From Fibrobacter sp. UWB5 (GTDB taxonomy: Bacteria; Fibrobacterota; Fibrobacteria; Fibrobacterales; Fibrobacteraceae): a stretch of DNA of 64,000 nucleotides. The stretch's first letter is position 1. The number at the start of each line of letters is the position of its first letter. The stretch covers positions 248,001 to 312,000 of the forward strand of contig NZ_MWQH01000001.1 of assembly GCF_002210295.1 (NCBI RefSeq). Direction: 5' to 3'. Position numbers and translations under genes: made by a program. The notes under the pieces were generated by a model. That model was given only the letters and a program-made list of their open reading frames with translations, had not been told where the DNA came from and searched no databases. Positions 1 through 64,000 of this stretch are shown piece by piece.

Positions 1-2
1 TG

Positions 3-872
3 ACGGCGCAGTGCCACGACAAGAAAATCCGTTACAGTTGCGATGTGAAGGACGGGGTGTCCAACTGCTATATCGGCGACGAGATGAAACTCAGACAGGT
101 GCTGATAAACATTCTCGGGAATGCCGTCAAGTTCACTCCCGAAGGCGGCTCCGTTTCGCTTGTGGTGGAAGCGCTCGCGGTCGACGGGGAAAAATGCCCC
201 CTGCGCTTTACCGTAGTAGATTCGGGAATCGGTATCGGCAAGGACTTTATGCCGCGCATGTTCGAAGCTTTTGCGCTGGAAGACGAATCCTACACCAGCA
301 AGCACGGCAGTACGGGCCTAGGGCTTTCTATTACCAAGAGCATCGTGGAACTGATGGATGGGCGCATCGATGTGGAAAGCGAGAAGGGCGTCGGTTCCAA
401 GTTCACCGTTACCGTCACGCTACAGAAGTCTCCGCACAATGGAGGTGGACTTTGCTCGTCGGGCGGACAGCGCGAAAAACCGCGCGCGACACTTTCCGGA
501 AGAAAGGTGCTGCTCGCCGAAGATCTCCCTGTAAATGCGGAAATTATGGCGATGGTGCTTTCGATGCGTGAGATGAAGGCGGAACGTGCAGAAAACGGGC
601 GCATTGCCGTAGAGATGTTCAAGTCGCATGAACCGGGCTACTATTCCGCAATCCTTATGGACGTGCGCATGCCCGAGATGGATGGCCTCGAGGCGACACG
701 CGTCATCCGTTCCATGGACCGCGAAGACGCGAAGAGCATCCCCATTATCGCGCTCACCGCGAACGCCTTCGATGAGGACGTGCAGAACAGCCTGCAGGCC
801 GGCCTGAACGCGCACTTGAGCAAGCCCGTGGAACCCGACGTACTCTTCAAGACGCTCGAGGAATTGCTGTAA
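3..872 (+). CDS. Hybrid sensor histidine kinase, C-terminal part (5' end outside window)
   Basis: The reading frame is open from the window edge, so only the C-terminal 289 residues are present. They carry a GHKL ATPase domain (N box with LINILGNAVKFTPEGG, G1 DSGIGIG, G2 STGLGLSI) followed by a receiver domain. The receiver has the acidic pair in LLAED, the phospho-acceptor Asp in LMDVRMPEMDG, the conserved Thr in ALTA and Lys in SKPV. This is the usual layout of hybrid kinases that phosphorylate their own receiver before a phosphotransfer step. The sensor and dimerisation parts are outside the window, so the signal is unknown. The gene is followed by a shared regulatory motif and an intrinsic terminator before the TonB receptor gene. 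Confidence 0.93.
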   Translation, partial: TAQCHDKKIRYSCDVKDGVSNCYIGDEMKLRQVLINILGNAVKFTPEGGSVSLVVEALAVDGEKCPLRFTVVDSGIGIGKDFMPRMFEAFALEDESYTSKHGSTGLGLSITKSIVELMDGRIDVESEKGVGSKFTVTVTLQKSPHNGGGLCSSGGQREKPRATLSGRKVLLAEDLPVNAEIMAMVLSMREMKAERAENGRIAVEMFKSHEPGYYSAILMDVRMPEMDGLEATRVIRSMDREDAKSIPIIALTANAFDEDVQNSLQAGLNAHLSKPVEPDVLFKTLEELL

Positions 873-892
873 TCCATATTTTTTTAGGTGAA

Positions 893-922
893 GGTAACAC
901 ATTTCGTTCCTTCGGGTGTTAC
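893..922. promoter_or_regulatory. Putative operator, site 1 of a three-site motif (GTRACAC-N15-GTGTTWY)
   Basis: A 7-bp inverted repeat GTAACAC / GTGTTAC with a 15-nt spacer lies between the kinase gene and the TonB-dependent receptor gene. The same half-sites at the same spacing recur at 5041-5070 and 9279-9308, in front of two other envelope operons. Half-site centres are 22 bp apart, two helical turns, which fits a dimeric DNA-binding protein. Unlike the other two sites, no TATGTA-like -10 follows at the fixed distance here. Confidence 0.5.
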
Positions 923-926
923 AATG

Positions 927-956
927 GCAAATAGGGCCTCCTATTTGCTATTTTTT
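927..956 (+). terminator. Intrinsic terminator or attenuator ahead of the TonB receptor gene
   Basis: A perfect 9-bp stem, GCAAATAGG (927-935) with CCTATTTGC (940-948) and loop GCCT, is followed by TATTTTTT. It would end the histidine-kinase transcript. Because it sits between the putative operator and the first plausible receptor start codons, it could also attenuate receptor transcription. Confidence 0.7.
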
Positions 957-3500
957 GTGAGAACGCGAGTTATTTTGAAACGTTATATTGAAATTTTCGT
1001 TTTGTTGCTGGCTATATTGAGTGTAGCCGCCGTGGCACAAGAACCTGTGCCCGATTCGCTTGCACCCCAAGGAATCACCTTTAACGGAATCGTGCAGGAT
1101 TCCTCGTTTGCCCCAGGCGAAAAACTCAATGTCGAAATCCTGGAATCGGGCGAGGCGCTGCAAACCACCGTGGGCACGCCCTTTAGCATTGTGCTTCCCG
1201 AAGATACCCTTTGGAATGTGTGCGTCACGAATTCGGACACGGCGGGCGCCGAAAAAGAAAAATGCTACGAACTCAAGTACATTGGCGCTGAACGCAGTTT
1301 CTCGCAGGCCCTCGGCGAAGCATTCGCTGAACCCGATTCTATAGTAGAAGGGGAAGGCCTTCCCCTCGCTGCTGCCGCTGACACGGCATCCGCTACCCCT
1401 TCTAGCGGGGTCGCCCCGCAACGCCCCGACTCGTTGGCAAAAGATACTTTGGCGCAAGATTCCGCAAGCCAAGACGTCGATGTCGACGCCCTCCTCGCTG
1501 GCGGCGACAATGCCAAGGTGACCGAACTCAAGAAAGTCGTGGTGCAGCTGCGCCGTCGCCCCAAGCGTAAGCCCGGCGAATCTGTGGTGTCGGCTAAGTC
1601 CATCAAGCGTATGCCCAGCCTCGCCGAAGCCGACGTCATCAAGAGTATCCAGGCGCTCCCGGGCGTGGTCGCCAGCTCCGATTTCAGCTCCAAGATTTAT
1701 GTGCGCGGTGGCGCCGCCGACCAGAACCTCTTCCTGTTCGACAACGCGGTCGTTTACTCTCCGGTGCATTTCTTCGGACTGTTCAGTACCTTCCTGGTCG
1801 AAGGCATTGATGACGTGCAATTCTACAAGAGTGGTTTCCCGGCGCAGTATGGTAACCGCCTGAGTTCCGTGCTCAAGATGGATGGCCGCGCCGGCGGTCA
1901 GGATACCGTCAATGAATGGTTCAGCAAGTCAAGCATCAAGATCAGTACGTTTGCGGCGCAACTCCATACCGAAGGCCATCAGGGTCCTGCACGCTGGGTG
2001 GTGGCAGGCCGTACTACCTACATCGGCTACATGCTCGATTTGATGAACGCCCTCGACATTATCGACCTGAACCTGGACTACGAATTTACAGACGTGCAGG
2101 GCACGTTCATGTATAACTTTACCGATGACACCCGCATGAAGCTTAGCTTCTATGTCGGTAAAGACCGCCTGAGTTTCGACCCGCTCTATATGGACTGGGG
2201 TAACGTAGCCATTCCGCTCAACATTACGCACCGCATCAATGGCGACTGGGACTACAACGCGACTCTTGCGTTCAGCGAGTTCTACCAGACCATGAAAATC
2301 GGTGAACTCATGTCGATCGAGATGTTCCTTTACACCTTCGCGGGCAAGCAGTGGGTTAACTACCGCGGCATTCCGAACCACACGTTCACTGCTGGCTACG
2401 AACTGGAATACATCTACGAGCGCTACCGCGAACAGATGTCCACCATCAGTGTGGCCGATATCCAGGAACCCTTCCACCATGTGGGCTACCTGCAGGATGC
2501 CTGGAAGTTTGCACCCGATTACCTGTTGCAATACGGCCTTCGCTTTAATTACCAGACGGCTGCAAAAGACTTTGGTGTAGAACCGCGTGCCTCATTGACC
2601 GTGAATATCGACGACGACAAGACGGTGGAATTCTACGGCGGTTATTACCTGCAGTATCTGAACGCGCTTGTCTATACCGACCAGGAAACGTTGAACGAAT
2701 TCTATTATCCGGCCACCACGACCACCAAGGGCAAGCATATCGAGCCTGCGTCCTCGTGGCTGTTTGCGGCAGAGTATAGCCAGCGCGGCATTATGGAAGA
2801 TTACGATGCGACCGTGGGCGTTTACTACAAGACCCAAAGCAACCTGAATACGTTTGTGTCTGTGCTGGACAGTAACGACGAAACCGCCTCCGACGACTTT
2901 GTACTGGCCGATGGCTTCGGAACGGCAGAAGGCTATTCCTTCGGTTACGAACTTTCGCTGCGTAAAGATAAGGGCTGGTGGTTCGGAGGCATTAACTGGA
3001 GTCAGAGCATTAGCGTCATGAAGACGGATGACGGCACCAAGCCGTATTTCCCGAGCTGGCATCAGCCTTACGCCCTCAAGATGGACTTGGGCATTAACTG
3101 GCGCGGCCCGGAAGATGCGTTGACGGTGCACCCGACCCAAAAGGACATGTATATTCGAACATCGGTTATCATGAAGTATTCAGCGGGCATGCCCATTAGC
3201 GAATACAAGGGTTACTACGTGTCGCAGGATATGGGTCACCAGCAGTATACCGATGCGACAGTGGTGTTGCCGGGTAGCCGCAATGCCGCCCGCCAGACGG
3301 ACTATTTCCGTGTCGATATCAAGGCGATCGATATCGGTCGCGAAAACAAGTGGAACTTTAGCTGGACCTTTATTAACGTAACCGATCACGAGAATATGTT
3401 CTACACATTCTACGATACGAGCAAGAATCCGCCCGAAAAAACGGAGGTCACCCAGTTCCCGTTCTTGCCGGTTATGCTCAGTTACGAGTATTATTTCTAG
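957..3500 (+). CDS. TonB-dependent outer-membrane receptor
   Basis: Outer-membrane beta-barrel receptor for energised uptake; the substrate cannot be told from sequence. From the GTG at 957 the protein is 847 aa. A signal peptide (about 1-30, ending VAAVAQ) is followed by a small beta-rich domain, a low-complexity Ala/Ser/Asp linker (about 120-185), the plug domain (about 218-320, with DVIKSIQALPGV and KIYVRGG) and a barrel ending in Tyr-Tyr-Phe, the terminal aromatic typical of barrels. The start is uncertain: ATG 924 lies inside a terminator hairpin and has a poor leader, so GTG 957 or TTG 975 is preferred. Part of the linker (about residues 131-157) is encoded by a dispersed repeat that also occurs in an intergenic region near 26.9 kb. 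Confidence 0.92.
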   Translation: MRTRVILKRYIEIFVLLLAILSVAAVAQEPVPDSLAPQGITFNGIVQDSSFAPGEKLNVEILESGEALQTTVGTPFSIVLPEDTLWNVCVTNSDTAGAEKEKCYELKYIGAERSFSQALGEAFAEPDSIVEGEGLPLAAAADTASATPSSGVAPQRPDSLAKDTLAQDSASQDVDVDALLAGGDNAKVTELKKVVVQLRRRPKRKPGESVVSAKSIKRMPSLAEADVIKSIQALPGVVASSDFSSKIYVRGGAADQNLFLFDNAVVYSPVHFFGLFSTFLVEGIDDVQFYKSGFPAQYGNRLSSVLKMDGRAGGQDTVNEWFSKSSIKISTFAAQLHTEGHQGPARWVVAGRTTYIGYMLDLMNALDIIDLNLDYEFTDVQGTFMYNFTDDTRMKLSFYVGKDRLSFDPLYMDWGNVAIPLNITHRINGDWDYNATLAFSEFYQTMKIGELMSIEMFLYTFAGKQWVNYRGIPNHTFTAGYELEYIYERYREQMSTISVADIQEPFHHVGYLQDAWKFAPDYLLQYGLRFNYQTAAKDFGVEPRASLTVNIDDDKTVEFYGGYYLQYLNALVYTDQETLNEFYYPATTTTKGKHIEPASSWLFAAEYSQRGIMEDYDATVGVYYKTQSNLNTFVSVLDSNDETASDDFVLADGFGTAEGYSFGYELSLRKDKGWWFGGINWSQSISVMKTDDGTKPYFPSWHQPYALKMDLGINWRGPEDALTVHPTQKDMYIRTSVIMKYSAGMPISEYKGYYVSQDMGHQQYTDATVVLPGSRNAARQTDYFRVDIKAIDIGRENKWNFSWTFINVTDHENMFYTFYDTSKNPPEKTEVTQFPFLPVMLSYEYYF
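1350..1425. repeat. Dispersed repeat, copy inside the TonB receptor coding sequence
   Basis: The element begins with the perfect palindrome GGGGAAGGCCTTCCCC, has a second hairpin CGCTA-CCCCTTC-TAGCG, and ends CGCAACGCCC. The same ordered blocks occur at 26848-26930 in an intergenic region. Here it is read in frame and encodes an Ala/Pro/Ser-rich linker. Confidence 0.75.
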
Positions 3501-3519
3501 CATTTTGAATAAAGTGGGG

Positions 3520-3547
3520 CTGACAAGGGTCTAGATTTTTCTATAGT
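3520..3547 (+). promoter_or_regulatory. Predicted promoter of the sodium symporter gene
   Basis: A -35-like CTGACA (3520-3525), a 16-nt spacer and a -10-like TATAGT (3542-3547, 5 of 6 consensus) precede the ATG at 3558 by 10 nt. No Shine-Dalgarno sequence is visible, so the transcript would have a leader of only a few nucleotides. Confidence 0.45.
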
Positions 3548-3557
3548 TTTTTATACT

Positions 3558-4967
3558 ATGGAACGCGAAACCTTTAAATCAAGACTCGGATTTATCCTCA
3601 TTGCCGCCGGTTGCGCCATTGGCCTGGGCAACGTGTGGCGTTTCCCTTACATTGCTGGCCAGTACGGTGGAGCGGCCTTTGTGCTCCCGTACCTCGGCTT
3701 CTTGCTCTTCTTGGGCCTGCCCATTTTAATGGCAGAACTTGCCTTGGGTCGTGGCGGTAAGAGCGGTATCGCTCGCGCTTTCGACAACCTGGAAAAACCG
3801 GGTACCAAGTGGCATTGGGCCAAGTTCCCGCTGATTTCGGCCAACTATATATTAATGGCCTTCTACTCGGTGGTGACCGGCTGGATGTTCTACTACTTCT
3901 ACAAGATGGTGACCGATCCCAAGTTCCTCTTGGGCACTCCTGATGAGATTGCGGCCGGCTTCGGCGAAATGCTCGGAAACCCGGGCCTCATGATCTTCTG
4001 GATGACGGTTGCCATTGTCATTGGCCTCTTTATTGTGTCGCTTGGCCTCCAGAAGGGTGTGGAACGCATCACCAAGGGCATGATGATTTGCCTGCTTATC
4101 ATTATGGTGATCCTTGCGATTCGCGCCGTGACGCTCCCCGGCTCTACGGCTGGCCTTGAGTTCTACCTGTTGCCGTCCTTGGAACGCCTTACGCAATCGG
4201 GCAAGGGTCTGGGCGAGGCTATCTTTGCCGCCTTTGCACACGCCTTCTTTACCTTGAGCCTCGGTATCGGTAGCATGGCTATTTTCGGTAGCTACATCGG
4301 AAAGAATCATTCCCTGGCAAAAGAAGCCACGAGCGTCTGTATTCTTGATACCGTCGTCGCCTTGGTCGCGGGCATCATTGTGATTCCCAGCTGCTTTGCC
4401 TTCAACCAGTCTCCTGGTCAGGGCCCGGGCCTTATCTTCGTGACGCTTTCTAACGTGTTCGCCATGATGCCTGCCGGTAGATTCTTCGGTGCCGCATTCT
4501 TCCTGTTCATGTCGTTTGCGGCCATGTCTACCTTGATTGCCGTTTTCGAAAACCTGGTGTCGTTCTGGATGGACCTCAAGGGTTTCAAGCGCCGCAAGGT
4601 CGCCTATTGGAATATCTTGATCGTGTTCGTGCTTTCGCTCCCCTGCGCTCTCGGCTTCAACATGCTTTCGGGCTTTGAACCGTTCGGCCCCGGCAGCTGC
4701 GTTCTGGACCTCGAAGACTTTATCGTGAGCAACACCATGCTCCCGGCTGGTGGCATGTTCATCGCCATCTTCTGCTCTAGCCGCTATGGTTGGGGTCAGG
4801 AAAAGTTCTTTACCGAAATGAACGCCGGTAAGGGTTACAAGATTCCGTACAACGCCGCATTTAGAATCTACTTCAAGTGGGTCTTGCCGCTGCTGGTTTC
4901 GATCCTCCTGATTCAGGGTTACCTGTCCAAGTTTGCTCCGGAACTCTGCGCCAAGATTTTCGGATAA
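3558..4967 (+). CDS. Sodium-dependent transporter of the neurotransmitter:sodium symporter (SNF/NSS) family
   Basis: Inner-membrane secondary transporter with a LeuT-type fold, expected to import an amino acid or related small molecule with Na+. The 469-aa protein starts with the family signature in TM1 (GCAIGLGNVWRFPYIAGQYG, about residues 18-37), followed by LPILMAELALGRGG in TM2. About a dozen hydrophobic segments fill the length, which is usual for bacterial members. The substrate cannot be assigned. The gene is monocistronic, with its own predicted promoter and a strong terminator at 4990-5019. Confidence 0.93.
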   Translation: MERETFKSRLGFILIAAGCAIGLGNVWRFPYIAGQYGGAAFVLPYLGFLLFLGLPILMAELALGRGGKSGIARAFDNLEKPGTKWHWAKFPLISANYILMAFYSVVTGWMFYYFYKMVTDPKFLLGTPDEIAAGFGEMLGNPGLMIFWMTVAIVIGLFIVSLGLQKGVERITKGMMICLLIIMVILAIRAVTLPGSTAGLEFYLLPSLERLTQSGKGLGEAIFAAFAHAFFTLSLGIGSMAIFGSYIGKNHSLAKEATSVCILDTVVALVAGIIVIPSCFAFNQSPGQGPGLIFVTLSNVFAMMPAGRFFGAAFFLFMSFAAMSTLIAVFENLVSFWMDLKGFKRRKVAYWNILIVFVLSLPCALGFNMLSGFEPFGPGSCVLDLEDFIVSNTMLPAGGMFIAIFCSSRYGWGQEKFFTEMNAGKGYKIPYNAAFRIYFKWVLPLLVSILLIQGYLSKFAPELCAKIFG

Positions 4968-4989
4968 GCCTTATAAAGCTTGAATGGGG

Positions 4990-5019
4990 GCCGCATCGTA
5001 AAGGTGCGGCTCTTTTTTT
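4990..5019 (+). terminator. Intrinsic terminator after the symporter gene
   Basis: Stem GCCGCA / TGCGGC followed by a run of T after one C. Confidence 0.8.
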
Positions 5020-5040
5020 ATTAAAAAAACAATTGCGGAT

Positions 5041-5079
5041 GGTGACACTTTTGCGGTGTATAGGTGTTTCAAATATGTA
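5041..5079 (+). promoter_or_regulatory. Operator site 2 and promoter of the 5.1-kb lipoprotein gene
   Basis: GGTGACAC (5041-5048), 14 nt, GGTGTTTC (5063-5070), then three nt and TATGTA (5074-5079) as -10; TTGCGG at 5051-5056 is the matching -35 at 17-nt spacing. The arrangement matches the site before the TonB operon at 9279-9317 almost position by position. The half-sites flank the -35, a placement typical of repression. Confidence 0.55.
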
Positions 5080-5094
5080 AATTTGCAGGGTACA

Positions 5095-6741
5095 ATGAAA
5101 CAATTGCTTACATCTCGTCGTTTTTTGCCGTTCGCTCTTTGCGCGTTGTTCATGTTGGTGGCGTGCGATTTTCACGGTCCGTGGGAATATTACCCCGAAA
5201 AGCGCGACGTGTATACGGGTATCTACACCTACGGCTACGTTATCAGTGGCGAATCTCCTTATGTCTGCTTTTCGAAGGTTTACGAACTTGACGAAACGGC
5301 GGCCGAAAACTTTGCGTTTTACGACAGTGCCTACGTAACGGTATCGGGCCATTTTGACAGTCGTTACAGCGGTATAGACGAAGTGGATACGACGCTTGTC
5401 TTGAGTCCCTTTAGTCGTAAGCCGAATTGCTTTAGCGACGTTGCATACGAAGGTGTTATCGGCGAAACCTACAAGCTGGAAGCCTACTTTGTGTGGGATA
5501 GCTCGGGCCACAAGGCGAAATCCCGTTACAAGGCGGAGGCGATTATTCCGCCAGCTGTTAAAGTCAAGGGCTTGAATGTTCCTCTGCAAAATGGCGACTA
5601 TGAGTGGATGGCTTTCGATGAAAGTAAGCCTAGGTTCGAAATAGACTTCCTGGAATTTCCCATGGACATGGAATTCGTGAAGTGCGCCCTGGATTACGAT
5701 CAGTCTGTGAGAGGCGTCATTGCGGTGATGAATTACGACATGGGTAACGCCGAATCGCAGAATACGACCATCAACAACATGTTCAAGGGCTTTACCGACG
5801 AAGATGACCAAGGCTACCGCGGTATTGCGATTCATGACCCTTTGGAACTGACTGAAAATTTGGGCTTTACCTCGAACCGCAAGGTGGCAGATTTCCGTGC
5901 GCTGGACACCGCCTACCTGATGAACATGATGCTCCCCTTGGGCGATGTCTCTGTGGACTTGTATTCGACGGATGAATCCTATATCGATTATATAGACAAG
6001 GTGAAGGAATCGGTGAACGACTCGCGCATCATTCCGGAATCCAATATCGAAAACGGCATGGGCGTGTTTACCGGAATGTCTAAGGCGACGGTGTTGCTGC
6101 ATGTTAATGGTAAGGGCGTGGGCATGAAGCACATTGCTCATCACAACTGCTACAATACCGAGGGCGATCTTTCGGATAGCTGGGATTCCAAGGGTTGCAG
6201 ACTTTACCAGGATATTTACTGCGCGGGAATCGATCTCAATTGGACAGGTGACTTGGCGAATCAGAATAGGTATGCCTACGAAACCTACCGAGATTCTGTA
6301 TACAGCAGGGATTCTAAGGAATGCTATGCCTCGAACGTGAAGGCCGCCATGATGCTCGATACCACCAAGTGGTCCATGTTCCTGCCCGACACGATCAATG
6401 CGGAAGACAAGTCCAGAGCCTACGCCGACGGCCTTAAGCGTTATTGCGTGGCAAGCAACTTCGAGAACAACAAGATTGCAGATTGCTACAACTTGTACGA
6501 GCTTTGCATCGTGAATCCGGAAGATAATTACTGCAAGGAATATCTGTGGACCTGGTGCGCCGACCGTGACTGGCCGGATATTGAACAGTGTCAGAGCGCC
6601 TTGGTGAGCCGCTACTACCTCAAGGAACAGAAGTCAAGCATTCTCAAGCGCGAAGCCCAGAAAATCTGCAACCGTTACCACCCCGTTATTTGCGACAACT
6701 GGTGTGAAAAGCAGAAAGACGGCCGCATGAAATGCCAGTAA
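5095..6741 (+). CDS. Lipoprotein of unknown function (DUF4249-like N-terminal region possible)
   Basis: The ATG at 5095 gives a 548-aa protein with a clean lipoprotein signal (MKQLLTSRRF..., lipobox LVAC). The N-terminal about 180 residues look like an immunoglobulin-type beta domain with 'tYgYVISGESPYVCFSKVYEL', reminiscent of DUF4249 proteins that accompany TonB receptors in Bacteroidota; I am not sure of this. The C-terminal third is rich in Cys and Trp (for example LCIVNPEDNYCKEYLWTWC), suggesting disulfides in the periplasm or at the cell surface. It shares an operator-like motif with the TonB receptor gene and the TonB operon, so a role in the same uptake process is a reasonable guess. 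No enzymatic motif was found. Confidence 0.75.
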   Translation: MKQLLTSRRFLPFALCALFMLVACDFHGPWEYYPEKRDVYTGIYTYGYVISGESPYVCFSKVYELDETAAENFAFYDSAYVTVSGHFDSRYSGIDEVDTTLVLSPFSRKPNCFSDVAYEGVIGETYKLEAYFVWDSSGHKAKSRYKAEAIIPPAVKVKGLNVPLQNGDYEWMAFDESKPRFEIDFLEFPMDMEFVKCALDYDQSVRGVIAVMNYDMGNAESQNTTINNMFKGFTDEDDQGYRGIAIHDPLELTENLGFTSNRKVADFRALDTAYLMNMMLPLGDVSVDLYSTDESYIDYIDKVKESVNDSRIIPESNIENGMGVFTGMSKATVLLHVNGKGVGMKHIAHHNCYNTEGDLSDSWDSKGCRLYQDIYCAGIDLNWTGDLANQNRYAYETYRDSVYSRDSKECYASNVKAAMMLDTTKWSMFLPDTINAEDKSRAYADGLKRYCVASNFENNKIADCYNLYELCIVNPEDNYCKEYLWTWCADRDWPDIEQCQSALVSRYYLKEQKSSILKREAQKICNRYHPVICDNWCEKQKDGRMKCQ

Positions 6742-6767
6742 CGTTATGGCAATAAGTTTGTAAGACA

Positions 6768-6795
6768 AGAGCCCTGGCGATAAAGCCGGGGCTCT
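6768..6795. terminator. Bidirectional terminator between convergent genes
   Basis: An 11-bp stem AGAGCCCTGGC / GCCGGGGCTCT with loop GATAAA lies between the stops at 6741 (+) and 6829 (-). Confidence 0.7.
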
Positions 6796-6828
6796 TTCTG
6801 TATGCGAGGATTTTTGAGCGTTGAAGAG

Positions 6829-8010
6829 TTATTTCTTCTTTAACGCGAGGATGCGCTTGACGCTTTCGTCGATGCGGGATTCTTTGATGTCGCCCTTTTC
6901 GACGGCCTTGACGACTGCATCGAACACCTGCGTGAATTCGCGGGAGCAAAGCACTACGTCGACACCAGCCTGGATAGACTTGATGGCGGCTTCGGCGTTG
7001 CCGAATTGCGTGGTGATGGCGCCCATATCCATGGCGTCGGTCACGATGACTCCCTTGAAACCGAGTTCGCCGCGGAGCTTGTCTTGCAGAATGACAGGAG
7101 AAAGTGTTGCGGGCAGATCGTCGCCAGTGACTTTCGGAGCCGCGATGTGGGCGGTCATGATCATCTGGGCGCCTGCCTTGATGCCGGCCTTGAACGGAAT
7201 CATTTCGCACTTGAGCATTTCTTTCCAAGTCTTGTTGGTCTCGGCGTAGCCGGAATGCGTGTCGGTCTTTACGTCGCCGTGGCCAGGGAAATGCTTGAGC
7301 GTGCCGATAATGCCTGCGGAATCGAGGCCGTTGAGGTAACTTACCACAAAATCGGCGGCGGTCTCGGGGTCGTCCGAGAAGGCGCGCGCCCCGATGACGA
7401 TGTTTTCAGGGTTCGTGTTCACGTCGGCGACCGGGGCGTAGTCGATGTCGAATCCGTATTCCTTGATGTAGCTTCCGATGGTGAACGCCGCCTTGTAGGC
7501 TTCGTTCGGGTCGCCGCTTTCGGCAATGGCGGCCATGCTTTCGTACTTGGGAACGTCAAAGTTCTCGTTGTTCGCGATACGGGCGACGCGGCCGCCTTCT
7601 TCGTCAATGGCAAGGAGTGGAGAGCCGTTCAGTTCCCTGATTTCGGCGATGAATTCGCCGAGCTGGTCTTCGTCTACAATATTGTGGGCGTAAAGAATCA
7701 TGCCGCCAATGGGGTAGTCCTTGTTGATGGCTAGCATGGTCTTGTTCACGTGCTGTAGCTTGTAATCTGGAAGTTCCGCGTATTCGTTCCAGTGAATGCT
7801 CGTGTCAAGCGCTTCGGGGCGAATGAAGAACATCTGTCCCACTTTTTCGCGAATCGACATCTTGCTTACGTCAATCGTGGCGCTTTCTTTAGAATCGTCA
7901 GAAGGCGATGACGAAGAATCATCACCGCAGGCGACAAGCGTCAAGGTTAACGATAATGCAAAAATGGAATGTTGCGCGATGCTTGCAATGACGTTTTTCT
8001 TGAAATCCAT
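6829..8010 (-). CDS. GH3 beta-N-acetylglucosaminidase, lipoprotein (NagZ-like)
   Basis: Predicted exo-beta-N-acetylglucosaminidase acting on peptidoglycan fragments. Domains: lipoprotein signal with lipobox LVAC (Cys28), Ser/Asp spacer, GH3 TIM barrel. The NagZ signature KHFPGHGD (239-246) with a following Asp/His pair supplies the acid/base, and Asp325 in VTDAMDM is the expected nucleophile. IDEEGG (135-140) is also conserved. Cytosolic NagZ lacks a lipid anchor, so this one acts in the periplasm or outer membrane. ATG 8010 is chosen over the GTG two codons upstream. It lies 14 nt downstream of the LD-carboxypeptidase gene, probably in one operon; together they could trim glycan and peptide of turned-over wall material. 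Confidence 0.92.
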   Translation of the reverse strand: MDFKKNVIASIAQHSIFALSLTLTLVACGDDSSSSPSDDSKESATIDVSKMSIREKVGQMFFIRPEALDTSIHWNEYAELPDYKLQHVNKTMLAINKDYPIGGMILYAHNIVDEDQLGEFIAEIRELNGSPLLAIDEEGGRVARIANNENFDVPKYESMAAIAESGDPNEAYKAAFTIGSYIKEYGFDIDYAPVADVNTNPENIVIGARAFSDDPETAADFVVSYLNGLDSAGIIGTLKHFPGHGDVKTDTHSGYAETNKTWKEMLKCEMIPFKAGIKAGAQMIMTAHIAAPKVTGDDLPATLSPVILQDKLRGELGFKGVIVTDAMDMGAITTQFGNAEAAIKSIQAGVDVVLCSREFTQVFDAVVKAVEKGDIKESRIDESVKRILALKKK

Positions 8011-8024
8011 AAACACTTCAAAAA

Positions 8025-9161
8025 TTATTCAATTGAAAAAATCTTACCCGAAAGCATCAGGCGAATTGCCTTCGAAAGGGTAGTCTTGGCTGTGAGTTTG
8101 TCTGTGTCGATGTCTTTGGTTTTGCCATCGATATCGAAGGCGAGCGTGGCGCCTTTGTCGCTTACATCCATCTTGACTTTTGCGCCCATCACGAGCGGCA
8201 AGTTCACGTCGTCGTGACCGGCCGGGAATCCGCACATCACAGGAATGTCGTATTTCTTGAGGTAGCTCGAAAGCATGGCCTCGGTGCTTTCGTAATCAAG
8301 ATCGGTGCCGGAATCCACGAACTCGCCGAGAATCACGCCGCGCACGTTTTCCATGACGCCGTGCAGTTCGATGGAATGGAACATGCGGTCGATGTTGCGC
8401 AGGTTTTCGCCGATTTCTTCCATGAACAAGATGATTCCGTCGTTCTGGAAAATATCGATGTCGCTTGTGCCGATGAGCGGCACGAAGGTGGTCATGTTGC
8501 CGCCCACGAGAATGCCTTCGGCTTTGCCCTTCTGGTTGTATTTGTGCTTGGGAACCTTGTAAGTCGGCACTTCGCCTTTGAGCAAGTCGCGCAGGAGTGT
8601 ACTGTTGTCGTCTTTGCCTGCGGTTTTGGCGATGCTGGAACTCATGGTGCCGTGAATGCTCATGACGCCTGCCTTGGTCTGCATGGCATGCAGTGTGGTG
8701 ATATCGCTGTAGCCAATAAGCCACTTGGGGTTCTTTTTCACAAGTTTCGGGTCAATGAGGTCGACCAGTTGAATGGTGCCGTAGCCGCCACGGTTGGCAA
8801 GGATTGCCTTGATGCTTGTGTCCTTGAGGGCGGTAATAAAGTCTTTGGCGCGTTCTTCGGCGGTGCCGGCGTATTTGCCTGCTTCAAGTTTGCCTACGTT
8901 CTTGCCGATAACGGGCGTGAATCCCCATTCCTTGATGACGTCGGCGGTCTTTTGGATGTTGGAATCGGGGGTGGTGTACGAGGGCGAAATTAGGGCAACC
9001 TTGTCGCCTTTTTTCAGGAATGCTGGCATTGTGCATTCGGCGAGCGGAGCCGTTTTTTCTCCGGGCCATTCTATGGCGCCAGTGGAGCCGTCGTCGCTAC
9101 AGGCGGAAAGGAAACATAGGGCAACAATAGCACTGAAAGTGCCAATTTTTTTAATATCCAT
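8025..9161 (-). CDS. S66-family LD-carboxypeptidase, lipoprotein (LdcA/MccF-like)
   Basis: Serine peptidase that removes the terminal D-residue of peptidoglycan tetrapeptides in most family members; MccF relatives instead cleave microcin C-type compounds. The ATG at 9161 follows a good Shine-Dalgarno (AAGGTGATT) and opens a lipoprotein signal with lipobox LSAC (Cys21). Family features include ALISPS (56-61), NRGGYG and the nucleophile Ser152 in GYSDIT; the expected Glu and His partners lie in the C-terminal half (MEEIGE and AGHD). Members are usually cytosolic, so a lipid-anchored form is notable. It is first in an apparent two-gene operon with the GH3 lipoprotein. Confidence 0.9.
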   Translation of the reverse strand: MDIKKIGTFSAIVALCFLSACSDDGSTGAIEWPGEKTAPLAECTMPAFLKKGDKVALISPSYTTPDSNIQKTADVIKEWGFTPVIGKNVGKLEAGKYAGTAEERAKDFITALKDTSIKAILANRGGYGTIQLVDLIDPKLVKKNPKWLIGYSDITTLHAMQTKAGVMSIHGTMSSSIAKTAGKDDNSTLLRDLLKGEVPTYKVPKHKYNQKGKAEGILVGGNMTTFVPLIGTSDIDIFQNDGIILFMEEIGENLRNIDRMFHSIELHGVMENVRGVILGEFVDSGTDLDYESTEAMLSSYLKKYDIPVMCGFPAGHDDVNLPLVMGAKVKMDVSDKGATLAFDIDGKTKDIDTDKLTAKTTLSKAIRLMLSGKIFSIE

Positions 9162-9278
9162 AATCACCTTCTTAATTTTGTAAACATAAATATACCTTGA
9201 AGGCCGGTTCATGTCAATTAAAAAGGGGCGGAATGGGGCGCCGGATGGGGCCAAACGCTAAAGTTTTTTTGATATATC

Positions 9279-9317
9279 GGTAACACTTTTGTTTTGGTCA
9301 GGTGTTTTATTTATGTA
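9279..9317 (+). promoter_or_regulatory. Operator site 3 and promoter of the TonB energising operon
   Basis: GGTAACAC (9279-9286), 14 nt, GGTGTTTT (9301-9308), three nt, then TATGTA (9312-9317); TTGTTT at 9289-9294 is a -35 at 17-nt spacing. The -10 ends seven nt before ATG 9325, so the transcript may start at or next to the start codon. Confidence 0.55.
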
Positions 9318-9324
9318 AATTTTG

Positions 9325-10185
9325 ATGTCTCACTTATTGCGGAAAGTTATGAAACGACTGAAATTATTACCGTTGACGCTTGTCGTGATGCTCCTTTCGG
9401 GGGTGGCATTTGCTGATCGTGACGCCGAAATTCGCGATTTGAAGCTCGAAAAAGACAAGCTGAATTCCGAAATCCAGAAATTGAACCGCCAGATCGCCTC
9501 GACCGATTCGATGCTCAAGGCGGACGATTCCCGTTACAAGACGTTGCAGGCCCGTTACAAGGCCGACACGGAACGCCGTCGTAGCGAAATCGATACCTTG
9601 AATGCCAAAATCAAGAACGTGGCTGCTGAACTCCAGACGGAACGCAACAAACAGGCCCGCGCGAAGAACAAGAGCGACAATGTGGCATCCAAGCGTAAGG
9701 CGCTGCGCGAAGAACTCGCCGGCATCAGCAAGCGTTTAGAAGCTCAAGTCGCACAGACGCTCCCGTGGGAACGCGAAAGCAGACTTGACCGCGTCAAATC
9801 GCTCACCCGCGATATCGAAAGCGGTAACGCCAGCGAAGAAGAAGCTTTTTCTCGCCTGAAGTCGCTTGTTGCCGAAGAAACCAAGTTCGGTGATGAAGTG
9901 GCAATCATCAACAGCCCGCTGACCCGTAAAGACGGCGAACTCATTAACGCGGCGATTCTGCGCATCGGTAACCAGTGGATGGTTTACAGCGACGACAACG
10001 GTACCGTTTTCGGAACGCTCGTGCGCAAGATGGTGGATGGCAAGATTGTCTACGAATGGAACGAAGACTTGAATTTGGAAGAACGCGCTGCGGTAAAGCT
10101 CGCACTTGACGTGAAACAGGCGAAAAAGCCGCCTCAGGTCGTGAAGTTGCCCGTAAGCCTTTCTGTGGTGGGGGGTGAGAAATGA
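9325..10185 (+). CDS. DUF3450-like periplasmic coiled-coil protein, first gene of a TonB energising operon
   Basis: A signal peptide ending VAFA is followed by a long heptad-rich coiled coil (about residues 30-145) and a small C-terminal domain. The composition and position match DUF3450 proteins, which in Vibrio and Shewanella precede ttpC-exbB-exbD-tonB. The family is thought to help the TonB complex reach or brace against the wall, but its exact role is not settled. The start may be ATG 9325 (leaderless, close to the -10) or ATG 9349 (MKRLKLLPL, with GGAAAG only two nt upstream). Its stop overlaps the next start as ATGA, indicating translational coupling. Confidence 0.8.
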   Translation: MSHLLRKVMKRLKLLPLTLVVMLLSGVAFADRDAEIRDLKLEKDKLNSEIQKLNRQIASTDSMLKADDSRYKTLQARYKADTERRRSEIDTLNAKIKNVAAELQTERNKQARAKNKSDNVASKRKALREELAGISKRLEAQVAQTLPWERESRLDRVKSLTRDIESGNASEEEAFSRLKSLVAEETKFGDEVAIINSPLTRKDGELINAAILRIGNQWMVYSDDNGTVFGTLVRKMVDGKIVYEWNEDLNLEERAAVKLALDVKQAKKPPQVVKLPVSLSVVGGEK

Positions 10186-11735
10186 TTTTGAATAAGAATG
10201 TTGCATTGTGCGCCTTGATGATTTCGGCCTCTTCTGCTTTTGCGTGGCCGTGGTCGGGTTCGGGCGAAAGCAAGGCTACTGCCGAAGACCAGGCACGAAT
10301 CAAGGATTCCCTGCAGACTGAAGAAGTTCGCAACTTGCAGCGCGAAGTAGAGGCTTTGACCCGCATTCGCTTGCAGAAGGCCGATTCGCTTGAAAAGCTT
10401 GAAGCCGAACACTGGCGCAAGCGTTATGCCGAATCCCAGTTGACCGAAGAACACCAGGCGGCATCGCGCGAACTGGATGCCCGCTATTCCAAGCTTTCGA
10501 CGGATCTTGGTCGCGTGAGCGAAGAAGTCGCGGCAAGCAAGAGCCTGACCGAAGAAGCCGAAGAAAAGGCTCAGTCCGAAGAATCTGCTTACGATGCATT
10601 GAATACGCAGGTGAAGCTTTCGATCGATAAGACGCTTGGCGATGCCATGGGTGATTACCCGGTGGGCATGAACGGCCGCTTGATTCGCCTGAAACAAGCC
10701 TCTAACGAAGCCGAAAAGGCGACGCCGAATACGATTGGTGCGGTGCAGAGCTACATGGACGATTTGCTGATCCGTCATGAATTGACTTATACGCAGTTCT
10801 ACGGTCGCGAAACTTCGCAGGTGGGCAGTCGCCCCGATGTGAACGTGAACCGTTTGCGCTTGGGTACCGTGTTTCTCGGCGAAGTCGCGCAGGACAATGG
10901 CGATGTGCAGGCATTGCTCCGCTCTGGCGCCTTGCAGGGTAAGGTGTTTGAATGGAATGCTGCGCTCCCGCCTGAAATGGCCGGTAATGTGAAGCAGGCT
11001 GTGGTACAGGCAGGTTCTGCTGGCGAAACTGCTTCGCCGACGGTCGTGATTCCGCTGGATGTGCTCCAGAATAAGGCAATCAAGAATGCGATTACCGATA
11101 CCAAGGAACTCACGATGACTGAACAGTTCAAGGAATTCTTCAAGAAGGGCGGTATCGTGATGTACCCGCTCATGCTGGTGGCGATCTTTGCGTTGCTCCT
11201 TTGCTTGGAACGCTTCTTGGTATTGACTTTCCGCGGACATTTGGGCCGCCGCTTCCTCAAAAAGTTGAATGCGCTTGTCAAGGAATCCCGTTACGAAGAC
11301 GCTGCGAATCTTTGCCTGAAAAAGGAAACGAGCCTTTCGCTGGTGCTGTTTGCAGTGCTGAACCGTGCCCGCGACAAGCGCGAAGATGCGGAACGCTCGC
11401 TGCAAGAAGCGATGCTCCGTGAACAGCCGAAATTGGAACGCCGCATGGGCCTGTTGGCTGCCATGGGTACGATTGCTCCGCTGCTTGGCTTGCTCGGTAC
11501 GGTGACCGGTATCATTACGCTCTTTACCGTGATTACCGAAGTCGGTACGAATGACGCACGCGTTTTGGCAGGCGGTATTTCCGAAGCCCTGGTGACGACG
11601 GAAACGGGCCTTGTGATTGCCATTCCGGTGATGATTTTGCACGGCCTCTTGAGCGAAAAAATTGAAAAGGTCACGAGCGAAATGTATGTGCAGAGTACCT
11701 CGCTATTGAACAGAATTTTCGGGAAGGAAGCGTAA
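10182..11735 (+). CDS. TtpC-like MotA/TolQ/ExbB proton channel protein with periplasmic N-terminal domain
   Basis: 517 aa in two parts. Residues 1-20 form a signal peptide; about 20-300 form a periplasmic segment with a coiled coil (about 30-140). The C-terminal 190 residues are a MotA/TolQ/ExbB domain with three membrane helices, including the conserved stretch APLLGLLGTVTGIITLF. TtpC of the Vibrio TonB2/TonB3 systems has this layout and is needed along with ExbB, ExbD and TonB. It should conduct protons and transmit energy to TonB at the inner membrane. It is the second gene of the operon, overlapping the first by 4 nt. Confidence 0.88.
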   Translation: MILNKNVALCALMISASSAFAWPWSGSGESKATAEDQARIKDSLQTEEVRNLQREVEALTRIRLQKADSLEKLEAEHWRKRYAESQLTEEHQAASRELDARYSKLSTDLGRVSEEVAASKSLTEEAEEKAQSEESAYDALNTQVKLSIDKTLGDAMGDYPVGMNGRLIRLKQASNEAEKATPNTIGAVQSYMDDLLIRHELTYTQFYGRETSQVGSRPDVNVNRLRLGTVFLGEVAQDNGDVQALLRSGALQGKVFEWNAALPPEMAGNVKQAVVQAGSAGETASPTVVIPLDVLQNKAIKNAITDTKELTMTEQFKEFFKKGGIVMYPLMLVAIFALLLCLERFLVLTFRGHLGRRFLKKLNALVKESRYEDAANLCLKKETSLSLVLFAVLNRARDKREDAERSLQEAMLREQPKLERRMGLLAAMGTIAPLLGLLGTVTGIITLFTVITEVGTNDARVLAGGISEALVTTETGLVIAIPVMILHGLLSEKIEKVTSEMYVQSTSLLNRIFGKEA

Positions 11736-11741
11736 GCGGGC

Positions 11742-12425
11742 ATGTCTAACACCCATTACATATTCCTGGAGTCTCTGCAGAACACTTACCAGGCGGGCGG
11801 CGTGGTTATGCTCCCGATTCTCTTGGCTGGTGTTATCGGATTCTACTTCCTGTTTTCGAGCTGGTTCCGCATTGGGAGTGACTTCTTCCGTGCCGACATT
11901 CACAGGGTCATCAAGCGCATGCGTCTTGACTTGAACGGCGGCAACGAAGAATACGAGAAGAATGCTGAACCCCCGAGCGTCGAAAAGGCGTTGCGCAGGC
12001 TTCGCAAGCGTGGCGGACTTTTGGGTCGTGAGCTGAGCTATGCGATTGATGTGGCGAAGGAAAACCCTGAAGGATTCCGCGACTACATGCAGGTGCGTCT
12101 CGCCAAGACGGTACGCTATATGGAGCAAGGAAACCACATTGTGTCTGTGATGGCCTCGGCCGCACCGCTCCTGGGTTTGCTTGGAACCGTGACGGGCATG
12201 GTCTCGACCTTTGAAGTGATTACGCTTTACGGAAACCAGAACCCGGTGCTCATGGCCGATGGCATTTCCGAAGCGTTGATTTCGACGCAGAGTGGCTTGC
12301 TCGTGGCATTCCCGCTCACGCTCTTGAAACAGCGCCTGGATGAACGTGTTGAAATTTTGCGCCAGAAGATGGAACTTGGCGCGACTGTGATTGAAAACTA
12401 TTTTGTGGAAAAGGCTGAAGGCTAG
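11742..12425 (+). CDS. exbB: ExbB-type biopolymer transport protein
   Basis: 227-aa MotA/TolQ/ExbB protein with a first membrane helix at about 20-40 and the paired helices around AAPLLGLLGTVTGMVSTF and the following segment. ExbB forms the pentameric channel that, with ExbD, turns the proton gradient into TonB movement. It starts 6 nt after the TtpC-like gene and 2 nt before exbD. It is a paralogue of the C-terminal domain of the preceding gene product. Confidence 0.92.
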   Translation: MSNTHYIFLESLQNTYQAGGVVMLPILLAGVIGFYFLFSSWFRIGSDFFRADIHRVIKRMRLDLNGGNEEYEKNAEPPSVEKALRRLRKRGGLLGRELSYAIDVAKENPEGFRDYMQVRLAKTVRYMEQGNHIVSVMASAAPLLGLLGTVTGMVSTFEVITLYGNQNPVLMADGISEALISTQSGLLVAFPLTLLKQRLDERVEILRQKMELGATVIENYFVEKAEG

Positions 12426-12427
12426 TT

Positions 12428-12832
12428 ATGGAATTCAATTTGCCGAGAAGAAAGCAGAAAGACATGGGCATCGAAATGGGCCCGCTGATGGATATCGTGT
12501 TCATCTTGCTCATCTTTTTTGTGGTGACGTCTTCGTTTACGCGTGAAACGGGTGTTGACGTGACTAAGCCGCAGGCACAGTCTGCAAGCCAACTCGAAAA
12601 AGAGAACTTGCTGATTGCCATTACCCGCGAAGGCACAATCCATATGAATGAACGCCAGGTGGACTTGGCGAGCTTGCAAGATATTTTGAAACAGTCGCTT
12701 GCAAAGGCTCCGGATCGCGAAGCGGTGGTGATTGCTGACAAGGGTGCCGAAACGGGCGTGTTGGTGCAGGTGATTGACATGTGCAACTTGGCTGGAGTCA
12801 AGAAGGTTTCGATTGCGGCTCAAGCTGAATAG
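12428..12832 (+). CDS. exbD: ExbD-type biopolymer transport protein
   Basis: 134 aa, one N-terminal membrane helix carrying the essential Asp in GPLMDIVFILLIFF (Asp at about residue 22), then a periplasmic domain. This is the normal length and layout for ExbD/TolR. It works within the ExbB pentamer as the proton-responsive element. Very tight spacing (2 nt) from exbB indicates a single operon. Confidence 0.94.
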   Translation: MEFNLPRRKQKDMGIEMGPLMDIVFILLIFFVVTSSFTRETGVDVTKPQAQSASQLEKENLLIAITREGTIHMNERQVDLASLQDILKQSLAKAPDREAVVIADKGAETGVLVQVIDMCNLAGVKKVSIAAQAE

Positions 12833-12835
12833 GGT

Positions 12836-12847
12836 TAGACGAGAGAG
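12836..12847 (+). repeat. GACGAGAGA-type repeat serving as the tonB ribosome-binding site
   Basis: TTAGACGAGAGAG lies directly before the tonB ATG. Related copies occur at 13498-13545 and, in inverted orientation, at about 13636-13669. The GAGAGAG part is the only purine-rich stretch available as a Shine-Dalgarno. Confidence 0.5.
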
Positions 12848-13495
12848 ATGTTGCATTTTTTGAAAAAAATAGTGAAGCGTTTTAGCATTTTGCTTGCGGC
12901 GATTCTCGCGAGTATGCTTCTCGTGTTCTCGGTGACGATGGCGAACTTGTTCCTGACGGGTAAGGTGTTTCACGAAAAGAAATACAACAAGACCGAAATC
13001 GCCATCAAGAAAGTAGACGAAGTCGAAAAAAAAGTTGAAAAGAAAAAGCCTGCTCGCAAGCCGAATCGCATGAGGTCGAATTCTCGCTCGCCTAAGGCTG
13101 GCCCGCGTTTTGCGATGAATTTGGGTGCCGCTTCGGGTAACGGCGGCGCTGCTGTAAGCCGTGACTTGGTGGCTGATTTCCGCGGCGGCGCGCTCTCGAC
13201 GGAAAAGGGCGATGTGGATAAGAAACCCGAAAGCCGCAGCATGGCGAATTTCCAAGTGCCGCCCAAGATTCGCGACAACGAAATCGATGCAACGCTCCGC
13301 TTGAGTTTTTGCGTGGATGTAAGCGGCAAGGCTTACGATATCAAGGTGCTTGAAGAATCTCCAGCAGGTTCCGGCCTTGCGCAGGCGGGCCGTGAGGCTC
13401 TTGGCCGCATGACATTTACTCCTGCCGAAAAGGCGGGCAAGGCAGTGCCTTTCTGTGGTATGGAACAACCGTTCGAAGTGAAGTTTAGGGACTGA
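12848..13495 (+). CDS. tonB: TonB-family energy transducer
   Basis: 215 aa: an N-terminal membrane anchor (about 12-35), a Lys/Glu then Lys/Arg-rich periplasmic linker (about 55-90), a Gly/Ala-rich stretch and a C-terminal TonB domain (about 140-215) with IDATLRLSFCVDVSGKAYDI and the aligned helix ending AGREALGRMTF. Two Cys residues (LSFC and PFCGM) in the C-terminal domain could form a disulfide. It is expected to span the periplasm and pull on the TonB box of receptors such as the product of 957-3500. It is the fifth gene of the operon. Confidence 0.85.
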   Translation: MLHFLKKIVKRFSILLAAILASMLLVFSVTMANLFLTGKVFHEKKYNKTEIAIKKVDEVEKKVEKKKPARKPNRMRSNSRSPKAGPRFAMNLGAASGNGGAAVSRDLVADFRGGALSTEKGDVDKKPESRSMANFQVPPKIRDNEIDATLRLSFCVDVSGKAYDIKVLEESPAGSGLAQAGREALGRMTFTPAEKAGKAVPFCGMEQPFEVKFRD

Positions 13496-13497
13496 TT

Positions 13498-13545
13498 TAG
13501 ACGAGAGAACGGACCTACGGTCCTACAGACTAGAGACGAAAGAAT
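13498..13545. repeat. GACGAGAGA/GAGACGAAAG repeat between tonB and the TPR gene
   Basis: It contains TTAGACGAGAGA, a small hairpin GGACC-TAC-GGTCC and AGAGACGAAAG. The complementary form, several CTCTCGTCT units, lies at 13636-13669 inside the next gene, so transcript from the two parts could pair. Confidence 0.5.
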
Positions 13546-13549
13546 TATA

Positions 13550-14674
13550 ATGGCGCTTTGCGCAAAGAGTTTAAAAATGATGATGAAAGGAATGATAAGT
13601 AAGTACAATAGTTTGATGGGAGATTCTTGTATTGCATCTCTCTCGTCTCTCGTCTTTCGTCTCTCGTCTGTTTTGCTTTTTCTTGCTGCCTCTTGTTTCG
13701 CTGCGCAGTCTTCTTACGATTTGATGGAACGCGCGAATGCCCTTTACCGCGACGGAAAATTCAAGCAGGCCATTACGCTTTATCGCAAGGCTGAATCTCG
13801 CGGCGCCGACCCCGTCGCCACCAGTTTCAACATCGCGAATAGCTATTACCAGTTGGAAAACTTGCCCGAAGCCGCCGCCACTTACCGCAAGGCAATCGAC
13901 TTCTCGAATGGTGCGTTTTCGCCCGCGCTCTTTAACATGGCGAGCGTGTATTTTAGACTCAAACAGTATCCGGAATGCGTGGCGGCGTATCACCGCGCGT
14001 TGAAACTGGAACCGGAAAATGTTTCCGGTTGGCTTTACTTAGGCGAAGCCTACAGTAAAACCGGCGACGCGGTCGGCGCCTTGCGTGCCATTGAAAAAGC
14101 TTACCAGCTCGACAAAGAAGACATCAGCATCGTGTACCAGCTTTCCGAAGCGAACATCTCGCTCAATGATTTTGAACGCGCTGTGACCGTGATTCGCGAA
14201 GGCTATGCCGCCCACCCCGAAGAAATCGACTTCCTGGTTTACCTAGGTGATGTTTACCGTCTGAACAAACAGTACGAAGAAAGCGCCGCCGCCTACCGCG
14301 AAGCGCTGGGGGTACGCCCTGATGATCCGGCGACCATGTACAAACTTGCTGACGTTCTCGCCGAAGACAATAAGCCCTTTGTCGCGATGGATGTGCTCAA
14401 CAACCTCACGCAAATCAAACCCGATTTTAGCGATGCAGCCATCTTCCTCGGGAACCTGGCTTACGACGCTAAGTTCCTCGACCGCGCCGAATCCGCCTAC
14501 GAGCTTGCCGCAAAGCAGGGCAACACCGAAGCCGTATTCGGTTACAAGAACATGGCCTACGACGCCCACGCCCAAAAGCGCGATGACGAGGCCTTGCGCC
14601 TGCTACGCACCGCCCAGAGCTACTTCCCGGACGATGTCACCTTGCAGGCCGACATCTTGGAATTCGAGAAGTAG
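13550..14674 (+). CDS. TPR-repeat protein, last gene of the TonB energising operon
   Basis: 374 aa: a hydrophobic export signal ending SCFAAQ, then about nine tetratricopeptide repeats to the C-terminus (for example ANALYRDGKFKQAITLYRKA, LGDVYRLNKQYEESAAAYRE). TPR proteins close the equivalent TonB2/TonB3 operons of Vibrio and Shewanella. A periplasmic scaffolding role is inferred. The start is unclear: ATGs at 13550, 13577, 13580, 13583, 13592 and 13616 are in frame. The signal sequence is encoded partly by CTCTCGTCT repeats (13636-13669), giving the odd SLSSLVFRLSS. Convergent with the dGTPase-like gene, with a 14-nt gap. Confidence 0.87.
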   Translation: MALCAKSLKMMMKGMISKYNSLMGDSCIASLSSLVFRLSSVLLFLAASCFAAQSSYDLMERANALYRDGKFKQAITLYRKAESRGADPVATSFNIANSYYQLENLPEAAATYRKAIDFSNGAFSPALFNMASVYFRLKQYPECVAAYHRALKLEPENVSGWLYLGEAYSKTGDAVGALRAIEKAYQLDKEDISIVYQLSEANISLNDFERAVTVIREGYAAHPEEIDFLVYLGDVYRLNKQYEESAAAYREALGVRPDDPATMYKLADVLAEDNKPFVAMDVLNNLTQIKPDFSDAAIFLGNLAYDAKFLDRAESAYELAAKQGNTEAVFGYKNMAYDAHAQKRDDEALRLLRTAQSYFPDDVTLQADILEFEK

Positions 14675-14688
14675 AATTTTAGAGAACG

Positions 14689-15858
14689 CTACTGTGCGAA
14701 ATTAATTCCGAAAGATTTCGGAATGACAATTTCCCTGTAGGAATTCATCAAGTAGTCATCTGTCATTCCAGAAACGTAATCGGCAACGACGCGGGGCTTT
14801 GAAGTTGCGGCCTTGTATTCTTCGCTCATGGATTCGTACCAATGACGAATGCCAGTGATTTTCTTATCCGATTCAAGTTCTTCGAGGCATTCTTCCAGAA
14901 CCGTCTGGAACATGGTTTTGATTTTCTCGTCTTGCGTAGATTTTTTCGGATTCTGGTAAATGTTCTTGTAATTCCAATCTTTCAGGCGGCTTAACGCTTC
15001 GGAAACATCTGCCGAGAAAGTCAGCGTTTCCTTGTCGATGCTGTTATTCACAAGGTCTTTGATCAGCGTGTCAACGATAGTGCCATTTTTGTCGCCGAGA
15101 ACATCCGTGATTTCTCGAGGTAGGTTTTCGCGTTCCACCAGCTTCAACTTGATGGCATCTTCAATGTCGCGGCCAATATAGGCGATTACATCTGAAATGC
15201 GCATCACGCAACCTTCCAATGTCATCGGGACCATCGCCTTCGATTTCAGCGCGCCCGTCAAACTGTTGCGGTACTCTTCTAGCAACTTTTCTGGCGTCTT
15301 GTTGCGATCGCAACCATAATGGTTCTGCAGAATTTCGCCGTTGTGGCAAATGATTCCGTCAAGCACTTGTGCGGTAAGGTTCAGACCCTTGCCGTACGCT
15401 TCAAGCTCATGGAATAAGCGGAAACTCTGAACGTTATGTTCGAAAATTCCTTCGTTCTGTTTTTCCAAAAATGCCGACAGAATGCGCTCGCCGTCGTGTC
15501 CAAAAGGCGTGTGGCCCACATCGTGGCCCAGAGAAATCGCCTCGATTAGATCCTCGTTCAAATTCAAGAAACGCCCGATTGTACGCGCAATCTTCGAAAC
15601 CAATTGCACGTGAAGCACGCGATGCGTAATATGGTCGTTCTCGACCAAGTAAAAAACTTGCGTCTTGTCAATATATCGGCTGTAGCAATAGGAATGAATA
15701 ATCTTGTCCGAATCATGGAAAAAGTTCGGACGAACATCTTCCGCGGCCTCGCGAAAGCGAACTGCCTGAACAGACTTGCAAGCATAAGGCGCAAGCGAAC
15801 TTTCCTTCGCATTCAACCGCGCTTCAATCCGTTCCCTAGTTTCAGCATTCCATTCCAT
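14689..15858 (-). CDS. Deoxyguanosinetriphosphate triphosphohydrolase-like protein (HD superfamily)
   Basis: 389 aa with the dGTPase pattern of the HD superfamily: RVLHVQLVSKIARTIGRFLNLN with His79/His83, the metal-binding HDVGH (112-116) followed by TPFGHDGE, and a later conserved Asp. Such enzymes split dNTPs into deoxynucleoside and triphosphate, controlling dNTP pools; some are implicated in phage defence. The length agrees with the shorter, non-proteobacterial type. It lies 15 nt after the metallo-beta-lactamase-fold lipoprotein gene on the same strand, so the two may be co-transcribed. Confidence 0.9.
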   Translation of the reverse strand: MEWNAETRERIEARLNAKESSLAPYACKSVQAVRFREAAEDVRPNFFHDSDKIIHSYCYSRYIDKTQVFYLVENDHITHRVLHVQLVSKIARTIGRFLNLNEDLIEAISLGHDVGHTPFGHDGERILSAFLEKQNEGIFEHNVQSFRLFHELEAYGKGLNLTAQVLDGIICHNGEILQNHYGCDRNKTPEKLLEEYRNSLTGALKSKAMVPMTLEGCVMRISDVIAYIGRDIEDAIKLKLVERENLPREITDVLGDKNGTIVDTLIKDLVNNSIDKETLTFSADVSEALSRLKDWNYKNIYQNPKKSTQDEKIKTMFQTVLEECLEELESDKKITGIRHWYESMSEEYKAATSKPRVVADYVSGMTDDYLMNSYREIVIPKSFGINFAQ

Positions 15859-15873
15859 AGAACATCCTTAAAA

Positions 15874-16785
15874 TTATTCCGCAAATCCCGGGGGCGGCAA
15901 ATGCATGCCAGCCATGGTGAGTTTGTTGTCGCGGGCATATTGCATAATACGCTTGCGGCTTTCAATGGACTTTTCCTTGTCCATGTCGTAATTGGAATTG
16001 ATTTCGGGGTGGTCCTTTTGCAAAGCGTAACCATGCATCAAATCGCCAATCACGAGTAAGTTCGAAATCTGGAAAGCAGTGTGGCCGGGCGTATGGCCCA
16101 CGGCATCCAGCGCAAGCACGCCGTGCGGCAAGCTGTCGCCAAAGGCGAACAAATGGAGTTTATCCTTGTACATTCCCATGACGACCTTCTGCAAGTCGTT
16201 TTTCGGAATGTCATTCATCCAAGCATCGTATTCCACTTTGCCTGCGTAAACGGTGGCGTTGTTGAATACCTTCACGTCTTTGCCAGCAGAATCTTTTGCA
16301 ATCATGCCTGCGATGTGGTCCACATGAAAGTGCGTCAGATAAATCAAGTCAATCTTGTCAGGAGTCACATCCAAAGCGGCGAGGCGATCCAGCATCTGGC
16401 CGCCGAAAGCACCGAGACCCGCATCAAACAAGATGTTCTTGCCGTCCACCTGCAACAGGAACACGCTCACCGAAGCCGGAATGCCATCGGGCAAATTCAA
16501 GCTTGCAAACAGAGAGTCGCTGGCGTCGCTAAAGAGGCTGCGTGGGTTCAGCTTTTCGCCCTGATTGTCCTGAATCCAAGTCACGCTAGCACCGTTTGCG
16601 AGCTTGATGGTTTTTGCAACTTGCACGACATTCGCCGCTTCAGCTGGGGCAGCATTTTCTGCCGGCTCCGTAGCAGTCTTGGCAGGCTCTGCCGTTTTTT
16701 CAGTAGCGGGGGTCTTGGTGTCGCTGCAGCCGAATACGACGAAAGATGCCATCATGGCAAAGAGGGGGAGAAGATGCTTTTTCAT
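15874..16785 (-). CDS. Metallo-beta-lactamase-fold hydrolase, lipoprotein
   Basis: 303 aa. Lipoprotein signal with lipobox VFGC (Cys20), an Ala/Pro/Thr/Glu-rich spacer to about residue 58, then an MBL domain with the zinc-binding motif THFHVDH (151-157), an upstream Asp in LFDAGLG and the downstream His in GHTPGH. The family includes lactonases, phosphodiesterases and beta-lactamases; nothing seen here decides the substrate. The lipid anchor puts it outside the cytoplasm. Confidence 0.88.
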   Translation of the reverse strand: MKKHLLPLFAMMASFVVFGCSDTKTPATEKTAEPAKTATEPAENAAPAEAANVVQVAKTIKLANGASVTWIQDNQGEKLNPRSLFSDASDSLFASLNLPDGIPASVSVFLLQVDGKNILFDAGLGAFGGQMLDRLAALDVTPDKIDLIYLTHFHVDHIAGMIAKDSAGKDVKVFNNATVYAGKVEYDAWMNDIPKNDLQKVVMGMYKDKLHLFAFGDSLPHGVLALDAVGHTPGHTAFQISNLLVIGDLMHGYALQKDHPEINSNYDMDKEKSIESRKRIMQYARDNKLTMAGMHLPPPGFAE

Positions 16786-16834
16786 AAGGACTCCTGTTTA
16801 GAGTGAATATAAAAAAGAATCGTTCTTGTAAAGT

Positions 16835-17614
16835 TTAAACCCCTGTTTCGGCCTGTAATTTATCCAATTTAGCCCCTTTTTTCCACGGGATTTTATTGCC
16901 GTAGCTCTTTATGTCAACGGCGTAGGGAATTTGGTCTAGCAGTTTTTCTATTTGCGCGATGACGTTCAAAATGCCCGAGATTTTTCCCGAGAAATTCTTG
17001 GGAGTGAGCGATATTTGAATCATCTTGTGCTTTTTCATTTTCACAAACAGAAGGTAGCGCGTTTCGTCACTGCTTAAATACCACTCATAGTTCGAAGATG
17101 ACATGATTTGCGGAATAATAGTCTCAATGCTTTTCTCGGCAATATCAATAAGTTTGTTTTCTTTTTCTTGCGAAAGGCGGAGGTTTTGAGCTTGTTCGTG
17201 ATATTTCGGAAACTTCCTGAGGAATGCATCTATGTTTTTTAAAGTCGCTTCAATATTGCAGTTGAAGCTGTACACGCTTGTATCATATTCTTGTCCCCAA
17301 TCCGTATTGTATGTGGCATAGAAGTTCGCAAAAGCGTTCCTAGGCTCGACAACGAGCATAAAACGCTCGCTCTTCACTCCGCTTGGAGTGATAGTCAGAA
17401 TTATTTTTTCAAGGATAGTATTGAACTTCTCTGTGACAGTTCTGTTTATGGGATCTTTCTGGGCGAAATCGTAGATTTGCTTTTTCAAGTATTCCGGATC
17501 GATGGGCCAATGCTTTTCGTTTGAAGGGAATGTGGCGATGATACCCCTGATTTTTCTGTTCCAAAATGAATCAAGGAGTATGTAGGTGGTATTTTGATTC
17601 CGGCGTAAGGGCAT
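16835..17614 (-). CDS. Uncharacterised protein of the MoxR/VWA module, paralogue of the product of 19956-20663
   Basis: 259 aa, no signal peptide or membrane segment. It aligns by eye with the product of 19956-20663: both have an N-terminal 'W(K/N)...I' segment, a central TLxNIDxFLxKFPxxxE-like helix (here about 130-150), a 'YEW' before a beta strand and a C-terminal 'ISLTPKNFSGKISGILNVIA' helix followed by 'QIPYAVDIK'. No catalytic motif was recognised. Its ATG overlaps the VWA gene stop as TAATG. A partner or substrate of the MoxR/VWA pair is inferred from context only. Confidence 0.7.
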   Translation of the reverse strand: MPLRRNQNTTYILLDSFWNRKIRGIIATFPSNEKHWPIDPEYLKKQIYDFAQKDPINRTVTEKFNTILEKIILTITPSGVKSERFMLVVEPRNAFANFYATYNTDWGQEYDTSVYSFNCNIEATLKNIDAFLRKFPKYHEQAQNLRLSQEKENKLIDIAEKSIETIIPQIMSSSNYEWYLSSDETRYLLFVKMKKHKMIQISLTPKNFSGKISGILNVIAQIEKLLDQIPYAVDIKSYGNKIPWKKGAKLDKLQAETGV

Positions 17615-18855
17615 TATGACCTCGGAATATAAGTGACACGATTCCGTTTGAGTTTTTTGAGTCTTTCGCTATTGGATTCGTAATCCGATTTGTTGCTTAG
17701 CACCCAAAGAACATCTATGACACGCTTGGTGCTGTAGGTGGGGGATTCAGCAAAACCATCTGTGAAGAAAATTAACCCATCGTATTCAGGATGATTGCAG
17801 TAGTAATCTGCGACGGGTTGAAAGTCGGTTCCGCCTCGGCCTATAATTTTTATGCTCTTGCGAGCTTTCTTGAAAGCTTCGGGGATGCCTTTGATTTCTG
17901 AATCGAATTGGAGAACGTCCAGCTTCTCGACTCCGAATTTGAAAAGTCTGCCAATGGCCGAGAAAAAGAATTCTAGGCTTCTGTCGGTGACAGAACCACT
18001 CACGTCTACGGCTATGAGCAGATTCGCTTTTAAATCGTAGCGGCTGCCCATGGCGTCAAATCCGAATCGGCGATTGGGGCGCATACGTGTCAGATGGCGT
18101 TTACTAGAAAGTACCGATGTTTTGAAAATGCTCAGCATTCGTCGGTAATCCATGTCGACCTTCAAGCTCGCCTTGATAAGTCCTTGCATGGAACCGGGAA
18201 CCGTTCCCCAGGTGTTGCTTGCTATGGCGACTTCAATCATGTCATTGATTTCGCAACAGGCTTCCGGATCTTCCTCCCAAAGTTCCGATACTTGTGCATC
18301 TTTCAACCCCTTATTACGACCGCCATCTCCATCATTGTCTCCGTTTCCTTCAGAATCCTGTCCCTCTCCCTGGTTGTTCTCATATTCGCCTACACCGTCC
18401 CCGTCTTCGCCATCTTCGTTTCCACCTAGAGGAATCGCTTTTGCGGTTTGCCCCTTCAGTATCTGGTAGTATTCTTCGAAACACAGCCCGTGTGGCAATT
18501 GTAAGCTAGTCCCGCTCATCTGTTTTCTAATCAGGAGGGGCACATCGTAGACATCTGCAATGGTCACGTTGCTTGCCATGGTAAGGAGAGCCTTCTCGGC
18601 GTAAGGAGGCTGGCGTTGGTACGGGTGTTTTAGCAGAATTCGGAACATCTCTATCTTGAACATTTCCACCAAAATAGAATCGCGTTCATTTTCCAAGAGA
18701 GATGGCGAAAATTCAACTTTTCGATTGCCTGTTCGAATGGGAACTTCCAAGGTGTCGTTTTCAACTACGCTGTGACTACAGTATGCCGCGAAAAGCAGTG
18801 GTTCTGTCAGGAACCACGTTTCGCCAATTTTCTTGATTCTCTCAAGAACAGTCAT
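17614..18855 (-). CDS. VWA-domain protein (DUF2201-like) partnered with a MoxR ATPase
   Basis: 413 aa. The N-terminal half resembles the metallopeptidase-like domain of DUF2201 proteins but lacks a clear HExxH. An acidic, Gly/Asn/Asp-rich linker (about 143-180) leads to a von Willebrand A-type domain with MIDAS residues: DVSGS (284-288), the Thr in GRGGTDF and the Asp in FFTDG. VWA proteins commonly act with MoxR AAA+ ATPases as metal-dependent adaptors for remodelling target proteins. It lies directly downstream of the MoxR gene (20 nt). Confidence 0.88.
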   Translation of the reverse strand: MTVLERIKKIGETWFLTEPLLFAAYCSHSVVENDTLEVPIRTGNRKVEFSPSLLENERDSILVEMFKIEMFRILLKHPYQRQPPYAEKALLTMASNVTIADVYDVPLLIRKQMSGTSLQLPHGLCFEEYYQILKGQTAKAIPLGGNEDGEDGDGVGEYENNQGEGQDSEGNGDNDGDGGRNKGLKDAQVSELWEEDPEACCEINDMIEVAIASNTWGTVPGSMQGLIKASLKVDMDYRRMLSIFKTSVLSSKRHLTRMRPNRRFGFDAMGSRYDLKANLLIAVDVSGSVTDRSLEFFFSAIGRLFKFGVEKLDVLQFDSEIKGIPEAFKKARKSIKIIGRGGTDFQPVADYYCNHPEYDGLIFFTDGFAESPTYSTKRVIDVLWVLSNKSDYESNSERLKKLKRNRVTYIPRS

Positions 18856-18875
18856 GGGTCACCATCCGTCATTGT

Positions 18876-19946
18876 TTATATAGACTGCACAAAAGCCATT
18901 ATCTTGCTATACAGCTTGATGCATCGCGTAATGATAAAAGTCATTGCTTGCGGATACACGGCCGAAGAATAGGCGTTTGTAAAGTGCGCCTGTGCTTCAC
19001 GGAATTTTTCGTCAGAAAGAAAATCAAAATATGCATCGAGATTTGTAGCGACTTTCTCTATTTCGCTGTCATCGTAATTTTTCGTTTCAATAAAGCGGAA
19101 AATGGACTCGTTTATCGCGGCGAGTTCCGGTACTTTGCATTTTTTCAATGCAGTTTTTTGTTTTGCAAAATCACCGAGTAAAATGTCCTTTGCGCTGGGC
19201 AATCTATTTTGATTGATGCTTGCAAAGAATTTCGAAGCCGCGGTCATCCCGATGACACCAGCAATAATTGTTTTGAGCAGCGAATTAACTTCGTTCTGTT
19301 GCAGAATGTTTGAGACACGTTCCCAGGCGCGCCTGTCAGGAGATTTTTCAAGCCCTTGATCTTCGCGGGTGAATTCTGCACCATCAAGCATTTCTGGGTT
19401 TTCAGAAATAAAACAGATGACTCGATTATCCAGTTTTTTCTGGGCCGCCCACAGGAGCCATTCTTGAACGGTGGGGCGGAATTCGTAAATATTGAAGCGG
19501 CTAACCAAAGCCGGGTCCAAATCGGTGAGTTGGTATTCTTCTCCGTCGTTCACGGCGCTAATCACGCGACTCCCTTCGGGGAGTTTTTTACCAGCGAGTG
19601 TCCGGTTTAGCGTCAAGTCCATGATGGTCTGCAACACTTCGGGGCGGGCGCGGTTGAGTTCGTCTAAAAAGAGTACCATCGGCTTCCCGTCCGTCGGGAA
19701 CCAATAAGGTGGCATAAAGTCCGTCTTTCCTGTTTCTGTATTCAAGCGCGGGAGCCCAATCAAATCGCCAGGATCGCTCATCTGCCCGAGAAATAGAATG
19801 ACCACCCGTTCTCCGCGCGCAGTGAAGAACTTCTCCAGAATCTGCGACTTGCCGATTCCGTGTTTCCCGGTGAGCATGATGTTCTGCGATGCGGGAGTTG
19901 CTGCCAAAAGTTTTTCCAGTTCTTTTCCATTGATGCGTACGCCCAT
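18876..19946 (-). CDS. MoxR-type AAA+ ATPase
   Basis: 356 aa with Walker A GKHGIGKS (27-34), Walker B VLFLDELNRA (91-100), a sensor-1 Asn in ISAVNDG and an arginine-containing VSRFNIYEF segment. Members of this family assemble as hexamers and usually work with an adjacent VWA-domain protein, as here. It lies between one of the two paralogous unknown genes and the VWA gene. The target process is unknown. Confidence 0.9.
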   Translation of the reverse strand: MGVRINGKELEKLLAATPASQNIMLTGKHGIGKSQILEKFFTARGERVVILFLGQMSDPGDLIGLPRLNTETGKTDFMPPYWFPTDGKPMVLFLDELNRARPEVLQTIMDLTLNRTLAGKKLPEGSRVISAVNDGEEYQLTDLDPALVSRFNIYEFRPTVQEWLLWAAQKKLDNRVICFISENPEMLDGAEFTREDQGLEKSPDRRAWERVSNILQQNEVNSLLKTIIAGVIGMTAASKFFASINQNRLPSAKDILLGDFAKQKTALKKCKVPELAAINESIFRFIETKNYDDSEIEKVATNLDAYFDFLSDEKFREAQAHFTNAYSSAVYPQAMTFIITRCIKLYSKIMAFVQSI

Positions 19947-19955
19947 AGACTCTCC

Positions 19956-20663
19956 TTAAAATCGTGTAAATTCCTTTGTCATTGTAATATCCATCGGGAA
20001 GGGCATTGTGTTCAGCAAATTTTCCACGCGCCCAAGCACCTCTAAAAGCGTGGGGAGCCGTTTCATAAAGTCCCTACGGTTCAGTGTCATCGAAATCACG
20101 TTCTTTTTCCCCATGCCAATGCGCAAAGAAAAGAACTCGCCTTTGTCTACTAGGTCCCACTCGTAATGCGTTGTTGAAAGCAACTGCTCCACGGCAGACC
20201 TGATGCTGATTTTAGCCATCTCTTCAATTTTTGCCTTTTTCTCGGCCTCGATTTTTGCGCGCTCCATTTTTTCTTTATGTTCCGGGAATTCGTCAACAAA
20301 GGTTTCCAGGTTTTCTAGCGTTCTTTGCAGGTCGATTGTTGATGCCGAGAAGCTGAATGAATCTCCGTTTCTTAATTTCAAGTGCACGGTCGCCTGAAAA
20401 TTGATTGTCAATTCAATGATGTACATTGAATCAAATAATTTCTGGATGGTTATTTCTTCAATTTTATCGTTTTGCTGAAACAGTGATCCTTGCTTTTTCC
20501 CGTCCATCGTTACCACAAAGCGGCATTCTGCTCTGCGACTTTTCAATTCGTTGAACGCACAAAGAATTTCCCCTTCAGAGGGGAATGTCCTAGATTCGCC
20601 CGGTACAATGATGTTTTTAAGTAGCTTTTTCCAGTAAGAAACCTGAATGTCATCCCTAATCAT
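19956..20663 (-). CDS. Uncharacterised protein opening the MoxR/VWA module
   Basis: 235 aa from the ATG at 20663, chosen because it matches the N-terminus of the paralogue (16835-17614); an upstream in-frame start at 20693 is possible. It is cytosolic, with a charged helix at about 130-165 (KMERAKIEAEKKAKIEEMAK) followed by the shared 'HYEW' strand and a C-terminal 'SMTLNRRDFMKRLPTLLEV' helix. The paralogous pair framing MoxR and VWA suggests the two proteins have related roles in one complex. The start codon lies in an inverted repeat (20661-20687). Confidence 0.7.
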   Translation of the reverse strand: MIRDDIQVSYWKKLLKNIIVPGESRTFPSEGEILCAFNELKSRRAECRFVVTMDGKKQGSLFQQNDKIEEITIQKLFDSMYIIELTINFQATVHLKLRNGDSFSFSASTIDLQRTLENLETFVDEFPEHKEKMERAKIEAEKKAKIEEMAKISIRSAVEQLLSTTHYEWDLVDKGEFFSLRIGMGKKNVISMTLNRRDFMKRLPTLLEVLGRVENLLNTMPFPMDITMTKEFTRF

Positions 20664-20687
20664 ACCGCAAAATATACTCACGGTATG
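20661..20687 (-). promoter_or_regulatory. Inverted repeat covering the start codon of the MoxR/VWA module
   Basis: CATACCG (20661-20667) and CGGTATG (20681-20687) form perfect 7-bp arms. In the minus-strand transcript the ATG is in the 3' arm of the hairpin; as DNA it could be an operator. Confidence 0.35.
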
Positions 20688-20835
20688 CGACAACTGATGA
20701 CGTTTACGGAATGCGTAAAATCATTGAATAATATGCAAATAATGCACATTTTTTTGTTTTTTATGAAAAAAATGGCACTTTTGCGATTTTGAGGGTATAT
20801 TTCTATTAAGAAGCTTTCAATATAAGGAGAAAAAA

Positions 20836-22110
20836 ATGGCTGCAATTATTTTAAATAAAATGTATACTGGGGGGTATTTGGAATCTGGCGAAAATATCGG
20901 TCATGAGATAATCAACCTGTATAAGGCGGACAATGACTGCAATTATGTGTATGTAAACGCCTATGGATGGATTGCAAAAGAATGGGATCATAAAATTTCA
21001 GAAATCCTTTTGGTCCGAATGATCAATAATGCAACATTGGAAATTCTAGGTGTTGCGTCTGACTTGCAACAAATCCTTTGCGAATATGACTATAAAAAAG
21101 AAGACGTTTTTTTTGAAGAGCAAAAAAAATATGTTCATGAAAACGGAATAAAATACGGTTCTGTATATCTCGATGAAATTATGAAGGGAAATCGAGATGA
21201 AGTGCAATATAAACCACAGTTAGTTACTTTCAGGGCTGGGAGTGTAAGACGTCCTAGTAAAACTATATATTTAACGACTGATAAATCATTGAATACAAAC
21301 GCCAATTCCCAATATTTTTATTTACCAGAATATAATTTTTCTTGCACAAGTCCAAAGATTTATTGCGATGAACAAGAGCAGCCAAAAGCACATACGGTTT
21401 TGAAAAAAATTATAGATAATTCATCATTATGGCTTAATTCTGAAAAAAGTACTGATAAGGTAAATTTGAAAAACGATATATCGTCAGAGAAATTTTCTTT
21501 CTTAACTCTTATCAAAAAGGAATACGATGAACTGTCGTATTCAAATATGTTGGAATATTTCTTTAATTTAGATAAAAATGTCTTTTTTGAGTTTTGCAAA
21601 AAAGTCTTAGGAATAAGCAATTTTAATGAGGATTATGAAATTGTTCGCGAAGTTGAGTGTAACATTGATTTACTTATAAAATCGCAAAGGCATGTAATTG
21701 TAATTGAGAATAAGATTAAGTCTGGCATAAACGGTTTTGGACACGACATAAAAACAGAGGAAGATGCAAAAAGTCAATTGGATAAATATTATACCCATGT
21801 GTGTAAAAATTATAGCGAACGTGAATGTCATTTCTTTTTATTGACTCCTAACTACAATATTATCGATCCATTGAAGTATGCGCAAAATGGAGAATACAAA
21901 TCACTGTTATACAGTGATATTTATGAATTCTTTTCTGAAGTCAAAAGTGATGTGCTGGAAAAAGACAAGTATTTTGATGATTTTAAAATAGCCCTAAAAA
22001 AACAAAGTGAACCAGTTGATAATCAGAATTTTGATATTATGCAAGATCGTTTTGTAAAGACAATTATAAAAATAAAGAATGAGTCGAGCAAAATTTCTGC
22101 TAATGGGTAG
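20836..22110 (+). CDS. PD-(D/E)XK nuclease-like protein, horizontally acquired
   Basis: 424 aa with an ideal Shine-Dalgarno (AAGGAG). The C-terminal half carries a PD-(D/E)XK-type core: 'EYFFNLDKNVFFEFC', then CNIDLLIKS, VIVIENKIKSG (the E-x-K site) and QLDKYYTH, followed by a strand and a 'LLYSDIYEFF' helix. The first about 150 residues form a separate domain (GGYLESGENIGHEIINLYKAD) that I have seen in uncharacterised proteins but cannot name. Strongly AT-rich codon use against its upstream neighbours suggests transfer. Nucleases of this type are common in defence islands, though no partner gene is evident. Confidence 0.75.
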   Translation: MAAIILNKMYTGGYLESGENIGHEIINLYKADNDCNYVYVNAYGWIAKEWDHKISEILLVRMINNATLEILGVASDLQQILCEYDYKKEDVFFEEQKKYVHENGIKYGSVYLDEIMKGNRDEVQYKPQLVTFRAGSVRRPSKTIYLTTDKSLNTNANSQYFYLPEYNFSCTSPKIYCDEQEQPKAHTVLKKIIDNSSLWLNSEKSTDKVNLKNDISSEKFSFLTLIKKEYDELSYSNMLEYFFNLDKNVFFEFCKKVLGISNFNEDYEIVREVECNIDLLIKSQRHVIVIENKIKSGINGFGHDIKTEEDAKSQLDKYYTHVCKNYSERECHFFLLTPNYNIIDPLKYAQNGEYKSLLYSDIYEFFSEVKSDVLEKDKYFDDFKIALKKQSEPVDNQNFDIMQDRFVKTIIKIKNESSKISANG

Positions 22111-22150
22111 ATGACGGTTTAAACAATCGCTTTTTATCATGATAGGTATA

Positions 22151-22174
22151 AAGCCCCTTTTTAGGGGCTTTTTT
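22151..22174 (+). terminator. Intrinsic terminator
   Basis: Stem AAGCCCC / GGGGCTT with a T6 tract, after the PD-(D/E)XK gene. Confidence 0.85.
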
Positions 22175-22251
22175 CATATCGGGACCTATCCGTCTGTAAT
22201 TGTCGCATAACCGATGTATCTTTATTGCGTCAACCTATTTTAGGAGAGAAT

Positions 22252-22458
22252 ATGACGCAAGAAGAATTGATTGATAAAGTCCACAACGAAATGTCCGGCA
22301 GAGTGCCGTTTGCCGAGGTGGTGCACCGCATTGCGAACGCCATTAGGCTAGAAGGAAAAACAAATTTCCGCACGATGTTTGCAAGGCTTGAACCGGCTTC
22401 AAGCGGATACGTCTATGCCTATCCGGATGATATTTCGGATGGTCCTTGGGATATCTAA
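22252..22458 (+). CDS. Small protein of unknown family, intact copy of a duplicated gene
   Basis: 68 aa (MTQEELIDKVHNEMSGRVPF...), with AGGAGAG before the ATG at 22252. It is predicted helical in the first half, with a C-terminal 'YVYAYPDDISDGPWDI'. A second copy with most residues conserved but an internal stop lies at 25140-25346. I do not recognise the family. It heads a run of same-strand genes; the DnaE-like fragment begins 2 nt after its stop. Confidence 0.65.
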   Translation: MTQEELIDKVHNEMSGRVPFAEVVHRIANAIRLEGKTNFRTMFARLEPASSGYVYAYPDDISDGPWDI

Positions 22459-22460
22459 TT

Positions 22461-23189
22461 GTGAACGAGACGTATATGCGAAGCGAAAACAACCAACTTT
22501 TGGAACTATATCCGCTTTCTACTATGCGGAAAATCTTGGATTGTATTGAAACAACACAGAACATTCGTGTTGACATTAGCCGCATCCCTTTAGACGATAA
22601 GAAAACACTAGATCTATTCAGGAACGGGGATACGGGGGGAGTATTCGGCTTTGACTCTCCTGACATGCAAGAATATTCGAAACAGCTGAAACCAGATAGC
22701 TTCGAAGAATTAATGATTTTATGCGCGTTATGTGGACCTGCGAGAGCGTTTAGGCCCGCGACATCTGATTTGATTACCGAATATATCGATAGAAAGAGGG
22801 GCGAATGTGGCTATGACGGCATTCATCCGGATGTAGAACAGATTATTTTGCCTACCTATGGCATGATTATTTACCAAGAGCAGGTGACGGAAATCCTTTG
22901 CAAAATTACAGGATATCCTCCAGAAAATGCAGAGGAAGTTCGTCGCATACTTGCAAAAAGAAATCCTGAAAGAATATCGAAACTTGAACCAGAATTTTTC
23001 TGTCAGTGCGAGGCCAAGGGGCATGACCAACAAATCGCTTGGCAAATTTGGGACTTGCTTTTCATATACGCAAAACATGCCGTTTGCAAAACACTTGTGT
23101 CGATTTACACCTTTGTCGCTTACCAATTTGCCTATTTGAAGGTTCATTACAAGAGCGAATTTTGTTCCGCAATAACCTGCGCAAAATAG
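22461..23189 (+). CDS. DnaE fragment: fingers region of DNA polymerase III alpha without the catalytic palm
   Basis: About 242 aa from GTG 22461 (or ATG 22476). The sequence follows the fingers segment of bacterial DnaE: IPLDDKKTLDLF, GVFGFDS, LKPDSFEELMILCAL, TYGMIIYQEQV, EVRRILAKRNPE and VAYQFAYLKVHYKSEF. The PHP domain, the palm with its PDFDxD and FDFLGL aspartates, and the C-terminal OB and tau-binding parts are all missing. The usual GFNKSHA stretch is replaced by AVCKTLV. It cannot be an active polymerase. Either it is a remnant, or a domesticated DNA- or nucleotide-binding piece inside an accessory operon; its open frame argues mildly for the latter. Confidence 0.75.
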   Translation: MNETYMRSENNQLLELYPLSTMRKILDCIETTQNIRVDISRIPLDDKKTLDLFRNGDTGGVFGFDSPDMQEYSKQLKPDSFEELMILCALCGPARAFRPATSDLITEYIDRKRGECGYDGIHPDVEQIILPTYGMIIYQEQVTEILCKITGYPPENAEEVRRILAKRNPERISKLEPEFFCQCEAKGHDQQIAWQIWDLLFIYAKHAVCKTLVSIYTFVAYQFAYLKVHYKSEFCSAITCAK

Positions 23190-23198
23190 GAGGCCCGT

Positions 23199-23906
23199 AT
23201 GACGTTAGATGAATTTCAGAAATACAAGGCGCTTAAAAGCTATGTTGAGGAATCGTATCCCGATAAAGAAGAAAGCAAAGATGTTTGGCATTCCGTCAAA
23301 CGACTGATATTAAGCTGCAACGAACATGACATCAGGCAAGATCAGCTGGAGATCTTTTTCCAAATGTCTGAAACCGGGAAACCGCTTTGTCATCTGGATG
23401 TCCTCGTAAATTCAGACGATTTTGTCTCTATTTTTGATGTCTTGGATGAGCCCTTCGTAAGCTACCCATTTACGCATTGCCTGTTGGTGTGCGACGCGGT
23501 CAAAAATACGCATCGATTTTTCTTTGTAAATCCAGATGTGTCGGGTACAAAAGATTTTTCGTTCAACAGTAAGTTGGCGCTCAGGGATTCATACATTCTG
23601 CTGAGTTCTTGTGAAGAAAGCGTGGAAAATATCGCTGATTTGATAATTCCCGAAACGGCGAAGTTCATCATCCGTTGCGTATTATGCAAGAACCGTGTTA
23701 AATATGCGGGCGTATTTGAAATAACAAGAGATTCTGCGGGAAGCATTTCTGCCGTTGAATTCAAGAACGAAGAAATAGATATGCAAGAATCGCTTTGCAA
23801 GAGAATAAAGAAATCGGTCTCGGATGCACAAAAAGTGCAAAAGCAGAACGACAACAAAGTTCTTTGGAAATGGGACGAACTCTTTCAAAAGAGTTTCAAT
23901 AAATAG
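23199..23906 (+). CDS. Protein of unknown function
   Basis: 235 aa, cytosolic, with 'AGGAGG' before the ATG at 23199. The N-terminal third is acidic and helical, followed by alternating beta segments ('THCLLVCDAVKNTHRFFFV', 'IIRCVLCKNRVKYAGVFEI') and a charged C-terminal helix. No family recognised. It lies 9 nt after the DnaE fragment and 9 nt before the next gene. Confidence 0.6.
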   Translation: MTLDEFQKYKALKSYVEESYPDKEESKDVWHSVKRLILSCNEHDIRQDQLEIFFQMSETGKPLCHLDVLVNSDDFVSIFDVLDEPFVSYPFTHCLLVCDAVKNTHRFFFVNPDVSGTKDFSFNSKLALRDSYILLSSCEESVENIADLIIPETAKFIIRCVLCKNRVKYAGVFEITRDSAGSISAVEFKNEEIDMQESLCKRIKKSVSDAQKVQKQNDNKVLWKWDELFQKSFNK

Positions 23907-23915
23907 GAACACCTT

Positions 23916-24692
23916 ATGGGTACAAGGAATTACAAGAGTGTATTCATTCTGCGCGTTTACAGATTCGATTTGTGTGAAAAGCCTGGTTACAGCGTAGACA
24001 AATACGAAATTAAACGGAATGGCTATGCTGCGCCGAGTTTTAAAATTTACGAGTCGGAAACAGGAATTTTTGAGACCTTGGCGCAGGCTGAAAAACAAAT
24101 CCGAAAGCTAACGGGTAACGAAGATATTTATAGTTTTCTTGTGGAGGAAAAACCAGTAGGCGGTACGTTTTATACTGAAGACGCCCTTTCAAGAAGACGC
24201 TACTTGAAAGATGGTAAATTGTGGCAAAAATGCGATGTTTCGAGTGTTCGCTGTTTCAATGGGAAAGATGTTGATTTAGGTGAAGTCAATTTTTATGGCC
24301 GCAATCCCCAAACCCTTCCTTTCAAGGAGGGTGACATCGTAGAAATTGCCTACAACGATTATGCGCGGCTCGCCATTATCTGGAAACTTCCGCCAAGCGT
24401 TGATTACATGAAAACTATATGGGATCAACACAAAAAACTTTGCAAAAAGAATCCTCTTAGTTCGCGCGTTCATCCTGACGAGTCTGAAGACGCCTACACA
24501 ATCCTGTTTTACTATGTGGACAAAGACGGCGAAATAAGCCACGATGTCATGCACGCGGCTGTATACGAAACATTGCCGCTTTCATTCCCCGTCTCAAGAA
24601 AAAGTGCTGCTGAACTCCGCCGCCGCCTTGAAAAGTTTAAAGACGAATATGAACGGTATGAGGATGAATGCGGAGACGTCATTCCGTTCTAA
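23916..24692 (+). CDS. Protein of unknown function
   Basis: 258 aa, cytosolic, beginning MGTRNYKSVFILRVYRFDL. The middle contains a beta-rich segment with 'LPFKEGDIVEIAYNDYARLAIIW', and the C-terminus a charged helix (AAELRRRLEKFKDEYERY). No catalytic motif seen. Same operon-like run as its neighbours; its function may be linked to the unknown protein before it. Confidence 0.6.
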   Translation: MGTRNYKSVFILRVYRFDLCEKPGYSVDKYEIKRNGYAAPSFKIYESETGIFETLAQAEKQIRKLTGNEDIYSFLVEEKPVGGTFYTEDALSRRRYLKDGKLWQKCDVSSVRCFNGKDVDLGEVNFYGRNPQTLPFKEGDIVEIAYNDYARLAIIWKLPPSVDYMKTIWDQHKKLCKKNPLSSRVHPDESEDAYTILFYYVDKDGEISHDVMHAAVYETLPLSFPVSRKSAAELRRRLEKFKDEYERYEDECGDVIPF

Positions 24693-24704
24693 AAAGGTTT
24701 TAAT

Positions 24705-25092
24705 ATGAAATACGAAGAACGCAAAAGCTCGGAATACATAAATAATATCATAGAACATCTGATTAAAGATGACCGTTTGGTTAAAGTTCAAAGGAAAATT
24801 GAAAGGGAAATTGAACTTCATCAAGATTCGCATCTCTTGGCAAGAAAGGTGCTTGCCAACCAGTGTTATTATTAAAGATACTCCCGGGAAAGAGCCTGCT
24901 GATTACAAGGAACTCAACGAATGGCACGAAGAATTAAGCTGGAACATCGAATGTCTTGAGCTCCCGGAATTTGATAACGAATACATCTGTTTTGCCATGC
25001 ACAAGTTCTTTGCCGACGGTTCTTATTCCCTTGCAGACGCCATGCGTATGAAACCAGAGGATTTTCATATTTACACCAAAATAAACATATAA
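24705..25092 (+). pseudogene. Frameshifted small gene
   Basis: Frame 1 from ATG 24705 (AAAGG upstream) encodes 56 residues, MKYEERKSSEYINNIIEHLI..., ending at TAA 24872. The +1 frame then continues with natural-looking protein (ERCLPTSVIIKDTPGKEP ... EDFHIYTKINI) to 25092. Joining the two at about 24840-24860, near AGAAAGG, would give one protein of about 128 aa. A one-base insertion, a sequencing error or programmed frameshifting could explain this. Function unknown. Confidence 0.5.
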
Positions 25093-25139
25093 ACCAAACG
25101 CCAAATAGGACAATTCCCATATTTAGCAAAGGAGTTTTT

Positions 25140-25346
25140 ATGACGCAAAAGGAATTAATTGACAAGGGCCACCGCGAAATGGTTGGCAGCGTGCCGTTCA
25201 CCGAAGTGGTTCACCGCATTGCGTAAGCCATTACCCGGGAAGGCGCCGCAGATTTCCGCACCTTGTTTGCCAGGCTTGAGCCGGCATCGAGCGCATATGT
25301 CTATGCCTACCCGAATGACCTTTCGGACGGACCGTGGGACATCTAA
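25140..25346 (+). pseudogene. Second copy of the 68-aa small gene, interrupted by a stop codon
   Basis: The reading begins MTQKELIDKGHREMVGSVPF and ends YVYAYPNDLSDGPWDI, closely matching the product of 22252-22458. Codon 29 is TAA (25224-25226) where the intact copy has AAC. The rest of the frame is undamaged, so the mutation is recent or the stop is tolerated. An AAGGAG lies upstream. Confidence 0.75.
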
Positions 25347-25393
25347 AAGCGATTGGTGTTTTTGAGTCTAAATCGCCACTTTTCTAGAAAAAT

Positions 25394-25488
25394 GCACTTT
25401 TTCGGTTGAAAAAGTGCACTCCAGCTACAATAATTCGGTTGAAAAAGTGCGTCAAAGAGTTGACAATTCGGTCGGAAAAGTGTAGTTT
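25394..25488 (+). promoter_or_regulatory. Three-copy, 33-bp-phased operator array overlapping the promoter of the DUF4143 ATPase gene
   Basis: TTCGGTTGAAAAAGTGC occurs at 25401 and 25434, and a variant (TTCGGTCGGAAAAGTG) at 25467, exactly 33 bp apart. The first copy is half of a perfect inverted repeat, GCACTTTTTC-GGTT-GAAAAAGTGC (25394-25417). The third copy fills the 17-nt spacer between TTGACA (25460-25465) and a weak -10 TAGTTT (25483-25488). The -10 ends six nt before the ATG at 25495, and no Shine-Dalgarno is present. Confidence 0.6.
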
Positions 25489-25494
25489 TATGGT

Positions 25495-26832
25495 ATGTTC
25501 AAGCGAAAAATCCTTAAAGAATTCGAAAATTGGAAAGTTTCGGGGGGCAAAAAGAAGGCCCTGGTTGTCAAAGGCATGCGCCAAATCGGCAAGACATCTA
25601 GCGTCCTGGATTTCGCCCGAACCCATTACGAAAACGTCGTCTACATCAACTTTAAGGAAAACGAAAACGCCAAGCAAGTCTTCGACAGTGACCTGAACGT
25701 GGGCAGGATTACCATCGACCTTTCGGCGCTTTTCCCAAACGCTCATTTTGTTGAAAACAAGACCGTCATCATCTTCGATGAAATTCAAGAATGCGCAAAC
25801 GCCCGCGCGAGCATCAAGCCCTTTATGGAAGATGGACGCTACGACGTTATTTGTACCGGATCCCTGCTTGGCATCAAAGGGTACAATCGTAAAAAAGGGA
25901 AAGGCGTCCCGACCGGTTTCGAAAGAATCATTTATATGAAACCCATGGATTTCGAAGAATTCCTGTGGGCTAAGGGAATTGGCGAAAACGTGATCGGTTA
26001 CCTGAAGGAATGCTACGAGAAAAAGGAACCCGTAAGCGAGGCGACGCACAATGCCATGCTCCGCTATTTCAAGGAATACCTTTGCGTGGGCGGACTCCCT
26101 TATATTGTTTCCCGTTTTGTCGAAACGAACGACATGAATGTTGTCTGGCAAGAACAGCAGGACATTCTTGAAGAATACAAGGACGATTTTGGCAAGCACC
26201 TGGACGAGAACGAAAACGAGGAAATAGATCGCACGCTTCTTGGCCGCATCAACCGCGTGTTCGATTCCATTCCCGCGCAGCTCGCAAAAGAAAACAATAA
26301 ATTTGTCTATTCTCAGCTAGAAAAGAAAGGTCGTTCTGAAAATTACCAAACCGCAATCCAGTGGCTCAACGATTGCGGCATCATCAACATCTGCTATAAT
26401 CTGACCAACATCGCAGAACCCCTTGATGGTTACAAAATCGAGAATACGTTCAAGATTTATGTGCAGGATTCCGGATTGTTTGTTGCCATGCTGGAGCGTG
26501 GAACAGCTGCAAAGATTCTAAGCGGCGATATGGGATTCTACAAAGGCGCCATCTACGAGAACATCATTGCGGATTGTTTCTCCAAACAGGGCCGCAAACT
26601 ATTCTACTTCCGCAAAGAATCTGGGCTAGAAATTGACTTTGTAGAAAATGTCGGCGGCGAACTCGCCATTATTGAAGTCAAGGCGACAACGGGGCGTTCC
26701 AAGTCGGCAAAGACCGTTCTGAGTAACGATAATTACGCAGCAAAGGTTTGCTACAAACTTTCCGAAAACAACATAGGTGTTGCTGGCAAGATGGTTACAT
26801 TGCCGTACTATATGGCAATGTTTCTGGAGTGA
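25495..26832 (+). CDS. AAA-family ATPase with DUF4143 (AAA_14 type)
   Basis: 445 aa. N-terminal AAA_14 domain with Walker A GMRQIGKTS (27-35) and Walker B VIIFDEIQEC (91-100); C-terminal DUF4143 with 'YKGAIYENIIADCF' and a PD-(D/E)XK-like FYFRKESGLEIDFV ... IIEVKAT. This architecture is abundant and variable in gut bacteria; its function is unknown, although some members sit in defence or toxin-antitoxin-like loci. It is a single gene behind a phased repeat array, which suggests autoregulation. The start at 25495 has no ribosome-binding site and may be leaderless. Confidence 0.9.
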   Translation: MFKRKILKEFENWKVSGGKKKALVVKGMRQIGKTSSVLDFARTHYENVVYINFKENENAKQVFDSDLNVGRITIDLSALFPNAHFVENKTVIIFDEIQECANARASIKPFMEDGRYDVICTGSLLGIKGYNRKKGKGVPTGFERIIYMKPMDFEEFLWAKGIGENVIGYLKECYEKKEPVSEATHNAMLRYFKEYLCVGGLPYIVSRFVETNDMNVVWQEQQDILEEYKDDFGKHLDENENEEIDRTLLGRINRVFDSIPAQLAKENNKFVYSQLEKKGRSENYQTAIQWLNDCGIINICYNLTNIAEPLDGYKIENTFKIYVQDSGLFVAMLERGTAAKILSGDMGFYKGAIYENIIADCFSKQGRKLFYFRKESGLEIDFVENVGGELAIIEVKATTGRSKSAKTVLSNDNYAAKVCYKLSENNIGVAGKMVTLPYYMAMFLE

Positions 26833-26847
26833 TTTTATAAATTGGCA

Positions 26848-26930
26848 GGGGAAAGCCTTCCCCTCGCTCGCACTGCATTGCTCGCTACCCCTTCTAGCGG
26901 GCGCTCAGTCGCCGCGCCCGCAACGCCCTA
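26848..26930. repeat. Dispersed repeat, intergenic copy
   Basis: It carries the blocks GGGGAA-A-GCCTTCCCC, CGCTA-CCCCTTC-TAGCG and CGCAACGCCC in the same order as 1350-1425. Here it separates convergent genes and its hairpins may help termination. Confidence 0.75.
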
Positions 26931-26943
26931 GGCTTGCCTTTAC

Positions 26944-29538
26944 TTATTGTGCCAAAGCCTGAAATTCTTTATCAAATACAGGCATTCTATTCTCAAGATT
27001 AAAGAAATGGAAGCCCCAAATTCTATAATCATTGTCATCGACAAACATTTTTACGGGAACAGCTTCGTCGATTAGTTGCAGCATGAATTTTTCTTTCCAA
27101 GCATCACTCTCAAGAAGTTGTGTTCCTTTGGGTTCAATGAAAATTTGAATCTGTTCAAATCCATCCGTTTTATCTTTTTGAAGAAATAAAACATAATCAG
27201 GCTCAAATCTTTCGCCATCATCAAACGAATAAATATGAAATTCTCGTTCGTTTCTAACCAAATAGACTTTACTATAAGTTTTTCTTAAATCGTCGACATA
27301 TCCTTTAAAATATGCGACAAAGGCTTTTTCTTCTGATGTTCCGAAATTGTCTGTGTAGGCAAACCAATCCTCATTAGACAAATCTATTTTCCATTCCTTT
27401 TTCACCGAAGAATCGTTTTGAGAAACTCCAACACCACCGTCATGAGGTTTTGTGTAATTGACCGTTTTGTTTCGGAATACATCACGAACATTTTTTGCCT
27501 TAAACTCTTTTGTTCCGCTATATCTCTCCTGAATATCAGAAATTGAGTTGGCAATTTTACCAAGAACATAGAAAACAGCCGAATAAAGCGTTTCTACAGC
27601 AGGTTCATCTTCTTTACACTGAATGTCTATTCGAACTTTTCCAAGATATTCGTTGTCAGTAATGAATTGTCTTGTAGATGTTAGATTAGGAAAATATGAG
27701 TGCAATGTTTTGAATTTTAAAATAGGGAATTTCATCAACGCTTTGTTGACTATGGCGTAGTTGATGTTTGCAATATCCTTAATAGTTGTATGAGTTGTTT
27801 TTAATTCAACCGCCGTTTCGGATTGGGCCGATTCTGTCATAACAGCATCAATGCCGGACATCCCAGAAGATACTCGGAAATGGTAAATGTCATCACGAAC
27901 TTTTGGCGATAAGCTATGAACATCATTTCGGTCTTTTACAATCTTCTCGTTCAAAAAAATCAAACCATGCGTATACAAATCATCTGTCTTGAAACTCTCT
28001 TTAAGAACATATTCTTGCTGAATAATCTCATCGGAATTTAAGCCAATTTCACGAAGAGCGTTTTTCAATTCAGAAACATATCTATGATCATTTTGACAAT
28101 GGTAATAAAGTGTTTCGCAAATACGTAATTCATTAGTTATGTCTTCATCATACTTTCGCTGAAATTTAGGCTGTTCTTCATCTACTCGGAACGGGCAATA
28201 CCTTGCGCCGCGTCCAATCAATTGAGCTTCTGCAGTCGTTGCTTCCGATACTTTGTTTTTGCCAGACTGTCTAGTTTCATAAAGTCGGACAATATCAAAA
28301 AGATTCAAGACGTCCCAACCTTCATCTAGTTTCTTCACCTCAAAGATAGCACGATACGGATTGTCTGCATCTTCAAGGGTATTTAGCAGGATTTGCTTCT
28401 GGGTAGCGTCCTTATCGTCATTTACTGAAACGCAGTGTTCTTCAGAAAAATCGTCTCGTATTTCCGCAGCAAGGGCGTCAAACGATATACCATTGCTTGT
28501 AAAAAAGCTAAAAGCCTTTTGCATTGCCTCGTTATTACATTCTATAGAAAGTTTTTGTAATTGCGATCCGGACAAATTCTTTACAGCATTAAGAAAAACC
28601 TCCATAAATTCTTTACTGTCTGCGATTTTTGCAGCCTTAAAAAGAACTATGGGCTTGATAGCAAGTCTATTTTTCTGGAAAATTTTCAAGCGGTATTGGC
28701 TAAGGACAAGAGCTTGTAAAGCTCTGTTTATACGAGATAAATCTGAGCGAAGGGTGAGAATGTCCTTGGAATATTTGTCATTGTAGAATTTTGAAAGCGT
28801 ATAATCGAAGACGATTTTGTTTTCATAGGATGCTTGAATCGACTTGTTGGCAAGATCGCATGTTGCCGTAAATTCAAGTAAGATATTGTCAGTATTTCTT
28901 CCAAAAATATTTTTTACTGTTTGTTCCCAGGTCCGAAAATCATCTTCCTCGTCTTTCTTTTTCTTAGATTTTGTTTCAACATTCAAATGATGTGCTTCGT
29001 CTGAAATTAGAACAACTTTCTGATTGTCAAAATCATCAAAGGTCATCCCATTTTCTTTCGGGAACCACATATCCATATGCAAGCCCTGTGTTGTCGCAAA
29101 ACGGATATTGATTGAGTCAGGTTCTGCATATTGAAAATTTTCTACTTGGTTGATGCGAATTCGCTCGCCATCAATAACGATTTCGTCGGCAAACAAATAT
29201 TTGGAGGCAATCGGATTACAGAAATTTTCTTTTGTCTTTTCAACAATGTTTGACAAGTTGACGAAAAAAAGGAAATTGCGATACCCTTGTTTATAGAGAT
29301 ATAGCATTAACCCTGCCATAATCAAGGTTTTTCCACTTCCTGTTGCCATGTGGAATAAAACTTGCAAAGGATTTGGGCGTTTTTCGCTTTCATAATATGT
29401 TATAAAATTTTCAAAAGCCTCTTTTTGATAAGGTCGTAATTCAAATTTCGAATTTAGGTTGCGAGGTATGTAATCTGGAAGCGAAACACTATGGCCTTGA
29501 TCTCGTAAAAAGTCTATGTTCTCGTATAAAAATGCCAT
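26944..29538 (-). CDS. Type III restriction enzyme, Res subunit
   Basis: 864 aa. Superfamily 2 helicase with Walker A MATGSGKT (64-71), the DEAH-type box SDEAHH and the motif VI-like stretch LIGRGARYCPF. The C-terminal nuclease domain shows a PD-(D/E)XK pattern (FEPDYVLFL ... IFIEPKG). Res subunits translocate or slide along DNA and cut only in complex with Mod. It starts 5 nt after mod, forming a mod-res operon. The length is normal for this family. The gene is AT-rich compared with core genes. Confidence 0.93.
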   Translation of the reverse strand: MAFLYENIDFLRDQGHSVSLPDYIPRNLNSKFELRPYQKEAFENFITYYESEKRPNPLQVLFHMATGSGKTLIMAGLMLYLYKQGYRNFLFFVNLSNIVEKTKENFCNPIASKYLFADEIVIDGERIRINQVENFQYAEPDSINIRFATTQGLHMDMWFPKENGMTFDDFDNQKVVLISDEAHHLNVETKSKKKKDEEDDFRTWEQTVKNIFGRNTDNILLEFTATCDLANKSIQASYENKIVFDYTLSKFYNDKYSKDILTLRSDLSRINRALQALVLSQYRLKIFQKNRLAIKPIVLFKAAKIADSKEFMEVFLNAVKNLSGSQLQKLSIECNNEAMQKAFSFFTSNGISFDALAAEIRDDFSEEHCVSVNDDKDATQKQILLNTLEDADNPYRAIFEVKKLDEGWDVLNLFDIVRLYETRQSGKNKVSEATTAEAQLIGRGARYCPFRVDEEQPKFQRKYDEDITNELRICETLYYHCQNDHRYVSELKNALREIGLNSDEIIQQEYVLKESFKTDDLYTHGLIFLNEKIVKDRNDVHSLSPKVRDDIYHFRVSSGMSGIDAVMTESAQSETAVELKTTHTTIKDIANINYAIVNKALMKFPILKFKTLHSYFPNLTSTRQFITDNEYLGKVRIDIQCKEDEPAVETLYSAVFYVLGKIANSISDIQERYSGTKEFKAKNVRDVFRNKTVNYTKPHDGGVGVSQNDSSVKKEWKIDLSNEDWFAYTDNFGTSEEKAFVAYFKGYVDDLRKTYSKVYLVRNEREFHIYSFDDGERFEPDYVLFLQKDKTDGFEQIQIFIEPKGTQLLESDAWKEKFMLQLIDEAVPVKMFVDDNDYRIWGFHFFNLENRMPVFDKEFQALAQ

Positions 29539-29543
29539 TGTTG

Positions 29544-31535
29544 CTATTCTCCATAGAAACTTCTCGTGAAAGCCTTATCCTCTTCGGGAATGGCAAATTC
29601 TGTATCATCAATATCGCAATAGTTTACATACAGAAGGTTTTTGTCAAGAATTTCCATAAGGAAGGTTTTTTGATCATCAAGAGAAAGGTCTGAAAAATCT
29701 TCGGCTGCCGAAGCGATTTCTTTCGGATTTACTTTATGGCTAATAAATCCCGACTGAATCATTTTATTGTAGATGATTGAAAGCGAGGCTTTATCTGTTG
29801 CAGCTTCAATTTCTTCAACGATGGCTTGATTTTGTTTGGCGAGTTCACAATAGACAAATGAACCTCCTCCTTGCCATCCATAATTGATGGAAACACCTCT
29901 CGTATCACCAATAATGGTATTGTACAATCTCTGACAGGTAATGTCCTTAATATAATCCATCTGTTCGCAAAGAATGAATTTTCGATTCATTTTCATTGCG
30001 ACAGCTCCTGTTGTTCCTGAGCCGGCAAAGAAATCTATGACGGTATCGCCTTCATTTGTACACAGTTCTAATATTCGGGAAATTAATTTTTCAGGTTTTT
30101 TCCCTTTCTTTAATACAACTCCACCTTCATTATGAATGTCATTTGGAAGGACATCATCCCAAATATCAGAAATCGGCTGACTAAATGTCATTTTCCCATC
30201 AATATTTGCTAGACGGTCAGAAAGGAACAGTATTAATTTGCCTCCTTTTACGTAGTAAGGTTTTTCCTCATTCCCTCGATCAAGGTACATTACATGGTCC
30301 GGATTCTGAAGAGAAATGTTTTTCAGTTCTCTTGCCTGTTGGCTAATATTGTCATCATCAAGTGTTGCTAATTGACAAATACGTTCGGAATGTGCTAATA
30401 CAAATGCCTCTAAGGCTTCATTAAAGCCTTCTTTTCCATAGTACGATTTTAACTTTGATTTTTGAACGCCAGTCTCTTTCGCAAACTCTTCTAGAACAGT
30501 AGAAAATTCCCAATTCTCATACCCTTCATCAAAATGAAGAATGTAATTTCCGTAACGAGAATCATATTCTCTAGCACACAAAACCCGATTTGGCTTCCAC
30601 AAAGTAGATTTTTTGCTGTAAATCACAACATACTCAACTAAATTTACTACACCTGGGTTTATCACTTTTGCCCCAGTGACAGAACCTCGTTTTACAGTGA
30701 TTATATTTTTTCGGTTTTCTTTACCAAACACCTCATCAAGCAATACCAGTAAATAACCTATCTCGTAATTATCGACGGAGATAGCGATTGTTCCTTCCGG
30801 TTTTAAAAGAGTATGAGCTATTTCAAGTCGATTTTTCATAAAGCATAACCAAGTGCTGTGATTGAATCGATCGTTGTAGCCGAAACTGTCATTACCAGTA
30901 TTGTATGGAACATCTATATACACACACTTGATTTCTCCTTCAAATCGCTTTTTTATTGACGCTATTGAAAGAAGATTGTTTCCTTTAATGACAAGATTAT
31001 CTGCATTTGTGTACTCAATCCCGCATTCTTCTTTTATCGCTTTATTTTCGAGGCTATATCTCCTTGCGTTAACAAGAACCTTTGGATAAAGAAGTCTGTC
31101 AATTTCATCAGGAGCCAATGTTTCGTTATAGAAAATTTCATCTCTTTTTTGATCTTCTTTTGTCTGACCACCTTCTAGAACGCAGTCCTTGTACGGAAAT
31201 ACGAGCTCCACATTCTCTGATGATGAGATCAGATCTCCATTTCCATCAGTGAGACCAATTTTATTTTTGAAACGAGTGTAACTGTTCGGCAAGAACTGAC
31301 GATTGTTGATAATCCACGCGAAAAGCGCTTTGTCAAAAACCTTGACACCAGCGACATCCGTGAAAAAGCGGGAACAAGTATCTTTGTTTGACAAAAGAAG
31401 TTTAATGAGATTTTCGTCCATCTTCATTGCCGCTTCATAAACAGCATTACGGAGAATCATGCCGCTTTCAGACAAAAAACGTTTGTCTGTTCTCAAAACC
31501 GAGAGTAGTGTCTCATAAAAATTCGTTTTACTCAT
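29544..31535 (-). CDS. Type III DNA methyltransferase, Mod subunit
   Basis: 663 aa beta-class N6-adenine methyltransferase. The catalytic motif IV is DVPY (208-211, in CVYIDVPYNTGND) rather than the textbook DPPY; I believe this variant exists in one Mod subfamily. The SAM-binding motif is FFAGSGTTG near residue 505. The target recognition region is between them. Mod methylates one strand of an asymmetric site and directs Res. The ATG at 31535 has GAGG upstream. A structured RNA (31586-31792) ends about 50 nt upstream of the start codon on the same strand. Confidence 0.92.
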   Translation of the reverse strand: MSKTNFYETLLSVLRTDKRFLSESGMILRNAVYEAAMKMDENLIKLLLSNKDTCSRFFTDVAGVKVFDKALFAWIINNRQFLPNSYTRFKNKIGLTDGNGDLISSSENVELVFPYKDCVLEGGQTKEDQKRDEIFYNETLAPDEIDRLLYPKVLVNARRYSLENKAIKEECGIEYTNADNLVIKGNNLLSIASIKKRFEGEIKCVYIDVPYNTGNDSFGYNDRFNHSTWLCFMKNRLEIAHTLLKPEGTIAISVDNYEIGYLLVLLDEVFGKENRKNIITVKRGSVTGAKVINPGVVNLVEYVVIYSKKSTLWKPNRVLCAREYDSRYGNYILHFDEGYENWEFSTVLEEFAKETGVQKSKLKSYYGKEGFNEALEAFVLAHSERICQLATLDDDNISQQARELKNISLQNPDHVMYLDRGNEEKPYYVKGGKLILFLSDRLANIDGKMTFSQPISDIWDDVLPNDIHNEGGVVLKKGKKPEKLISRILELCTNEGDTVIDFFAGSGTTGAVAMKMNRKFILCEQMDYIKDITCQRLYNTIIGDTRGVSINYGWQGGGSFVYCELAKQNQAIVEEIEAATDKASLSIIYNKMIQSGFISHKVNPKEIASAAEDFSDLSLDDQKTFLMEILDKNLLYVNYCDIDDTEFAIPEEDKAFTRSFYGE

Positions 31536-31585
31536 CGCATGTTACCTCAGGCTAGAGATGCATTTCTTTTTTAACCTAAGACAAC

Positions 31586-31792
31586 AAAAAAGGCGTGGAG
31601 TCGTAGGCTTATCTAGTCTGCGGGCTACCACACCCTTCTACACAATAAGCACAAACGACCCACGCCCCAGATGGGACGTGAGCGTTCGTCTTATCCTCGT
31701 GTAGATTGAAAGTGGTAGTTTCAGACTAGAGAATAAGAGACGAATCTCAAAATTTCCGGTCGCTCCGCACCGTTCGGTACGGGGCTATGTCA
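31586..31792 (-). ncRNA. Structured RNA element, copy 1 (leader of mod-res or independent RNA)
   Basis: Read on the minus strand. 5' hairpin CCGTACCG / CGGTGCGG (31765-31782); a hairpin GAGA-UUCG-UCUC (31737-31748); then nested helices A (31722-31730 with 31612-31620), B CTACCAC/GTGGTAG (31712-31718 with 31625-31631), C (31699-31705 with 31637-31643) and D (31690-31694 with 31645-31649). The loop of D contains GGCGTGG-GTCG (31656-31666), which pairs with CGAC-T-CCACGCC (31592-31603) downstream of helix A, a pseudoknot, followed by T6. The paralogue at 33388-33598 keeps all helices with compensatory changes. I do not recognise the class. Confidence 0.85.
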
Positions 31793-31829
31793 CGGAAAAT
31801 GATAGTAAAAAAAACAAAGAATAAGGCGA

Positions 31830-32189
31830 TTAGAACCAGAAATAGATTGGTTTGCCCATTTCCTTCGCCTTGCGTAACGCTTGCATCAGTTTTTCAAACG
31901 CTGCTTTCTCCAGTTCTCCGGTTTTCTTGTTCCGAAAATTTTCGGCGATGGCGATAGCCGCGTCGACCTTGCCTGCAGGAAGCTCTTCGTTTTCGTAACG
32001 GTCGATAAGCGTTTCCAATTTCTCGTTGAATGCGCTATAGATGTCCCATAAGGTCTCGTTTTCCTTTTTGAACATTTTGAACTGCACAAAATGGTGCAAC
32101 TGGCGGTGTTCCGGATCAGTATTTATATATATGGTCCAGTCATCATTCAAGTCGTGAATTGGGATAAAGATTTCGTCGTAGCGTTCCAT
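31830..32189 (-). CDS. Protein of unknown function, third gene of the RNA-flanked cassette
   Basis: 119 aa, acidic and mostly helical, starting MERYDEIFIPIHDLNDDWTI and ending KEMGKPIYFWF. No family recognised. Its ATG overlaps the stop of the preceding gene (TAATG-type junction). The small acidic product directly after a small basic-ended protein resembles toxin/immunity or antitoxin pairs, but that is only a contextual guess. Confidence 0.6.
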   Translation of the reverse strand: MERYDEIFIPIHDLNDDWTIYINTDPEHRQLHHFVQFKMFKKENETLWDIYSAFNEKLETLIDRYENEELPAGKVDAAIAIAENFRNKKTGELEKAAFEKLMQALRKAKEMGKPIYFWF

Positions 32190-32608
32190 TACATTTCGCT
32201 CCTGTATTTAATCCTGAAATGAGTTAATGCTTCACGCTCGGCTTTGGACCGACCATGCTGTTTGCCATTCGCGTCAATATAATTTCGCACATCTTTACCA
32301 TGTATGTCAAGATACAAATTATATGGAACACTTTTATCCTGCAATCGCAGATAACCTCCACCGATATCGGCTACTACAGAAATTTTCGTCTTTTCGTTAT
32401 CCCACTCGACCTTGTTGCCATGAACCTCCGCATGGGCACTGGGCGCAAATTGATCAATGACATTGTTGATGTTAACCGAGGTCCATTCTTCAGAATGGGC
32501 TATATTCCTTTTCTTGCCTTGCATGATTTTTTCCATTAATTCGGCGTCATGTTTAGCGATTTCCTTCTGGGTATCAACCGATGAAGAGTATACATCTTTT
32601 GAGTCCAT
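32189..32608 (-). CDS. Protein of unknown function, second gene of the RNA-flanked cassette
   Basis: 139 aa. The N-terminal half is charged and helical; the C-terminal half contains 'VVADIGGGYLRLQD', 'YLDIHGKDVRNYIDANGK' and the terminal HGRSKAEREALTHFRI. The conserved-looking His/Arg/Ser/Glu ending suggests an enzymatic or nucleic-acid-binding domain, but I cannot name it. Coupled to both neighbouring genes by overlapping start and stop codons. Confidence 0.6.
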   Translation of the reverse strand: MDSKDVYSSSVDTQKEIAKHDAELMEKIMQGKKRNIAHSEEWTSVNINNVIDQFAPSAHAEVHGNKVEWDNEKTKISVVADIGGGYLRLQDKSVPYNLYLDIHGKDVRNYIDANGKQHGRSKAEREALTHFRIKYRSEM

Positions 32609-33282
32609 TATATTTCCCTCCTTTGGGCAGATTGTGCATAGCTCCGAGTTCGATAATCTGTAACGACGTTATAGTCAACGCCTTGTTTCACCATCATTCG
32701 TTCGCATTCTTCTCTAAGTGGGCCATAGATTGTTAAATGCGAAGGTCTTGTAATCAAAAGTTTGGTCTTGAAGATGAATTCGTGTAGAGGCGTCATTCTT
32801 TTTGAGCATCCCAGCGTTCCCACAACATAGGGAATATTCTTCGGATAGGATTCCAGTGCAAATACAGTCTGCAAATCCCCTATTCTGAAATTGGGAATTA
32901 TCTTTTGGCCCGACAAAGCGACAAATGCTGTAGCAAGCTGGGAAAGCCATATGTTGAACTTTTGCCGTTGGAAAGACCATCTTATTCTAGGACTTAAGTC
33001 AAATCCACCGAAGCCTTTAAATTTTCCATATAATTTAATTTCGTCAAGAATGCAGCGAAGCCTTCTTTTTATCAAAACATCATCAGCGAACGAGCACAGC
33101 AAGCACTCGTTTGGATTCTTACAACAGCGAATCCTTTGGATTGGTTCGATGAGTGTAGGAGGTTCTTCAAGAATAACCTCCCTGGGAAATACGGGAAAAC
33201 CGTATCGGTTAAATGGCCATTTTGCCATTTTTAGTTTTGAGCGTAGCAAAATTGCCAACTCGTATAGATTTTTTATTTTCAT
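32608..33282 (-). CDS. DUF4417-like protein, first gene of the RNA-flanked cassette
   Basis: 224 aa. The middle matches what I recall of DUF4417: 'GKFKGFGGFDLSPRIRW', 'SGQKIIPNFRIGD', 'VVGTLGCSKR' and 'ITRPSHLTIYGP'. Members occur in phages and mobile elements and have no assigned function. A Cys-rich segment (RCCKNPNECLLCSF, about 51-64) could bind metal. AAAGGA precedes the ATG. Structured RNA copy 2 ends 105 nt upstream on the same strand. Confidence 0.7.
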   Translation of the reverse strand: MKIKNLYELAILLRSKLKMAKWPFNRYGFPVFPREVILEEPPTLIEPIQRIRCCKNPNECLLCSFADDVLIKRRLRCILDEIKLYGKFKGFGGFDLSPRIRWSFQRQKFNIWLSQLATAFVALSGQKIIPNFRIGDLQTVFALESYPKNIPYVVGTLGCSKRMTPLHEFIFKTKLLITRPSHLTIYGPLREECERMMVKQGVDYNVVTDYRTRSYAQSAQRREI

Positions 33283-33387
33283 AAATAATCCTTTTAGGCC
33301 AGATTTTCCACTTCCACAATAGGCCTATAATTGTGAATAGGGAGTCGGCCCTTATTCAGCAACTTGCCACGAACATTTTCAATGAAT

Positions 33388-33598
33388 AAAAAAGGCGTGG
33401 AGTCGAACAGCTTATCATCGCTGCGGGCTACCACACCCTTACCAATCAATAAGCACAAAACGACCCACGCCCCAAATTTGGACGTAAGCATTCGTCTTAT
33501 TCTTGATTGGTTTGAAAGTGGTAGTTTCAGCGATAAGAATAAGAGACGTATCTCAAAATTTCCGGTCGCTCCGCACCATTCGGTACGGGGCTATGTCA
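33388..33598 (-). ncRNA. Structured RNA element, copy 2 (leader of the DUF4417 cassette or independent RNA)
   Basis: Same architecture as the copy at 31586-31792, on the minus strand. The hairpin at 33571-33588 has one G-C pair replaced by G-U. The tetraloop hairpin (33543-33554) is GAGA-UACG-UCUC, so the loop stays in the UNCG class. Helix A (33528-33537 with 33411-33423) and helix C (ACCAATCAA at 33503-33511 with its complement at 33441-33449) have almost entirely different sequence from copy 1 yet still pair. Helix B, helix D and the pseudoknot arms (33461-33471 with 33394-33405) are conserved, and T6 follows. A -10-like TATATT-type stretch lies just upstream of the conserved 5' end. Confidence 0.85.
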
Positions 33599-33882
33599 AT
33601 GGGAAATATATCATTTTTTCCCGAGAAAAGGAGGTTCCCCGCCTGCGCGGGGAAGGCAAAAGGGGTGTTTTTTTTGGTATGAAAATTATGGTGTTCCGTC
33701 TTTTAGGTTCTAGGTAAGGATGGCGGGCTTGCGGTTGACGGCGTGCGCAAACATTACAGACGCTAAATAAAAAACACCGGTAACCTTCCTGCAATCCGGC
33801 ATCACCAGCCGGCGAGTGTTTTCCGATGCTTTGATATTAATATACATTTTTTTTAGCAAAAGTGAAGTCCCTTTGAAAAAAC
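33599..33882. other. Gene-free spacer with two hairpins
   Basis: No supported ORF. A strong hairpin TTCCCCGC / GCGGGGAA (33635-33654) is followed on the plus strand by T8 at 33668. On the minus strand, AAAACAC / GTGTTTT arms (33771-33777 with 33816-33822) enclose an inner GCCGG / CCGGC stem, a plausible terminator of the metallophosphoesterase transcript. Confidence 0.5.
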
Positions 33883-34605
33883 TTAAACGACTTTCACTAT
33901 TTCAGCAATGTCAAGCCCTTGGTATGCTGTTTTACCAAGGAACCCTTCGTAATGGTGGTGATAATGACCGTAAAACCAAAGTGGTGGTTTGATGGCTTTT
34001 AAAACATAATCAAGATAGCGGCGGGATTCAACAACCTGTTGCCAAGTGCTTTCGCCCACATGTTTATCTCTTTCGAGCATGGGGGCAAAAGATAACGGAG
34101 CCTCATGCGACACGATGATATCGGCAGATTCCGGGAGGCCTTCTGTGATTTGCACGAGTGCTTCGTTTTGCCACCAAACACGCTTTGACGAGCCGTGTTT
34201 GATAAGCGATTCGTTTATTGTTCGGCGGGATTTTCGTGTGAGTGGGTCAATTAAATCGATATCCGTAGAAACGGCGCCACCGATGGGGTAAATGCGTTTG
34301 CCGCAAAGTTCAATCATTTTGTGATCGGGCAAAAAATGTAGGCGCTCGTAATCGTGCTGGCCGTCGAAAAACGCCGGGTCATCGTGATTTCCCCGAATGG
34401 TGTATAGGCAATTATCATTCGCTTCAAGTGCCGAGCGAATCTCGCGATACCGCACATCCATTGAATTCGGGCGGCCGAAACCGGCCCCGAAATCACCGAC
34501 AACGAGAATATCTGCGCACCGGATTTTTAGCCGATGCAAAGCGTCGTGAACCAGGCGTTTTATTTCGCCATGAATGTCGCCACAAATGTACAGATGTCGG
34601 TCCAT
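33883..34605 (-). CDS. Calcineurin-like metallophosphoesterase
   Basis: 240 aa with the dimetal signature motifs GDIHGE (9-14), GDFG (about 38-41), RGNHDD (about 71-76), a later 'VSHEAPLSF' and the C-terminal GHYHHHYEG. Substrates in this family range from phosphoproteins to nucleotides. Its ATG overlaps the stop of the Fic gene (TAATG), so the two are translated together. This invites the idea that it reverses or modulates the Fic modification, which is inference. Confidence 0.9.
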   Translation of the reverse strand: MDRHLYICGDIHGEIKRLVHDALHRLKIRCADILVVGDFGAGFGRPNSMDVRYREIRSALEANDNCLYTIRGNHDDPAFFDGQHDYERLHFLPDHKMIELCGKRIYPIGGAVSTDIDLIDPLTRKSRRTINESLIKHGSSKRVWWQNEALVQITEGLPESADIIVSHEAPLSFAPMLERDKHVGESTWQQVVESRRYLDYVLKAIKPPLWFYGHYHHHYEGFLGKTAYQGLDIAEIVKVV

Positions 34606-35135
34606 TACATCCCCAGCAGATTTGTGGCGAGTCTCACCATGGTTTCGCGTTCTTCGGGCTTGCTTTCGGCGATAAGCAGTGTGAGCGCCACCAGCGTTCC
34701 GTCAGCGATGTTCTTGGAACCGTCTGCTTTATAAAGCAGGCCGTTTCGCGATAAAAACCAAAGAAAAACGAAAGCCGCAATGCGCTTGTTGCCGTCGACA
34801 AAGGAATGGTTCTTGACTACCAAATAAAGGAGCATGGCCGCCTTGATTTCTGCGGTAGGGTAAAGTTCCTTGCCGCCGAAAGTCTGGTAGATTTGCCCTA
34901 GCGAGCTCTTGAACGAGGCGTCCTTTTCTGTGCCGAAGATATCGCTGTCGTTGAACATTTCCTTGAGAACGGCGATTGCTTCCATCGCCTCTTCGTAAGT
35001 AATGCGTTCGCCCGCATTCACGGCAGTGCTCTTGGGGTAAGCGAGTTGTTCGTGGTCATAACGATCAAGCGTTTCTAACGCCGGCCTAAAATCTGCGATA
35101 ACCGTCTGCAAAGCCAATGTCTCTTGTGTATTCAT
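34605..35135 (-). CDS. Fic/Doc-family protein
   Basis: 176 aa from ATG 35135 (an ATG at 35147 is also in frame). The Fic motif HSFVDGNKR (110-118) is complete, including the catalytic His, so AMP or phosphate transfer to a hydroxyl side chain is possible. No (S/T)xxxE(G/N) inhibitory helix is obvious. The N-terminal helical extension (about 1-75) resembles those of Doc-like proteins fused to a RhuM-type region. Followed directly by the metallophosphoesterase gene. Confidence 0.85.
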   Translation of the reverse strand: MNTQETLALQTVIADFRPALETLDRYDHEQLAYPKSTAVNAGERITYEEAMEAIAVLKEMFNDSDIFGTEKDASFKSSLGQIYQTFGGKELYPTAEIKAAMLLYLVVKNHSFVDGNKRIAAFVFLWFLSRNGLLYKADGSKNIADGTLVALTLLIAESKPEERETMVRLATNLLGM

Positions 35136-35218
35136 TTTATGCCCCATTTCAAATTAATGTATCATGTAAATATAACTGCGACATGCGACAAATGTTGCCG
35201 CACGCGCTAGAAGACGTT

Positions 35219-36007
35219 TTAGCTGCCATTTTTAGCTGACTCCCCAAATTCCTTCAGCGTCAGCTCGTTAATCATCGTTTCGAGGTCGCATTTTTCCCCG
35301 TCGCCGTGGAAATCGGCACCTGGTTTGGGGTCCGCATACCCCCCTTTGGCGACCTTCTTTTCGTATTCCACCTCGGCAAGCGTCCACTTGGCGATAATGT
35401 CCTTCGCGACCCTCTCAATGTCTTCGCAAAGCTTGCCCTGCAAAAACCAGTAATACTTGCCAAAACTGCGGTTGGCGACATGGGGCTCGCTCTTGCATAT
35501 GGGGCAGTATGCGGTTGCCTGGGAACCGCCCGAAAGCGGAGACCCGGCAAAGCTACGGATGACTGCCGTGCCCCCGCACTTGCAATTCACCTTGAACTGG
35601 TCGGTGTCCCAGACGCGGAGGAGGGTCGCCAGCTTGAGATTGATGGTAACGAAAGTGCCTGCAAAGCTGAACCACTTTGCTGTACTCAGGGGGCCGACAT
35701 AGAGCCCGCCGCCCTTGATTGCGTAATGTACATCCATGTTGGCGTAACGCGGGGTCGCAAGGATTTCGTCCTTGTGGCGCAAAATCAGGTCCAGCTTGTC
35801 GTAAAACAGCTTCTTTTTGCGCTCAAACCTTTTTTCTTGGAGTTTGCGCAGTTCCTCCTGTTCGCGGTTTTCTTGTTCCATTTCGTCGCTAATCAGCTTC
35901 AGGCCGGCAGCCTGTCGCTTGCACATAGAGGCGAAAGATTCGCGCTTGTTGTTCGGTTCCTGCAGGAACGGCGGGAAGGGTTTTGTATCGTCAATATGGA
36001 TAGCCAT
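35219..36007 (-). CDS. Protein with a zinc-ribbon-like motif, function unknown
   Basis: 262 aa from ATG 36007, which follows AAGGAGACAC. A charged coiled-coil segment (about 25-65) precedes a domain with CKCGG ... YCPIC (about 145-175), four Cys likely to bind zinc, and a C-terminal helical part. The protein appears cytosolic. I do not recognise the family. No close same-strand partner. Confidence 0.7.
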   Translation of the reverse strand: MAIHIDDTKPFPPFLQEPNNKRESFASMCKRQAAGLKLISDEMEQENREQEELRKLQEKRFERKKKLFYDKLDLILRHKDEILATPRYANMDVHYAIKGGGLYVGPLSTAKWFSFAGTFVTINLKLATLLRVWDTDQFKVNCKCGGTAVIRSFAGSPLSGGSQATAYCPICKSEPHVANRSFGKYYWFLQGKLCEDIERVAKDIIAKWTLAEVEYEKKVAKGGYADPKPGADFHGDGEKCDLETMINELTLKEFGESAKNGS

Positions 36008-36239
36008 AATGTGTCTCCTTGTTTGTTGTTGCTTGCCTATATATCGTTTTATTATGCATAAATGTAAATACATGCATAAATCTATTTAGAATATACAAAA
36101 ATAGGCTGACAAAAAGTGTCAATCTGCCATTTTGCATTTTTCAACCTTGCGACGATATATGTCGTATAGAAGCATTATTATTGTCCATGAACGCTTAAAA
36201 AGGAGGTTTTTTATATATATTAAGTGATAGAGGTTATTT

Positions 36240-37253
36240 ATGGCAGATATGACTCGTGGCGAACGTACGGTGCAGCTTTTTGCGCAGGTAATTTCGAATC
36301 CGACAAAAAAAAACAGCGTCGGCGACTTGATGGAATTGCTCAATATACCAGAAAGCGAACGACGCAATGTGCAGCGCGATATGCGCTTTTTGTCGGAGAT
36401 GGATGCCGGGCGATATGTCCAGCAAGAAAGCGTCGGCCGTACTTTTTATTATAGGTCCGCTCTGCATAATGCCGACAGGCTTTTGTTCCCGAATTTCGAG
36501 AACACTATGCTGCATTTCGTATTCCTGCGCCGTATTGCAAACATTTATCCGGCTACGAGCGAAATTATTACGCAGCTGTTGGAGCGAATTGAAAACAGTC
36601 TCCCGCCCAAAGAGAAAAAGTCTATTCAACAGCTTGGTTCAGAACTGAACAGCAAGATTCTCTTTATGGGCACGCCGCCTGATTTTGATGAAGATTCCAG
36701 CGAAAAAATCCGCGTGATTTTGCAGGCCATTCACGATAACCGTAAAATCGAAGTGGAATACATGACGGAATCGTCTTGCAAAAAGTCCAAGCGCATTCCG
36801 CTGATGGTAATCATTTACCAGAATGATCTTTATGTAGTCTGCCAGTCAATACAGCATGAGGGCGACACCTACACGCTCAAATTCCGCAGAATCAAGAGTG
36901 TCAAGCTCTTGAAAGAAACCTACGTGAGCGAGCCCCAAATCCTTGATAAGTTGCGCAGGCAGGTCATGTCGGGCGCCGCCTTCTTAAGCGGCCAGGAGCC
37001 CAAACTCCAGGACATCGAAATTGAATTCGAAAGCCATGCAAAGCTCTTCTTGCAAGAAAACCCCTTCAACCGATCCATGCAAATCGGCAAAACCAAAGAC
37101 GGAAAAATTACCGTCAAGATGAAAGCCGAATGCAACAGGATCCTTTTTAACTGGGTAGTCTCTTTTGCAGATGCCGCCCGCGTTATAAAGCCCGCTGGCC
37201 TCAAGACCATGCTGAGCGAATATGCCGATTATTTGAAAGAAATTTACGGGTAA
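36240..37253 (+). CDS. WYL-domain transcriptional regulator
   Basis: 337 aa: N-terminal winged-helix region (about 1-75, with 'DLMELLNIPESERRNVQRDMRFL'), a central helical part, a WYL domain (about 160-225, with KIEVEYMTES and DLYVVCQSIQ) and a C-terminal WCX-like part. WYL proteins sense ligands, often nucleic acids or nucleotides, and many regulate defence loci. Its position in the accessory region fits that. No operon partner on the same strand; the weak GAGG at 11 nt is the only ribosome-binding candidate. Confidence 0.88.
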   Translation: MADMTRGERTVQLFAQVISNPTKKNSVGDLMELLNIPESERRNVQRDMRFLSEMDAGRYVQQESVGRTFYYRSALHNADRLLFPNFENTMLHFVFLRRIANIYPATSEIITQLLERIENSLPPKEKKSIQQLGSELNSKILFMGTPPDFDEDSSEKIRVILQAIHDNRKIEVEYMTESSCKKSKRIPLMVIIYQNDLYVVCQSIQHEGDTYTLKFRRIKSVKLLKETYVSEPQILDKLRRQVMSGAAFLSGQEPKLQDIEIEFESHAKLFLQENPFNRSMQIGKTKDGKITVKMKAECNRILFNWVVSFADAARVIKPAGLKTMLSEYADYLKEIYG

Positions 37254-37279
37254 GGGATTCTTTTCTCATATGGTACTTC

Positions 37280-37909
37280 CTATGCGGCTAAGGCGAGTCG
37301 GATTTCTTCGGCAAGATGGTTGCTGGAATCATCTTGAACGGCTTTTCTGATGGCTTTGAGCTGGTTGTAGATTGTGGCGCGGGTGCAGCCTGTCGCTTCG
37401 GCGACGGCTACGATTTCGCCCTTGTCCGTAGCCATGCAAGCCTCATGGTATTCCTTCAGGCATTTTTGAAGAGCCGGCTTTCCTTTGAGACGGTTCGTGA
37501 TCTTCTTGAGAATCGCTCGATGGCCAATCTCTTTGTCGAAATCGGCCGCGTAGGCAGATTCCTTGATGTCGTCTACGCCGACAGCTTCGAAATGGGAACG
37601 CTGGGAGTTCCTGCGCTTTTCGCTTAAGGTGTGCCAGATGACATGCTGGATCATGTAACCTAGGAAATCGTCATTGCGAGTCGGGTCAAATTTTAAGATC
37701 TGACTGCGGAAAAGCAGAAAGATTTCGCCCATGATGGCGCGACGGCGTTCAGCAGAGGAAAGCCCGCGATACGAGAAATCGGACTGGCGGAAGCTTGCCT
37801 GGGAAACGGCAGCCGACAGGATTGCATCGCCATAGCAACTCCAAAGTTGGTCAATTGCTGTTTTTTTGCCGCTTTGGGCGAGACGGATAAGGAGTTCCGT
37901 ATTAGTCAT
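37280..37909 (-). CDS. Sigma-70-like regulator with C-terminal helix-turn-helix
   Basis: 209 aa from ATG 37909, which has GAGGAAG at good spacing; ATGs at 37915 and 37927 are also in frame. 'ILKFDPTRNDDFLGYMIQHVIWHTL' resembles sigma region 2, and VAEATGCTRATIYNQLKAIRK is a region-4-type helix-turn-helix. It looks like a divergent ECF/sigma-70-like factor, though the possibility of a phage-type regulator remains. Convergent with the WYL gene. Confidence 0.75.
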   Translation of the reverse strand: MTNTELLIRLAQSGKKTAIDQLWSCYGDAILSAAVSQASFRQSDFSYRGLSSAERRRAIMGEIFLLFRSQILKFDPTRNDDFLGYMIQHVIWHTLSEKRRNSQRSHFEAVGVDDIKESAYAADFDKEIGHRAILKKITNRLKGKPALQKCLKEYHEACMATDKGEIVAVAEATGCTRATIYNQLKAIRKAVQDDSSNHLAEEIRLALAA

Positions 37910-38111
37910 GGGCATAAGCTTCCTCATGAAATGAAAATTTGAGACGCGTGGAAACGTCCGGATAGGGACATCCGGGGAAAAGGGGACTTTTCACAAAAAA
38001 AGGCTAAAAATTAATGTGTTTTGTTAGAATAAGCCCCATTTTGCCGGGGGAGCAACAAAAAATGACCAAAAACTCTCATTCATCAGCGCCTCTAAATATA
38101 AATAAAAGTGG

Positions 38112-38128
38112 ATGTCATAATATGACAT
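38112..38128. promoter_or_regulatory. Perfect palindrome near the peptidase gene end
   Basis: ATGTCATAATATGACAT, 8-bp arms around a single base, lies in the spacer between the M15-like gene and the sigma-like gene. Operator or terminator stem; undecided. Confidence 0.35.
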
Positions 38129-38137
38129 TTTGAAACT

Positions 38138-38770
38138 TTATCGCCATACTATATTGTGGTTGTAAGAATTTTTTCGAAGTTGAATGTGCAAATGCTCGTT
38201 CAAATTCCCAATATCTTCATGAAGGACAAGGAATCGGTCATCCAATTCGTCGCGAATCATTTTGACCAGTTCTTTGCGATTTGCGAGATTCCCCATATCT
38301 TTAATACGGAAATCGATGGCCGCCCCGGTATAGTGCGCCGACTTTGCTGCATGCCCCTCATAGTCGTTTGCGCTAGTGATGAGTGGCTTAAAGTTGTCAT
38401 TTTCGGCAATGTTGCAGTACGCCTGCACGACAACGGCAATGGCCGAATCAATTTCTGGACGTATGGGATCGAGGTTTACGCCCCATTTTTGCCTGGTCAG
38501 CGAGATAATCTTCTCGTGGAACTCTTGTTGGGCCGGATTGCGTGTTTTAAAGACCTGGCTTTCAATTTGCTCAATACTATTATGATAGACTGTCGTGGTC
38601 TCATTTTCACTGCCATCGGTACAGAAAAACAGCCCGAAAAGGCAAATTGCCCCTACGAAAAGAGCAACAGGCAACAATACTAAAGCGACCTTGATAACCA
38701 GCACCAAAAGTGCAATGGCAATCGCAATGACGGCCAAGCCGACGACAAGCATACCAATCATCTCAAACAT
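38138..38770 (-). CDS. Membrane-anchored M15-type (VanY-like) peptidase domain protein
   Basis: 210 aa from ATG 38770 with GAGGATG upstream. One long or two short N-terminal membrane helices (about 4-50), then a periplasmic domain with the M15/LAS-type zinc pattern: SAHYTGAAIDFR (His and Asp ligands) and HLHIQL near the C-terminus. Family members cut D-Ala-containing peptidoglycan peptides. The protein is short for a complete enzyme but the key residues are present. Confidence 0.78.
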   Translation of the reverse strand: MFEMIGMLVVGLAVIAIAIALLVLVIKVALVLLPVALFVGAICLFGLFFCTDGSENETTTVYHNSIEQIESQVFKTRNPAQQEFHEKIISLTRQKWGVNLDPIRPEIDSAIAVVVQAYCNIAENDNFKPLITSANDYEGHAAKSAHYTGAAIDFRIKDMGNLANRKELVKMIRDELDDRFLVLHEDIGNLNEHLHIQLRKNSYNHNIVWR

Positions 38771-38904
38771 ATTGCATCCTCGTATAGGTTGTATCGCTAG
38801 GAGGTGCAAGAAATGTCAAGGGAGAAATAAGTTTTTTAGGGGTTTTTGACAAAAAAGCCTTGGCCTTGCGATAATGAGTATGGATTAACCAAGGAGTCGT
38901 CCAA

Positions 38905-39204
38905 ATGAATCGTAACCACAGTGAAAATCTGTTCTTCCCATTGCTTGCCGCAACTGTCGCGCTGTTCCTTTCGAGCTGCAGTTCCGAATGTACCGACTGC
39001 ATCGAGGCCGTCAAGTACCTGGATATGCCACAGGATGACGGATCGCTCAATTGCCTGTACTTCGGGGACTTTGAAAAATTCGTCTATAGCGCCTCACGCG
39101 GGGCTGAGTGCCCGGACACGCTGCTAATCAAGAAAGAATCCCTGCAATATAAGGGCATTGCAGGGCTAATAATGATTGACGAGGGCTTTGTTGTGCGAAA
39201 ATAG
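38905..39204 (+). CDS. Small lipoprotein
   Basis: 99 aa, AAGGAG upstream. Lipoprotein signal with lipobox LSSC at about residue 25, followed by a compact Cys-containing domain (SECTDCIEAVKYLDM, GAECPDTLLI). No family recognised. Confidence 0.7.
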   Translation: MNRNHSENLFFPLLAATVALFLSSCSSECTDCIEAVKYLDMPQDDGSLNCLYFGDFEKFVYSASRGAECPDTLLIKKESLQYKGIAGLIMIDEGFVVRK

Positions 39205-39230
39205 GCGGAAAAACGGTGCTTTTGGTGAAA

Positions 39231-39264
39231 AAAGCTCGTTCGGGAGTTGTCCCGAACGAGCTTT
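39231..39264. terminator. Bidirectional terminator
   Basis: A 15-bp perfect stem (39231-39245 with 39250-39264, loop GTTG) between the small lipoprotein gene and the convergent DUF262/FISUMP gene. A and T tracts flank it. Confidence 0.8.
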
Positions 39265-39285
39265 GCTTTAAATAAATTGTTTAAA

Positions 39286-41967
39286 CTAAATTTTTATGCA
39301 GCGGACAGAAAAACACCTTTCTGAATTAGAACGTCTCTCGATAATCGCAATGTTTTCCGTGATATGCATATATGGATACGAATCTCTATCATACTCATCT
39401 TTTTCTGAATCTAAAGTCCAAAAAAACGCACCACCACCACAATACATTTGATAATGCTTGTCGTAATAACCTTCAGGAAGAGCTCCAAATCCGTTTTCAA
39501 TTTCTTCCGTCACGTACGGGGATAAGCCTCCAATCCATTCTTTAATTCTCTTTAAGGAATCTGCATTTCCTTTTGTTTCTGCAAGTAATTCTTCAAAATC
39601 TCTTTTGTGAGGAATCCTCCAACCCTCAGGAGCAACGCCCATTAATGCCGCTCTACTGTAGAAAAGTCCCTTGTCCGAGATATGGGTTTGCAATAGTGGA
39701 TCATCGTTTCTATATCTATAAGCTCCATCTGTTTCGAATCGAAGATTTTCTGCCATCCAAACCTGATTTCCTATTTTTATCGTTTGATAGCGAGTTCCAT
39801 CTCTTTTATCAACTAAAAATCCCAAATTTGATTTATATGCAGGTTCTTTTGGCTTTTCGTTATAAAACTGATTACGGTCTTGAACCGCTAAGTTGGCTAT
39901 TGGATTGTTGGCGCAAAGAATATAATCACTTAGATATTTCTCCTCCCAAGAATCATCATTTCCGCGGCTTTCCTCATATTCGTTCATTCCCCTTTCTAAA
40001 CTATCTGGATCACTATCTGATTCAATTTCAGAAATGGATGAATTTTCAGCTGCGTCGTAAACACGCGAATCATGCAGGGCTGGCGGACACGGAGACTCGT
40101 CTTCTTCCGCCTTTTCTATTTTAGGTTCATCATCTTTAGGCGTATTCTCTTTAGGTGTGGTAGGTTCGTTGTCTTCGTCCTTATGAAGTATTTTTTCTAG
40201 TTCTTTTTTAAGAATGACTTTGCGTTTCTCAAAGAATTCACCAAAATTTGTCAGGTCCAAATCGGTGTCGGGAATTAGATGATCAATTTTGTAACTTTCG
40301 CCTTGTCTAGATACATATTCTTTTAATGAAAGGTCGCTTTTAACCTTGTTTTCAGTAGAATTCAACATAGATAAATTTGGCATTGTATTGCACAAACGTT
40401 TCCATTTTTCCCATGTGTCATAGTGTATATTGTCTGGAGCCATCCCAGAAAAACGAACACGGGCATGAAGATGGTCAACATCAAAAGTAACTTCAGGATT
40501 AAATGCAATTTCATTATCTAAGCGCTCCGAACTGATTAACTGAAGGGCCCTTTCACAAACCGTATCGCCTTTTTGCAAATTAAGAATATTTTCTATTTTC
40601 TCTTCGGTTACCCTTAAATCAGGATTGCTATCCAATATTTGCATCGTCAACCTAGGGTAGCCGTTATAACGCGACTTATTCATTTCGTTTTTTAATTTAG
40701 CCAATTTATTCGTAGTCGCATTGCTATAGTATTTGAATAGAATTGCTCGGCTTATATAGGCTTCGACCGCATCTTTACACAATAGGTAATCGCTGGAATA
40801 TGCAAAGTCATCACCGTTCTTTTCAGGAAGAATATGGTTGTAGACAAGGTAAACTATAGGGATCAATATGTTCCAGCGGTTTCGAAAGTCCTCTATATGA
40901 AGACGCCTTATTGAATATACAAATTCTTGCGTTTTTAAGAGAGCGCTCTTTATTTTCTCCCAATTAATGTGCATTTGATATACCAAATCACGGTGGATAT
41001 TGGCATTAACATCTTTTTCATAAAGAATTACTGATAATCGTATAAAAAAATCTAATGGGAAATCCTTGTATTCTTTAAATTTCTCTTGATGAAGTTTTCC
41101 TTTACGTTTTTTGTAGTCAAATACTTGACACAAAGATTCGTGAGGTTTCTTCCAAAATGCACCAATAATAGCTTCTCCAATTTCGCTTTTCGTTAGTTTT
41201 GTTCCGCCATTGTTGAACCTCACAAACATGTCCAAAGCGTCGTTTTCTGTGCCAGTAATTTGTTGATATTGGATAATCTTTTTATCGTATATTTTTTCGC
41301 ACAACTTTGCCAAGATTTTTCTTGCGTATTCACGACTTGCTTCAGGGACACTTTTTAGAACTTTGTCAATTTCGTCATTCCTTGTTTCCTGAGAATAGAA
41401 CTTAGTGCTTATGATTCTTTTTATATTGAACAATGTGGGAGATTGATAACATTCTTCATAAAAACCAATATCAAACTTTGTTTGGACGTCGTCATCAGCG
41501 TTTTGCTCTTTCACGGCGCCTTTGTCCAATTGGATACATAAATCTACTGGTTCCCCAGCAAATTTTGTTTTTCTTCCTTTTATCAGATTGACTTGTCCAA
41601 AAAGGGTTATATATAGTGAGGTCAATCGTTGCTGCCCATCGAGTACGGCGCTATCCAATTTTTCATTTTCTGACCATTTAATTTCTTCTCCATCGTTATC
41701 GTGTTCCGATACATTTTTATTGCTACGAAATAATGCGTTCTTTATAAATTGGAAAAAAACGGTATCTTTAGCGATATTCTCTTGTCCTTGTTCAATTTTC
41801 CAAAATAAAAATGTCGATATAGGATAGTCCGACAATATCGAATCCCACAAACACGAAACCTGATCTACCGACCAAACATAACTTCTTTGAAATGCAGGAA
41901 TAACAAAGCCGTTGCATTGTATTTTTTTCATAGCTTCATAGATAGATGTCTCGCCATGAATAATCAT
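39286..41967 (-). CDS. GmrSD-like DUF262/HNH protein fused to a C-terminal FISUMP domain
   Basis: 893 aa, AAGGAG before the ATG, no signal peptide. Residues 1-130 carry DUF262 hallmarks: VIPAFQRSYVW (22-32) and LDGQQRLTSLY (109-119). A long helical middle leads to an HNH-like site, DVDHLHAR (496-503) with NLSMLNSTENKVKSDL (531-546), as in DUF1524-type nucleases of GmrSD modification-dependent restriction enzymes. After an acidic linker (about 595-690), residues 718-893 form a FISUMP (TIGR02145) domain: QTIKIGNQVWMAENLRF, APEGWRIPHKRDF and the terminal FSVRCIKI. FISUMP domains are usually in exported proteins, so this cytosolic fusion to a defence-type nuclease is unusual. Confidence 0.88.
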   Translation of the reverse strand: MIIHGETSIYEAMKKIQCNGFVIPAFQRSYVWSVDQVSCLWDSILSDYPISTFLFWKIEQGQENIAKDTVFFQFIKNALFRSNKNVSEHDNDGEEIKWSENEKLDSAVLDGQQRLTSLYITLFGQVNLIKGRKTKFAGEPVDLCIQLDKGAVKEQNADDDVQTKFDIGFYEECYQSPTLFNIKRIISTKFYSQETRNDEIDKVLKSVPEASREYARKILAKLCEKIYDKKIIQYQQITGTENDALDMFVRFNNGGTKLTKSEIGEAIIGAFWKKPHESLCQVFDYKKRKGKLHQEKFKEYKDFPLDFFIRLSVILYEKDVNANIHRDLVYQMHINWEKIKSALLKTQEFVYSIRRLHIEDFRNRWNILIPIVYLVYNHILPEKNGDDFAYSSDYLLCKDAVEAYISRAILFKYYSNATTNKLAKLKNEMNKSRYNGYPRLTMQILDSNPDLRVTEEKIENILNLQKGDTVCERALQLISSERLDNEIAFNPEVTFDVDHLHARVRFSGMAPDNIHYDTWEKWKRLCNTMPNLSMLNSTENKVKSDLSLKEYVSRQGESYKIDHLIPDTDLDLTNFGEFFEKRKVILKKELEKILHKDEDNEPTTPKENTPKDDEPKIEKAEEDESPCPPALHDSRVYDAAENSSISEIESDSDPDSLERGMNEYEESRGNDDSWEEKYLSDYILCANNPIANLAVQDRNQFYNEKPKEPAYKSNLGFLVDKRDGTRYQTIKIGNQVWMAENLRFETDGAYRYRNDDPLLQTHISDKGLFYSRAALMGVAPEGWRIPHKRDFEELLAETKGNADSLKRIKEWIGGLSPYVTEEIENGFGALPEGYYDKHYQMYCGGGAFFWTLDSEKDEYDRDSYPYMHITENIAIIERRSNSERCFSVRCIKI

Positions 41968-42160
41968 GTAAATCTCCTTTCTTGTTTGACAAACAGGTCT
42001 GTTTTTTTCCGTTATGAGCCCGCTTTCAAGATTATGTGTTTAAAATATAGTTCCGAGGTAGAGCTCTTGTCAAAGAAAGTGTACTTGCGATGGATGTTAT
42101 GCCTGTTAGTAAATTCTTTTGCGAATTAAAGATCTATACCGATTTCTGAAGTCGCTGCGC

Positions 42161-42337
42161 TCAGTCCACATTCTCGAAATCTTCTTTTTCTGCTCCGCAG
42201 TGGGGGCAAATCCAATCATCGGGTAAGTCCTGGAACGGTGTTCCTGGCAGGGCGTCTTCGCCGGCTTCAGGATCCCCGTATTCGGGGTCGTAAATGTAGT
42301 TGCAGATGTCGCATTGGTATCTGTCGTATTCGTTCAT
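42161..42337 (-). CDS. Rubredoxin
   Basis: 58 aa from ATG 42337 with AAGGAG upstream. Two CxxC knuckles, [12 protein letters not shown] and [13 protein letters not shown], bind one iron; the spacing is that of classical rubredoxin, with the typical [12 protein letters not shown] between. One-electron carrier in the cytosol, often for peroxide or oxygen detoxification in anaerobes. A longer upstream in-frame extension lacks any sign of being translated. Confidence 0.95.
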
Positions 42338-42420
42338 GGTGAATCTCCTTGATGTATTCCTAGATTTATCGCCTTTGAAGGCGATATTTGTCAATTTTTT
42401 TATAAAATTTTTAAAGATTG

Positions 42421-42449
42421 TTGACAAATAGAATTGTAATTGCGATATT
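42421..42449 (+). promoter_or_regulatory. Promoter of the recCBD operon, probably leaderless
   Basis: TTGACA (42421-42426), 17-nt spacer, GATATT (42444-42449), then six nt to the ATG at 42456. The start point is expected at about the A of the ATG. No Shine-Dalgarno is visible. The geometry is identical to the promoter at 25460-25488. Confidence 0.6.
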
Positions 42450-42455
42450 CATAGT

Positions 42456-45400
42456 ATGAAACTACACCTGAAGTTTGCCCTGAATTTGGAAAATCTTGCT
42501 GATGAAATGATCGACGAGATTTTGAAGCATTGGCGTGATCCGTTTAATGCTCCTATTGTCATTTTCCCGGACCCCAAATTGGAACAGTGGTTCCGTTTGC
42601 GTTGGGTGCAAAAGAAGGGCGTGCTTGCGAATCTGAACAAGAGTACGATTGACCGGTTCCTTGTTGATATTCTGGTTGGGAAAAATCCCAAATTCAAGAA
42701 GCTTTCGTCTGACATGCTCGCCAACGTTATTATTGCATACCTGCAGCAAAAAACAGACGGAACGTTTAATTACGAACTTTTGGGTGAAAGCGTCAAGGCA
42801 TATCTCGAAAACGATGGCGTCGTTGACGAAAACAGACTGTTTGATTTTGCGAATGTGATGGCGGGCCTTTTCCTGGAGTACGAAACCAGTCGCCCGAGCG
42901 GTTTTCTTTCGGATTCAGAAACGGGCAAAAGTGTGAAGGGAATTCTGGATTGTTGGAAACAAGGTGCGCTGAAAGATTTCTTTATTACGCGCGATGGTAC
43001 GCCAGCTGCAAATGAAGAATGGCAACGCAAACTTTATTCGGCTTTATTCCATGCAGGCGATAATGAGAAATCGCTGTTGACACAGGTGTTTGAAAAGTCT
43101 GCCGCAAAGAGCGGCGAAAACATTACTTATTTGACACTTCCGTATTTGTACGAGGCCTGCAAGGCTGAATTCAATTACGACAGCGATCTTCCGGTCTTTA
43201 TTTTTGGCCTTTCGGGCATGGGGCAGTTTTACCGTGTGATTCTGCAGAAGTTTGCAGAAAAACATGATGTTTACGCTTACATTCAAAACCCCTGTATGGC
43301 GTTCTGGGAAGATTGTAGTGGCGTGCGTAAACCGCCCGAAAGCATGAAATTGACTGTTCCGAGGCTTTCGACAGATCCTGATGACGAAAGCGAACTGATT
43401 GATGAGAATGAAAACGAATTGCTGCGTTATTGGGGCAAGGCTGGTCGCGATAATATCAAACTTTGGAGTATCGCTACCGATTACAACTTCATGACGGCAG
43501 AAGATTCCATTATCGATCGGAATAAAGAAATGCCTTGCGACACGTTGCTGCATCAAGTGCAACAGATGGTGGCTCAGCGCAAGAATGTGTTCTGCGACGG
43601 CTCGAACATCCTTAAAAAGGTCCCGTTTGAAAAAGATGAATCATTTGGCGTAACGACGGCGCCTTCAAAAATGCGCGAAGTGGAAGCGCTTCATTCCCGC
43701 ATTTGCAAGCTGCTTTCTGAAAAAGATGCGCAAGGGAACCCGAAGGCGACAATTGCCGATATTCTTGTGGTGTCCCCGAATATTGATGACTACCGCACGG
43801 CGATTTTCCAGGTTTTTGACCAGACTCGCGATGGATTCCACATTCCGTTTAATATTGTGGATTCTGCTGCTAGCGATTCGCTTACGGCAAATGCACTTTC
43901 GATTCTATTCTCTATCCGCGAAAAGGGAACGCTTTCGAGGCCCGACTTCTTTGCACTCGTTCGCAATCCTGTGGTTCAAAATGTCCGTGGTATTTTGGCC
44001 GACGAGGTTTCCGATTGGGAATCTTGGACCAGCAATATGAACGTGTACCGCGACCGTTATGTCGAAGATAACGGCGAAACTCGCCGCGAAGAATCTTGGA
44101 TTACGGCCACTAGGCGTTTGTTGCTTTCCCGCTTCAGCTACGGCGGCGTTGAAACTGATTCGGGCGACATTCATCCGTATAGCGATATCAGTAGTGCCGA
44201 CGACAATTCGTTATATCGCTTTGTTGATGCGATTGACGTACTTGAAAACTGGATGGCGCTTGGAACCGATGGCGTCGCCGAAGACGACCTTTCGGCTGTT
44301 TACCAGTTCTTGGATTCTTGGCTTTGTATGGGTGACCCTCCCAAGGAACTGGTGGGCGAAAGCATTATTTATCAGTCGGTCACATCGGCTCGCGAAAATC
44401 TGGAATACCAGTACCTAGCCGGTAACGCTACGATTTCGTTCAAGTGCATTTCGCAGACGTTGATGTATGCTGCCCGCGGCTCGGAATACAGTTGCGGGAA
44501 CCTGTTCATTAACGGGCTTACTTTCATGAAGTTTGCACCGAACCGTATTGTTCCGACCAAGTATCTATTCTTTATTGGGGCCGATGCAGCGAACTTCCCG
44601 GGTGTGCGGAATACGAATACCCTTGATTTGCGCAAGTCGTGCCGCCCCTGGCCCGGCGACGATTCTGTCGTCAGCAGAAACCGCTACGCATTCCTTTGCC
44701 AGCTGATGAGCACTTCGGAAGGATTCTTCATTAGCTATGTGAACAAGGATTTGCGAAAAGATGAAGATTTTTATCCGTCGTCTGTTGTGAACGATGTTCG
44801 AGGATTCTTGAAAAATGCTGCCAAGGCTGCCGGCGTAACGGATGCAGAAGTTCTCAAGAACATGTGGCCCGATGATAGCGTTCCGCTAGATGAGACGCGT
44901 CCGTGGGAAATGCTATTTACCCAGCGCGAAATTCGCAATAAAAAGGCTCAGCTTGAATTCGGGAATGACTGCGACGTGACCAGTTTTACGCCCGCAGCAG
45001 ATAATATTGAACCTAGGCGTCTCCCAGAACAGGTGAGCGACTACCAGTTCAAAAAATTCCTGAGTGATCCGTTTGAATTCCGCGTTGACGAAATGATGCA
45101 TATTGAAGACGAAAAGGAAGACCCGGAAAAGACGGAATATGAGCCGATTTCTATTGACAAGTTGCAGAACGCCATTTTACAGCGCATGCTTACGGCGCAA
45201 AAACTGGGTGTTTTTGAAAATGATTATTTGACAACGGAAAAGGATATCCTCTCTTATGCGCTTTCTAAGGGATTGCTGCCTAAGGGCGCCTTTAGTGCAA
45301 GTAATTGGGCAAGTGTGTGCAATTCTGCCGAAGTGTTTGCTCGTTCTATTGAAAAATTTTACGACAAGAAAAAGTTCCAGTATGGTAGACGCGCGGTAGA

Positions 45401-45980
45401 ACTTCAGATGAATGGATGGATTCTGATGGGGCAAATTCCTTTATTTGTTCGTGATGAACATACCGTTCACTTGATTTCAATGGCGTCGTCAACCCATCAG
45501 CGTCATTTTTTGAAGCCTTATATTCATGCGCTTGCGCTCATCTGCGAGGCTGGACAGAAGAATGAGCCTATTCCTGATGTGACCATTGAATGCTTCTCTT
45601 TGACGGAGTGGCGGGCAAAACGAATTTTGAAAACGCCTGAACAGGCCGCAGAATTGCTGGATAATCTCTACCAGAAGATGTTCGCAGCGCAAGAAGGCGA
45701 AAATGGCAATCGCTATAGTAAGGTCATTCCGATTGATTTGATTGATAACGAGAAAATCCTGACTTATGACGATTATATCAATGCGTTTGAGGGCAAACGT
45801 ACTCCCTGGGATTTATTTGCTGGTCGCAAGTTGTTTGATATTGAAAAAGTCTGTGGATTTACAGAAGAAAACTTTGAGACGCTTTGGTTCGAAGAAGTAA
45901 CCGCCATTAAGAATATGGCTCCTGATTTGTGGAAAATCGAAGAAGATATGGTGGAGGGTATCAATGCTGAAGAACTTTGA
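42456..45980 (+). CDS. recC: Exodeoxyribonuclease V gamma subunit (RecC)
   Basis: 1174 aa, close to the 1122 of E. coli RecC. The N-terminus has the RecC feature 'IVIFPDPKLEQWFRLRWVQKKGV', and the inactivated helicase-like repeats and nuclease-like C-terminus follow. RecC holds RecB and RecD together, splits the incoming duplex and scans for Chi. First gene of the recC-recB-recD operon; its stop overlaps the recB start by 17 nt. A leaderless start is suggested by the promoter spacing. Confidence 0.93.
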   Translation: MKLHLKFALNLENLADEMIDEILKHWRDPFNAPIVIFPDPKLEQWFRLRWVQKKGVLANLNKSTIDRFLVDILVGKNPKFKKLSSDMLANVIIAYLQQKTDGTFNYELLGESVKAYLENDGVVDENRLFDFANVMAGLFLEYETSRPSGFLSDSETGKSVKGILDCWKQGALKDFFITRDGTPAANEEWQRKLYSALFHAGDNEKSLLTQVFEKSAAKSGENITYLTLPYLYEACKAEFNYDSDLPVFIFGLSGMGQFYRVILQKFAEKHDVYAYIQNPCMAFWEDCSGVRKPPESMKLTVPRLSTDPDDESELIDENENELLRYWGKAGRDNIKLWSIATDYNFMTAEDSIIDRNKEMPCDTLLHQVQQMVAQRKNVFCDGSNILKKVPFEKDESFGVTTAPSKMREVEALHSRICKLLSEKDAQGNPKATIADILVVSPNIDDYRTAIFQVFDQTRDGFHIPFNIVDSAASDSLTANALSILFSIREKGTLSRPDFFALVRNPVVQNVRGILADEVSDWESWTSNMNVYRDRYVEDNGETRREESWITATRRLLLSRFSYGGVETDSGDIHPYSDISSADDNSLYRFVDAIDVLENWMALGTDGVAEDDLSAVYQFLDSWLCMGDPPKELVGESIIYQSVTSARENLEYQYLAGNATISFKCISQTLMYAARGSEYSCGNLFINGLTFMKFAPNRIVPTKYLFFIGADAANFPGVRNTNTLDLRKSCRPWPGDDSVVSRNRYAFLCQLMSTSEGFFISYVNKDLRKDEDFYPSSVVNDVRGFLKNAAKAAGVTDAEVLKNMWPDDSVPLDETRPWEMLFTQREIRNKKAQLEFGNDCDVTSFTPAADNIEPRRLPEQVSDYQFKKFLSDPFEFRVDEMMHIEDEKEDPEKTEYEPISIDKLQNAILQRMLTAQKLGVFENDYLTTEKDILSYALSKGLLPKGAFSASNWASVCNSAEVFARSIEKFYDKKKFQYGRRAVELQMNGWILMGQIPLFVRDEHTVHLISMASSTHQRHFLKPYIHALALICEAGQKNEPIPDVTIECFSLTEWRAKRILKTPEQAAELLDNLYQKMFAAQEGENGNRYSKVIPIDLIDNEKILTYDDYINAFEGKRTPWDLFAGRKLFDIEKVCGFTEENFETLWFEEVTAIKNMAPDLWKIEEDMVEGINAEEL

Positions 45981-48900
45981 TATTAATGAGTTCCATCTTG
46001 GAAATAATCTGTATGTTGATGCTTCGGCTGGAACTGGTAAAACGTATACCATTCAACAGCTGGTGGCAAAACTTGTGCGTGGCGAAGGTAACCATGCCGG
46101 CATTCCGCTGTCTAAGATTTTGATTGTGACCTATACTGATAAGGCCACGGGTGAACTCCGGGATCGTATTCGCCAAAAGATGGAAGAATGCCTTGCCGAA
46201 GAAAACCTGGAATGCTACCGTGAAGCATTGCAAAATATTCATACAGCACCGATTTTCACCATTCATTCTTTTTGTCAGAAGGTTTTGCACGACTTCGCGT
46301 ACGAGGCGGGGGCATCCTTTAATTTGGAAGTGGTTGCAGATGAAGATATCAAAAATTTGATTCAGCGCCTGATTCGCGACAAGTGGTCTTTTGAAACAGA
46401 GTTCATGGATTTGGTGAATTCTTCAAATTTCAATATGGACTTGTTTGTCAAGAATTTCGTGAATGCGACCAAGTATAAGTTGCTGAATCGCAAAACGAAA
46501 TGTTATGTTCCCAATTTTGGCTCGCTAGATGCTGTTTTTGATTTTTGCCCTGAGGCCCGTGCCGCGTGGAATGTTCTGCTCAAGAATAAGGACAAGGTTC
46601 ACCAAGAAAAGAAAACGACTAAGCCAAAGTGTATTTCTGCTCTTATTGAAACAATTCAAGCTTATGATGGCACGAAAGCTCTGTTTTCGGGGACTTCTTA
46701 TGGCTCAAAATGGCAGAATATTTGGGATTCTGATGAGTTGAATGCTGCGATTGACACGATGATTAGGGTCAAAGACAAGCATCTAGAAAGGGTCTCTATT
46801 AAGGGGGATCAGAAGTTTATCTTTAACCATGTGGATGAGCTTGTAGAATTATGGCTAAAAGAAAAACGCCAGAAGAAGGCTCAATCCTTCAACGACATGA
46901 TTAACGACGTCCACGATTCCATAATGAATGGTGATGGAAAACTGGTGCAGAAATTGCGCGAGAATTACCGTTATGCCATTATTGATGAATTCCAGGACAC
47001 GAACCAATTGCAGTGGGATATTTTCAAGACAATCTTCTTGGATAGCGATGATAACAATATCGTTGTTGTGGGCGACCCTAAACAGTCGATTTTCTCGTTC
47101 CAAGGAGCCGATGTCGGCGTTTACCGCACGGCAATTGGTGAAATAAAAGAACTAAACGGAAGGCGCCTTTCAACGAATTATCGTTCAAGCGACGATATTA
47201 TCAATGCTTGCAATGAACTATTTAAGAAAGATTTCCTTGAAGGCGATGAATTCTTGGAATCTGACGTACCGGGCGATAAACTAAAGAAAAGTGCACCCAC
47301 TTTGAATGGTAACCCCACGCCACCGTTGTGGATTTCAAAAATCTACAACGAATTTGAATTTGCTGAATTTGCTGTGCGTAAAATTGTTGAATGTTGCTCG
47401 CCTGATCCCCAAAATAAAGATAAGACGGCTTTGCAGATTTTTGACAAGGACAAGAAAGAAATGCGAAATGTCCGTTTCTCGGATTTTGCCATTCTTTCTC
47501 GTACCCGAACTGAAATGACTGCTTTGGAAGATGCCATGGCGCAAGTGGGTGTTCCGTATGCCCGCTACAAAGACACGAACTTGTTCTATGGAAAAGAATG
47601 CTCCCATTGGATTTCATTTTTGAAAGCTCTTGATGCCCCTGATTTTTCTAGTTGGAATCGCAAGTTCTTGAATGAGGCTTTGATTACGGACTTTTTCAGG
47701 GTGCCCCTTGAACGTGTTGAAGACGAGTCGTTTATCTATCCGACTAGTCGCATTATGAAGTTATTCGTTGGCTGGCGTCAGCTCGTTGCGAAACGCCGTT
47801 GGGCGGAACTGCAAGAAAGTATTTATCAAGAAACGGAAATTGACAAGTATTTGAGTACCCCTGCCACATTGCAGCAATTGGCAAAAATCAAGCAAATTGG
47901 AACGTACATTTTTGACTACCTGTATAACAATCGCGTTTCCCTTGAAGAGGTTGTAAAGCACCTGCAGGGGTTGGCTAGTGCCTCCGAAGGTGTAGATGAT
48001 ACCGATGGAAACTTGGTCGCAAAGGGGAGTGATTTTGATGCTGTGAACCTCATGACGATTCACTCGTCCAAGGGTTTGGCTTTCCCGATAGCCATTATTA
48101 CGGGTGGCCTTCGTGGCGATAATAATCAACCTGGCAACGATCCTTATGCATTTAGCCTTGATGGCGAAAAATGCATCGGTTTTGATAAGGATATCTCAAA
48201 GAAAACGAGTTTCGAGGAATGCCATGCGGAATGGCGTAGACTCATGTATGTGGCGTATACTCGCGCAGAATCGTTGATGATTGTTCCGCAGTATAGCATT
48301 TGGTATGATAAGGAAAAGACATCCATTAATCATGGCTTTCCATTTGCGTTCTTGGCGGTTGCAATTGCGCGCCTGTCTCAGACTGAATTCGCTCGATTGC
48401 AAGAAGACGAAAATTTGTCTTCCGGTTTGTGGGCATACAAAAAGACTGTCGCCCAAATCTTGCATAACGCAAAAGACGAAATGCCCGACAATAGCAAATT
48501 GCCGGATTTCGATTCCTTGCAGCGCAAGGTGAATAACGCTTGTATTTACCAGTATTCTTATTCAAGCTTGGCTTCTAAAAAGCGAGTGCTTGAAGCCCGC
48601 GAAGAATTCGTTGACAACGAAGAAATCTCTGTCGACGGCAACCGTGCTAACCGTGAAGACTTTATCGAAGCGAGCGGCGGAACTAATAGCATCATGATTG
48701 ATGACGCTTCTGCATTGGTGCAGCCCTGCGTAAATTACGACAAGAATGCTCCGATTGCAAACGTCGCGAATTACCCGCGGGGTGCAAACTTGGGTGATGC
48801 CTTGCACAAGGTCTTTGAAAATCTGGATTTTGAAACCGTCGGAAATCTTCCCGACGAGAATGCTGCCTGCAACAACACCGAACTCCGCAACTTGATTGCC

Positions 48901-49524
48901 GAAACGTACCAAGGCAATTCTATCCATATTCAGGAACATCCTGAATGGAATGATTTGACGACGGGCTTTATTTGGAATACCATGAATGCGGAACTTCCGG
49001 AAATTCACGGAAGTGCGGTTACCGGGAAGACTTTCTGCCTTAAAGATTTGCCCGCAGCCACTCGTCGCGCCGAAATGGGCTTCCACATGGATAGCCGTAA
49101 TTCAAAAGACGCCTCTTGGATGAACAGCCTTTGCAAGGGCTTTATTGACTTGATGTTTGTCCGCAAGGGTGACGACGGCGAAGATTATTATTCGATTCTG
49201 GACTGGAAATCCGACGTGATGGATGACCCGGATTACAGCGACAAGGATGCGCTTGCGCATAAAATCGAAGAGGAATATTCCATTCAGCGAGTGCTTTATA
49301 GCTATCTGTTGATTAAGTGGCTAAAACAGTTCTATGATGATCTTGATGAACAGCAGATTTTCGAAAAGCATTTCGGCGGCATTTACTATGCGCTTGCTCG
49401 CGGCACACGCGCCGGAACTTGCAACGGTATTTATTGCCAAACATGGAAGAGTTATAGTGATCTTGAAAAGAGCTACCGCAATGTTGCTGCCTTAATGAAG
49501 CGTAGCGCGAAGGAGTCGGCATGA
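45964..49524 (+). CDS. recB: Exodeoxyribonuclease V beta subunit (RecB)
   Basis: 1186 aa, near the E. coli length. UvrD/Rep-type 3'-5' helicase with Walker A DASAGTGKT (19-27), IIDEFQDTN, VGDPKQSIFSFQGAD and the later VAYTRAE; C-terminal RecB nuclease domain with KGFIDLMF and YSILDWKSD (Asp and Lys of the active site). It drives one strand and provides the nuclease of the RecBCD complex that processes double-strand ends and degrades foreign linear DNA. Overlaps recC and recD. Confidence 0.96.
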   Translation: MLKNFDINEFHLGNNLYVDASAGTGKTYTIQQLVAKLVRGEGNHAGIPLSKILIVTYTDKATGELRDRIRQKMEECLAEENLECYREALQNIHTAPIFTIHSFCQKVLHDFAYEAGASFNLEVVADEDIKNLIQRLIRDKWSFETEFMDLVNSSNFNMDLFVKNFVNATKYKLLNRKTKCYVPNFGSLDAVFDFCPEARAAWNVLLKNKDKVHQEKKTTKPKCISALIETIQAYDGTKALFSGTSYGSKWQNIWDSDELNAAIDTMIRVKDKHLERVSIKGDQKFIFNHVDELVELWLKEKRQKKAQSFNDMINDVHDSIMNGDGKLVQKLRENYRYAIIDEFQDTNQLQWDIFKTIFLDSDDNNIVVVGDPKQSIFSFQGADVGVYRTAIGEIKELNGRRLSTNYRSSDDIINACNELFKKDFLEGDEFLESDVPGDKLKKSAPTLNGNPTPPLWISKIYNEFEFAEFAVRKIVECCSPDPQNKDKTALQIFDKDKKEMRNVRFSDFAILSRTRTEMTALEDAMAQVGVPYARYKDTNLFYGKECSHWISFLKALDAPDFSSWNRKFLNEALITDFFRVPLERVEDESFIYPTSRIMKLFVGWRQLVAKRRWAELQESIYQETEIDKYLSTPATLQQLAKIKQIGTYIFDYLYNNRVSLEEVVKHLQGLASASEGVDDTDGNLVAKGSDFDAVNLMTIHSSKGLAFPIAIITGGLRGDNNQPGNDPYAFSLDGEKCIGFDKDISKKTSFEECHAEWRRLMYVAYTRAESLMIVPQYSIWYDKEKTSINHGFPFAFLAVAIARLSQTEFARLQEDENLSSGLWAYKKTVAQILHNAKDEMPDNSKLPDFDSLQRKVNNACIYQYSYSSLASKKRVLEAREEFVDNEEISVDGNRANREDFIEASGGTNSIMIDDASALVQPCVNYDKNAPIANVANYPRGANLGDALHKVFENLDFETVGNLPDENAACNNTELRNLIAETYQGNSIHIQEHPEWNDLTTGFIWNTMNAELPEIHGSAVTGKTFCLKDLPAATRRAEMGFHMDSRNSKDASWMNSLCKGFIDLMFVRKGDDGEDYYSILDWKSDVMDDPDYSDKDALAHKIEEEYSIQRVLYSYLLIKWLKQFYDDLDEQQIFEKHFGGIYYALARGTRAGTCNGIYCQTWKSYSDLEKSYRNVAALMKRSAKESA

Positions 49525-51461
49525 ATCTTGAAACCGCAAATGTCAATGGATCGGTAGTTGAATTTTATACCTTACTTCGCGAAATGCGTGGTATTTCTCT
49601 CGTTGCCGAGAAAATGCATAACTTACTTTGTGCTCTGCAGCAAAAACCGCAGTTGTCTTTTGATGCGCAAAAGTTGCTGTACATATACCTCTCGCTGCAA
49701 GAAGACGGCAACACGCGTATTCCGCTGAATGCTGAACTGCTCTATTCTAAATGGGAACAAAAGTGGAATGGCTTGGTGGTACAGCATCAAGAACCTTGCC
49801 CGAGTGCAGAGGTGTTTTTGCCGATTATCCGTAAAGGTGTCGAAGACCTTGCGGCGGGCAAGTACACGCAAATCATTGGCGAGGGGGCAACGCCTCTGCG
49901 TTTGCAGCAGACGCCTCAATGCGCCTACTTGATTTCGGCGAAGCATCTCGAAGACAAAAACCACATCGAAAGTATTTTTAAGTCCGGGTTCTTTAAAGAA
50001 TCGCCGCTGGATAGCACCGCTATACCGCAGGCCAAGGAGTTTGTGCACGGCTTGTTGCGCGAAGGTTCGCCTATTCGCTTTGATGACCGCCAGGCCGAAG
50101 TCATCGCTCGCGGTGTATCGCAGAACTTGATTATTACGGGCGGGCCCGGCACCGGAAAGACAACGGTTATCGGATTCTTGCTCTGGAAACTTTTCGCAAG
50201 CGATGCAGACTATCTGAATTGGAATCTCTATATGGCGGCACCGAGTGGAAAAGCCGCCGACCGCCTTGCCGAAAGCATGGACGACACCCTGCGCGAAATT
50301 TCGGCGGCGGCCCGCGATAAAAATCCCCGCTTTGTAGAAAAGCTTGCCAAGGCCTCCAGCTACACGCTTCACAGACTCTTGAAGTATAGCGTTTCCAAGG
50401 GCGGATTTACTTTCAATTCTGGCAACCCGCTTCCCGAAAAGTCCATCTACATTATCGACGAAGCGAGTATGATTGACATCTCGCTATTTGCGGCATTCTT
50501 GCAGGCGCTTCCGCCCAGCGGAAACTTCAAGCTGTTTATTTTGGGCGACCCGAATCAGTTGCCCTCGGTAGACGCTGGCGCCGTGCTCGGTAACATTCTG
50601 GAATTTGACCGCAATTTCGTGGTCAAACTGATACGCTCTAACCGATTCAATGACGATTCTAAAATCGGCGTGCTGGCGGGTAAAATCCAGCGCGGCGAAG
50701 AAGTCGCATTTGAGGGAGTTTCCTTTGACGCTCATGCGCCCTATTGGGAGGCGACCGATAGCGTACACCAGTTGGATCTCGACCAAGGTCAAACCCTTTC
50801 GCGCAAAGAAGAACTCAACGCCGTCGAAAGTCTCGTTCGCAAGTGGACCAAGAAATTTTACGCTCCGCTGATGGACTTTGCAAGCGCTGTTGATCCGGCG
50901 ATGCCTTCTGACAAGGTGACTCCCGAACAGCGGGCAATTCGCGAAAAACTTTGGAGTGTCGCAAATCAGGCTCGAATCCTTTCGGCAGAAAGGCGCGGCA
51001 ATCGTGGCGTTGAAACCTTGAACCGTATGGTGGCCGAAGCCCTCGGACAGAATGCTTCATCGCGATTCGTCGGGCAAATCCTGATTTTCAATCGTAACCA
51101 GAACGAATTCAAGCTCTACAATGGCGATACGGGAATCGTGGTAAAATCGGAACTCCACGAACAGTATTTCTTGATGCTTAAAAAACAGTCGGAATACGTG
51201 TTCTATCCGCTTTCGTATTTTGCAGAAGATTGCTTGGAACCTTCCTTCGCTATCACCATTCACAAGTCCCAGGGCTCGGGCTATCCGAACATTATGATGT
51301 TCTTGCCCACGCGCAAGGGGCATCCGCTTTTGAATCGACAAATCCTATATACGGGAATCACTCGAACCAAAAAGCAGAGCCTTACCATCATCGCCACTCC
51401 CAAAACCTTCAAATCTGCCTGCGAGACGGTCATCGAGCGCGACACGGGTATCGAACTATAA
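49521..51461 (+). CDS. recD: Exodeoxyribonuclease V alpha subunit (RecD)
   Basis: 646 aa. Superfamily 1B 5'-3' helicase with Walker A ITGGPGTGKTTVI (around residue 210), Walker B IYIIDEASMIDI, FILGDPNQLPSVDAG, and the C-terminal FAITIHKSQGSGYPNIMMFLP and YTGITRTK motifs. Length is close to RecD of E. coli (608), not the longer RecD2. Its ATG overlaps the recB stop by 4 nt. Last gene of the operon. Confidence 0.95.
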   Translation: MNLETANVNGSVVEFYTLLREMRGISLVAEKMHNLLCALQQKPQLSFDAQKLLYIYLSLQEDGNTRIPLNAELLYSKWEQKWNGLVVQHQEPCPSAEVFLPIIRKGVEDLAAGKYTQIIGEGATPLRLQQTPQCAYLISAKHLEDKNHIESIFKSGFFKESPLDSTAIPQAKEFVHGLLREGSPIRFDDRQAEVIARGVSQNLIITGGPGTGKTTVIGFLLWKLFASDADYLNWNLYMAAPSGKAADRLAESMDDTLREISAAARDKNPRFVEKLAKASSYTLHRLLKYSVSKGGFTFNSGNPLPEKSIYIIDEASMIDISLFAAFLQALPPSGNFKLFILGDPNQLPSVDAGAVLGNILEFDRNFVVKLIRSNRFNDDSKIGVLAGKIQRGEEVAFEGVSFDAHAPYWEATDSVHQLDLDQGQTLSRKEELNAVESLVRKWTKKFYAPLMDFASAVDPAMPSDKVTPEQRAIREKLWSVANQARILSAERRGNRGVETLNRMVAEALGQNASSRFVGQILIFNRNQNEFKLYNGDTGIVVKSELHEQYFLMLKKQSEYVFYPLSYFAEDCLEPSFAITIHKSQGSGYPNIMMFLPTRKGHPLLNRQILYTGITRTKKQSLTIIATPKTFKSACETVIERDTGIEL

Positions 51462-51484
51462 AAAAACGCGGCAGTGATGCCGCG
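51461..51484 (-). terminator. Terminator of the minus-strand lipoprotein operon
   Basis: Stem CGCGGC / GCCGCG with T6 on the minus strand; it also lies directly behind recD. Confidence 0.7.
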
Positions 51485-51512
51485 CTTGCTGTTTAAATCG
51501 AATTGTTTGAAT

Positions 51513-52694
51513 CTAGTTCCCGTATCTACAGGCTGCAATCACTTTCGTTCCGTAAATGTCCCATACAGGGTCGGAGTAATTGTAGAATGGTTCTGCGCCG
51601 TTCTTATCAACGTCTTCTTTATTGAGGGGCGCAATTTTGATCTCGCAGGTGATTTCGCTGTACGTGTCGCTAACGATGGTCCCGTTTTCAAGGGCGCAAT
51701 ATTCGGTAAAGTTCCTTTTGACGAGGGCGAGTTCTTCGGCCGGCATTCGATTGAAATCATTATCGCTCCATTTCTTTGTGACGGTATTGCCGTTCAAGAA
51801 AACGGTATAGGAATGGGCTTTCTCGACTTCACCCAAGGAATCACTTATAAAGTTTTGGCAGCGAATGGATTCAGAGATGTTTGTGTACGTGTAGTACACG
51901 ATTCCGTTGTCCAGGTGCACTCCGTTATTTCCGCATTCGTACGTGAACTCTGTTTCGACGCACTGATTGTCTACCTGGATGTCCTTGGAAAGCGGATTGC
52001 CGTGTAAGTAGCTGGCAAGTTTTTCTTCGTCTTCTGAAAGGAATTTCAGATCATCTTCTTCATCAATTATAACTGAGGGATCGCCGTCTGGGGATTCTCC
52101 GTCGTCTATCGGCTCTCCGCAGATATCTATAATCTGCTGGGCGTATTTTTTCCAATGGCCGTCAAAGTATTGCATGCCTCCCGGAGTAATTTCGGTCTTC
52201 ATGGGGGCCGGCAATGTGCAAGAGAGGTCGTATCGACCTGGGAATAACGGCTCGTTTTCTACAGCAATGCCTCCGTCAAGGGTGCAGTCTTGCTTGAATG
52301 ATTCTGGCGACAGGGTGTCGGGAATGTCATAGTACTTTGTGACGGCGGTATCGGAAACGGAAACAGAATAGACGAACCACATCTCCGTCGTTTCGCAGAA
52401 AACGGATTCGAAATTCGTCTTGTAGACGTGTTTCAGTTCGCCATTTTCGGTTTTGATTCCGGAAGGCAAGTCGTGAATGATGTCGATCACGGTGTCCAAG
52501 CATTCGGTGCATTCCGGATTTGGTTTCAATGTGTCGTTATCCAGCCATGTTTGAAAGGTGGAGTCGGCGTTTAGGGCATTGAAGGTGCTGGTCTGTTCGT
52601 CAGTGCCGGTGACTTTGGAATCGCTGCAGGCGGTAAACAGCGAGGCCGCAAATAGCATGCCCGCGGCGGCGAGTTTTGTGGTGAAGTATTTCAT
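51513..52694 (-). CDS. Lipoprotein of unknown function downstream of a TIGR02147 gene
   Basis: 393 aa with a lipoprotein signal (lipobox FTAC, Cys at about 23). The mature part is rich in Asp/Glu/Thr with many Cys (CTECLD, FCETTEMWF, DCTLDGG, RCQNF), and has two similar halves: 'CTLDGGIAVENEPLFPGRYDLSC' in the first and 'CALENGTIVSDTYSEITCE' in the second. Surface-exposed disulfide-stabilised domains are likely. Co-directional with and 11 nt after the TIGR02147 gene, an association that recurs at 53777-55881. Confidence 0.75.
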   Translation of the reverse strand: MKYFTTKLAAAGMLFAASLFTACSDSKVTGTDEQTSTFNALNADSTFQTWLDNDTLKPNPECTECLDTVIDIIHDLPSGIKTENGELKHVYKTNFESVFCETTEMWFVYSVSVSDTAVTKYYDIPDTLSPESFKQDCTLDGGIAVENEPLFPGRYDLSCTLPAPMKTEITPGGMQYFDGHWKKYAQQIIDICGEPIDDGESPDGDPSVIIDEEDDLKFLSEDEEKLASYLHGNPLSKDIQVDNQCVETEFTYECGNNGVHLDNGIVYYTYTNISESIRCQNFISDSLGEVEKAHSYTVFLNGNTVTKKWSDNDFNRMPAEELALVKRNFTEYCALENGTIVSDTYSEITCEIKIAPLNKEDVDKNGAEPFYNYSDPVWDIYGTKVIAACRYGN

Positions 52695-52705
52695 GGTTTC
52701 TCCTC

Positions 52706-53518
52706 CTATACTTTGTCTGTCAACGGGAAAAGTTGCAGATTCAAACGGTAAACTTGGTTGATGTTTTTACAGCCGTTGGCGAGGGCGATAACGCGCTTGC
52801 GGCATTTGTCGATTTCTTCGGAAATGCGTGCGAATGTCGGGGCGTCGACCCCCATGGTGACGCCCGAAATGTTCTTGTCCTTCGCCTCTACCTTGTCAAT
52901 CGCTTCTTTTGCGAGCTCGGTCATTTCACGATTCATGGAGCGGAGCGCCAGCGGGATTGCCTCGGTAGACCCGGTAATGGCCTTGTCCGCTTGACGGTAA
53001 GTGTTCTCGCCGGTTTCTTCGAGGAACTTTGCCTTGGTCAAAAGTTCAAGCGAATCGCGCACCTGCTGAGCGGTAAAGAGATGCTTGATCTTTTTGGCCA
53101 TGTCCTTGGGGAGTGCGCCCGGCATGAGTGGCGCCAGTTCGCGGACAATGGAATTGATGGACGATTCGTAGTAGGCGAACGTGTCGGCATCGATCACGCG
53201 GACCTTCTGTTCCTTGGCGATTCGGGTGAGCTCCGTAAACGCGGCCTTTTTCTTTTCGTCGTTTGTGGCGTTCCCGAATTCCACCATCTTTTCAAAGTAG
53301 GTGAACTCGTAGCCCGAAAGGTCCATGGCGTTTGCGACTCGCGGGAGCCCGACGCGGCTCAGGCTGCTTTTGCCTTCGCAAACCAGCTTCAGGTACGAGG
53401 GCGAGGCGAATCCGGCGCTCTTCGAAAATTCTCTCCAAGTAAAGCCGGACTTCTTGCGTTCTTCGTAGAAATCCCGCATGTAAAGCCGGTAATCTTGGTA
53501 TTCGGTGATAGGTTTCAT
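52706..53518 (-). CDS. TIGR02147/DUF4423-family protein, putative regulator
   Basis: 270 aa, family typical of Fibrobacter. N-terminal 'EYQDYRLYMRDFYEERKKSGFTWREFSKSAGF' followed by 'SPSYLKLVCEGKSSLSRVGL' is a helix-turn-helix-like region; the C-terminal half is the DUF4423 part, with 'MNREMTELAKEAIDKVEAKDKNISGVTMGVD' and the terminal 'RVYRLNLQLFPLTDKV'-like ending (here QVYRLNLQLFPL). A DNA-binding role is inferred from the fold and from pairing with lipoprotein genes. Divergent from the paralogue at 53777-54640. Confidence 0.9.
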   Translation of the reverse strand: MKPITEYQDYRLYMRDFYEERKKSGFTWREFSKSAGFASPSYLKLVCEGKSSLSRVGLPRVANAMDLSGYEFTYFEKMVEFGNATNDEKKKAAFTELTRIAKEQKVRVIDADTFAYYESSINSIVRELAPLMPGALPKDMAKKIKHLFTAQQVRDSLELLTKAKFLEETGENTYRQADKAITGSTEAIPLALRSMNREMTELAKEAIDKVEAKDKNISGVTMGVDAPTFARISEEIDKCRKRVIALANGCKNINQVYRLNLQLFPLTDKV

Positions 53519-53776
53519 GTTGATTTCCTCCTGCTTCTAATATAGCTCTAAAAACTCAAAAGTCAATAGTACGTGATACAAAAATCTTTAAATTTTGCTA
53601 AAAATGCGAAAAATTGTGATGTACAAAAAATATTTTTATGCGAATGAAACAAAAGACGGCCTGTATGATACAGAACCTGGACCGGGGGTGTTGAGAATTG
53701 CTGTTGAAAATTATGCAACGGAACTTTGTGTCTCTCAATGGATTGTAAACATTTTCTATCTATATTTGGGTAAATT
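53519..53776. promoter_or_regulatory. Divergent regulatory spacer between two TIGR02147-lipoprotein pairs
   Basis: 258 nt, AT-rich, no supported ORF. Related words GTACGTGATACAAAAA, GTGATGTACAAAAA and TATGATACAGAA recur and may be binding sites. The minus-strand gene has AGGAGG close to its start; the plus-strand gene has no clear ribosome-binding site. Confidence 0.4.
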
Positions 53777-54640
53777 ATGGCTATGCCCGAAGTATTAGAC
53801 TATTTGGAATACCGCGAGTTCCTGAAGGATTGGTTTGTCGAAACCAAGAAAGGCAGCCCCTTCACCTCGTACCGCTATCTTGGTCAGAAGACCGGTGTTG
53901 ACCCGGCCTGGCTTGTGCGCGTTTTCCAGAAAGAAGGGCATTTGAACGAAGGCACGCTCCCGGCGTTCATCCGTATTTGCGGACTCGACGACCGCCGTGC
54001 CGAATACTTCAAGACTTTATACCGTTTCAACAAGACCAAAGCCAAGCAGACTCTTTCGGAACTGTACTATCGACTCATGGAATTGCGTTCCATGGAAACC
54101 CGAATCCTGTCGACGCCGGAACTTTCGTATTTCGGTAGCTGGGCTTGCGCCGCGCTCCGCGCCTTGATTGGCATTACCAAGGATACCAGCGATATCGGCA
54201 AGCTCGGCAAGAGCCTGAGTCCTGCCATTTCGCAGGACGAAGCCCGCTCTGCCCTTGGCATTTTAAAACAGCTTGGCCTTGTCGTGCCCGATGGCAACGG
54301 CGGTTGGAACATTACCGACCAGATTATCAGTACCGGCGGCGAAGTCAAGAGCCAGGCGGTTCGCGACTTCCACAGGCATACGATCGAACTTGCGCAAGAA
54401 TCGATCGACCGCCACAAACCCGAAGAACGCGATATTTCGTCTGTGGTGTTTACGGCCGATGAATCCGACCTGCCTGAAATCCGCCACCGTATCGAAGAAT
54501 TCCGTAGAGGTCTGTTGCAGTTCGCCCGCAAGAGCGAACGCGCCGACCGTGTGTATGCTTTGAATATTGCGATGTTCCCTTTGTCTGACAAGGTGGACGA
54601 CCCTGATACCGGAGCCGCTCCGCAAAACAAGGGGGTGTAA
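53777..54640 (+). CDS. TIGR02147/DUF4423-family protein, putative regulator
   Basis: 287 aa, paralogue of the product of 52706-53518. N-terminal 'VLDYLEYREFLKDWFVETKKGSPFTSYRYLG' and C-terminal 'FHRHTIELAQESIDRHKPEERDISSVVF' followed by 'RVYALNIAMFPLSDKV' match the family. The start may be ATG 53777 or 53783. Its stop overlaps the lipoprotein gene start (TAATG), so regulator and lipoprotein are translationally coupled. Confidence 0.9.
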   Translation: MAMPEVLDYLEYREFLKDWFVETKKGSPFTSYRYLGQKTGVDPAWLVRVFQKEGHLNEGTLPAFIRICGLDDRRAEYFKTLYRFNKTKAKQTLSELYYRLMELRSMETRILSTPELSYFGSWACAALRALIGITKDTSDIGKLGKSLSPAISQDEARSALGILKQLGLVVPDGNGGWNITDQIISTGGEVKSQAVRDFHRHTIELAQESIDRHKPEERDISSVVFTADESDLPEIRHRIEEFRRGLLQFARKSERADRVYALNIAMFPLSDKVDDPDTGAAPQNKGV

Positions 54641-55881
54641 TGCGCAACCTCAATGAAAATTTGTATTTTTGGGATGTGTTGAAGAAGACCCCCGCAAATA
54701 TGGCTAAGTTCGCCGCGACCTCGTTTCTTGCCCTTTCTTTCGGGCTTGGTCTTTCGGCTTGTAGCGAAACCAAAACAGCCGGCGGTGGCCCGAGCGGTAC
54801 CGAAGCGGGTAACGCAATTACCGCACAGATTTTGACAGCCGAAAAGTCTCCGGCGGCTCTCGCTAAGGTGCGTCTCATGGACAGCGAAGCTCTCGGCGAC
54901 GAAAAGGCTTATTCTGCCGAAGCCGACAAGAATGGTAACGTGACTATCGAAGGCGTTGAAGACGGCGACTACACGCTCGAAGCGAAACTCGCTGGCGAAG
55001 CCTTGCAGATTCCGGTCCAGGTGAAGGGCGCAAGTGTCGACCTCGGTAAGGACAGACTTAAAAAGACTGCGACCGTTTCTGGCTCTGTGGGTGACAAGTC
55101 CCTGAAGGGCGTTGTCAAGGTCCGCGGCCTGGAACATTCCGCCAAGGTGAAAGACGGCAACTTCACGCTGGATTCCCTGCCTGAAGGCGTGCTCAGCCTG
55201 GTGTTTATTCCCGATGTCGAAGACGTCGATACCAGCAGCACCTATTTGAAGGTCCTCGCAGGCGAAAGCACTGTGTCCGGCTCGTTCGCTGACGAAAGCC
55301 GAGCCCTGTTGCTCGAAGACTTCCAGGATTCCAACTACCAGAACCGCTTTATGCCGGCACGTACCTACGATGGTGGTTGGTGGTATTTTGACTTCTCTGC
55401 CGACAACGTGACCCCTGACTTTGTGATTGGTGAAAACCATCTCTTTACGCTTGCGAACGAAGACGGAAACATCTCTGCTCACGTGGCGGCCCACTTCGGC
55501 GATATCATCAAGGATTCTACCGGAGTCGCTCACTGGCCCTGGGCAACCATGGGAGTCGAACTGGGCAAGAGCGACAAGGCGCTTTGCAATGACATCTCGT
55601 CGGTGGATTCCGTCGCCTTCCGCATCAAGGGTATCGGTTCCGTGGTGTTTAACATTATTGATTCCAATCTGAAACCGGACCATCAGAAGTTGATTCAGTC
55701 CGAATATGGCCTTGATAGCGTTTGGGTGCGAGTGAGTGTGCCGCTGCTGGCCGACAAGGAAGCCTTCAAGTGCGTCAACCAGCTGGCTTGGGATTTCAAG
55801 ACGATCGACGGCTACGCCGAAGTCTGGCTCGACGATGTCGAACTGATCGGTGGCGATCGCCTCTCCATTTGGGAGAAATAG
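54640..55881 (+). CDS. Lipoprotein with carboxypeptidase-regulatory-like repeats and a C-terminal carbohydrate-binding-like domain
   Basis: 413 aa. Lipoprotein signal with lipobox LSAC (Cys at about 41), a Gly-rich stretch 'GGGPSGTEAGNAIT' common in Fibrobacter surface lipoproteins, one or two beta-sandwich peptidase-regulatory-like segments (about 65-220, 'GNVTIEGVEDGDYTLEAKL'), then a C-terminal jelly-roll-like part ('LLLEDFQDSNYQNRF', 'GGWWYFDFSADN', 'AEVWLDDVELIGG') like CBM11/CIA30-type domains. Surface carbohydrate binding is plausible. Coupled to the TIGR02147 gene before it and to the methyltransferase gene after it. Confidence 0.8.
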   Translation: MRNLNENLYFWDVLKKTPANMAKFAATSFLALSFGLGLSACSETKTAGGGPSGTEAGNAITAQILTAEKSPAALAKVRLMDSEALGDEKAYSAEADKNGNVTIEGVEDGDYTLEAKLAGEALQIPVQVKGASVDLGKDRLKKTATVSGSVGDKSLKGVVKVRGLEHSAKVKDGNFTLDSLPEGVLSLVFIPDVEDVDTSSTYLKVLAGESTVSGSFADESRALLLEDFQDSNYQNRFMPARTYDGGWWYFDFSADNVTPDFVIGENHLFTLANEDGNISAHVAAHFGDIIKDSTGVAHWPWATMGVELGKSDKALCNDISSVDSVAFRIKGIGSVVFNIIDSNLKPDHQKLIQSEYGLDSVWVRVSVPLLADKEAFKCVNQLAWDFKTIDGYAEVWLDDVELIGGDRLSIWEK

Positions 55882-56618
55882 TGACCGTTCGCTCTGTTAC
55901 CAGCAACCAAATCGACATCTACAAGAATTTAGAAGCCGTGGTGCGCAAGTACGCTGCCACGACTTTTTTGCGTCCGGTGGCAGACCATACCCGCGAAGCG
56001 TTTGAAATGGCCTCGGATTTCGTGCGCTCTTTTTATGGGTCTAAGGCTACAGGGCGTTTGGATCTTGTGCTGGATTCCGGCTGCGGTACCGGCGAAAGCA
56101 CCATCCATTTGGCCCGCAAGTTCCCGAATGTCCCGGTCATCGGAATCGACAAGTCGTCGGTGCGGCTCTCGAAAGCCGGCAATGAACGACAGCTCGAAGT
56201 TTCGGCGGGCGGTTCTTGCGATGTGCCGGCGAATGCCTTCTGGGTGCGTGCGGAACTGCTGGATTTCTGGCGCCTCGCGCTCGATCGCGTGCAGGCGGGC
56301 GAGTGGAATGTCCTGCACCATGCGCTTTACTACCCGAACCCCTGGCCCAAGGAAAGCGAGGCTACTCGGCGCTTTCATTTGCACCCGATTTTCCCGGTAC
56401 TCATGCGCCTGAGCCCGGTCACGGAACTCCGCACCAATTGGGAAATCTATGCCTGCGAATACAAAGAAGCCGCCCGCATTGCAGGCGACTGTCTCTCGTT
56501 AAATGTCAGCGCCGAGTGCTCGGCCTTTAGTCCCGAGAATCCTGAAACCGCCTTCGAACGTAAGTATCAAACCGCCGGCCAGGAATTATACAGGACGCTG
56601 GTTAGAGTCTGTCCTTAA
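55881..56618 (+). CDS. TrmB-like tRNA (guanine-N7)-methyltransferase family protein
   Basis: 245 aa from a GTG overlapping the previous stop (TAGTG) with GGAGAA upstream. Rossmann-type SAM motif VLDSGCGTGESTIHLA, acidic motif II VIGIDKS, and the TrmB signature YPNPWPKESEATRRFHLHPIF (family FPDPWPKxxHxxRR). The family methylates G46 of tRNA. Differences from the consensus (YPNPWP, SGCG) leave open a divergent relative. It overlaps the convergent lipoprotein gene by 17 nt. Confidence 0.82.
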   Translation: MTVRSVTSNQIDIYKNLEAVVRKYAATTFLRPVADHTREAFEMASDFVRSFYGSKATGRLDLVLDSGCGTGESTIHLARKFPNVPVIGIDKSSVRLSKAGNERQLEVSAGGSCDVPANAFWVRAELLDFWRLALDRVQAGEWNVLHHALYYPNPWPKESEATRRFHLHPIFPVLMRLSPVTELRTNWEIYACEYKEAARIAGDCLSLNVSAECSAFSPENPETAFERKYQTAGQELYRTLVRVCP

Positions 56619-57810
56619 GCCACGTGAGGAAGGCGCGGTTCTTGCGCGTGAACTTCACTTCGATTTCGGCTCCATCCTTCACGATAAATTCCGAAAGGCC
56701 GTACTTGCTGTCCGGATTGCCCCAGTCGTAAGTATAACCCAGGCGAGTCCACGGACCGGCATCCTTACTGCGCGATACTTTTTCCTTGTCGAACCAGTTC
56801 TTGAACCACATGGCGTTTGCGGTGGTGTCTTCTTCAAGCGTGTTCGTGAAGGTCGTATTCATCATGTTGCTGTTGATTTCGGGGAAGAATGCCGGACGGA
56901 ATACGTCGGTCACTCGTACCCAGAACACGGTAAAGTACCTGTTGTCCGTTTCGGGGGACTTGCCCAAAAGCTGCTTCAAGCGGATATCCCAGTTGTCCAC
57001 CTTGTCGTGGTTCTCGCGGAACCATTTCAGGAATTCCTTGTCGGTGTAGGCCCAGAGCACTTCATCGTCTTTCAGGGTGGTCACTTCGCCATCCTTGAAA
57101 CGGTCCGGGTCGTTGTGCCAGGTCACCAGCACCACCTGGGTGTTGTCACCGCTCAAGCTTGCCATGTCGGAACCTTCTTCGATGGTAACCAGCGGGTAAA
57201 TATCATCGTTAGTGAGGTTCTTGGCGGTTTCGCGAGCGGCCTTGTACTGTTCTCGGTAAAGGGAGTCGCGGTTCATGAAGGTCACCACGCTACCCTTGGT
57301 GTCGATCACGTCGCAGTAAGGGATGTTCGGGTAACCGGCGGCCACTTCGTTCTTTTCGAAGTATTCGCTTAGGAGGTCGTCGTTGTGCGAGAACAGGTTG
57401 TCGTTTTCGAGGAACGAAATCACGATCTTGCAGAATCCCTTGTCCGGAATCTTCACGGCGTACGGGAAGGGCTTCTTGCCGTTGTCGGTGGTATCGAGCG
57501 TGAGCTTGGTTTCGTCGATACCGCAGGCGTATTCGTACTTGTACAGCGGGGCGATGCCTGGCTTCATTTCGCTAATGAACAGGTTGTCCTGATCGTGGCT
57601 CCAGCTCGGCTTCACCACGATCTTCTGGGCGCCAAGCGTTATGTACTGGGGCATCACGTCTTCGCAGTAGAAGGCGGTCTGGCGGAACACGCCGATAATA
57701 CCGGTCTTGTTCTTGTAAACGTCGGGGTCATCCGGCTTGAGCCCCTTAGCGCATCCGGCGATCAGGGTGGCCACCGAAAGGGAAATAGCGAGAATGATTT
57801 TCTTCTTCAT
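56602..57810 (-). CDS. Lipoprotein of unknown function
   Basis: 402 aa, lipobox IAGC (Cys at about 20). The mature protein is Asp/Lys/Trp-rich with several Cys and no recognised domain; the C-terminus 'AEIEVKFTRKNRAFLTWLKDRL' is strongly charged. Monocistronic. The 3' end overlaps the TrmB-like gene. Confidence 0.72.
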   Translation of the reverse strand: MKKKIILAISLSVATLIAGCAKGLKPDDPDVYKNKTGIIGVFRQTAFYCEDVMPQYITLGAQKIVVKPSWSHDQDNLFISEMKPGIAPLYKYEYACGIDETKLTLDTTDNGKKPFPYAVKIPDKGFCKIVISFLENDNLFSHNDDLLSEYFEKNEVAAGYPNIPYCDVIDTKGSVVTFMNRDSLYREQYKAARETAKNLTNDDIYPLVTIEEGSDMASLSGDNTQVVLVTWHNDPDRFKDGEVTTLKDDEVLWAYTDKEFLKWFRENHDKVDNWDIRLKQLLGKSPETDNRYFTVFWVRVTDVFRPAFFPEINSNMMNTTFTNTLEEDTTANAMWFKNWFDKEKVSRSKDAGPWTRLGYTYDWGNPDSKYGLSEFIVKDGAEIEVKFTRKNRAFLTWLKDRL

Positions 57811-58043
57811 AGCGCCGGGAAATATAACTTTTTTTGGATGCCGGCCCGGCCTCGTTGCAGGGGCGGGGGGCGGGCGCGTTCAAAATAGATGTTGATAGAT
57901 TGTTGATAAGTTGAAGAGCCTGTTGGGGAAAGCTCGAAAATGTGAGTAAATCTTGCTTACACAGGCCCTGACCCCTTGATTTATCTAGGAATTTTTCTAA
58001 TTTTGAGACTCAAAAAATTTGACTTTTAATAAAGGTTACTACA

Positions 58044-58199
58044 ATGAAAAGAACATTCCAGCCTCATAATCGTAAGCGCGCCAACAAGCATGGTTTCCGT
58101 GCCCGCATGGAAGACCGTTGGGGTCGTGCTGTTCTGAGCCGTCGTCGCGCCAAGGGTCGCAAGCGCCTCACCGTGAGCGACACCATCTACAAAAAGTAG
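58044..58199 (+). CDS. rpmH: 50S ribosomal protein L34
   Basis: 51 aa, [22 protein letters not shown]... with the basic C-terminus typical of L34. It heads the rpmH-rnpA-yidD-yidC cluster conserved across bacteria. No strong Shine-Dalgarno; AAAGG lies 9 nt upstream. The 233-nt spacer before it has two near-DnaA-box words (TGTTGATAG, TGTTGATAA near 57890-57910) but no dnaA gene. Confidence 0.97.
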
Positions 58200-58217
58200 G
58201 ATTGGCTCATAGCCTCG

Positions 58218-58568
58218 TTGCGCTCCTATAGGCTGCCTAACCAGCCAGCTTATCGGCAAGTAGCCGTCCATGGGAAGTTCATCCGCACGCCGTCGTTCAC
58301 GATGCGTTGGATAGAAAGCCCGGACGGTTTTTGTCGTTTTTGCTTTTTAGCAAAAAAGAAGAACGGTAACGCTGTTTACCGCAACAAGTGCCGTAGATTA
58401 CTGCGGCCCCTGTTTTTTGAAAGGGTTCCCCATATCGCAAAGCCCGTGTGGGCGATGATCATCGTGAGCGACAATTCCGAAGTCATGTCTTCGGAACGCA
58501 TGCGCGAATCGGCGCTCAAGGTGTTCAAGAAAATGGAATGGACCGATGGCTTGGACGCACAAGGTTAA
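58218..58568 (+). CDS. rnpA: Ribonuclease P protein component
   Basis: 116 aa, identified by the RNR-type signature FLAKKKNGNAVYRNKCRRLLRPLF (about residues 43-66) and its place after rpmH. It binds RNase P RNA for tRNA 5' maturation. The frame is the same as rpmH and opens directly after the rpmH stop; the only plausible start is TTG 58218, 18 nt downstream, without a convincing ribosome-binding site. The 3' end overlaps yidD by 23 nt. Confidence 0.87.
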   Translation: MRSYRLPNQPAYRQVAVHGKFIRTPSFTMRWIESPDGFCRFCFLAKKKNGNAVYRNKCRRLLRPLFFERVPHIAKPVWAMIIVSDNSEVMSSERMRESALKVFKKMEWTDGLDAQG

Positions 58569-58803
58569 CGATGTCTTGAAAGGCGCCTTGATTGTGCCTA
58601 TCCGGCTGTACCAGTTGATTCACCCCTTTTTCTTTCATGGGGTTTGCAGGTTCCAGCCGACATGCTCTCAGTACGCGATTGAAGCAATCCAGGTGCATGG
58701 CGTGTTCAAAGGTTTCTTTCTTGCAGTTTATAGAATTTTAAGGTGCAACCCGTTTTGCAAGGGCGGCTATGACCCGGTCCCGCCCAAAAAGGAAAAGAGA
58801 TGA
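58546..58803 (+). CDS. yidD: Membrane protein insertion efficiency factor YidD
   Basis: 85 aa with the family pattern LIxxYQLxHPFFFHGVCRFQPTCSQYAIEAI and GCNPFCKGGYDPVP-like ending (here RCNPFCKGGYDPVPPKK). Small peripheral inner-membrane protein assisting YidC and Sec insertion. Overlaps rnpA and yidC (ATGA). Confidence 0.95.
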   Translation: MAWTHKVNDVLKGALIVPIRLYQLIHPFFFHGVCRFQPTCSQYAIEAIQVHGVFKGFFLAVYRILRCNPFCKGGYDPVPPKKEKR

Positions 58804-60647
58804 ACAAGAATACTCTTATCGGATCAGTCCTTATCGCAGCCATCATGATTTGGTGGTTCTCCATGACGAGCGCAAACAACGAAGCTGCCGAAAAGGCCAA
58901 GCTCGCAAAGCAGGCTGCCGCGAAGGAAGCCGCCGCTCAGGTCGCCGATTCTGCCGAATCTCCGTCCGCAAGCGGACTCGTGCTCCCGGGCTCTACTGCC
59001 GAAGTCAAGGCTGCCCCGGTTCTCGGTGCCGCAAACGTTGCTGCCGATAGCGCCGTGAAGGATTCCTCGGTTGCCGCTAACGACTCTGCCGCCGCCGAAG
59101 CTCCCAAGCCGATTGCCCAGCGCACGGTTACGGTCGAAACCGACAAGTTCATCATGACCCTTTCTAACAAGGGCGGCAAGGTCCAAAGTGTGATCGTCAA
59201 GGCCCTGCCGGATTCCGCAAACCATTTCCCCGAACTCATCCAAGATACGACCCTCGGCGCCCTCGATCTCAAGCTCGGCGGTGCTGACCTTTCCGAAGTC
59301 ATGTTCAATGTCGAAGCTCCGGAATGGATCAATGTCGAAAACGATACCACGGTGCAGTTCGTCTTTACCGATGCCAATGGCAACCAGCTGGTGCGTAGCT
59401 ACGGCTTTACCAAGGCCGGCGTTGCAGTCCGTCAGGTGAACAAGTTCAAGGGTTTCCGCGTCGACAACTACGAGCTCTCCTGGAAGGGCGGCATGCGCGA
59501 AACCGAAGTGATCCCGAAGGGCAAGAGCTTCGGCGGTACCAGCTACTTCTTTAGCGAAGTGATTTTCAAGAACAACGAAATCACCGAACGCGAAACCTTC
59601 TCTGACGCCATGACCTTCGACAACGCCAACTACTACTGGGTCGGTATGCGCCGCAAGTACGTGGCTATGTCGGTGCAGTTCGATTCTCCGGTGCCCGCAC
59701 AGGTCAAGGCCAAGCACATTAACACCGCCACCGAAGGCAACCCGGATCCGGGTACCTACAGCCTCTCCATTGCAGACGCCGTCCGCGGTGATTCTATCGC
59801 TTACAACTTCATGGTGCTCCCGCTCGAATGGTCCGAAGTCGAATCTCTCGGCCAGGGCTACGAAAAGATCATCGTGACCGGTTCCAAGTGGTTCCCCGGT
59901 TCCAGCGTCTGGTTCGTGTGGATTTGCGCCATGCTTCTCAAGTTGCTCAAGTTCTTCTACTCGATCATTCCGAACTACGGCGTCGCCATTATCCTCGTGA
60001 CCTTCATTGTCCGCGGCATCACGACCCCGTTCACTATCAAGCAGCTCAAGTCGACGTCTGCCATGAGCAAGCTCAAACCGCAGCTCGACGAAATCAACGT
60101 GAAGTACCGCAGCGATCCGCAAAAGAAGCAGGCCGCCATCATGGAACTCTACGCCAAGAACGGCGTGAACCCGCTCGCCAGCTGCACCGGCGGCTGCCTC
60201 CCGATGATTATCCAGATGCCGATCTTCATGGGCCTCTTCTTCGTGCTCGGTCGCGCCGTCGAACTCCGCGGCATGCCGGCATTCCTCTGGATTACCGACC
60301 TTAGCCGCAGCGACGTGATTTTCCACGGCTTCAGCATTCCGTTCCTCATGCCCGATGGCCTTGCTCTCCTCCCGTGGATCATGGTGGTGACTACCTACTT
60401 CCAGACCAAGGTGACCATGAGCGGCAACGGCGCCATGGACCCCGCCCAGCAGAAGATGATGGTGTGGATGATGCCTGCCATGATGTTCCTGTTCAGCGCA
60501 GTGATGCCCTCCGGCCTCGTGCTCTACTGGATTGTGTCCAACTTCTGGAGCATCATTCAGTACAAGATCATCCGCCGCGACAACGGCAATAACGGTCCGA
60601 AAACCGTGAACGGCAAGAAAGTCGTCGACGCCGAAATCGTGAAATAA
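58800..60647 (+). CDS. yidC: Membrane protein insertase YidC
   Basis: 615 aa of the Gram-negative type. An N-terminal membrane anchor (about 5-22), an Ala/Ser-rich linker, the large periplasmic beta-domain (about 95-360) and the C-terminal 60KD-IMP domain with five membrane helices (about 375-595), including the cytosolic loop 'STSAMSKLKPQLDEINVKY' and SCTGGCLPMIIQMPIFMGLF. It inserts and folds inner-membrane proteins. Last gene of the cluster. Confidence 0.97.
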   Translation: MNKNTLIGSVLIAAIMIWWFSMTSANNEAAEKAKLAKQAAAKEAAAQVADSAESPSASGLVLPGSTAEVKAAPVLGAANVAADSAVKDSSVAANDSAAAEAPKPIAQRTVTVETDKFIMTLSNKGGKVQSVIVKALPDSANHFPELIQDTTLGALDLKLGGADLSEVMFNVEAPEWINVENDTTVQFVFTDANGNQLVRSYGFTKAGVAVRQVNKFKGFRVDNYELSWKGGMRETEVIPKGKSFGGTSYFFSEVIFKNNEITERETFSDAMTFDNANYYWVGMRRKYVAMSVQFDSPVPAQVKAKHINTATEGNPDPGTYSLSIADAVRGDSIAYNFMVLPLEWSEVESLGQGYEKIIVTGSKWFPGSSVWFVWICAMLLKLLKFFYSIIPNYGVAIILVTFIVRGITTPFTIKQLKSTSAMSKLKPQLDEINVKYRSDPQKKQAAIMELYAKNGVNPLASCTGGCLPMIIQMPIFMGLFFVLGRAVELRGMPAFLWITDLSRSDVIFHGFSIPFLMPDGLALLPWIMVVTTYFQTKVTMSGNGAMDPAQQKMMVWMMPAMMFLFSAVMPSGLVLYWIVSNFWSIIQYKIIRRDNGNNGPKTVNGKKVVDAEIVK

Positions 60648-60660
60648 CGCGCACACGCGT

Positions 60661-60690
60661 CATTGCGAGCCCCGAAAGGGCGAAGCAATC
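60661..60690. repeat. Small palindromic intergenic repeat
   Basis: ATTGC ... GCAAT arms around AGCCC / GGGC form a hairpin of the CATTGCGAG...GCGAAGCAATC type, a word often dispersed in bacterial genomes. A single copy is seen in this window. Confidence 0.45.
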
Positions 60691-60701
60691 TAAATCTTTA
60701 G

Positions 60702-60731
60702 GCCTCGAATTTATTTCGGGGCTTTATTTTT
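60702..60731 (+). terminator. Intrinsic terminator of the rpmH-yidC operon
   Basis: 8-bp stem GCCTCGAA / TTCGGGGC (one G-U) with a following T-rich tract. It overlaps the 3' end of the convergent gene. Confidence 0.65.
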
Positions 60732-62195
60732 ATTGGGGGAATAGTAATAGTCGTAATTGTGGTCGCTGTCTTCGAGAGCCTTGTTCAGCGAATCAAGACC
60801 ATATTGCTCAAGGAGCGTGGGCACCAAGGAATAAAGCGAACGTCCGAGGCCCAAAGCCCTGCCGGGAATCTTGGCGCCGATGGCTTCGAGAATTGTCGGG
60901 AACATGTCGAGCGAAGTAAAGGACCTCTTGTAATTCTTGGCCGAAGAGGCTGAATTGATAAAGAAATCGAGCCAATAGTGGGTCTGTTTAAAGTCTCTGA
61001 ATCCGATGATATAGGAAGGACTCATTGAAATGTGATCTCCCATCACCGCGATGGTGGTGTTGTCGTACCATTCTTGCGTTTTGGCCCATAGGATAAATTT
61101 GTCAAGTTGCCTAGAAGTGCAGCTGATGCTGGATTGGATTAACTCGGTATTCTGAAGGCCTTGTGGAATGTGACAGCCCGGATCGGTTGCTCCGTAAGGC
61201 GTGTGCGTATTGAGCGTGATGAACCACATGGCCCAAGGCTTTTCTGTAGAAGCCGCCTTGTTGATGTGCTCTTTTATTAGTTCGTAATGGGCGGAATCCG
61301 AAACGCCCCATTCATTCAGTACGTTTCCGCTGATGAGCCAATCGCGTTTGTATTCGTCAAGCCCGTAGCCTTGATCAATGGCATGAGCTTTTATAAACAC
61401 ATCCATTCCTGCAAAACTTAATCGAGCTCCTTTCGAGACGATTGTGTTGTACCCGTTGTCGTGCAGAATATCGGTAAGGCATGTGATATGTTGTGGAAGC
61501 TTCTTGTGTGCGCTCTGCTCGATTGGACGCGATTGCCTTTTCATCGGGATGCCGCAGGTCTTGGCGATGACGTCGGCCATGGTCCAACCGGTGCCTGCAA
61601 TCTTGGTGCCGCCAGGAATAAAGCTTTGTTCCTGTTTTATGTATTCCGTGATTTCGGGAATAAGGTTTTGGCTGAGTCCGCCTCCGTTTGAGGAGTCTTG
61701 AAAATTGTATTCGATTGATTCAAGGAATATGAGAATCAGGTTCCGTTTTTCTTTGAACTCTATTTTTACGGAGTCGGGATCTATATATTCTGTTTTGTAG
61801 ATGTTGCTGTTTTCAGGGGAGGTGTTGGAGCCAGTCCATAGTTTGTAGTAACTAGAGATGGGAATATTTGTATAAATGCTATGGGCGAGGAGTGCAAGGC
61901 AAACTGCATTCAGTAAGGCGGAAATTTTTATGTATGAGGGGCGTTTCCTGTGTTTTAGATATGCGATTGTGATGGAGACAACCGCTATTGTTGTGAAAAC
62001 GGCCCACGCCAAACTTCCAAGAATCAGCGAAAAGATGAAATCGCTAGCTCCGGAAAGGTTGTGTGTTAGGGTAAATACCACTGCATCGGTGTTGTCTAGC
62101 GGAAATGTTTCTGCAAGGACTGGGACCAGTTTGATGCAGAAAATCTCAAATGCGAGTGCTAGAGTTAAGAAGATGTGGGGAATATAACGATACAT
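60711..62195 (-). CDS. OpgB/LtaS-like membrane sulfatase-fold transferase
   Basis: 494 aa: four or so N-terminal membrane helices (about 1-115) and a periplasmic alkaline-phosphatase-superfamily domain. The nucleophile is expected at the Thr in AGTGWTMADVIAKTCGIPM, a stretch closely matching phosphoglycerol transferase I (MdoB/OpgB). Other metal-site residues are in VMGDHISMSP and 'WFITLNTHTPYGATD'. It probably transfers a phosphoglycerol- or phosphoethanolamine-type group onto a periplasmic glycan or lipid. Confidence 0.87.
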   Translation of the reverse strand: MYRYIPHIFLTLALAFEIFCIKLVPVLAETFPLDNTDAVVFTLTHNLSGASDFIFSLILGSLAWAVFTTIAVVSITIAYLKHRKRPSYIKISALLNAVCLALLAHSIYTNIPISSYYKLWTGSNTSPENSNIYKTEYIDPDSVKIEFKEKRNLILIFLESIEYNFQDSSNGGGLSQNLIPEITEYIKQEQSFIPGGTKIAGTGWTMADVIAKTCGIPMKRQSRPIEQSAHKKLPQHITCLTDILHDNGYNTIVSKGARLSFAGMDVFIKAHAIDQGYGLDEYKRDWLISGNVLNEWGVSDSAHYELIKEHINKAASTEKPWAMWFITLNTHTPYGATDPGCHIPQGLQNTELIQSSISCTSRQLDKFILWAKTQEWYDNTTIAVMGDHISMSPSYIIGFRDFKQTHYWLDFFINSASSAKNYKRSFTSLDMFPTILEAIGAKIPGRALGLGRSLYSLVPTLLEQYGLDSLNKALEDSDHNYDYYYSPNKNKAPK

Positions 62196-62393
62196 TTATA
62201 ACCTGGTTCCCTTGAAATGTAGCATATTATTGGGGAACTTTAGGAGAAAACGTTGCTTTTTGTCTGTATTTAACGCAAAGTGTGCGTAAATTATATTTTT
62301 ATGTTCTTTTTGTAAATGTTTTGATTATTTTTCAAAAGAGGGCTGGTCTGCCTTTACTAGATTTCGTATGTAAACAAATTTTTGGTGTTTTAT

Positions 62394-64000
62394 ATGAAAA
62401 CGAAAATTAACGCAATTTCGCTTTTAATCTTGGCGGTGTTGTTCGCCGTCTCGGCCTCCTGGTCTGCGGATGCGGATCTTTTAGTTAATGCTGCAGGTGG
62501 GTACTACATTGATATGCCTAGTACTGGCAGTGGTACGTTGTCGCTTGATGGAAGCGTGAGCGCATTCAAGGTTTATGATAATGCTGGTTCAGATAGCTGG
62601 TGCTCTGGAGGTACTAGTGATCTCACAATGACGGCTCCGACAGGCTATGTTTTTCAGGTGTCGGGTACGTTTGTGGGGGAATCTAGTCTTTGTGGTGAAT
62701 TAGAACTACGTGACGGAACGAATCCGGTCACAATCTTATTGCCTTCTAACGGTTGTGTGACTGGGTTTAGCACGTTTGATGTTGGGATTGTGCGCAGTAC
62801 AAGTGATGTTCTGACTATTTATAATCGTTGTGCTGATCATAAACTTGAATTGGATGTGTCTCTTTTGAACACTTCTGTGACTCATACCGTTATGCCTGCG
62901 ACCGTAACAGGGGGCTCCGCTACCATTACCACGGGTAGCGATGCTTTGGTTAATACGACTGTTTCGGTGAAACTGCAACCATCGACGGGTTATTTGCCCG
63001 TTGCTGTTAATGCTACCTCGTCAGACAATTTCCCTTTGAATGTATATATGCGTTCATCGTTTGATTATACGGCGACTTTTACGATGCCGTATGGAAATGT
63101 TAGTGTTTCACCGGTGTTTACGAATGATTTGACTGCAGATGGTGGTATATTTACTCGTTTGCCGTATAGCGGAAGTGAATCCATTACGATTCCGTCTAAT
63201 GTCAAATCTTTTAAGGTCAGTAACGAGGTGGATGAGAAAGGTCGCTATGAAAAAGATTTCAATGGAAGCCTTGTCTTGACCGCTCCGGCGAATATGCAAT
63301 TAGCGGTGGTGGGCACGGTAAGTTTGAGTGATAATTCTACTGACAAGGTGACCATTTTTGAAGGGGAAGAAAGTGCCAATGCTCCGTTATTTGAATTGGA
63401 TGGCAGTGGCTTTGACTATTATAATACAACCGCCGATGTTGGTAAATTACGTAGTACTGGCAACAAGATAACGATCAAACTTGAAGATGATGGGAACAGT
63501 AACTATTCGTCTGGTCTCGATTTGGTCGTGATGGTTATCGATCCGACGAAAACGTATTCGGTCTCAAGTCCTGCAGCGGTTGCTGGGGGCTCTGTAGATG
63601 CCGATTTGTCGGAGGCGGTTTACGACCAGATGGTGACGCTAACCATGACTCCTGAAACGGGATATTACCTTGGCGATCTGGACATTCTGTCGAATGGCAA
63701 GCCGGTTCCTTATTCAAGAGCTAGCACGGGATCGGCAGAAACGATTACTTTTGAAATGCCTAATGGTGATGTAACGGTAACACCTCATTTTGTAAAACCG
63801 GAAGATGTGGGGTATAGAAAGGATGGCTCCTTGGGAGATTCCGTCTATTTCCAGATGAAGTGTGATGGATCGATTTGTACTATTTCTCAGGTTTTCTCGA
63901 ATACGGTCACATATCAAGGTGATGATATTGGACGTTGGGAGTACTTTAAGCATTGGTTCCGAGGCTCCGTTGATCAATATGATAATTGCGATGGGTATTT
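62394..64000 (+). CDS. Large secreted repetitive protein, N-terminal part (runs off the window)
   Basis: Open from ATG 62394 to the window end (535+ codons). A signal peptide ends SASWSA. Two tandem copies of a bipartite unit follow. The first part is CUB-like beta sandwich (TGSGTLSLDGSVSAFKVYDN at about 45-64; SGSESITIPSNVKSFKVSNE at about 262-281). The second is an InlB/bacterial-repeat-like strand set ending FTMPYGNVSVSPVF and FEMPNGDVTVTPHF. Tandem duplication within the protein is clear. It is probably a surface or secreted protein, perhaps an adhesin or a type IX-like cargo. The leader has no clear ribosome-binding site. Confidence 0.8.
   Translation, partial: MKTKINAISLLILAVLFAVSASWSADADLLVNAAGGYYIDMPSTGSGTLSLDGSVSAFKVYDNAGSDSWCSGGTSDLTMTAPTGYVFQVSGTFVGESSLCGELELRDGTNPVTILLPSNGCVTGFSTFDVGIVRSTSDVLTIYNRCADHKLELDVSLLNTSVTHTVMPATVTGGSATITTGSDALVNTTVSVKLQPSTGYLPVAVNATSSDNFPLNVYMRSSFDYTATFTMPYGNVSVSPVFTNDLTADGGIFTRLPYSGSESITIPSNVKSFKVSNEVDEKGRYEKDFNGSLVLTAPANMQLAVVGTVSLSDNSTDKVTIFEGEESANAPLFELDGSGFDYYNTTADVGKLRSTGNKITIKLEDDGNSNYSSGLDLVVMVIDPTKTYSVSSPAAVAGGSVDADLSEAVYDQMVTLTMTPETGYYLGDLDILSNGKPVPYSRASTGSAETITFEMPNGDVTVTPHFVKPEDVGYRKDGSLGDSVYFQMKCDGSICTISQVFSNTVTYQGDDIGRWEYFKHWFRGSVDQYDNCDGY

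What the first reader, a model, noticed from the sequence alone, without database searches (positions are those of the whole stretch)
25394..25494. 33-bp-phased repeat array integrated with a leaderless promoter of a DUF4143 ATPase
Three copies of TTCGGTTGAAAAAGTG begin at 25401, 25434 and 25467, exactly three helical turns apart. The third fills the spacer between TTGACA and the -10, and the first makes a perfect 10-bp inverted repeat. The -10 is six nt from the ATG. This is a compact design for cooperative repression, possibly by the ATPase itself. It offers a handle on the function of this common but obscure family.
Basis: seen in the sequence. Interest (0 to 1): 0.62.

Follow-up and report, generated by a model that had tools for sequence, protein, structure and literature searches.

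The report
Private operator arrays of DUF4143 ATPases
A very common bacterial and archaeal gene of unknown function, suspected of fighting viruses, usually carries just upstream a row of short DNA repeats set about 33 letters apart, with a repeat sequence that differs from one gene to the next, which suggests that each protein reads its own private address to control itself.

Summary
The array is real and conserved, and it is one case of a feature of the whole gene family. Copies start at 25401, 25434 and 25467; the third is 14/16 identical and fills the 17-nt spacer between TTGACA and TAGTTT. All 19 orthologues of 95% identity or more in 80 Fibrobacter genomes carry it. Repeats and promoter hexamers are conserved; spacers are not. 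Array and gene form one ~1.45-kb unit at several sites. The protein is a STAND-like ATPase with a winged helix and a PD-(D/E)XK domain; PADLOC calls it PDC-S01, a phage-defence candidate without mechanism. Across phyla, 157 of 209 relatives carry a significant three-copy array, 155 of them with period 31-35 bp, against 10 of 260 neighbouring genes and 1 of 20 sister-family ATPases. The spacing is constant but the sequence is private: repeat similarity follows the protein, not the host genome (0.362 within a genome, 0.363 between). Most likely the ATPase binds its own array and represses itself. Binding and repression are inferred, not shown. I found no description of this in the papers searched.

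The parts
25393..25418 (+). Inverted repeat made by the left arm 25393-25403 and copy 1 (arm 25408-25418), 11-nt arms, 4-nt loop
   Evidence: I4, 100% complementary; left-arm columns 25391-25400 are 84% conserved on average in 13 orthologue arrays
25401..25416 (+). Repeat copy 1, TTCGGTTGAAAAAGTG
   Evidence: mean column conservation 0.91 in 13 orthologue arrays
25434..25449 (+). Repeat copy 2, TTCGGTTGAAAAAGTG
   Evidence: mean column conservation 0.98
25460..25465 (+). -35-like hexamer TTGACA
   Evidence: conservation 0.97, against 0.65 for the preceding spacer
25467..25482 (+). Repeat copy 3, TTCGGTCGGAAAAGTG, inside the 17-nt promoter spacer
   Evidence: conservation 0.97
25483..25490 (+). 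-10-like element TAGTTTTA; TAGTTT 25483-25488 is invariant in 13 of 13 aligned arrays
25495..26832 (+). CDS of the AAA_14-DUF4143 ATPase, 445 aa, PADLOC candidate PDC-S01
   Evidence: start supported by homologues aligned from residue 1
25573..25596 (+). Walker A, residues 27-34 (GMRQIGKT)
   Evidence: G27, R29, Q30, G32, K33 invariant in 76 sequences
26230..26406 (+). Predicted winged-helix region, about residues 246-304; candidate DNA reader
   Evidence: AF2 helices 246-264 and 281-293; the matches 2qen and 2fna_A span residues 1-334; the assignment as winged helix is mine
26530..26829 (+). Predicted PD-(D/E)XK domain, about residues 346-445
   Evidence: E355, E394 and K396 invariant, D381 at least 90%; nuclease-dominated structural matches, best Z 6.8

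Best explanation
The array is the operator of a self-contained, self-regulating gene. Shown here: a promoter with one repeat between its two hexamers and two more copies upstream at 33-bp steps, conserved in all close orthologues, inherited together with the gene, and matched across phyla by arrays of the same spacing but a private sequence for each ATPase lineage. Inferred: the encoded ATPase (STAND-like NTPase, winged helix, PD-(D/E)XK domain) binds one repeat per unit on roughly one face of the DNA, assembles along the array, and its occupancy of the copy inside the promoter keeps RNA polymerase out. A potentially dangerous nuclease is thereby held at low level, and the gene can be expressed safely after transfer to a new host because it brings its own operator and reader. 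Loss of the protein from the array, for instance when it is titrated or its nucleotide state changes during infection, would then raise expression. Because each paralogue has its own repeat, many copies can coexist in one genome without cross-control.
For: Conservation: 19 of 19 orthologues of 95% identity or more have the array. In 13 of them the copies are 0.91-0.98 conserved, the promoter hexamers 0.97-1.0, the spacers 0.65-0.75. The only three matches to the relaxed motif in the genome are at this gene. Family-wide: 63 of 77 relatives and 94 of 132 further paralogues have p<=0.01 arrays, 155 of 157 with both lags 31-35 bp, against 10 of 260 neighbouring genes, 5 of 75 downstream regions and 3 of 77 stretches inside the same genes, and 1 of 20 PF01637 ATPases of Fibrobacter and relatives. 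Private to the protein: repeat similarity 0.362 for same-genome pairs and 0.363 for different-genome pairs (label permutation 265 of 500 at or above observed), rising to 0.749 at 75% protein identity or more. Fibrobacter relatives at 83-84% identity have a different left half (CCCTTG type) and the same right half (5 of 5). Protein: winged-helix-containing ATPase and nuclease-like domain. A precedent for repression of a defence-island promoter through three direct repeats is RptR (PMC12255303, abstract and outline read).
Against: No binding, footprint, transcript or expression data. Covariation between repeat and protein was not resolved to a reading helix: the signal was spread over the protein, somewhat stronger in the C-terminal half (mean Z 0.30-0.34 for residues 241-380 and 401-445, 0.22 for 381-400, against 0.15-0.27 N-terminally), and an earlier sliding-window test gave no clear domain. 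Linkage alone would make the repeat follow the gene to some degree. 52 of 209 relatives have no significant three-copy array at p<=0.01. In another DUF4143 subfamily 19 of 28 genes tested had no array and the other 9 had a 23-bp period. A perfect -10 element lies at the edge of the last copy in only 34 of 172 arrays, so promoter overlap is certain for Fibrobacter and not shown for all.
Confidence: 0.62

Rival explanations
1. The array is mainly the cis-acting site of the element itself, for movement, copy control or self-marking: the ATPase-nuclease gathers on its own array for homing, transposition-like transfer, or to stay parked in an inactive state. Control of expression would be secondary.
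For: Array plus gene behave as one unit with 5' boundary at the array in 12 of 12 comparisons and 3' boundary just after the stop. Solo arrays without the orthologue exist (L009, L014, second array of L019). The family is found across phyla at high identity (77% in Spirochaetales).
Against: No target-site duplication or terminal repeat seen; the array is only on the 5' side (5 of 75 downstream regions, two of them apparently belonging to the next DUF4143 gene); copy 3 lies inside a conserved promoter.
Confidence: 0.2
2. The array is an activating site: the ATPase or a partner bound upstream recruits RNA polymerase.
For: Two of three copies lie upstream of the -35; copies visible elsewhere are often entirely upstream.
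Against: Copy 3 lies between -35 and -10 in all 13 aligned Fibrobacter arrays, a position typical of repressors (established knowledge).
Confidence: 0.1
3. A host regulator, not the ATPase, binds the repeats.
For: Some defence genes are controlled by separate regulators, for example RptR.
Against: Paralogues in one genome do not share repeats more than genes of different genomes do (0.362 and 0.363); the window genome has no other copies.
Confidence: 0.05
4. Chance or neutral tandem duplication, or an RNA-level element.
For: The loose pattern count in the window is at chance level.
Against: Copies conserved and spacers not; fixed 32-33 bp period across phyla; copy 3 lies upstream of any start from its own promoter, so it would not be in that transcript.
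Confidence: 0.02

Closest known systems
PDC-S01 (PADLOC phage-defence candidate; AAA_14 PF13173 plus DUF4143 PF13635)
   Same: The window protein matches PDC-S01 models over its whole length (best E 4e-142). PMC12988326 (passages read) counts it as the fourth most common defence across all prokaryotes.
   Different: The passages read give no mechanism and no array; library searches for DUF4143, PF13635, PF13173 and PDC-S01 showed no paper whose listing or passages describe one.
RptR and its operator (repressor of a type I R-M/DarTG2 defence island, PMC12255303; abstract and outline read)
   Same: Three direct repeats in a defence promoter bound by a repressor.
   Different: RptR is a small separate regulator with a 6-bp palindromic site that is conserved across hosts; here the presumed reader is the ATPase itself and each gene has its own repeat.
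Plasmid iterons and their Rep initiators (recalled)
   Same: Direct repeats phased on the helix beside the gene of a winged-helix protein, often with autorepression.
   Different: Iterons are about two turns (recalled) and belong to origins; here the period is about three turns, the locus is on a 1.03-Mb contig, and no origin function was tested.
STAND/NLR and archaeal MNS-type ATPases (2qen, 2fna, CED-4, Avs5)
   Same: Residues 1-335 resemble them (Z 15.8, 15.2, 14.1 and 10.9).
   Different: C-terminal PD-(D/E)XK-like domain and private arrays; the sister family PF01637 in Fibrobacter and relatives lacks arrays in 19 of 20 genes tested.

Membership tests
AAA_14-DUF4143 ATPase (PF13173 + PF13635) | Both Pfam domains above gathering score | tested here: met
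   105.1 bits against 28.1 and 81.8 against 27
PDC-S01 (PADLOC candidate) | Full-length match to its models | tested here: met
   472 bits, residues 1-444 of 445; PADLOC's own cut-off is not printed
Anti-phage defence system | Protection against phage | not testable with these tools
   Only neighbourhood: a type III R-M pair lies directly downstream
STAND-type ATPase | Walker A and B and NOD-like fold with winged helix | tested here: inconclusive
   Walker motifs conserved; best structural matches 2qen Z 15.8 and CED-4 Z 14.1; oligomerisation untested
PD-(D/E)XK nuclease | Catalytic D and ExK on the fold | tested here: inconclusive
   E355, E394, K396 invariant and D381 at least 90% in 76 sequences; nuclease-dominated list but best Z 6.8; activity untested
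Autoregulated operator | Sites overlap the gene's own promoter | tested here: met
   Copy 3 fills the -35/-10 spacer, conserved in 13 of 13 aligned arrays; the promoter itself is predicted from sequence
Autoregulated operator | Gene product binds and represses | not testable with these tools
   Only indirect: repeat follows the protein
Iteron replicon | Origin function on a replicon | not tested
   The locus is on a 1,030,171-base contig
Insertion element | Terminal repeats and target-site duplication | tested here: inconclusive
   Unit boundaries found, no duplication seen at the one site compared

The most novel reading that the evidence does not exclude
PDC-S01 genes form a very large family of one-gene, self-addressed immune or mobile modules. 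Each ATPase-nuclease assembles on its own private three- to five-copy, about 33-bp-phased array, which is both its operator and its resting platform; release from the array, caused by infection, at once switches on expression and frees the nuclease. The private repeat makes the modules orthogonal, so that dozens can share a genome and move between phyla without cross-talk.
Probability: 0.22. Interest if true: 0.88.

Novelty: new variant of a known kind. Interest (0 to 1): 0.74.

Why it matters
The family is counted as the fourth most common defence candidate across prokaryotes (PMC12988326, passages) and I found no mechanism for it. A private, sequence-defined site that can be read from each genome gives an immediate handle: the ligand for binding and structural work, a reporter for what triggers the system, and a ready-made set of orthogonal protein-DNA pairs. 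It also gives a sequence signature for finding and classifying members.

Tried and rejected
Same repeat as a Fibrobacter-wide regulon: rejected, only three copies in the window genome, all here.

Phage-borne arrays: the two-copy pattern has 0 matches in viral contigs, and only 20 viral-contig loci encode a relative; no decoy or phage origin pursued.

Mapping the reading residues: sliding partial correlation, mutual information in two versions and clade comparison gave no clear patch. Residue 268 in the winged-helix region (N with TTCGGT repeats, K with CCCTTG repeats) is only a lead: it is one of 17 shared differences, and one of the three reference spirochaete proteins was not extracted.

Transposon-like insertion: no target-site duplication found; at the one site compared, the neighbouring gene is cut in occupied genomes and intact in the window genome and two others, and the 3' side does not restore it.

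Promoter overlap for the whole family: only 34 of 172 arrays have a perfect -10 (TATAAT 14, TAnnTTTG 20) within -2 to +8 of the last copy, so not claimed for all.

Rows dropped: 3 of 80 relatives with too little upstream DNA (L047, L074, L100); 1 of 80 second-batch paralogues for the same reason (L300); 7 of 139 paralogues removed as present in loci already used, one of which (L197) is a distinct gene lying in another locus; 2 of 22 PF01637 loci without a usable frame, and 8 of the 30 fetched not examined; 2 of 30 phylum loci without a full frame. Alignment A1 used 75 of 80 relatives plus the window. In one search, 8 Fibrobacter loci with no ATG near the start and 1 in which no frame was found were not scored. 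The host-versus-protein test used only genes with a strong array (156 genes).

Full report
What is there. The finding's coordinates are right. Two identical 16-mers and a third copy with two changes begin at 25401, 25434 and 25467; the third occupies the 17-nt spacer between TTGACA and TAGTTT, and the ATG of a 445-aa AAA_14-DUF4143 protein follows 6 nt later. Copy 1 forms a perfect inverted repeat with 11-nt arms. In the whole genome the relaxed motif occurs only at these three places.

Is it conserved? A two-copy pattern was found in 15 of 80 Fibrobacter genomes including the window's own; 13 are upstream of the orthologue and 2 (L009, L014) are solo arrays near other DUF4143 genes. A protein search then gave the full denominator: 19 orthologues of 95% identity or more in the 80 genomes, and 19 of 19 have the three-copy array, the promoter hexamers (one has TAGCTT) and the 6-nt gap. 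In 13 aligned arrays the copies are 0.91-0.98 conserved, TTGACA 0.97, TAGTTT 1.0, the two spacers 0.75 and 0.65, and the six bases before the ATG 0.80. This is the pattern expected of a promoter with operators. The short, poorly conserved gap before the ATG fits leaderless expression but does not prove it.

Unit. Comparing the window with 12 other orthologue loci, shared DNA begins at 25370-25398 and ends at 26830-26945, that is from the array's first copy to just past the stop codon at 26832, while the flanks are mostly unrelated. The loci fall at several sites. So array and gene are inherited and moved together. At one site the window genome and two others keep a gene intact that is cut where the unit sits in two other genomes; no target duplication was seen.

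Family-wide. Relatives of the protein were collected by protein similarity only. Of the 77 with enough upstream DNA (80 found), 63 have a three-copy phased array at p<=0.01 by dinucleotide shuffling; of 132 further paralogues taken from the 75 genomes searched do; 155 of these 157 have both lags between 31 and 35 bp, with 32 and 33 dominating. Controls: 10 of 260 other genes in the same loci, 5 of 75 regions downstream of the same genes (two of which appear to belong to the next DUF4143 gene), 3 of 77 stretches inside them, and 1 of 20 ATPases of the sister family PF01637 from Fibrobacter and relatives. In the first control test the top scorers turned out to be neighbouring DUF4143 genes with their own arrays. 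Against universality: 52 of 209 lack a significant array, and in another DUF4143 subfamily 9 of 28 have a 23-bp period and 19 of 28 have none. The members span Fibrobacter, spirochaetes, Firmicutes, Bacteroidota, Verrucomicrobia and an archaeon by record title.

Private sequence. The spacing is constant but the repeat is not: for example TCCCTTGAAAAAGTG in spirochaete members, TCGTTGGAAAAAGTG in Bacteroidales, TGGAATTTTGTGA in Clostridia. Among 156 strong arrays from 67 genomes, repeat similarity is 0.362 for pairs in the same genome and 0.363 for pairs in different genomes (genome labels shuffled: 265 of 500 as high), while between genomes it rises from 0.35 below 40% protein identity to 0.749 at 75% or more. 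When the nearest protein elsewhere is at least 60% identical, its repeat is closer than that of any paralogue at home in 52 of 63 cases, and in 82 of 127 over all cases. Within Fibrobacter, the 83-84% identical clade (5 of 5) has CCCTTG-type copies 1 and 3 in place of CGGTTG, with the same right half. A common host regulator would make the arrays of one genome alike; they are not. The only gene always beside the array is the ATPase.

The protein. AlphaFold2 gives pLDDT 91.7. Residues 1-335 resemble archaeal ATPases 2qen and 2fna (Z 15.8 and 15.2) and then STAND proteins such as CED-4 and plant NLRs. The C-terminal 150 residues, folded alone (pLDDT 91.9), match mostly PD-(D/E)XK nucleases at modest Z (best 6.8, McrBC complex), and E355, E394 and K396 are invariant with D381 at least 90% in 76 sequences. 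PADLOC names the protein PDC-S01. PMC12988326 (passages) ranks PDC-S01 fourth among defences in all prokaryotes, with 9986 in archaea and 29,494 in bacteria; PMC13356809 (passages) finds it the most frequent individual locus in the rumen. The downstream neighbours are a type III R-M pair.

Mechanism. Most likely the ATPase reads its own array and represses its own promoter, with cooperative assembly along sites about three turns apart. Shown: sites, promoter overlap by sequence, conservation, co-inheritance, private specificity. Inferred: binding, repression, cooperativity, and the trigger. Attempts to find the reading residues by covariation were not conclusive. The main rival is that the array serves the element itself (parking, homing or copy control); the two are not exclusive.

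What is known. The library searches made gave no paper on arrays at these genes; DUF4143 appears in one paper, PF13635 in none. This covers only the open-access library. The closest described case is RptR, a separate small repressor that binds three direct repeats in a defence-island promoter (PMC12255303, abstract and outline).

Verdict. A small observation that was largely right and that opens a family-wide regularity. It is a new variant of a known kind (phased operator arrays) with unusual reach. I score interest 0.74.

Noticed in passing
L123, L126, L128, L129, L131, L132, L133, L136, L139 (upstream of ATG): A different DUF4143 subfamily has arrays of the motif ATATGATTTTCATAAA at 23-bp steps, about two turns instead of three (9 of 28 genes tested).
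   Followed up: partly
L009 and L014 near 1491-1610 (oriented), L019 near 1241-1290 (oriented): Solo two-copy arrays of the window type without the orthologue, two of them followed by a second, different repeat pair and another DUF4143 gene, as if modules pile up at one site.
   Followed up: partly
L038, L046, L084 (and L031, L059): Neighbouring DUF4143 genes, each with its own distinct array, lie in one locus.
   Followed up: partly
window 22251-22458 and 25139-25346: Two stretches in the window are 79% identical; the second is a decayed ORF just upstream of the array.
   Followed up: no
window 24870-25093: Part of a 107-aa ORF without Pfam match has 77-80% relatives in several Fibrobacter genomes, including upstream of the solo arrays L009 and L014.
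   Followed up: no
window 20836-31535: Defence-island-like surroundings: a PDDEXK_4 protein, a 247-aa ORF holding a DNA polymerase III alpha finger domain, and a type III R-M pair.
   Followed up: no
window 26847-26895: Dispersed repeat GGCAGGGGAAAGCCTTCCCC... right after the gene, also found at other places in related loci.
   Followed up: no
L005, L006, L007 (paralogues in the window's genome): By eye they too carry repeats of their own just upstream; only a close relative of L005 was scored (L492, p=0.016, period 32-33).
   Followed up: partly

Follow-up and report, generated by a model that had tools for sequence, protein, structure and literature searches.

A BrxU/GmrSD-like protein, predicted to be a type IV restriction enzyme and bearing a FISUMP domain at its C-terminus, is encoded by Fibrobacter sp. 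UWB5 within a 64,000-nucleotide stretch of contig NZ_MWQH01000001.1 (positions 248,001 to 312,000; hereafter the window). The DUF262-FISUMP fusion is real, as both parts match their respective profiles far above the database cut-offs. We put at about an even chance the reading that the FISUMP tail is a cytoplasmic lectin-fold binding module, attached by a flexible tether, which controls when or where the enzyme cuts. The fused gene and its parts are arranged as follows (window coordinates).

39286..41967 (-): complete gene of 893 aa, consisting of a BrxU-type GmrSD enzyme, a linker and a FISUMP domain (open frame, PADLOC, NCBIfam)
41179..41925 (-): DUF262/GmrSD_N NTPase domain, residues 15-263 (Pfam PF03235 at 104.7 bits; cut-off 33.2)
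40180..41964 (-): whole GmrSD/BrxU-like enzyme part, residues 2-596 (PADLOC HEC-05; phmmer match to BrxU 7p9k)
41626..41640 (-): DGQQR motif, residues 110-114 (invariant in seven aligned homologues; aligned to BrxU Q101/R102)
40465..40482 (-): HNH-type nuclease motif DVDHLH, residues 496-501 (alignment to BrxU; D498 and H499 correspond to BrxU D474 and H475)
39817..40179 (-): linker, residues 597-717, acidic (33 of 121 residues are D or E)
39292..39816 (-): FISUMP (Fib_succ_major) domain, residues 718-892, with a predicted C-type-lectin fold (Pfam/NCBIfam, AlphaFold2, VIA-align to TvpA 2y3c)
42044..42073 (-): promoter-like site TTGACA-18-TATATT ahead of the fusion gene (consensus scan, 11/12)

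Domain composition of the fusion protein

The reading frame comprises 893 uninterrupted codons, from ATG through to the stop. The preliminary description of this DNA had placed DUF262 motifs and an HNH-like site in the first two thirds of the protein, and these were recovered as IPAFQRSYVW (residues 23-32), LDGQQRLTSLY (109-119) and DVDHLHAR (496-503), with the GmrSD_N profile of Pfam matching residues 15-263 (E 9e-30) and the HEC-05 model of PADLOC matching residues 2-596 (E 3e-90). In the C-terminal part, the FISUMP model TIGR02145 (NCBIfam) matched residues 718-892 (E 2e-32, 113.3 bits against a cut-off of 41.65), almost the same borders as those of the C-terminal 175 residues (718-893) assigned to this domain beforehand, while the Fib_succ_major model PF09603 (Pfam) was matched along its entire length (profile positions 1-187 of 187) by residues 730-892 (E 7e-21, 75.8 bits against a cut-off of 33.9). 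Domain searches against Pfam, NCBIfam and PADLOC thereby confirmed the enzyme part as well as the FISUMP part. No hydrophobic signal stretch was seen at the N-terminus, in agreement with the initial observation that a signal peptide is absent. Promoter-like sites such as that ahead of the gene were observed in the region only at chance frequency (consensus scan).

The enzyme part resembles BrxU

Among solved structures, BrxU (7p9k) was the one significant phmmer match, covering residues 11-583 of the fusion protein (E 5.6e-28). Together with the HEC-05 and GmrSD_N matches, this bears out the proposed assignment to the GmrSD-type restriction proteins and identifies BrxU as the closest characterised enzyme. 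BrxU, from plasmid pEFER of Escherichia fergusonii (PDB 7p9k, 7p9m; PMC8565348), is a DUF262 plus DUF1524 enzyme, a layout that the fusion protein probably shares, and its mutants S42A/D, Q101A, R102A, D474A and H475A were shown to lose both phage resistance and DNA cleavage (PMC8565348). All five of these positions, at which mutation inactivates BrxU, are identical in the fusion (S43, Q113, R114, D498 and H499) and invariant across seven homologues, as is H501 of the DVDHLH motif.

With the GmrSD_C model (DUF1524, PF07510), the fusion protein was not listed at E<=1, and an orthologue from a sheep-rumen Fibrobacter (L004) came close to the cut-off of 23 bits with a score of 20.5 (E 5e-4); the nuclease region is therefore assigned on the basis of HEC-05 and of the alignment to BrxU, in which the nuclease domain and its DH motif are clear. 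Judged by homology, the enzyme part would represent a competent BrxU-type enzyme, for which the predicted capacity to cut DNA is well founded, and the conserved residues suggest that such cutting would be NTP-dependent and directed against DNA with modified cytosines.

Conversely, BrxU is a 587-residue chain without the extra C-terminal domain present in the fusion, and it travels with BREX, whereas no BREX gene was seen near the fusion (window about 32.6-49.5 kb read). The candidate defence family HEC-05, although nearly matched over its full length, likewise stops before the linker and the FISUMP domain. The C-termini of GmrSD proteins are known to vary and to include extra domains such as DUF4268, DUF4357 and DNA_binding_1 (PMC4619093); the fusion resembles these homologues in bearing an accessory domain in the variable C-terminal part, but FISUMP is not among the accessory domains named for them.

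The tail is a cysteine-poor FISUMP domain with a predicted lectin fold

The isolated FISUMP domain was modelled using AlphaFold2 with 98 relatives, resulting in a mean pLDDT of 83. VIA-align placed TvpA (2y3c) first, with a Z score of 9.8 over 161 residues, followed by Lcl (Z 7.9), TaqVP (7.8), human FGE (7.1) and then many lectins. Foldseek returned weak matches (best E 0.047, none at E<=0.001), the leading ones being mostly C-type lectins, so that the lectin-type fold is assigned by virtue of VIA-align. The C-type-lectin-like fold that had been anticipated for this domain is well supported as a structural prediction. A full-length AlphaFold2 model, based on seven alignment rows, exhibited a mean pLDDT of 40, too low for a reading of how the tail packs on the enzyme. 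At the sequence level, the tail agrees with 25 of the 30 strongly conserved FISUMP columns, and cysteines account for two of the five mismatches.

Cysteine content was compared across a redundancy-thinned set of 97 FISUMP domains from the genus. The CPxGW cysteine, which 92 of 92 other domains possess, was found neither in the fusion nor in any of the four further signal-less domains, and two common cysteines that precede it were likewise missing in these five proteins, leaving the fusion tail without three of the four common FISUMP cysteines. By simple counting, the split at the CPxGW cysteine would arise by chance once in 64 million cases, a figure to be read in the light of the relatedness of the sequences, which perhaps represent two or three independent losses. 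The common cysteines probably form disulphides in exported FISUMPs, and their loss fits life in the reducing cytoplasm; it also argues against an accidental fusion.

The preliminary description had suggested that a normally exported domain was recruited. Exported Fibrobacter FISUMP proteins belong to the same domain family as the tail, and nearly all intact FISUMP frames of this genome were found to encode a signal or lipoprotein peptide (simple rule). These exported proteins combine such a peptide with the conserved cysteines, whereas the tail, devoid of a signal and of three of the four cysteines, resembles a small, signal-less FISUMP type instead. The best reading is that the tail belongs to this signal-less, cysteine-poor type, of which stand-alone members are found next to Fic in a defence hotspot.

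Occurrence and composition of the fused gene

The survey for other DUF262-FISUMP proteins that had been proposed at the outset yielded none in 168 genomes of the phylum, among 392 relatives, in GTDB contig scans (the reach of which is close relatives only) or on viral contigs, while in phages and plasmids no place covers 80% of the fusion query. Among the fetched DUF262 loci of the genus, including frames of 806-921 aa, FISUMP was observed in the fusion only. The open literature searched contained no account of a restriction enzyme bearing a FISUMP or lectin-fold domain, consistent with the earlier statement that no described fusion of this kind was known. The L004 orthologue (59% identical, 641 aa) and the Lachnospiraceae homologues (571-572 aa) are devoid of both the FISUMP tail and the 121-residue linker.

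Given that the genome holds 68 FISUMP matches (census of fetched stretches; signal peptides called by a simple rule of our own), the tail could be a passenger, added to the C-terminus of an otherwise normal BrxU-type enzyme with neutral or slightly beneficial effect, in a FISUMP-rich lineage in which chance fusions arise. Such an accretion would account for a fusion that was met once and for an orthologue without a tail, and is in keeping with the known variability of GmrSD C-termini (PMC4619093). It is less easily reconciled with the retention of the conserved FISUMP columns, or with the base composition of the tail, which is that of the enzyme half and not that of most native FISUMPs: GC3 is 0.287 in the tail and 0.32-0.34 in the enzyme half, compared with a mean of 0.52 (sd 0.10, lowest 0.29) in the 56 further FISUMP domains that the genome encodes, and with 0.49-0.61 in the neighbouring recC/recB, WYL and Fic genes. 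With the fusion met in one genome, we regard a passenger role as possible, if rather doubtful. The low GC3 shared by the tail and the enzyme half, unlike that of nearly all other FISUMPs of the genome, argues against an accidental fusion and indicates that the gene most probably arrived as a unit.

The data do not support a recent fusion in place with one of the genome's own FISUMP genes, as the nearest domain is 37% identical to the tail and the composition of the tail is unlike that of most native ones.

Candidate ligands of the tail

We are not aware of a ligand for a FISUMP domain; many domains of the C-type-lectin fold bind proteins. The lectin-type fold and the preference of BrxU for glucosylated cytosine DNA (PMC12409352) would be compatible with a tail that reads DNA modification, binding sugars on glycosylated phage DNA and thereby adding affinity or specificity to the GmrSD enzyme. 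However, the canonical C-type-lectin sugar/calcium motifs EPN/QPD and WND are absent from residues 717-893, which weakens the earlier idea of a modified-DNA sensor. As proteins are the ligands of many domains with this fold, and as BrxU works without such a domain, a sugar-reading tail is considered unlikely.

The best solved match of the tail, TvpA, is the variable protein of a diversity-generating retroelement (DGR), and in gut bacteria Fib_succ_major domains are among the known targets of such elements (PMC4159848). In the human-gut variable proteins, a domain of the same family forms the variable binding end and is diversified by the retroelement (PMC4159848), whereas the genome encoding the fusion has no detectable reverse transcriptase (no RVT_1 match). 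A template-like repeat of the FISUMP-domain DNA was also absent from the genome, the best other match being 56 bp at 77%, and a DGR-diversified, hypervariable sensor was accordingly rejected for this genome. A lectin-fold domain has been proposed as the sensor in DGR-linked conflict systems (PMC7159879, PMC10907252), where an FGE-type C-type-lectin fold is located terminally on a putative defence protein; a predicted C-type-lectin fold takes this position here. Those systems combine STAND or vWA parts with DGR variable repeats, while the effector of the fusion is a type IV restriction enzyme and no DGR is present.

Stand-alone signal-less FISUMPs adjoin Fic genes

Two genes within 5 kb of the fusion have paralogues in a second island of the genome.

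34605..35147 (-): Fic/DOC gene (Pfam Fic), sharing 72% identity with the second-island Fic located ahead of a signal-less FISUMP
36240..37253 (+): WYL-domain regulator (Pfam WYL/WCX), sharing 43% identity with the WYL gene in the C1:438-452 kb defence hotspot

Apart from the fusion, the FISUMP of this genome that clearly lacks a signal is a 209-residue protein encoded 9 bp behind the Fic gene at C1:440.5 kb. The order of Fic/DOC followed closely by a signal-less FISUMP was observed in 11 Fibrobacter genomes (L107:1992-3164, equivalent to G000:C1 about 440 kb, with the stand-alone FISUMP at L107:2535-3164; L191-L195, L197, L199, L200 and L203-L205). In genome G026 the order is swapped, a divergent signal-less FISUMP (L206:2060-2686, minus strand) lying first, on the other side of Fic, which is an independent arrangement. 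In total, 13 of 168 genomes hold the stand-alone signal-less protein, although these carriers are close kin and do not represent 13 independent cases. Both paired genes are under purifying selection, with dN/dS values of 0.07 for FISUMP and 0.08 for Fic, which excludes hypervariation of the pair.

The island that harbours the pair contains variable cargo, including IetA-like AAA, DrmC-like PLD, LeoA-like dynamin pairs and a WYL regulator, and in six of the 13 carriers GmrSD genes of three types were found within a few kb of the pair. That signal-less FISUMPs, constrained by purifying selection, neighbour Fic within a defence hotspot argues against accident, and it is possible that Fic and the signal-less FISUMP constitute a new defence or toxin-antitoxin pair. 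The fused tail groups with these Fic-linked FISUMPs (SH-aLRT 83 in a quick tree and 48/71 in a careful tree), a kinship that is weakly supported.

The Fibrobacter defence-cargo hotspot (L107, L234-L245) lies between recurring flanking genes. In genome G048 (L196/L245), the stand-alone FISUMP behind Fic is split into two frames. The G018 island contains a second signal-less FISUMP (L238:9213-9779, minus strand) beside a member of the gene family of L244:7080-7616, for which no Pfam or PADLOC match was found. Furthermore, a signal-less protein combining a double zinc ribbon with FISUMP (L025/L246; L246:5151-5939, plus strand) is encoded in genome G022, and lacks the common FISUMP cysteines.

The pairing with Fic raises an alternative in which the tail serves a cellular partner (Fic or another neighbourhood gene) as a docking or inhibitory module, and loss of that partner upon infection would free the nuclease in a toxin-antitoxin-like manner. 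Such docking would be in line with the adjacency of stand-alone signal-less FISUMPs and Fic in 11 genomes, with the swapped order in G026 (L206) and with the position of a close relative of the hotspot Fic 4 kb from the fusion. However, five other genes separate the window Fic from the fusion, co-location in an island is common to many defence genes, and the carriers are closely related; this docking logic is deemed improbable.

On one side of the fusion, the segment at window positions 32608-37927 encompasses a DUF4417-like gene, a phosphoesterase gene overlapping Fic, an unknown gene of 284 aa, the WYL regulator and an unknown gene of 215 aa; this cluster possibly constitutes another mobile or defence segment. 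On the other side (42161-49524), the order rubredoxin, recC, recB is kept in genome G002, which lacks the fusion and has tyrA-like genes adjoining rubredoxin. The fusion is located at a variable edge beside recBC.

Proposed mode of action and implications

An assembly or frame artefact joining two genes, a concern raised in the preliminary description, is the least likely of the rival explanations and very improbable: although the fusion is unique among the sequences searched, its unbroken frame is embedded in a contig of 1.03 Mb from a genome that is 100% complete, both halves share an unusual GC3, and the tail lacks the signal peptide that nearly every other FISUMP gene of the genome encodes.

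According to the favoured reading of a restriction enzyme governed by a cytoplasmic FISUMP module, the DUF262 domain would bind and hydrolyse nucleotide, as in BrxU, and the DUF1524/HNH region would cut DNA with modified cytosines, an activity shown for BrxU, with the BrxU-type core presumably undergoing NTP-driven dimer-monomer cycling. The tail, on its acidic tether of 120 residues, may bind a ligand, most likely a protein, which could be a component of the phage, one of its anti-restriction proteins or a partner from the host, and ligand binding may gate, localise or protect the nuclease. The domains, the conserved residues, the predicted fold, the composition, the cysteine loss and the neighbourhood are directly supported, whereas enzyme activity, a ligand and gating by the tail are inferred; conversely, the fusion has been met in one genome, and its orthologue and other homologues have no tail.

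More broadly, an exported lectin-fold domain may have been turned into a cytoplasmic immune module in Fibrobacter, with signal-less, cysteine-poor FISUMPs serving as ligand sensors or adaptors for defence effectors and adding a protein-sensing trigger to the recognition of DNA modification; we offer this generalisation tentatively, as possible but on balance doubtful. While extra C-terminal domains of GmrSD proteins and DGR-linked lectin-fold sensors were already known, the presence of a FISUMP/lectin-fold domain on a restriction enzyme appears new in the light of the open literature searched. The conserved pair of Fic and signal-less FISUMP in a defence hotspot offers a hint at the function of cytoplasmic FISUMPs, together with a set of loci, and this cytoplasmic family beside Fic lends the idea of a sensing tail more substance than the fusion would by itself. 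Modified DNA is thought to be the sole recognition target of GmrSD enzymes. A GmrSD enzyme with a lectin-fold tail makes the gating of such enzymes by a second signal testable, and the tail may represent a new kind of trigger or sensor for BrxU/GmrSD enzymes.
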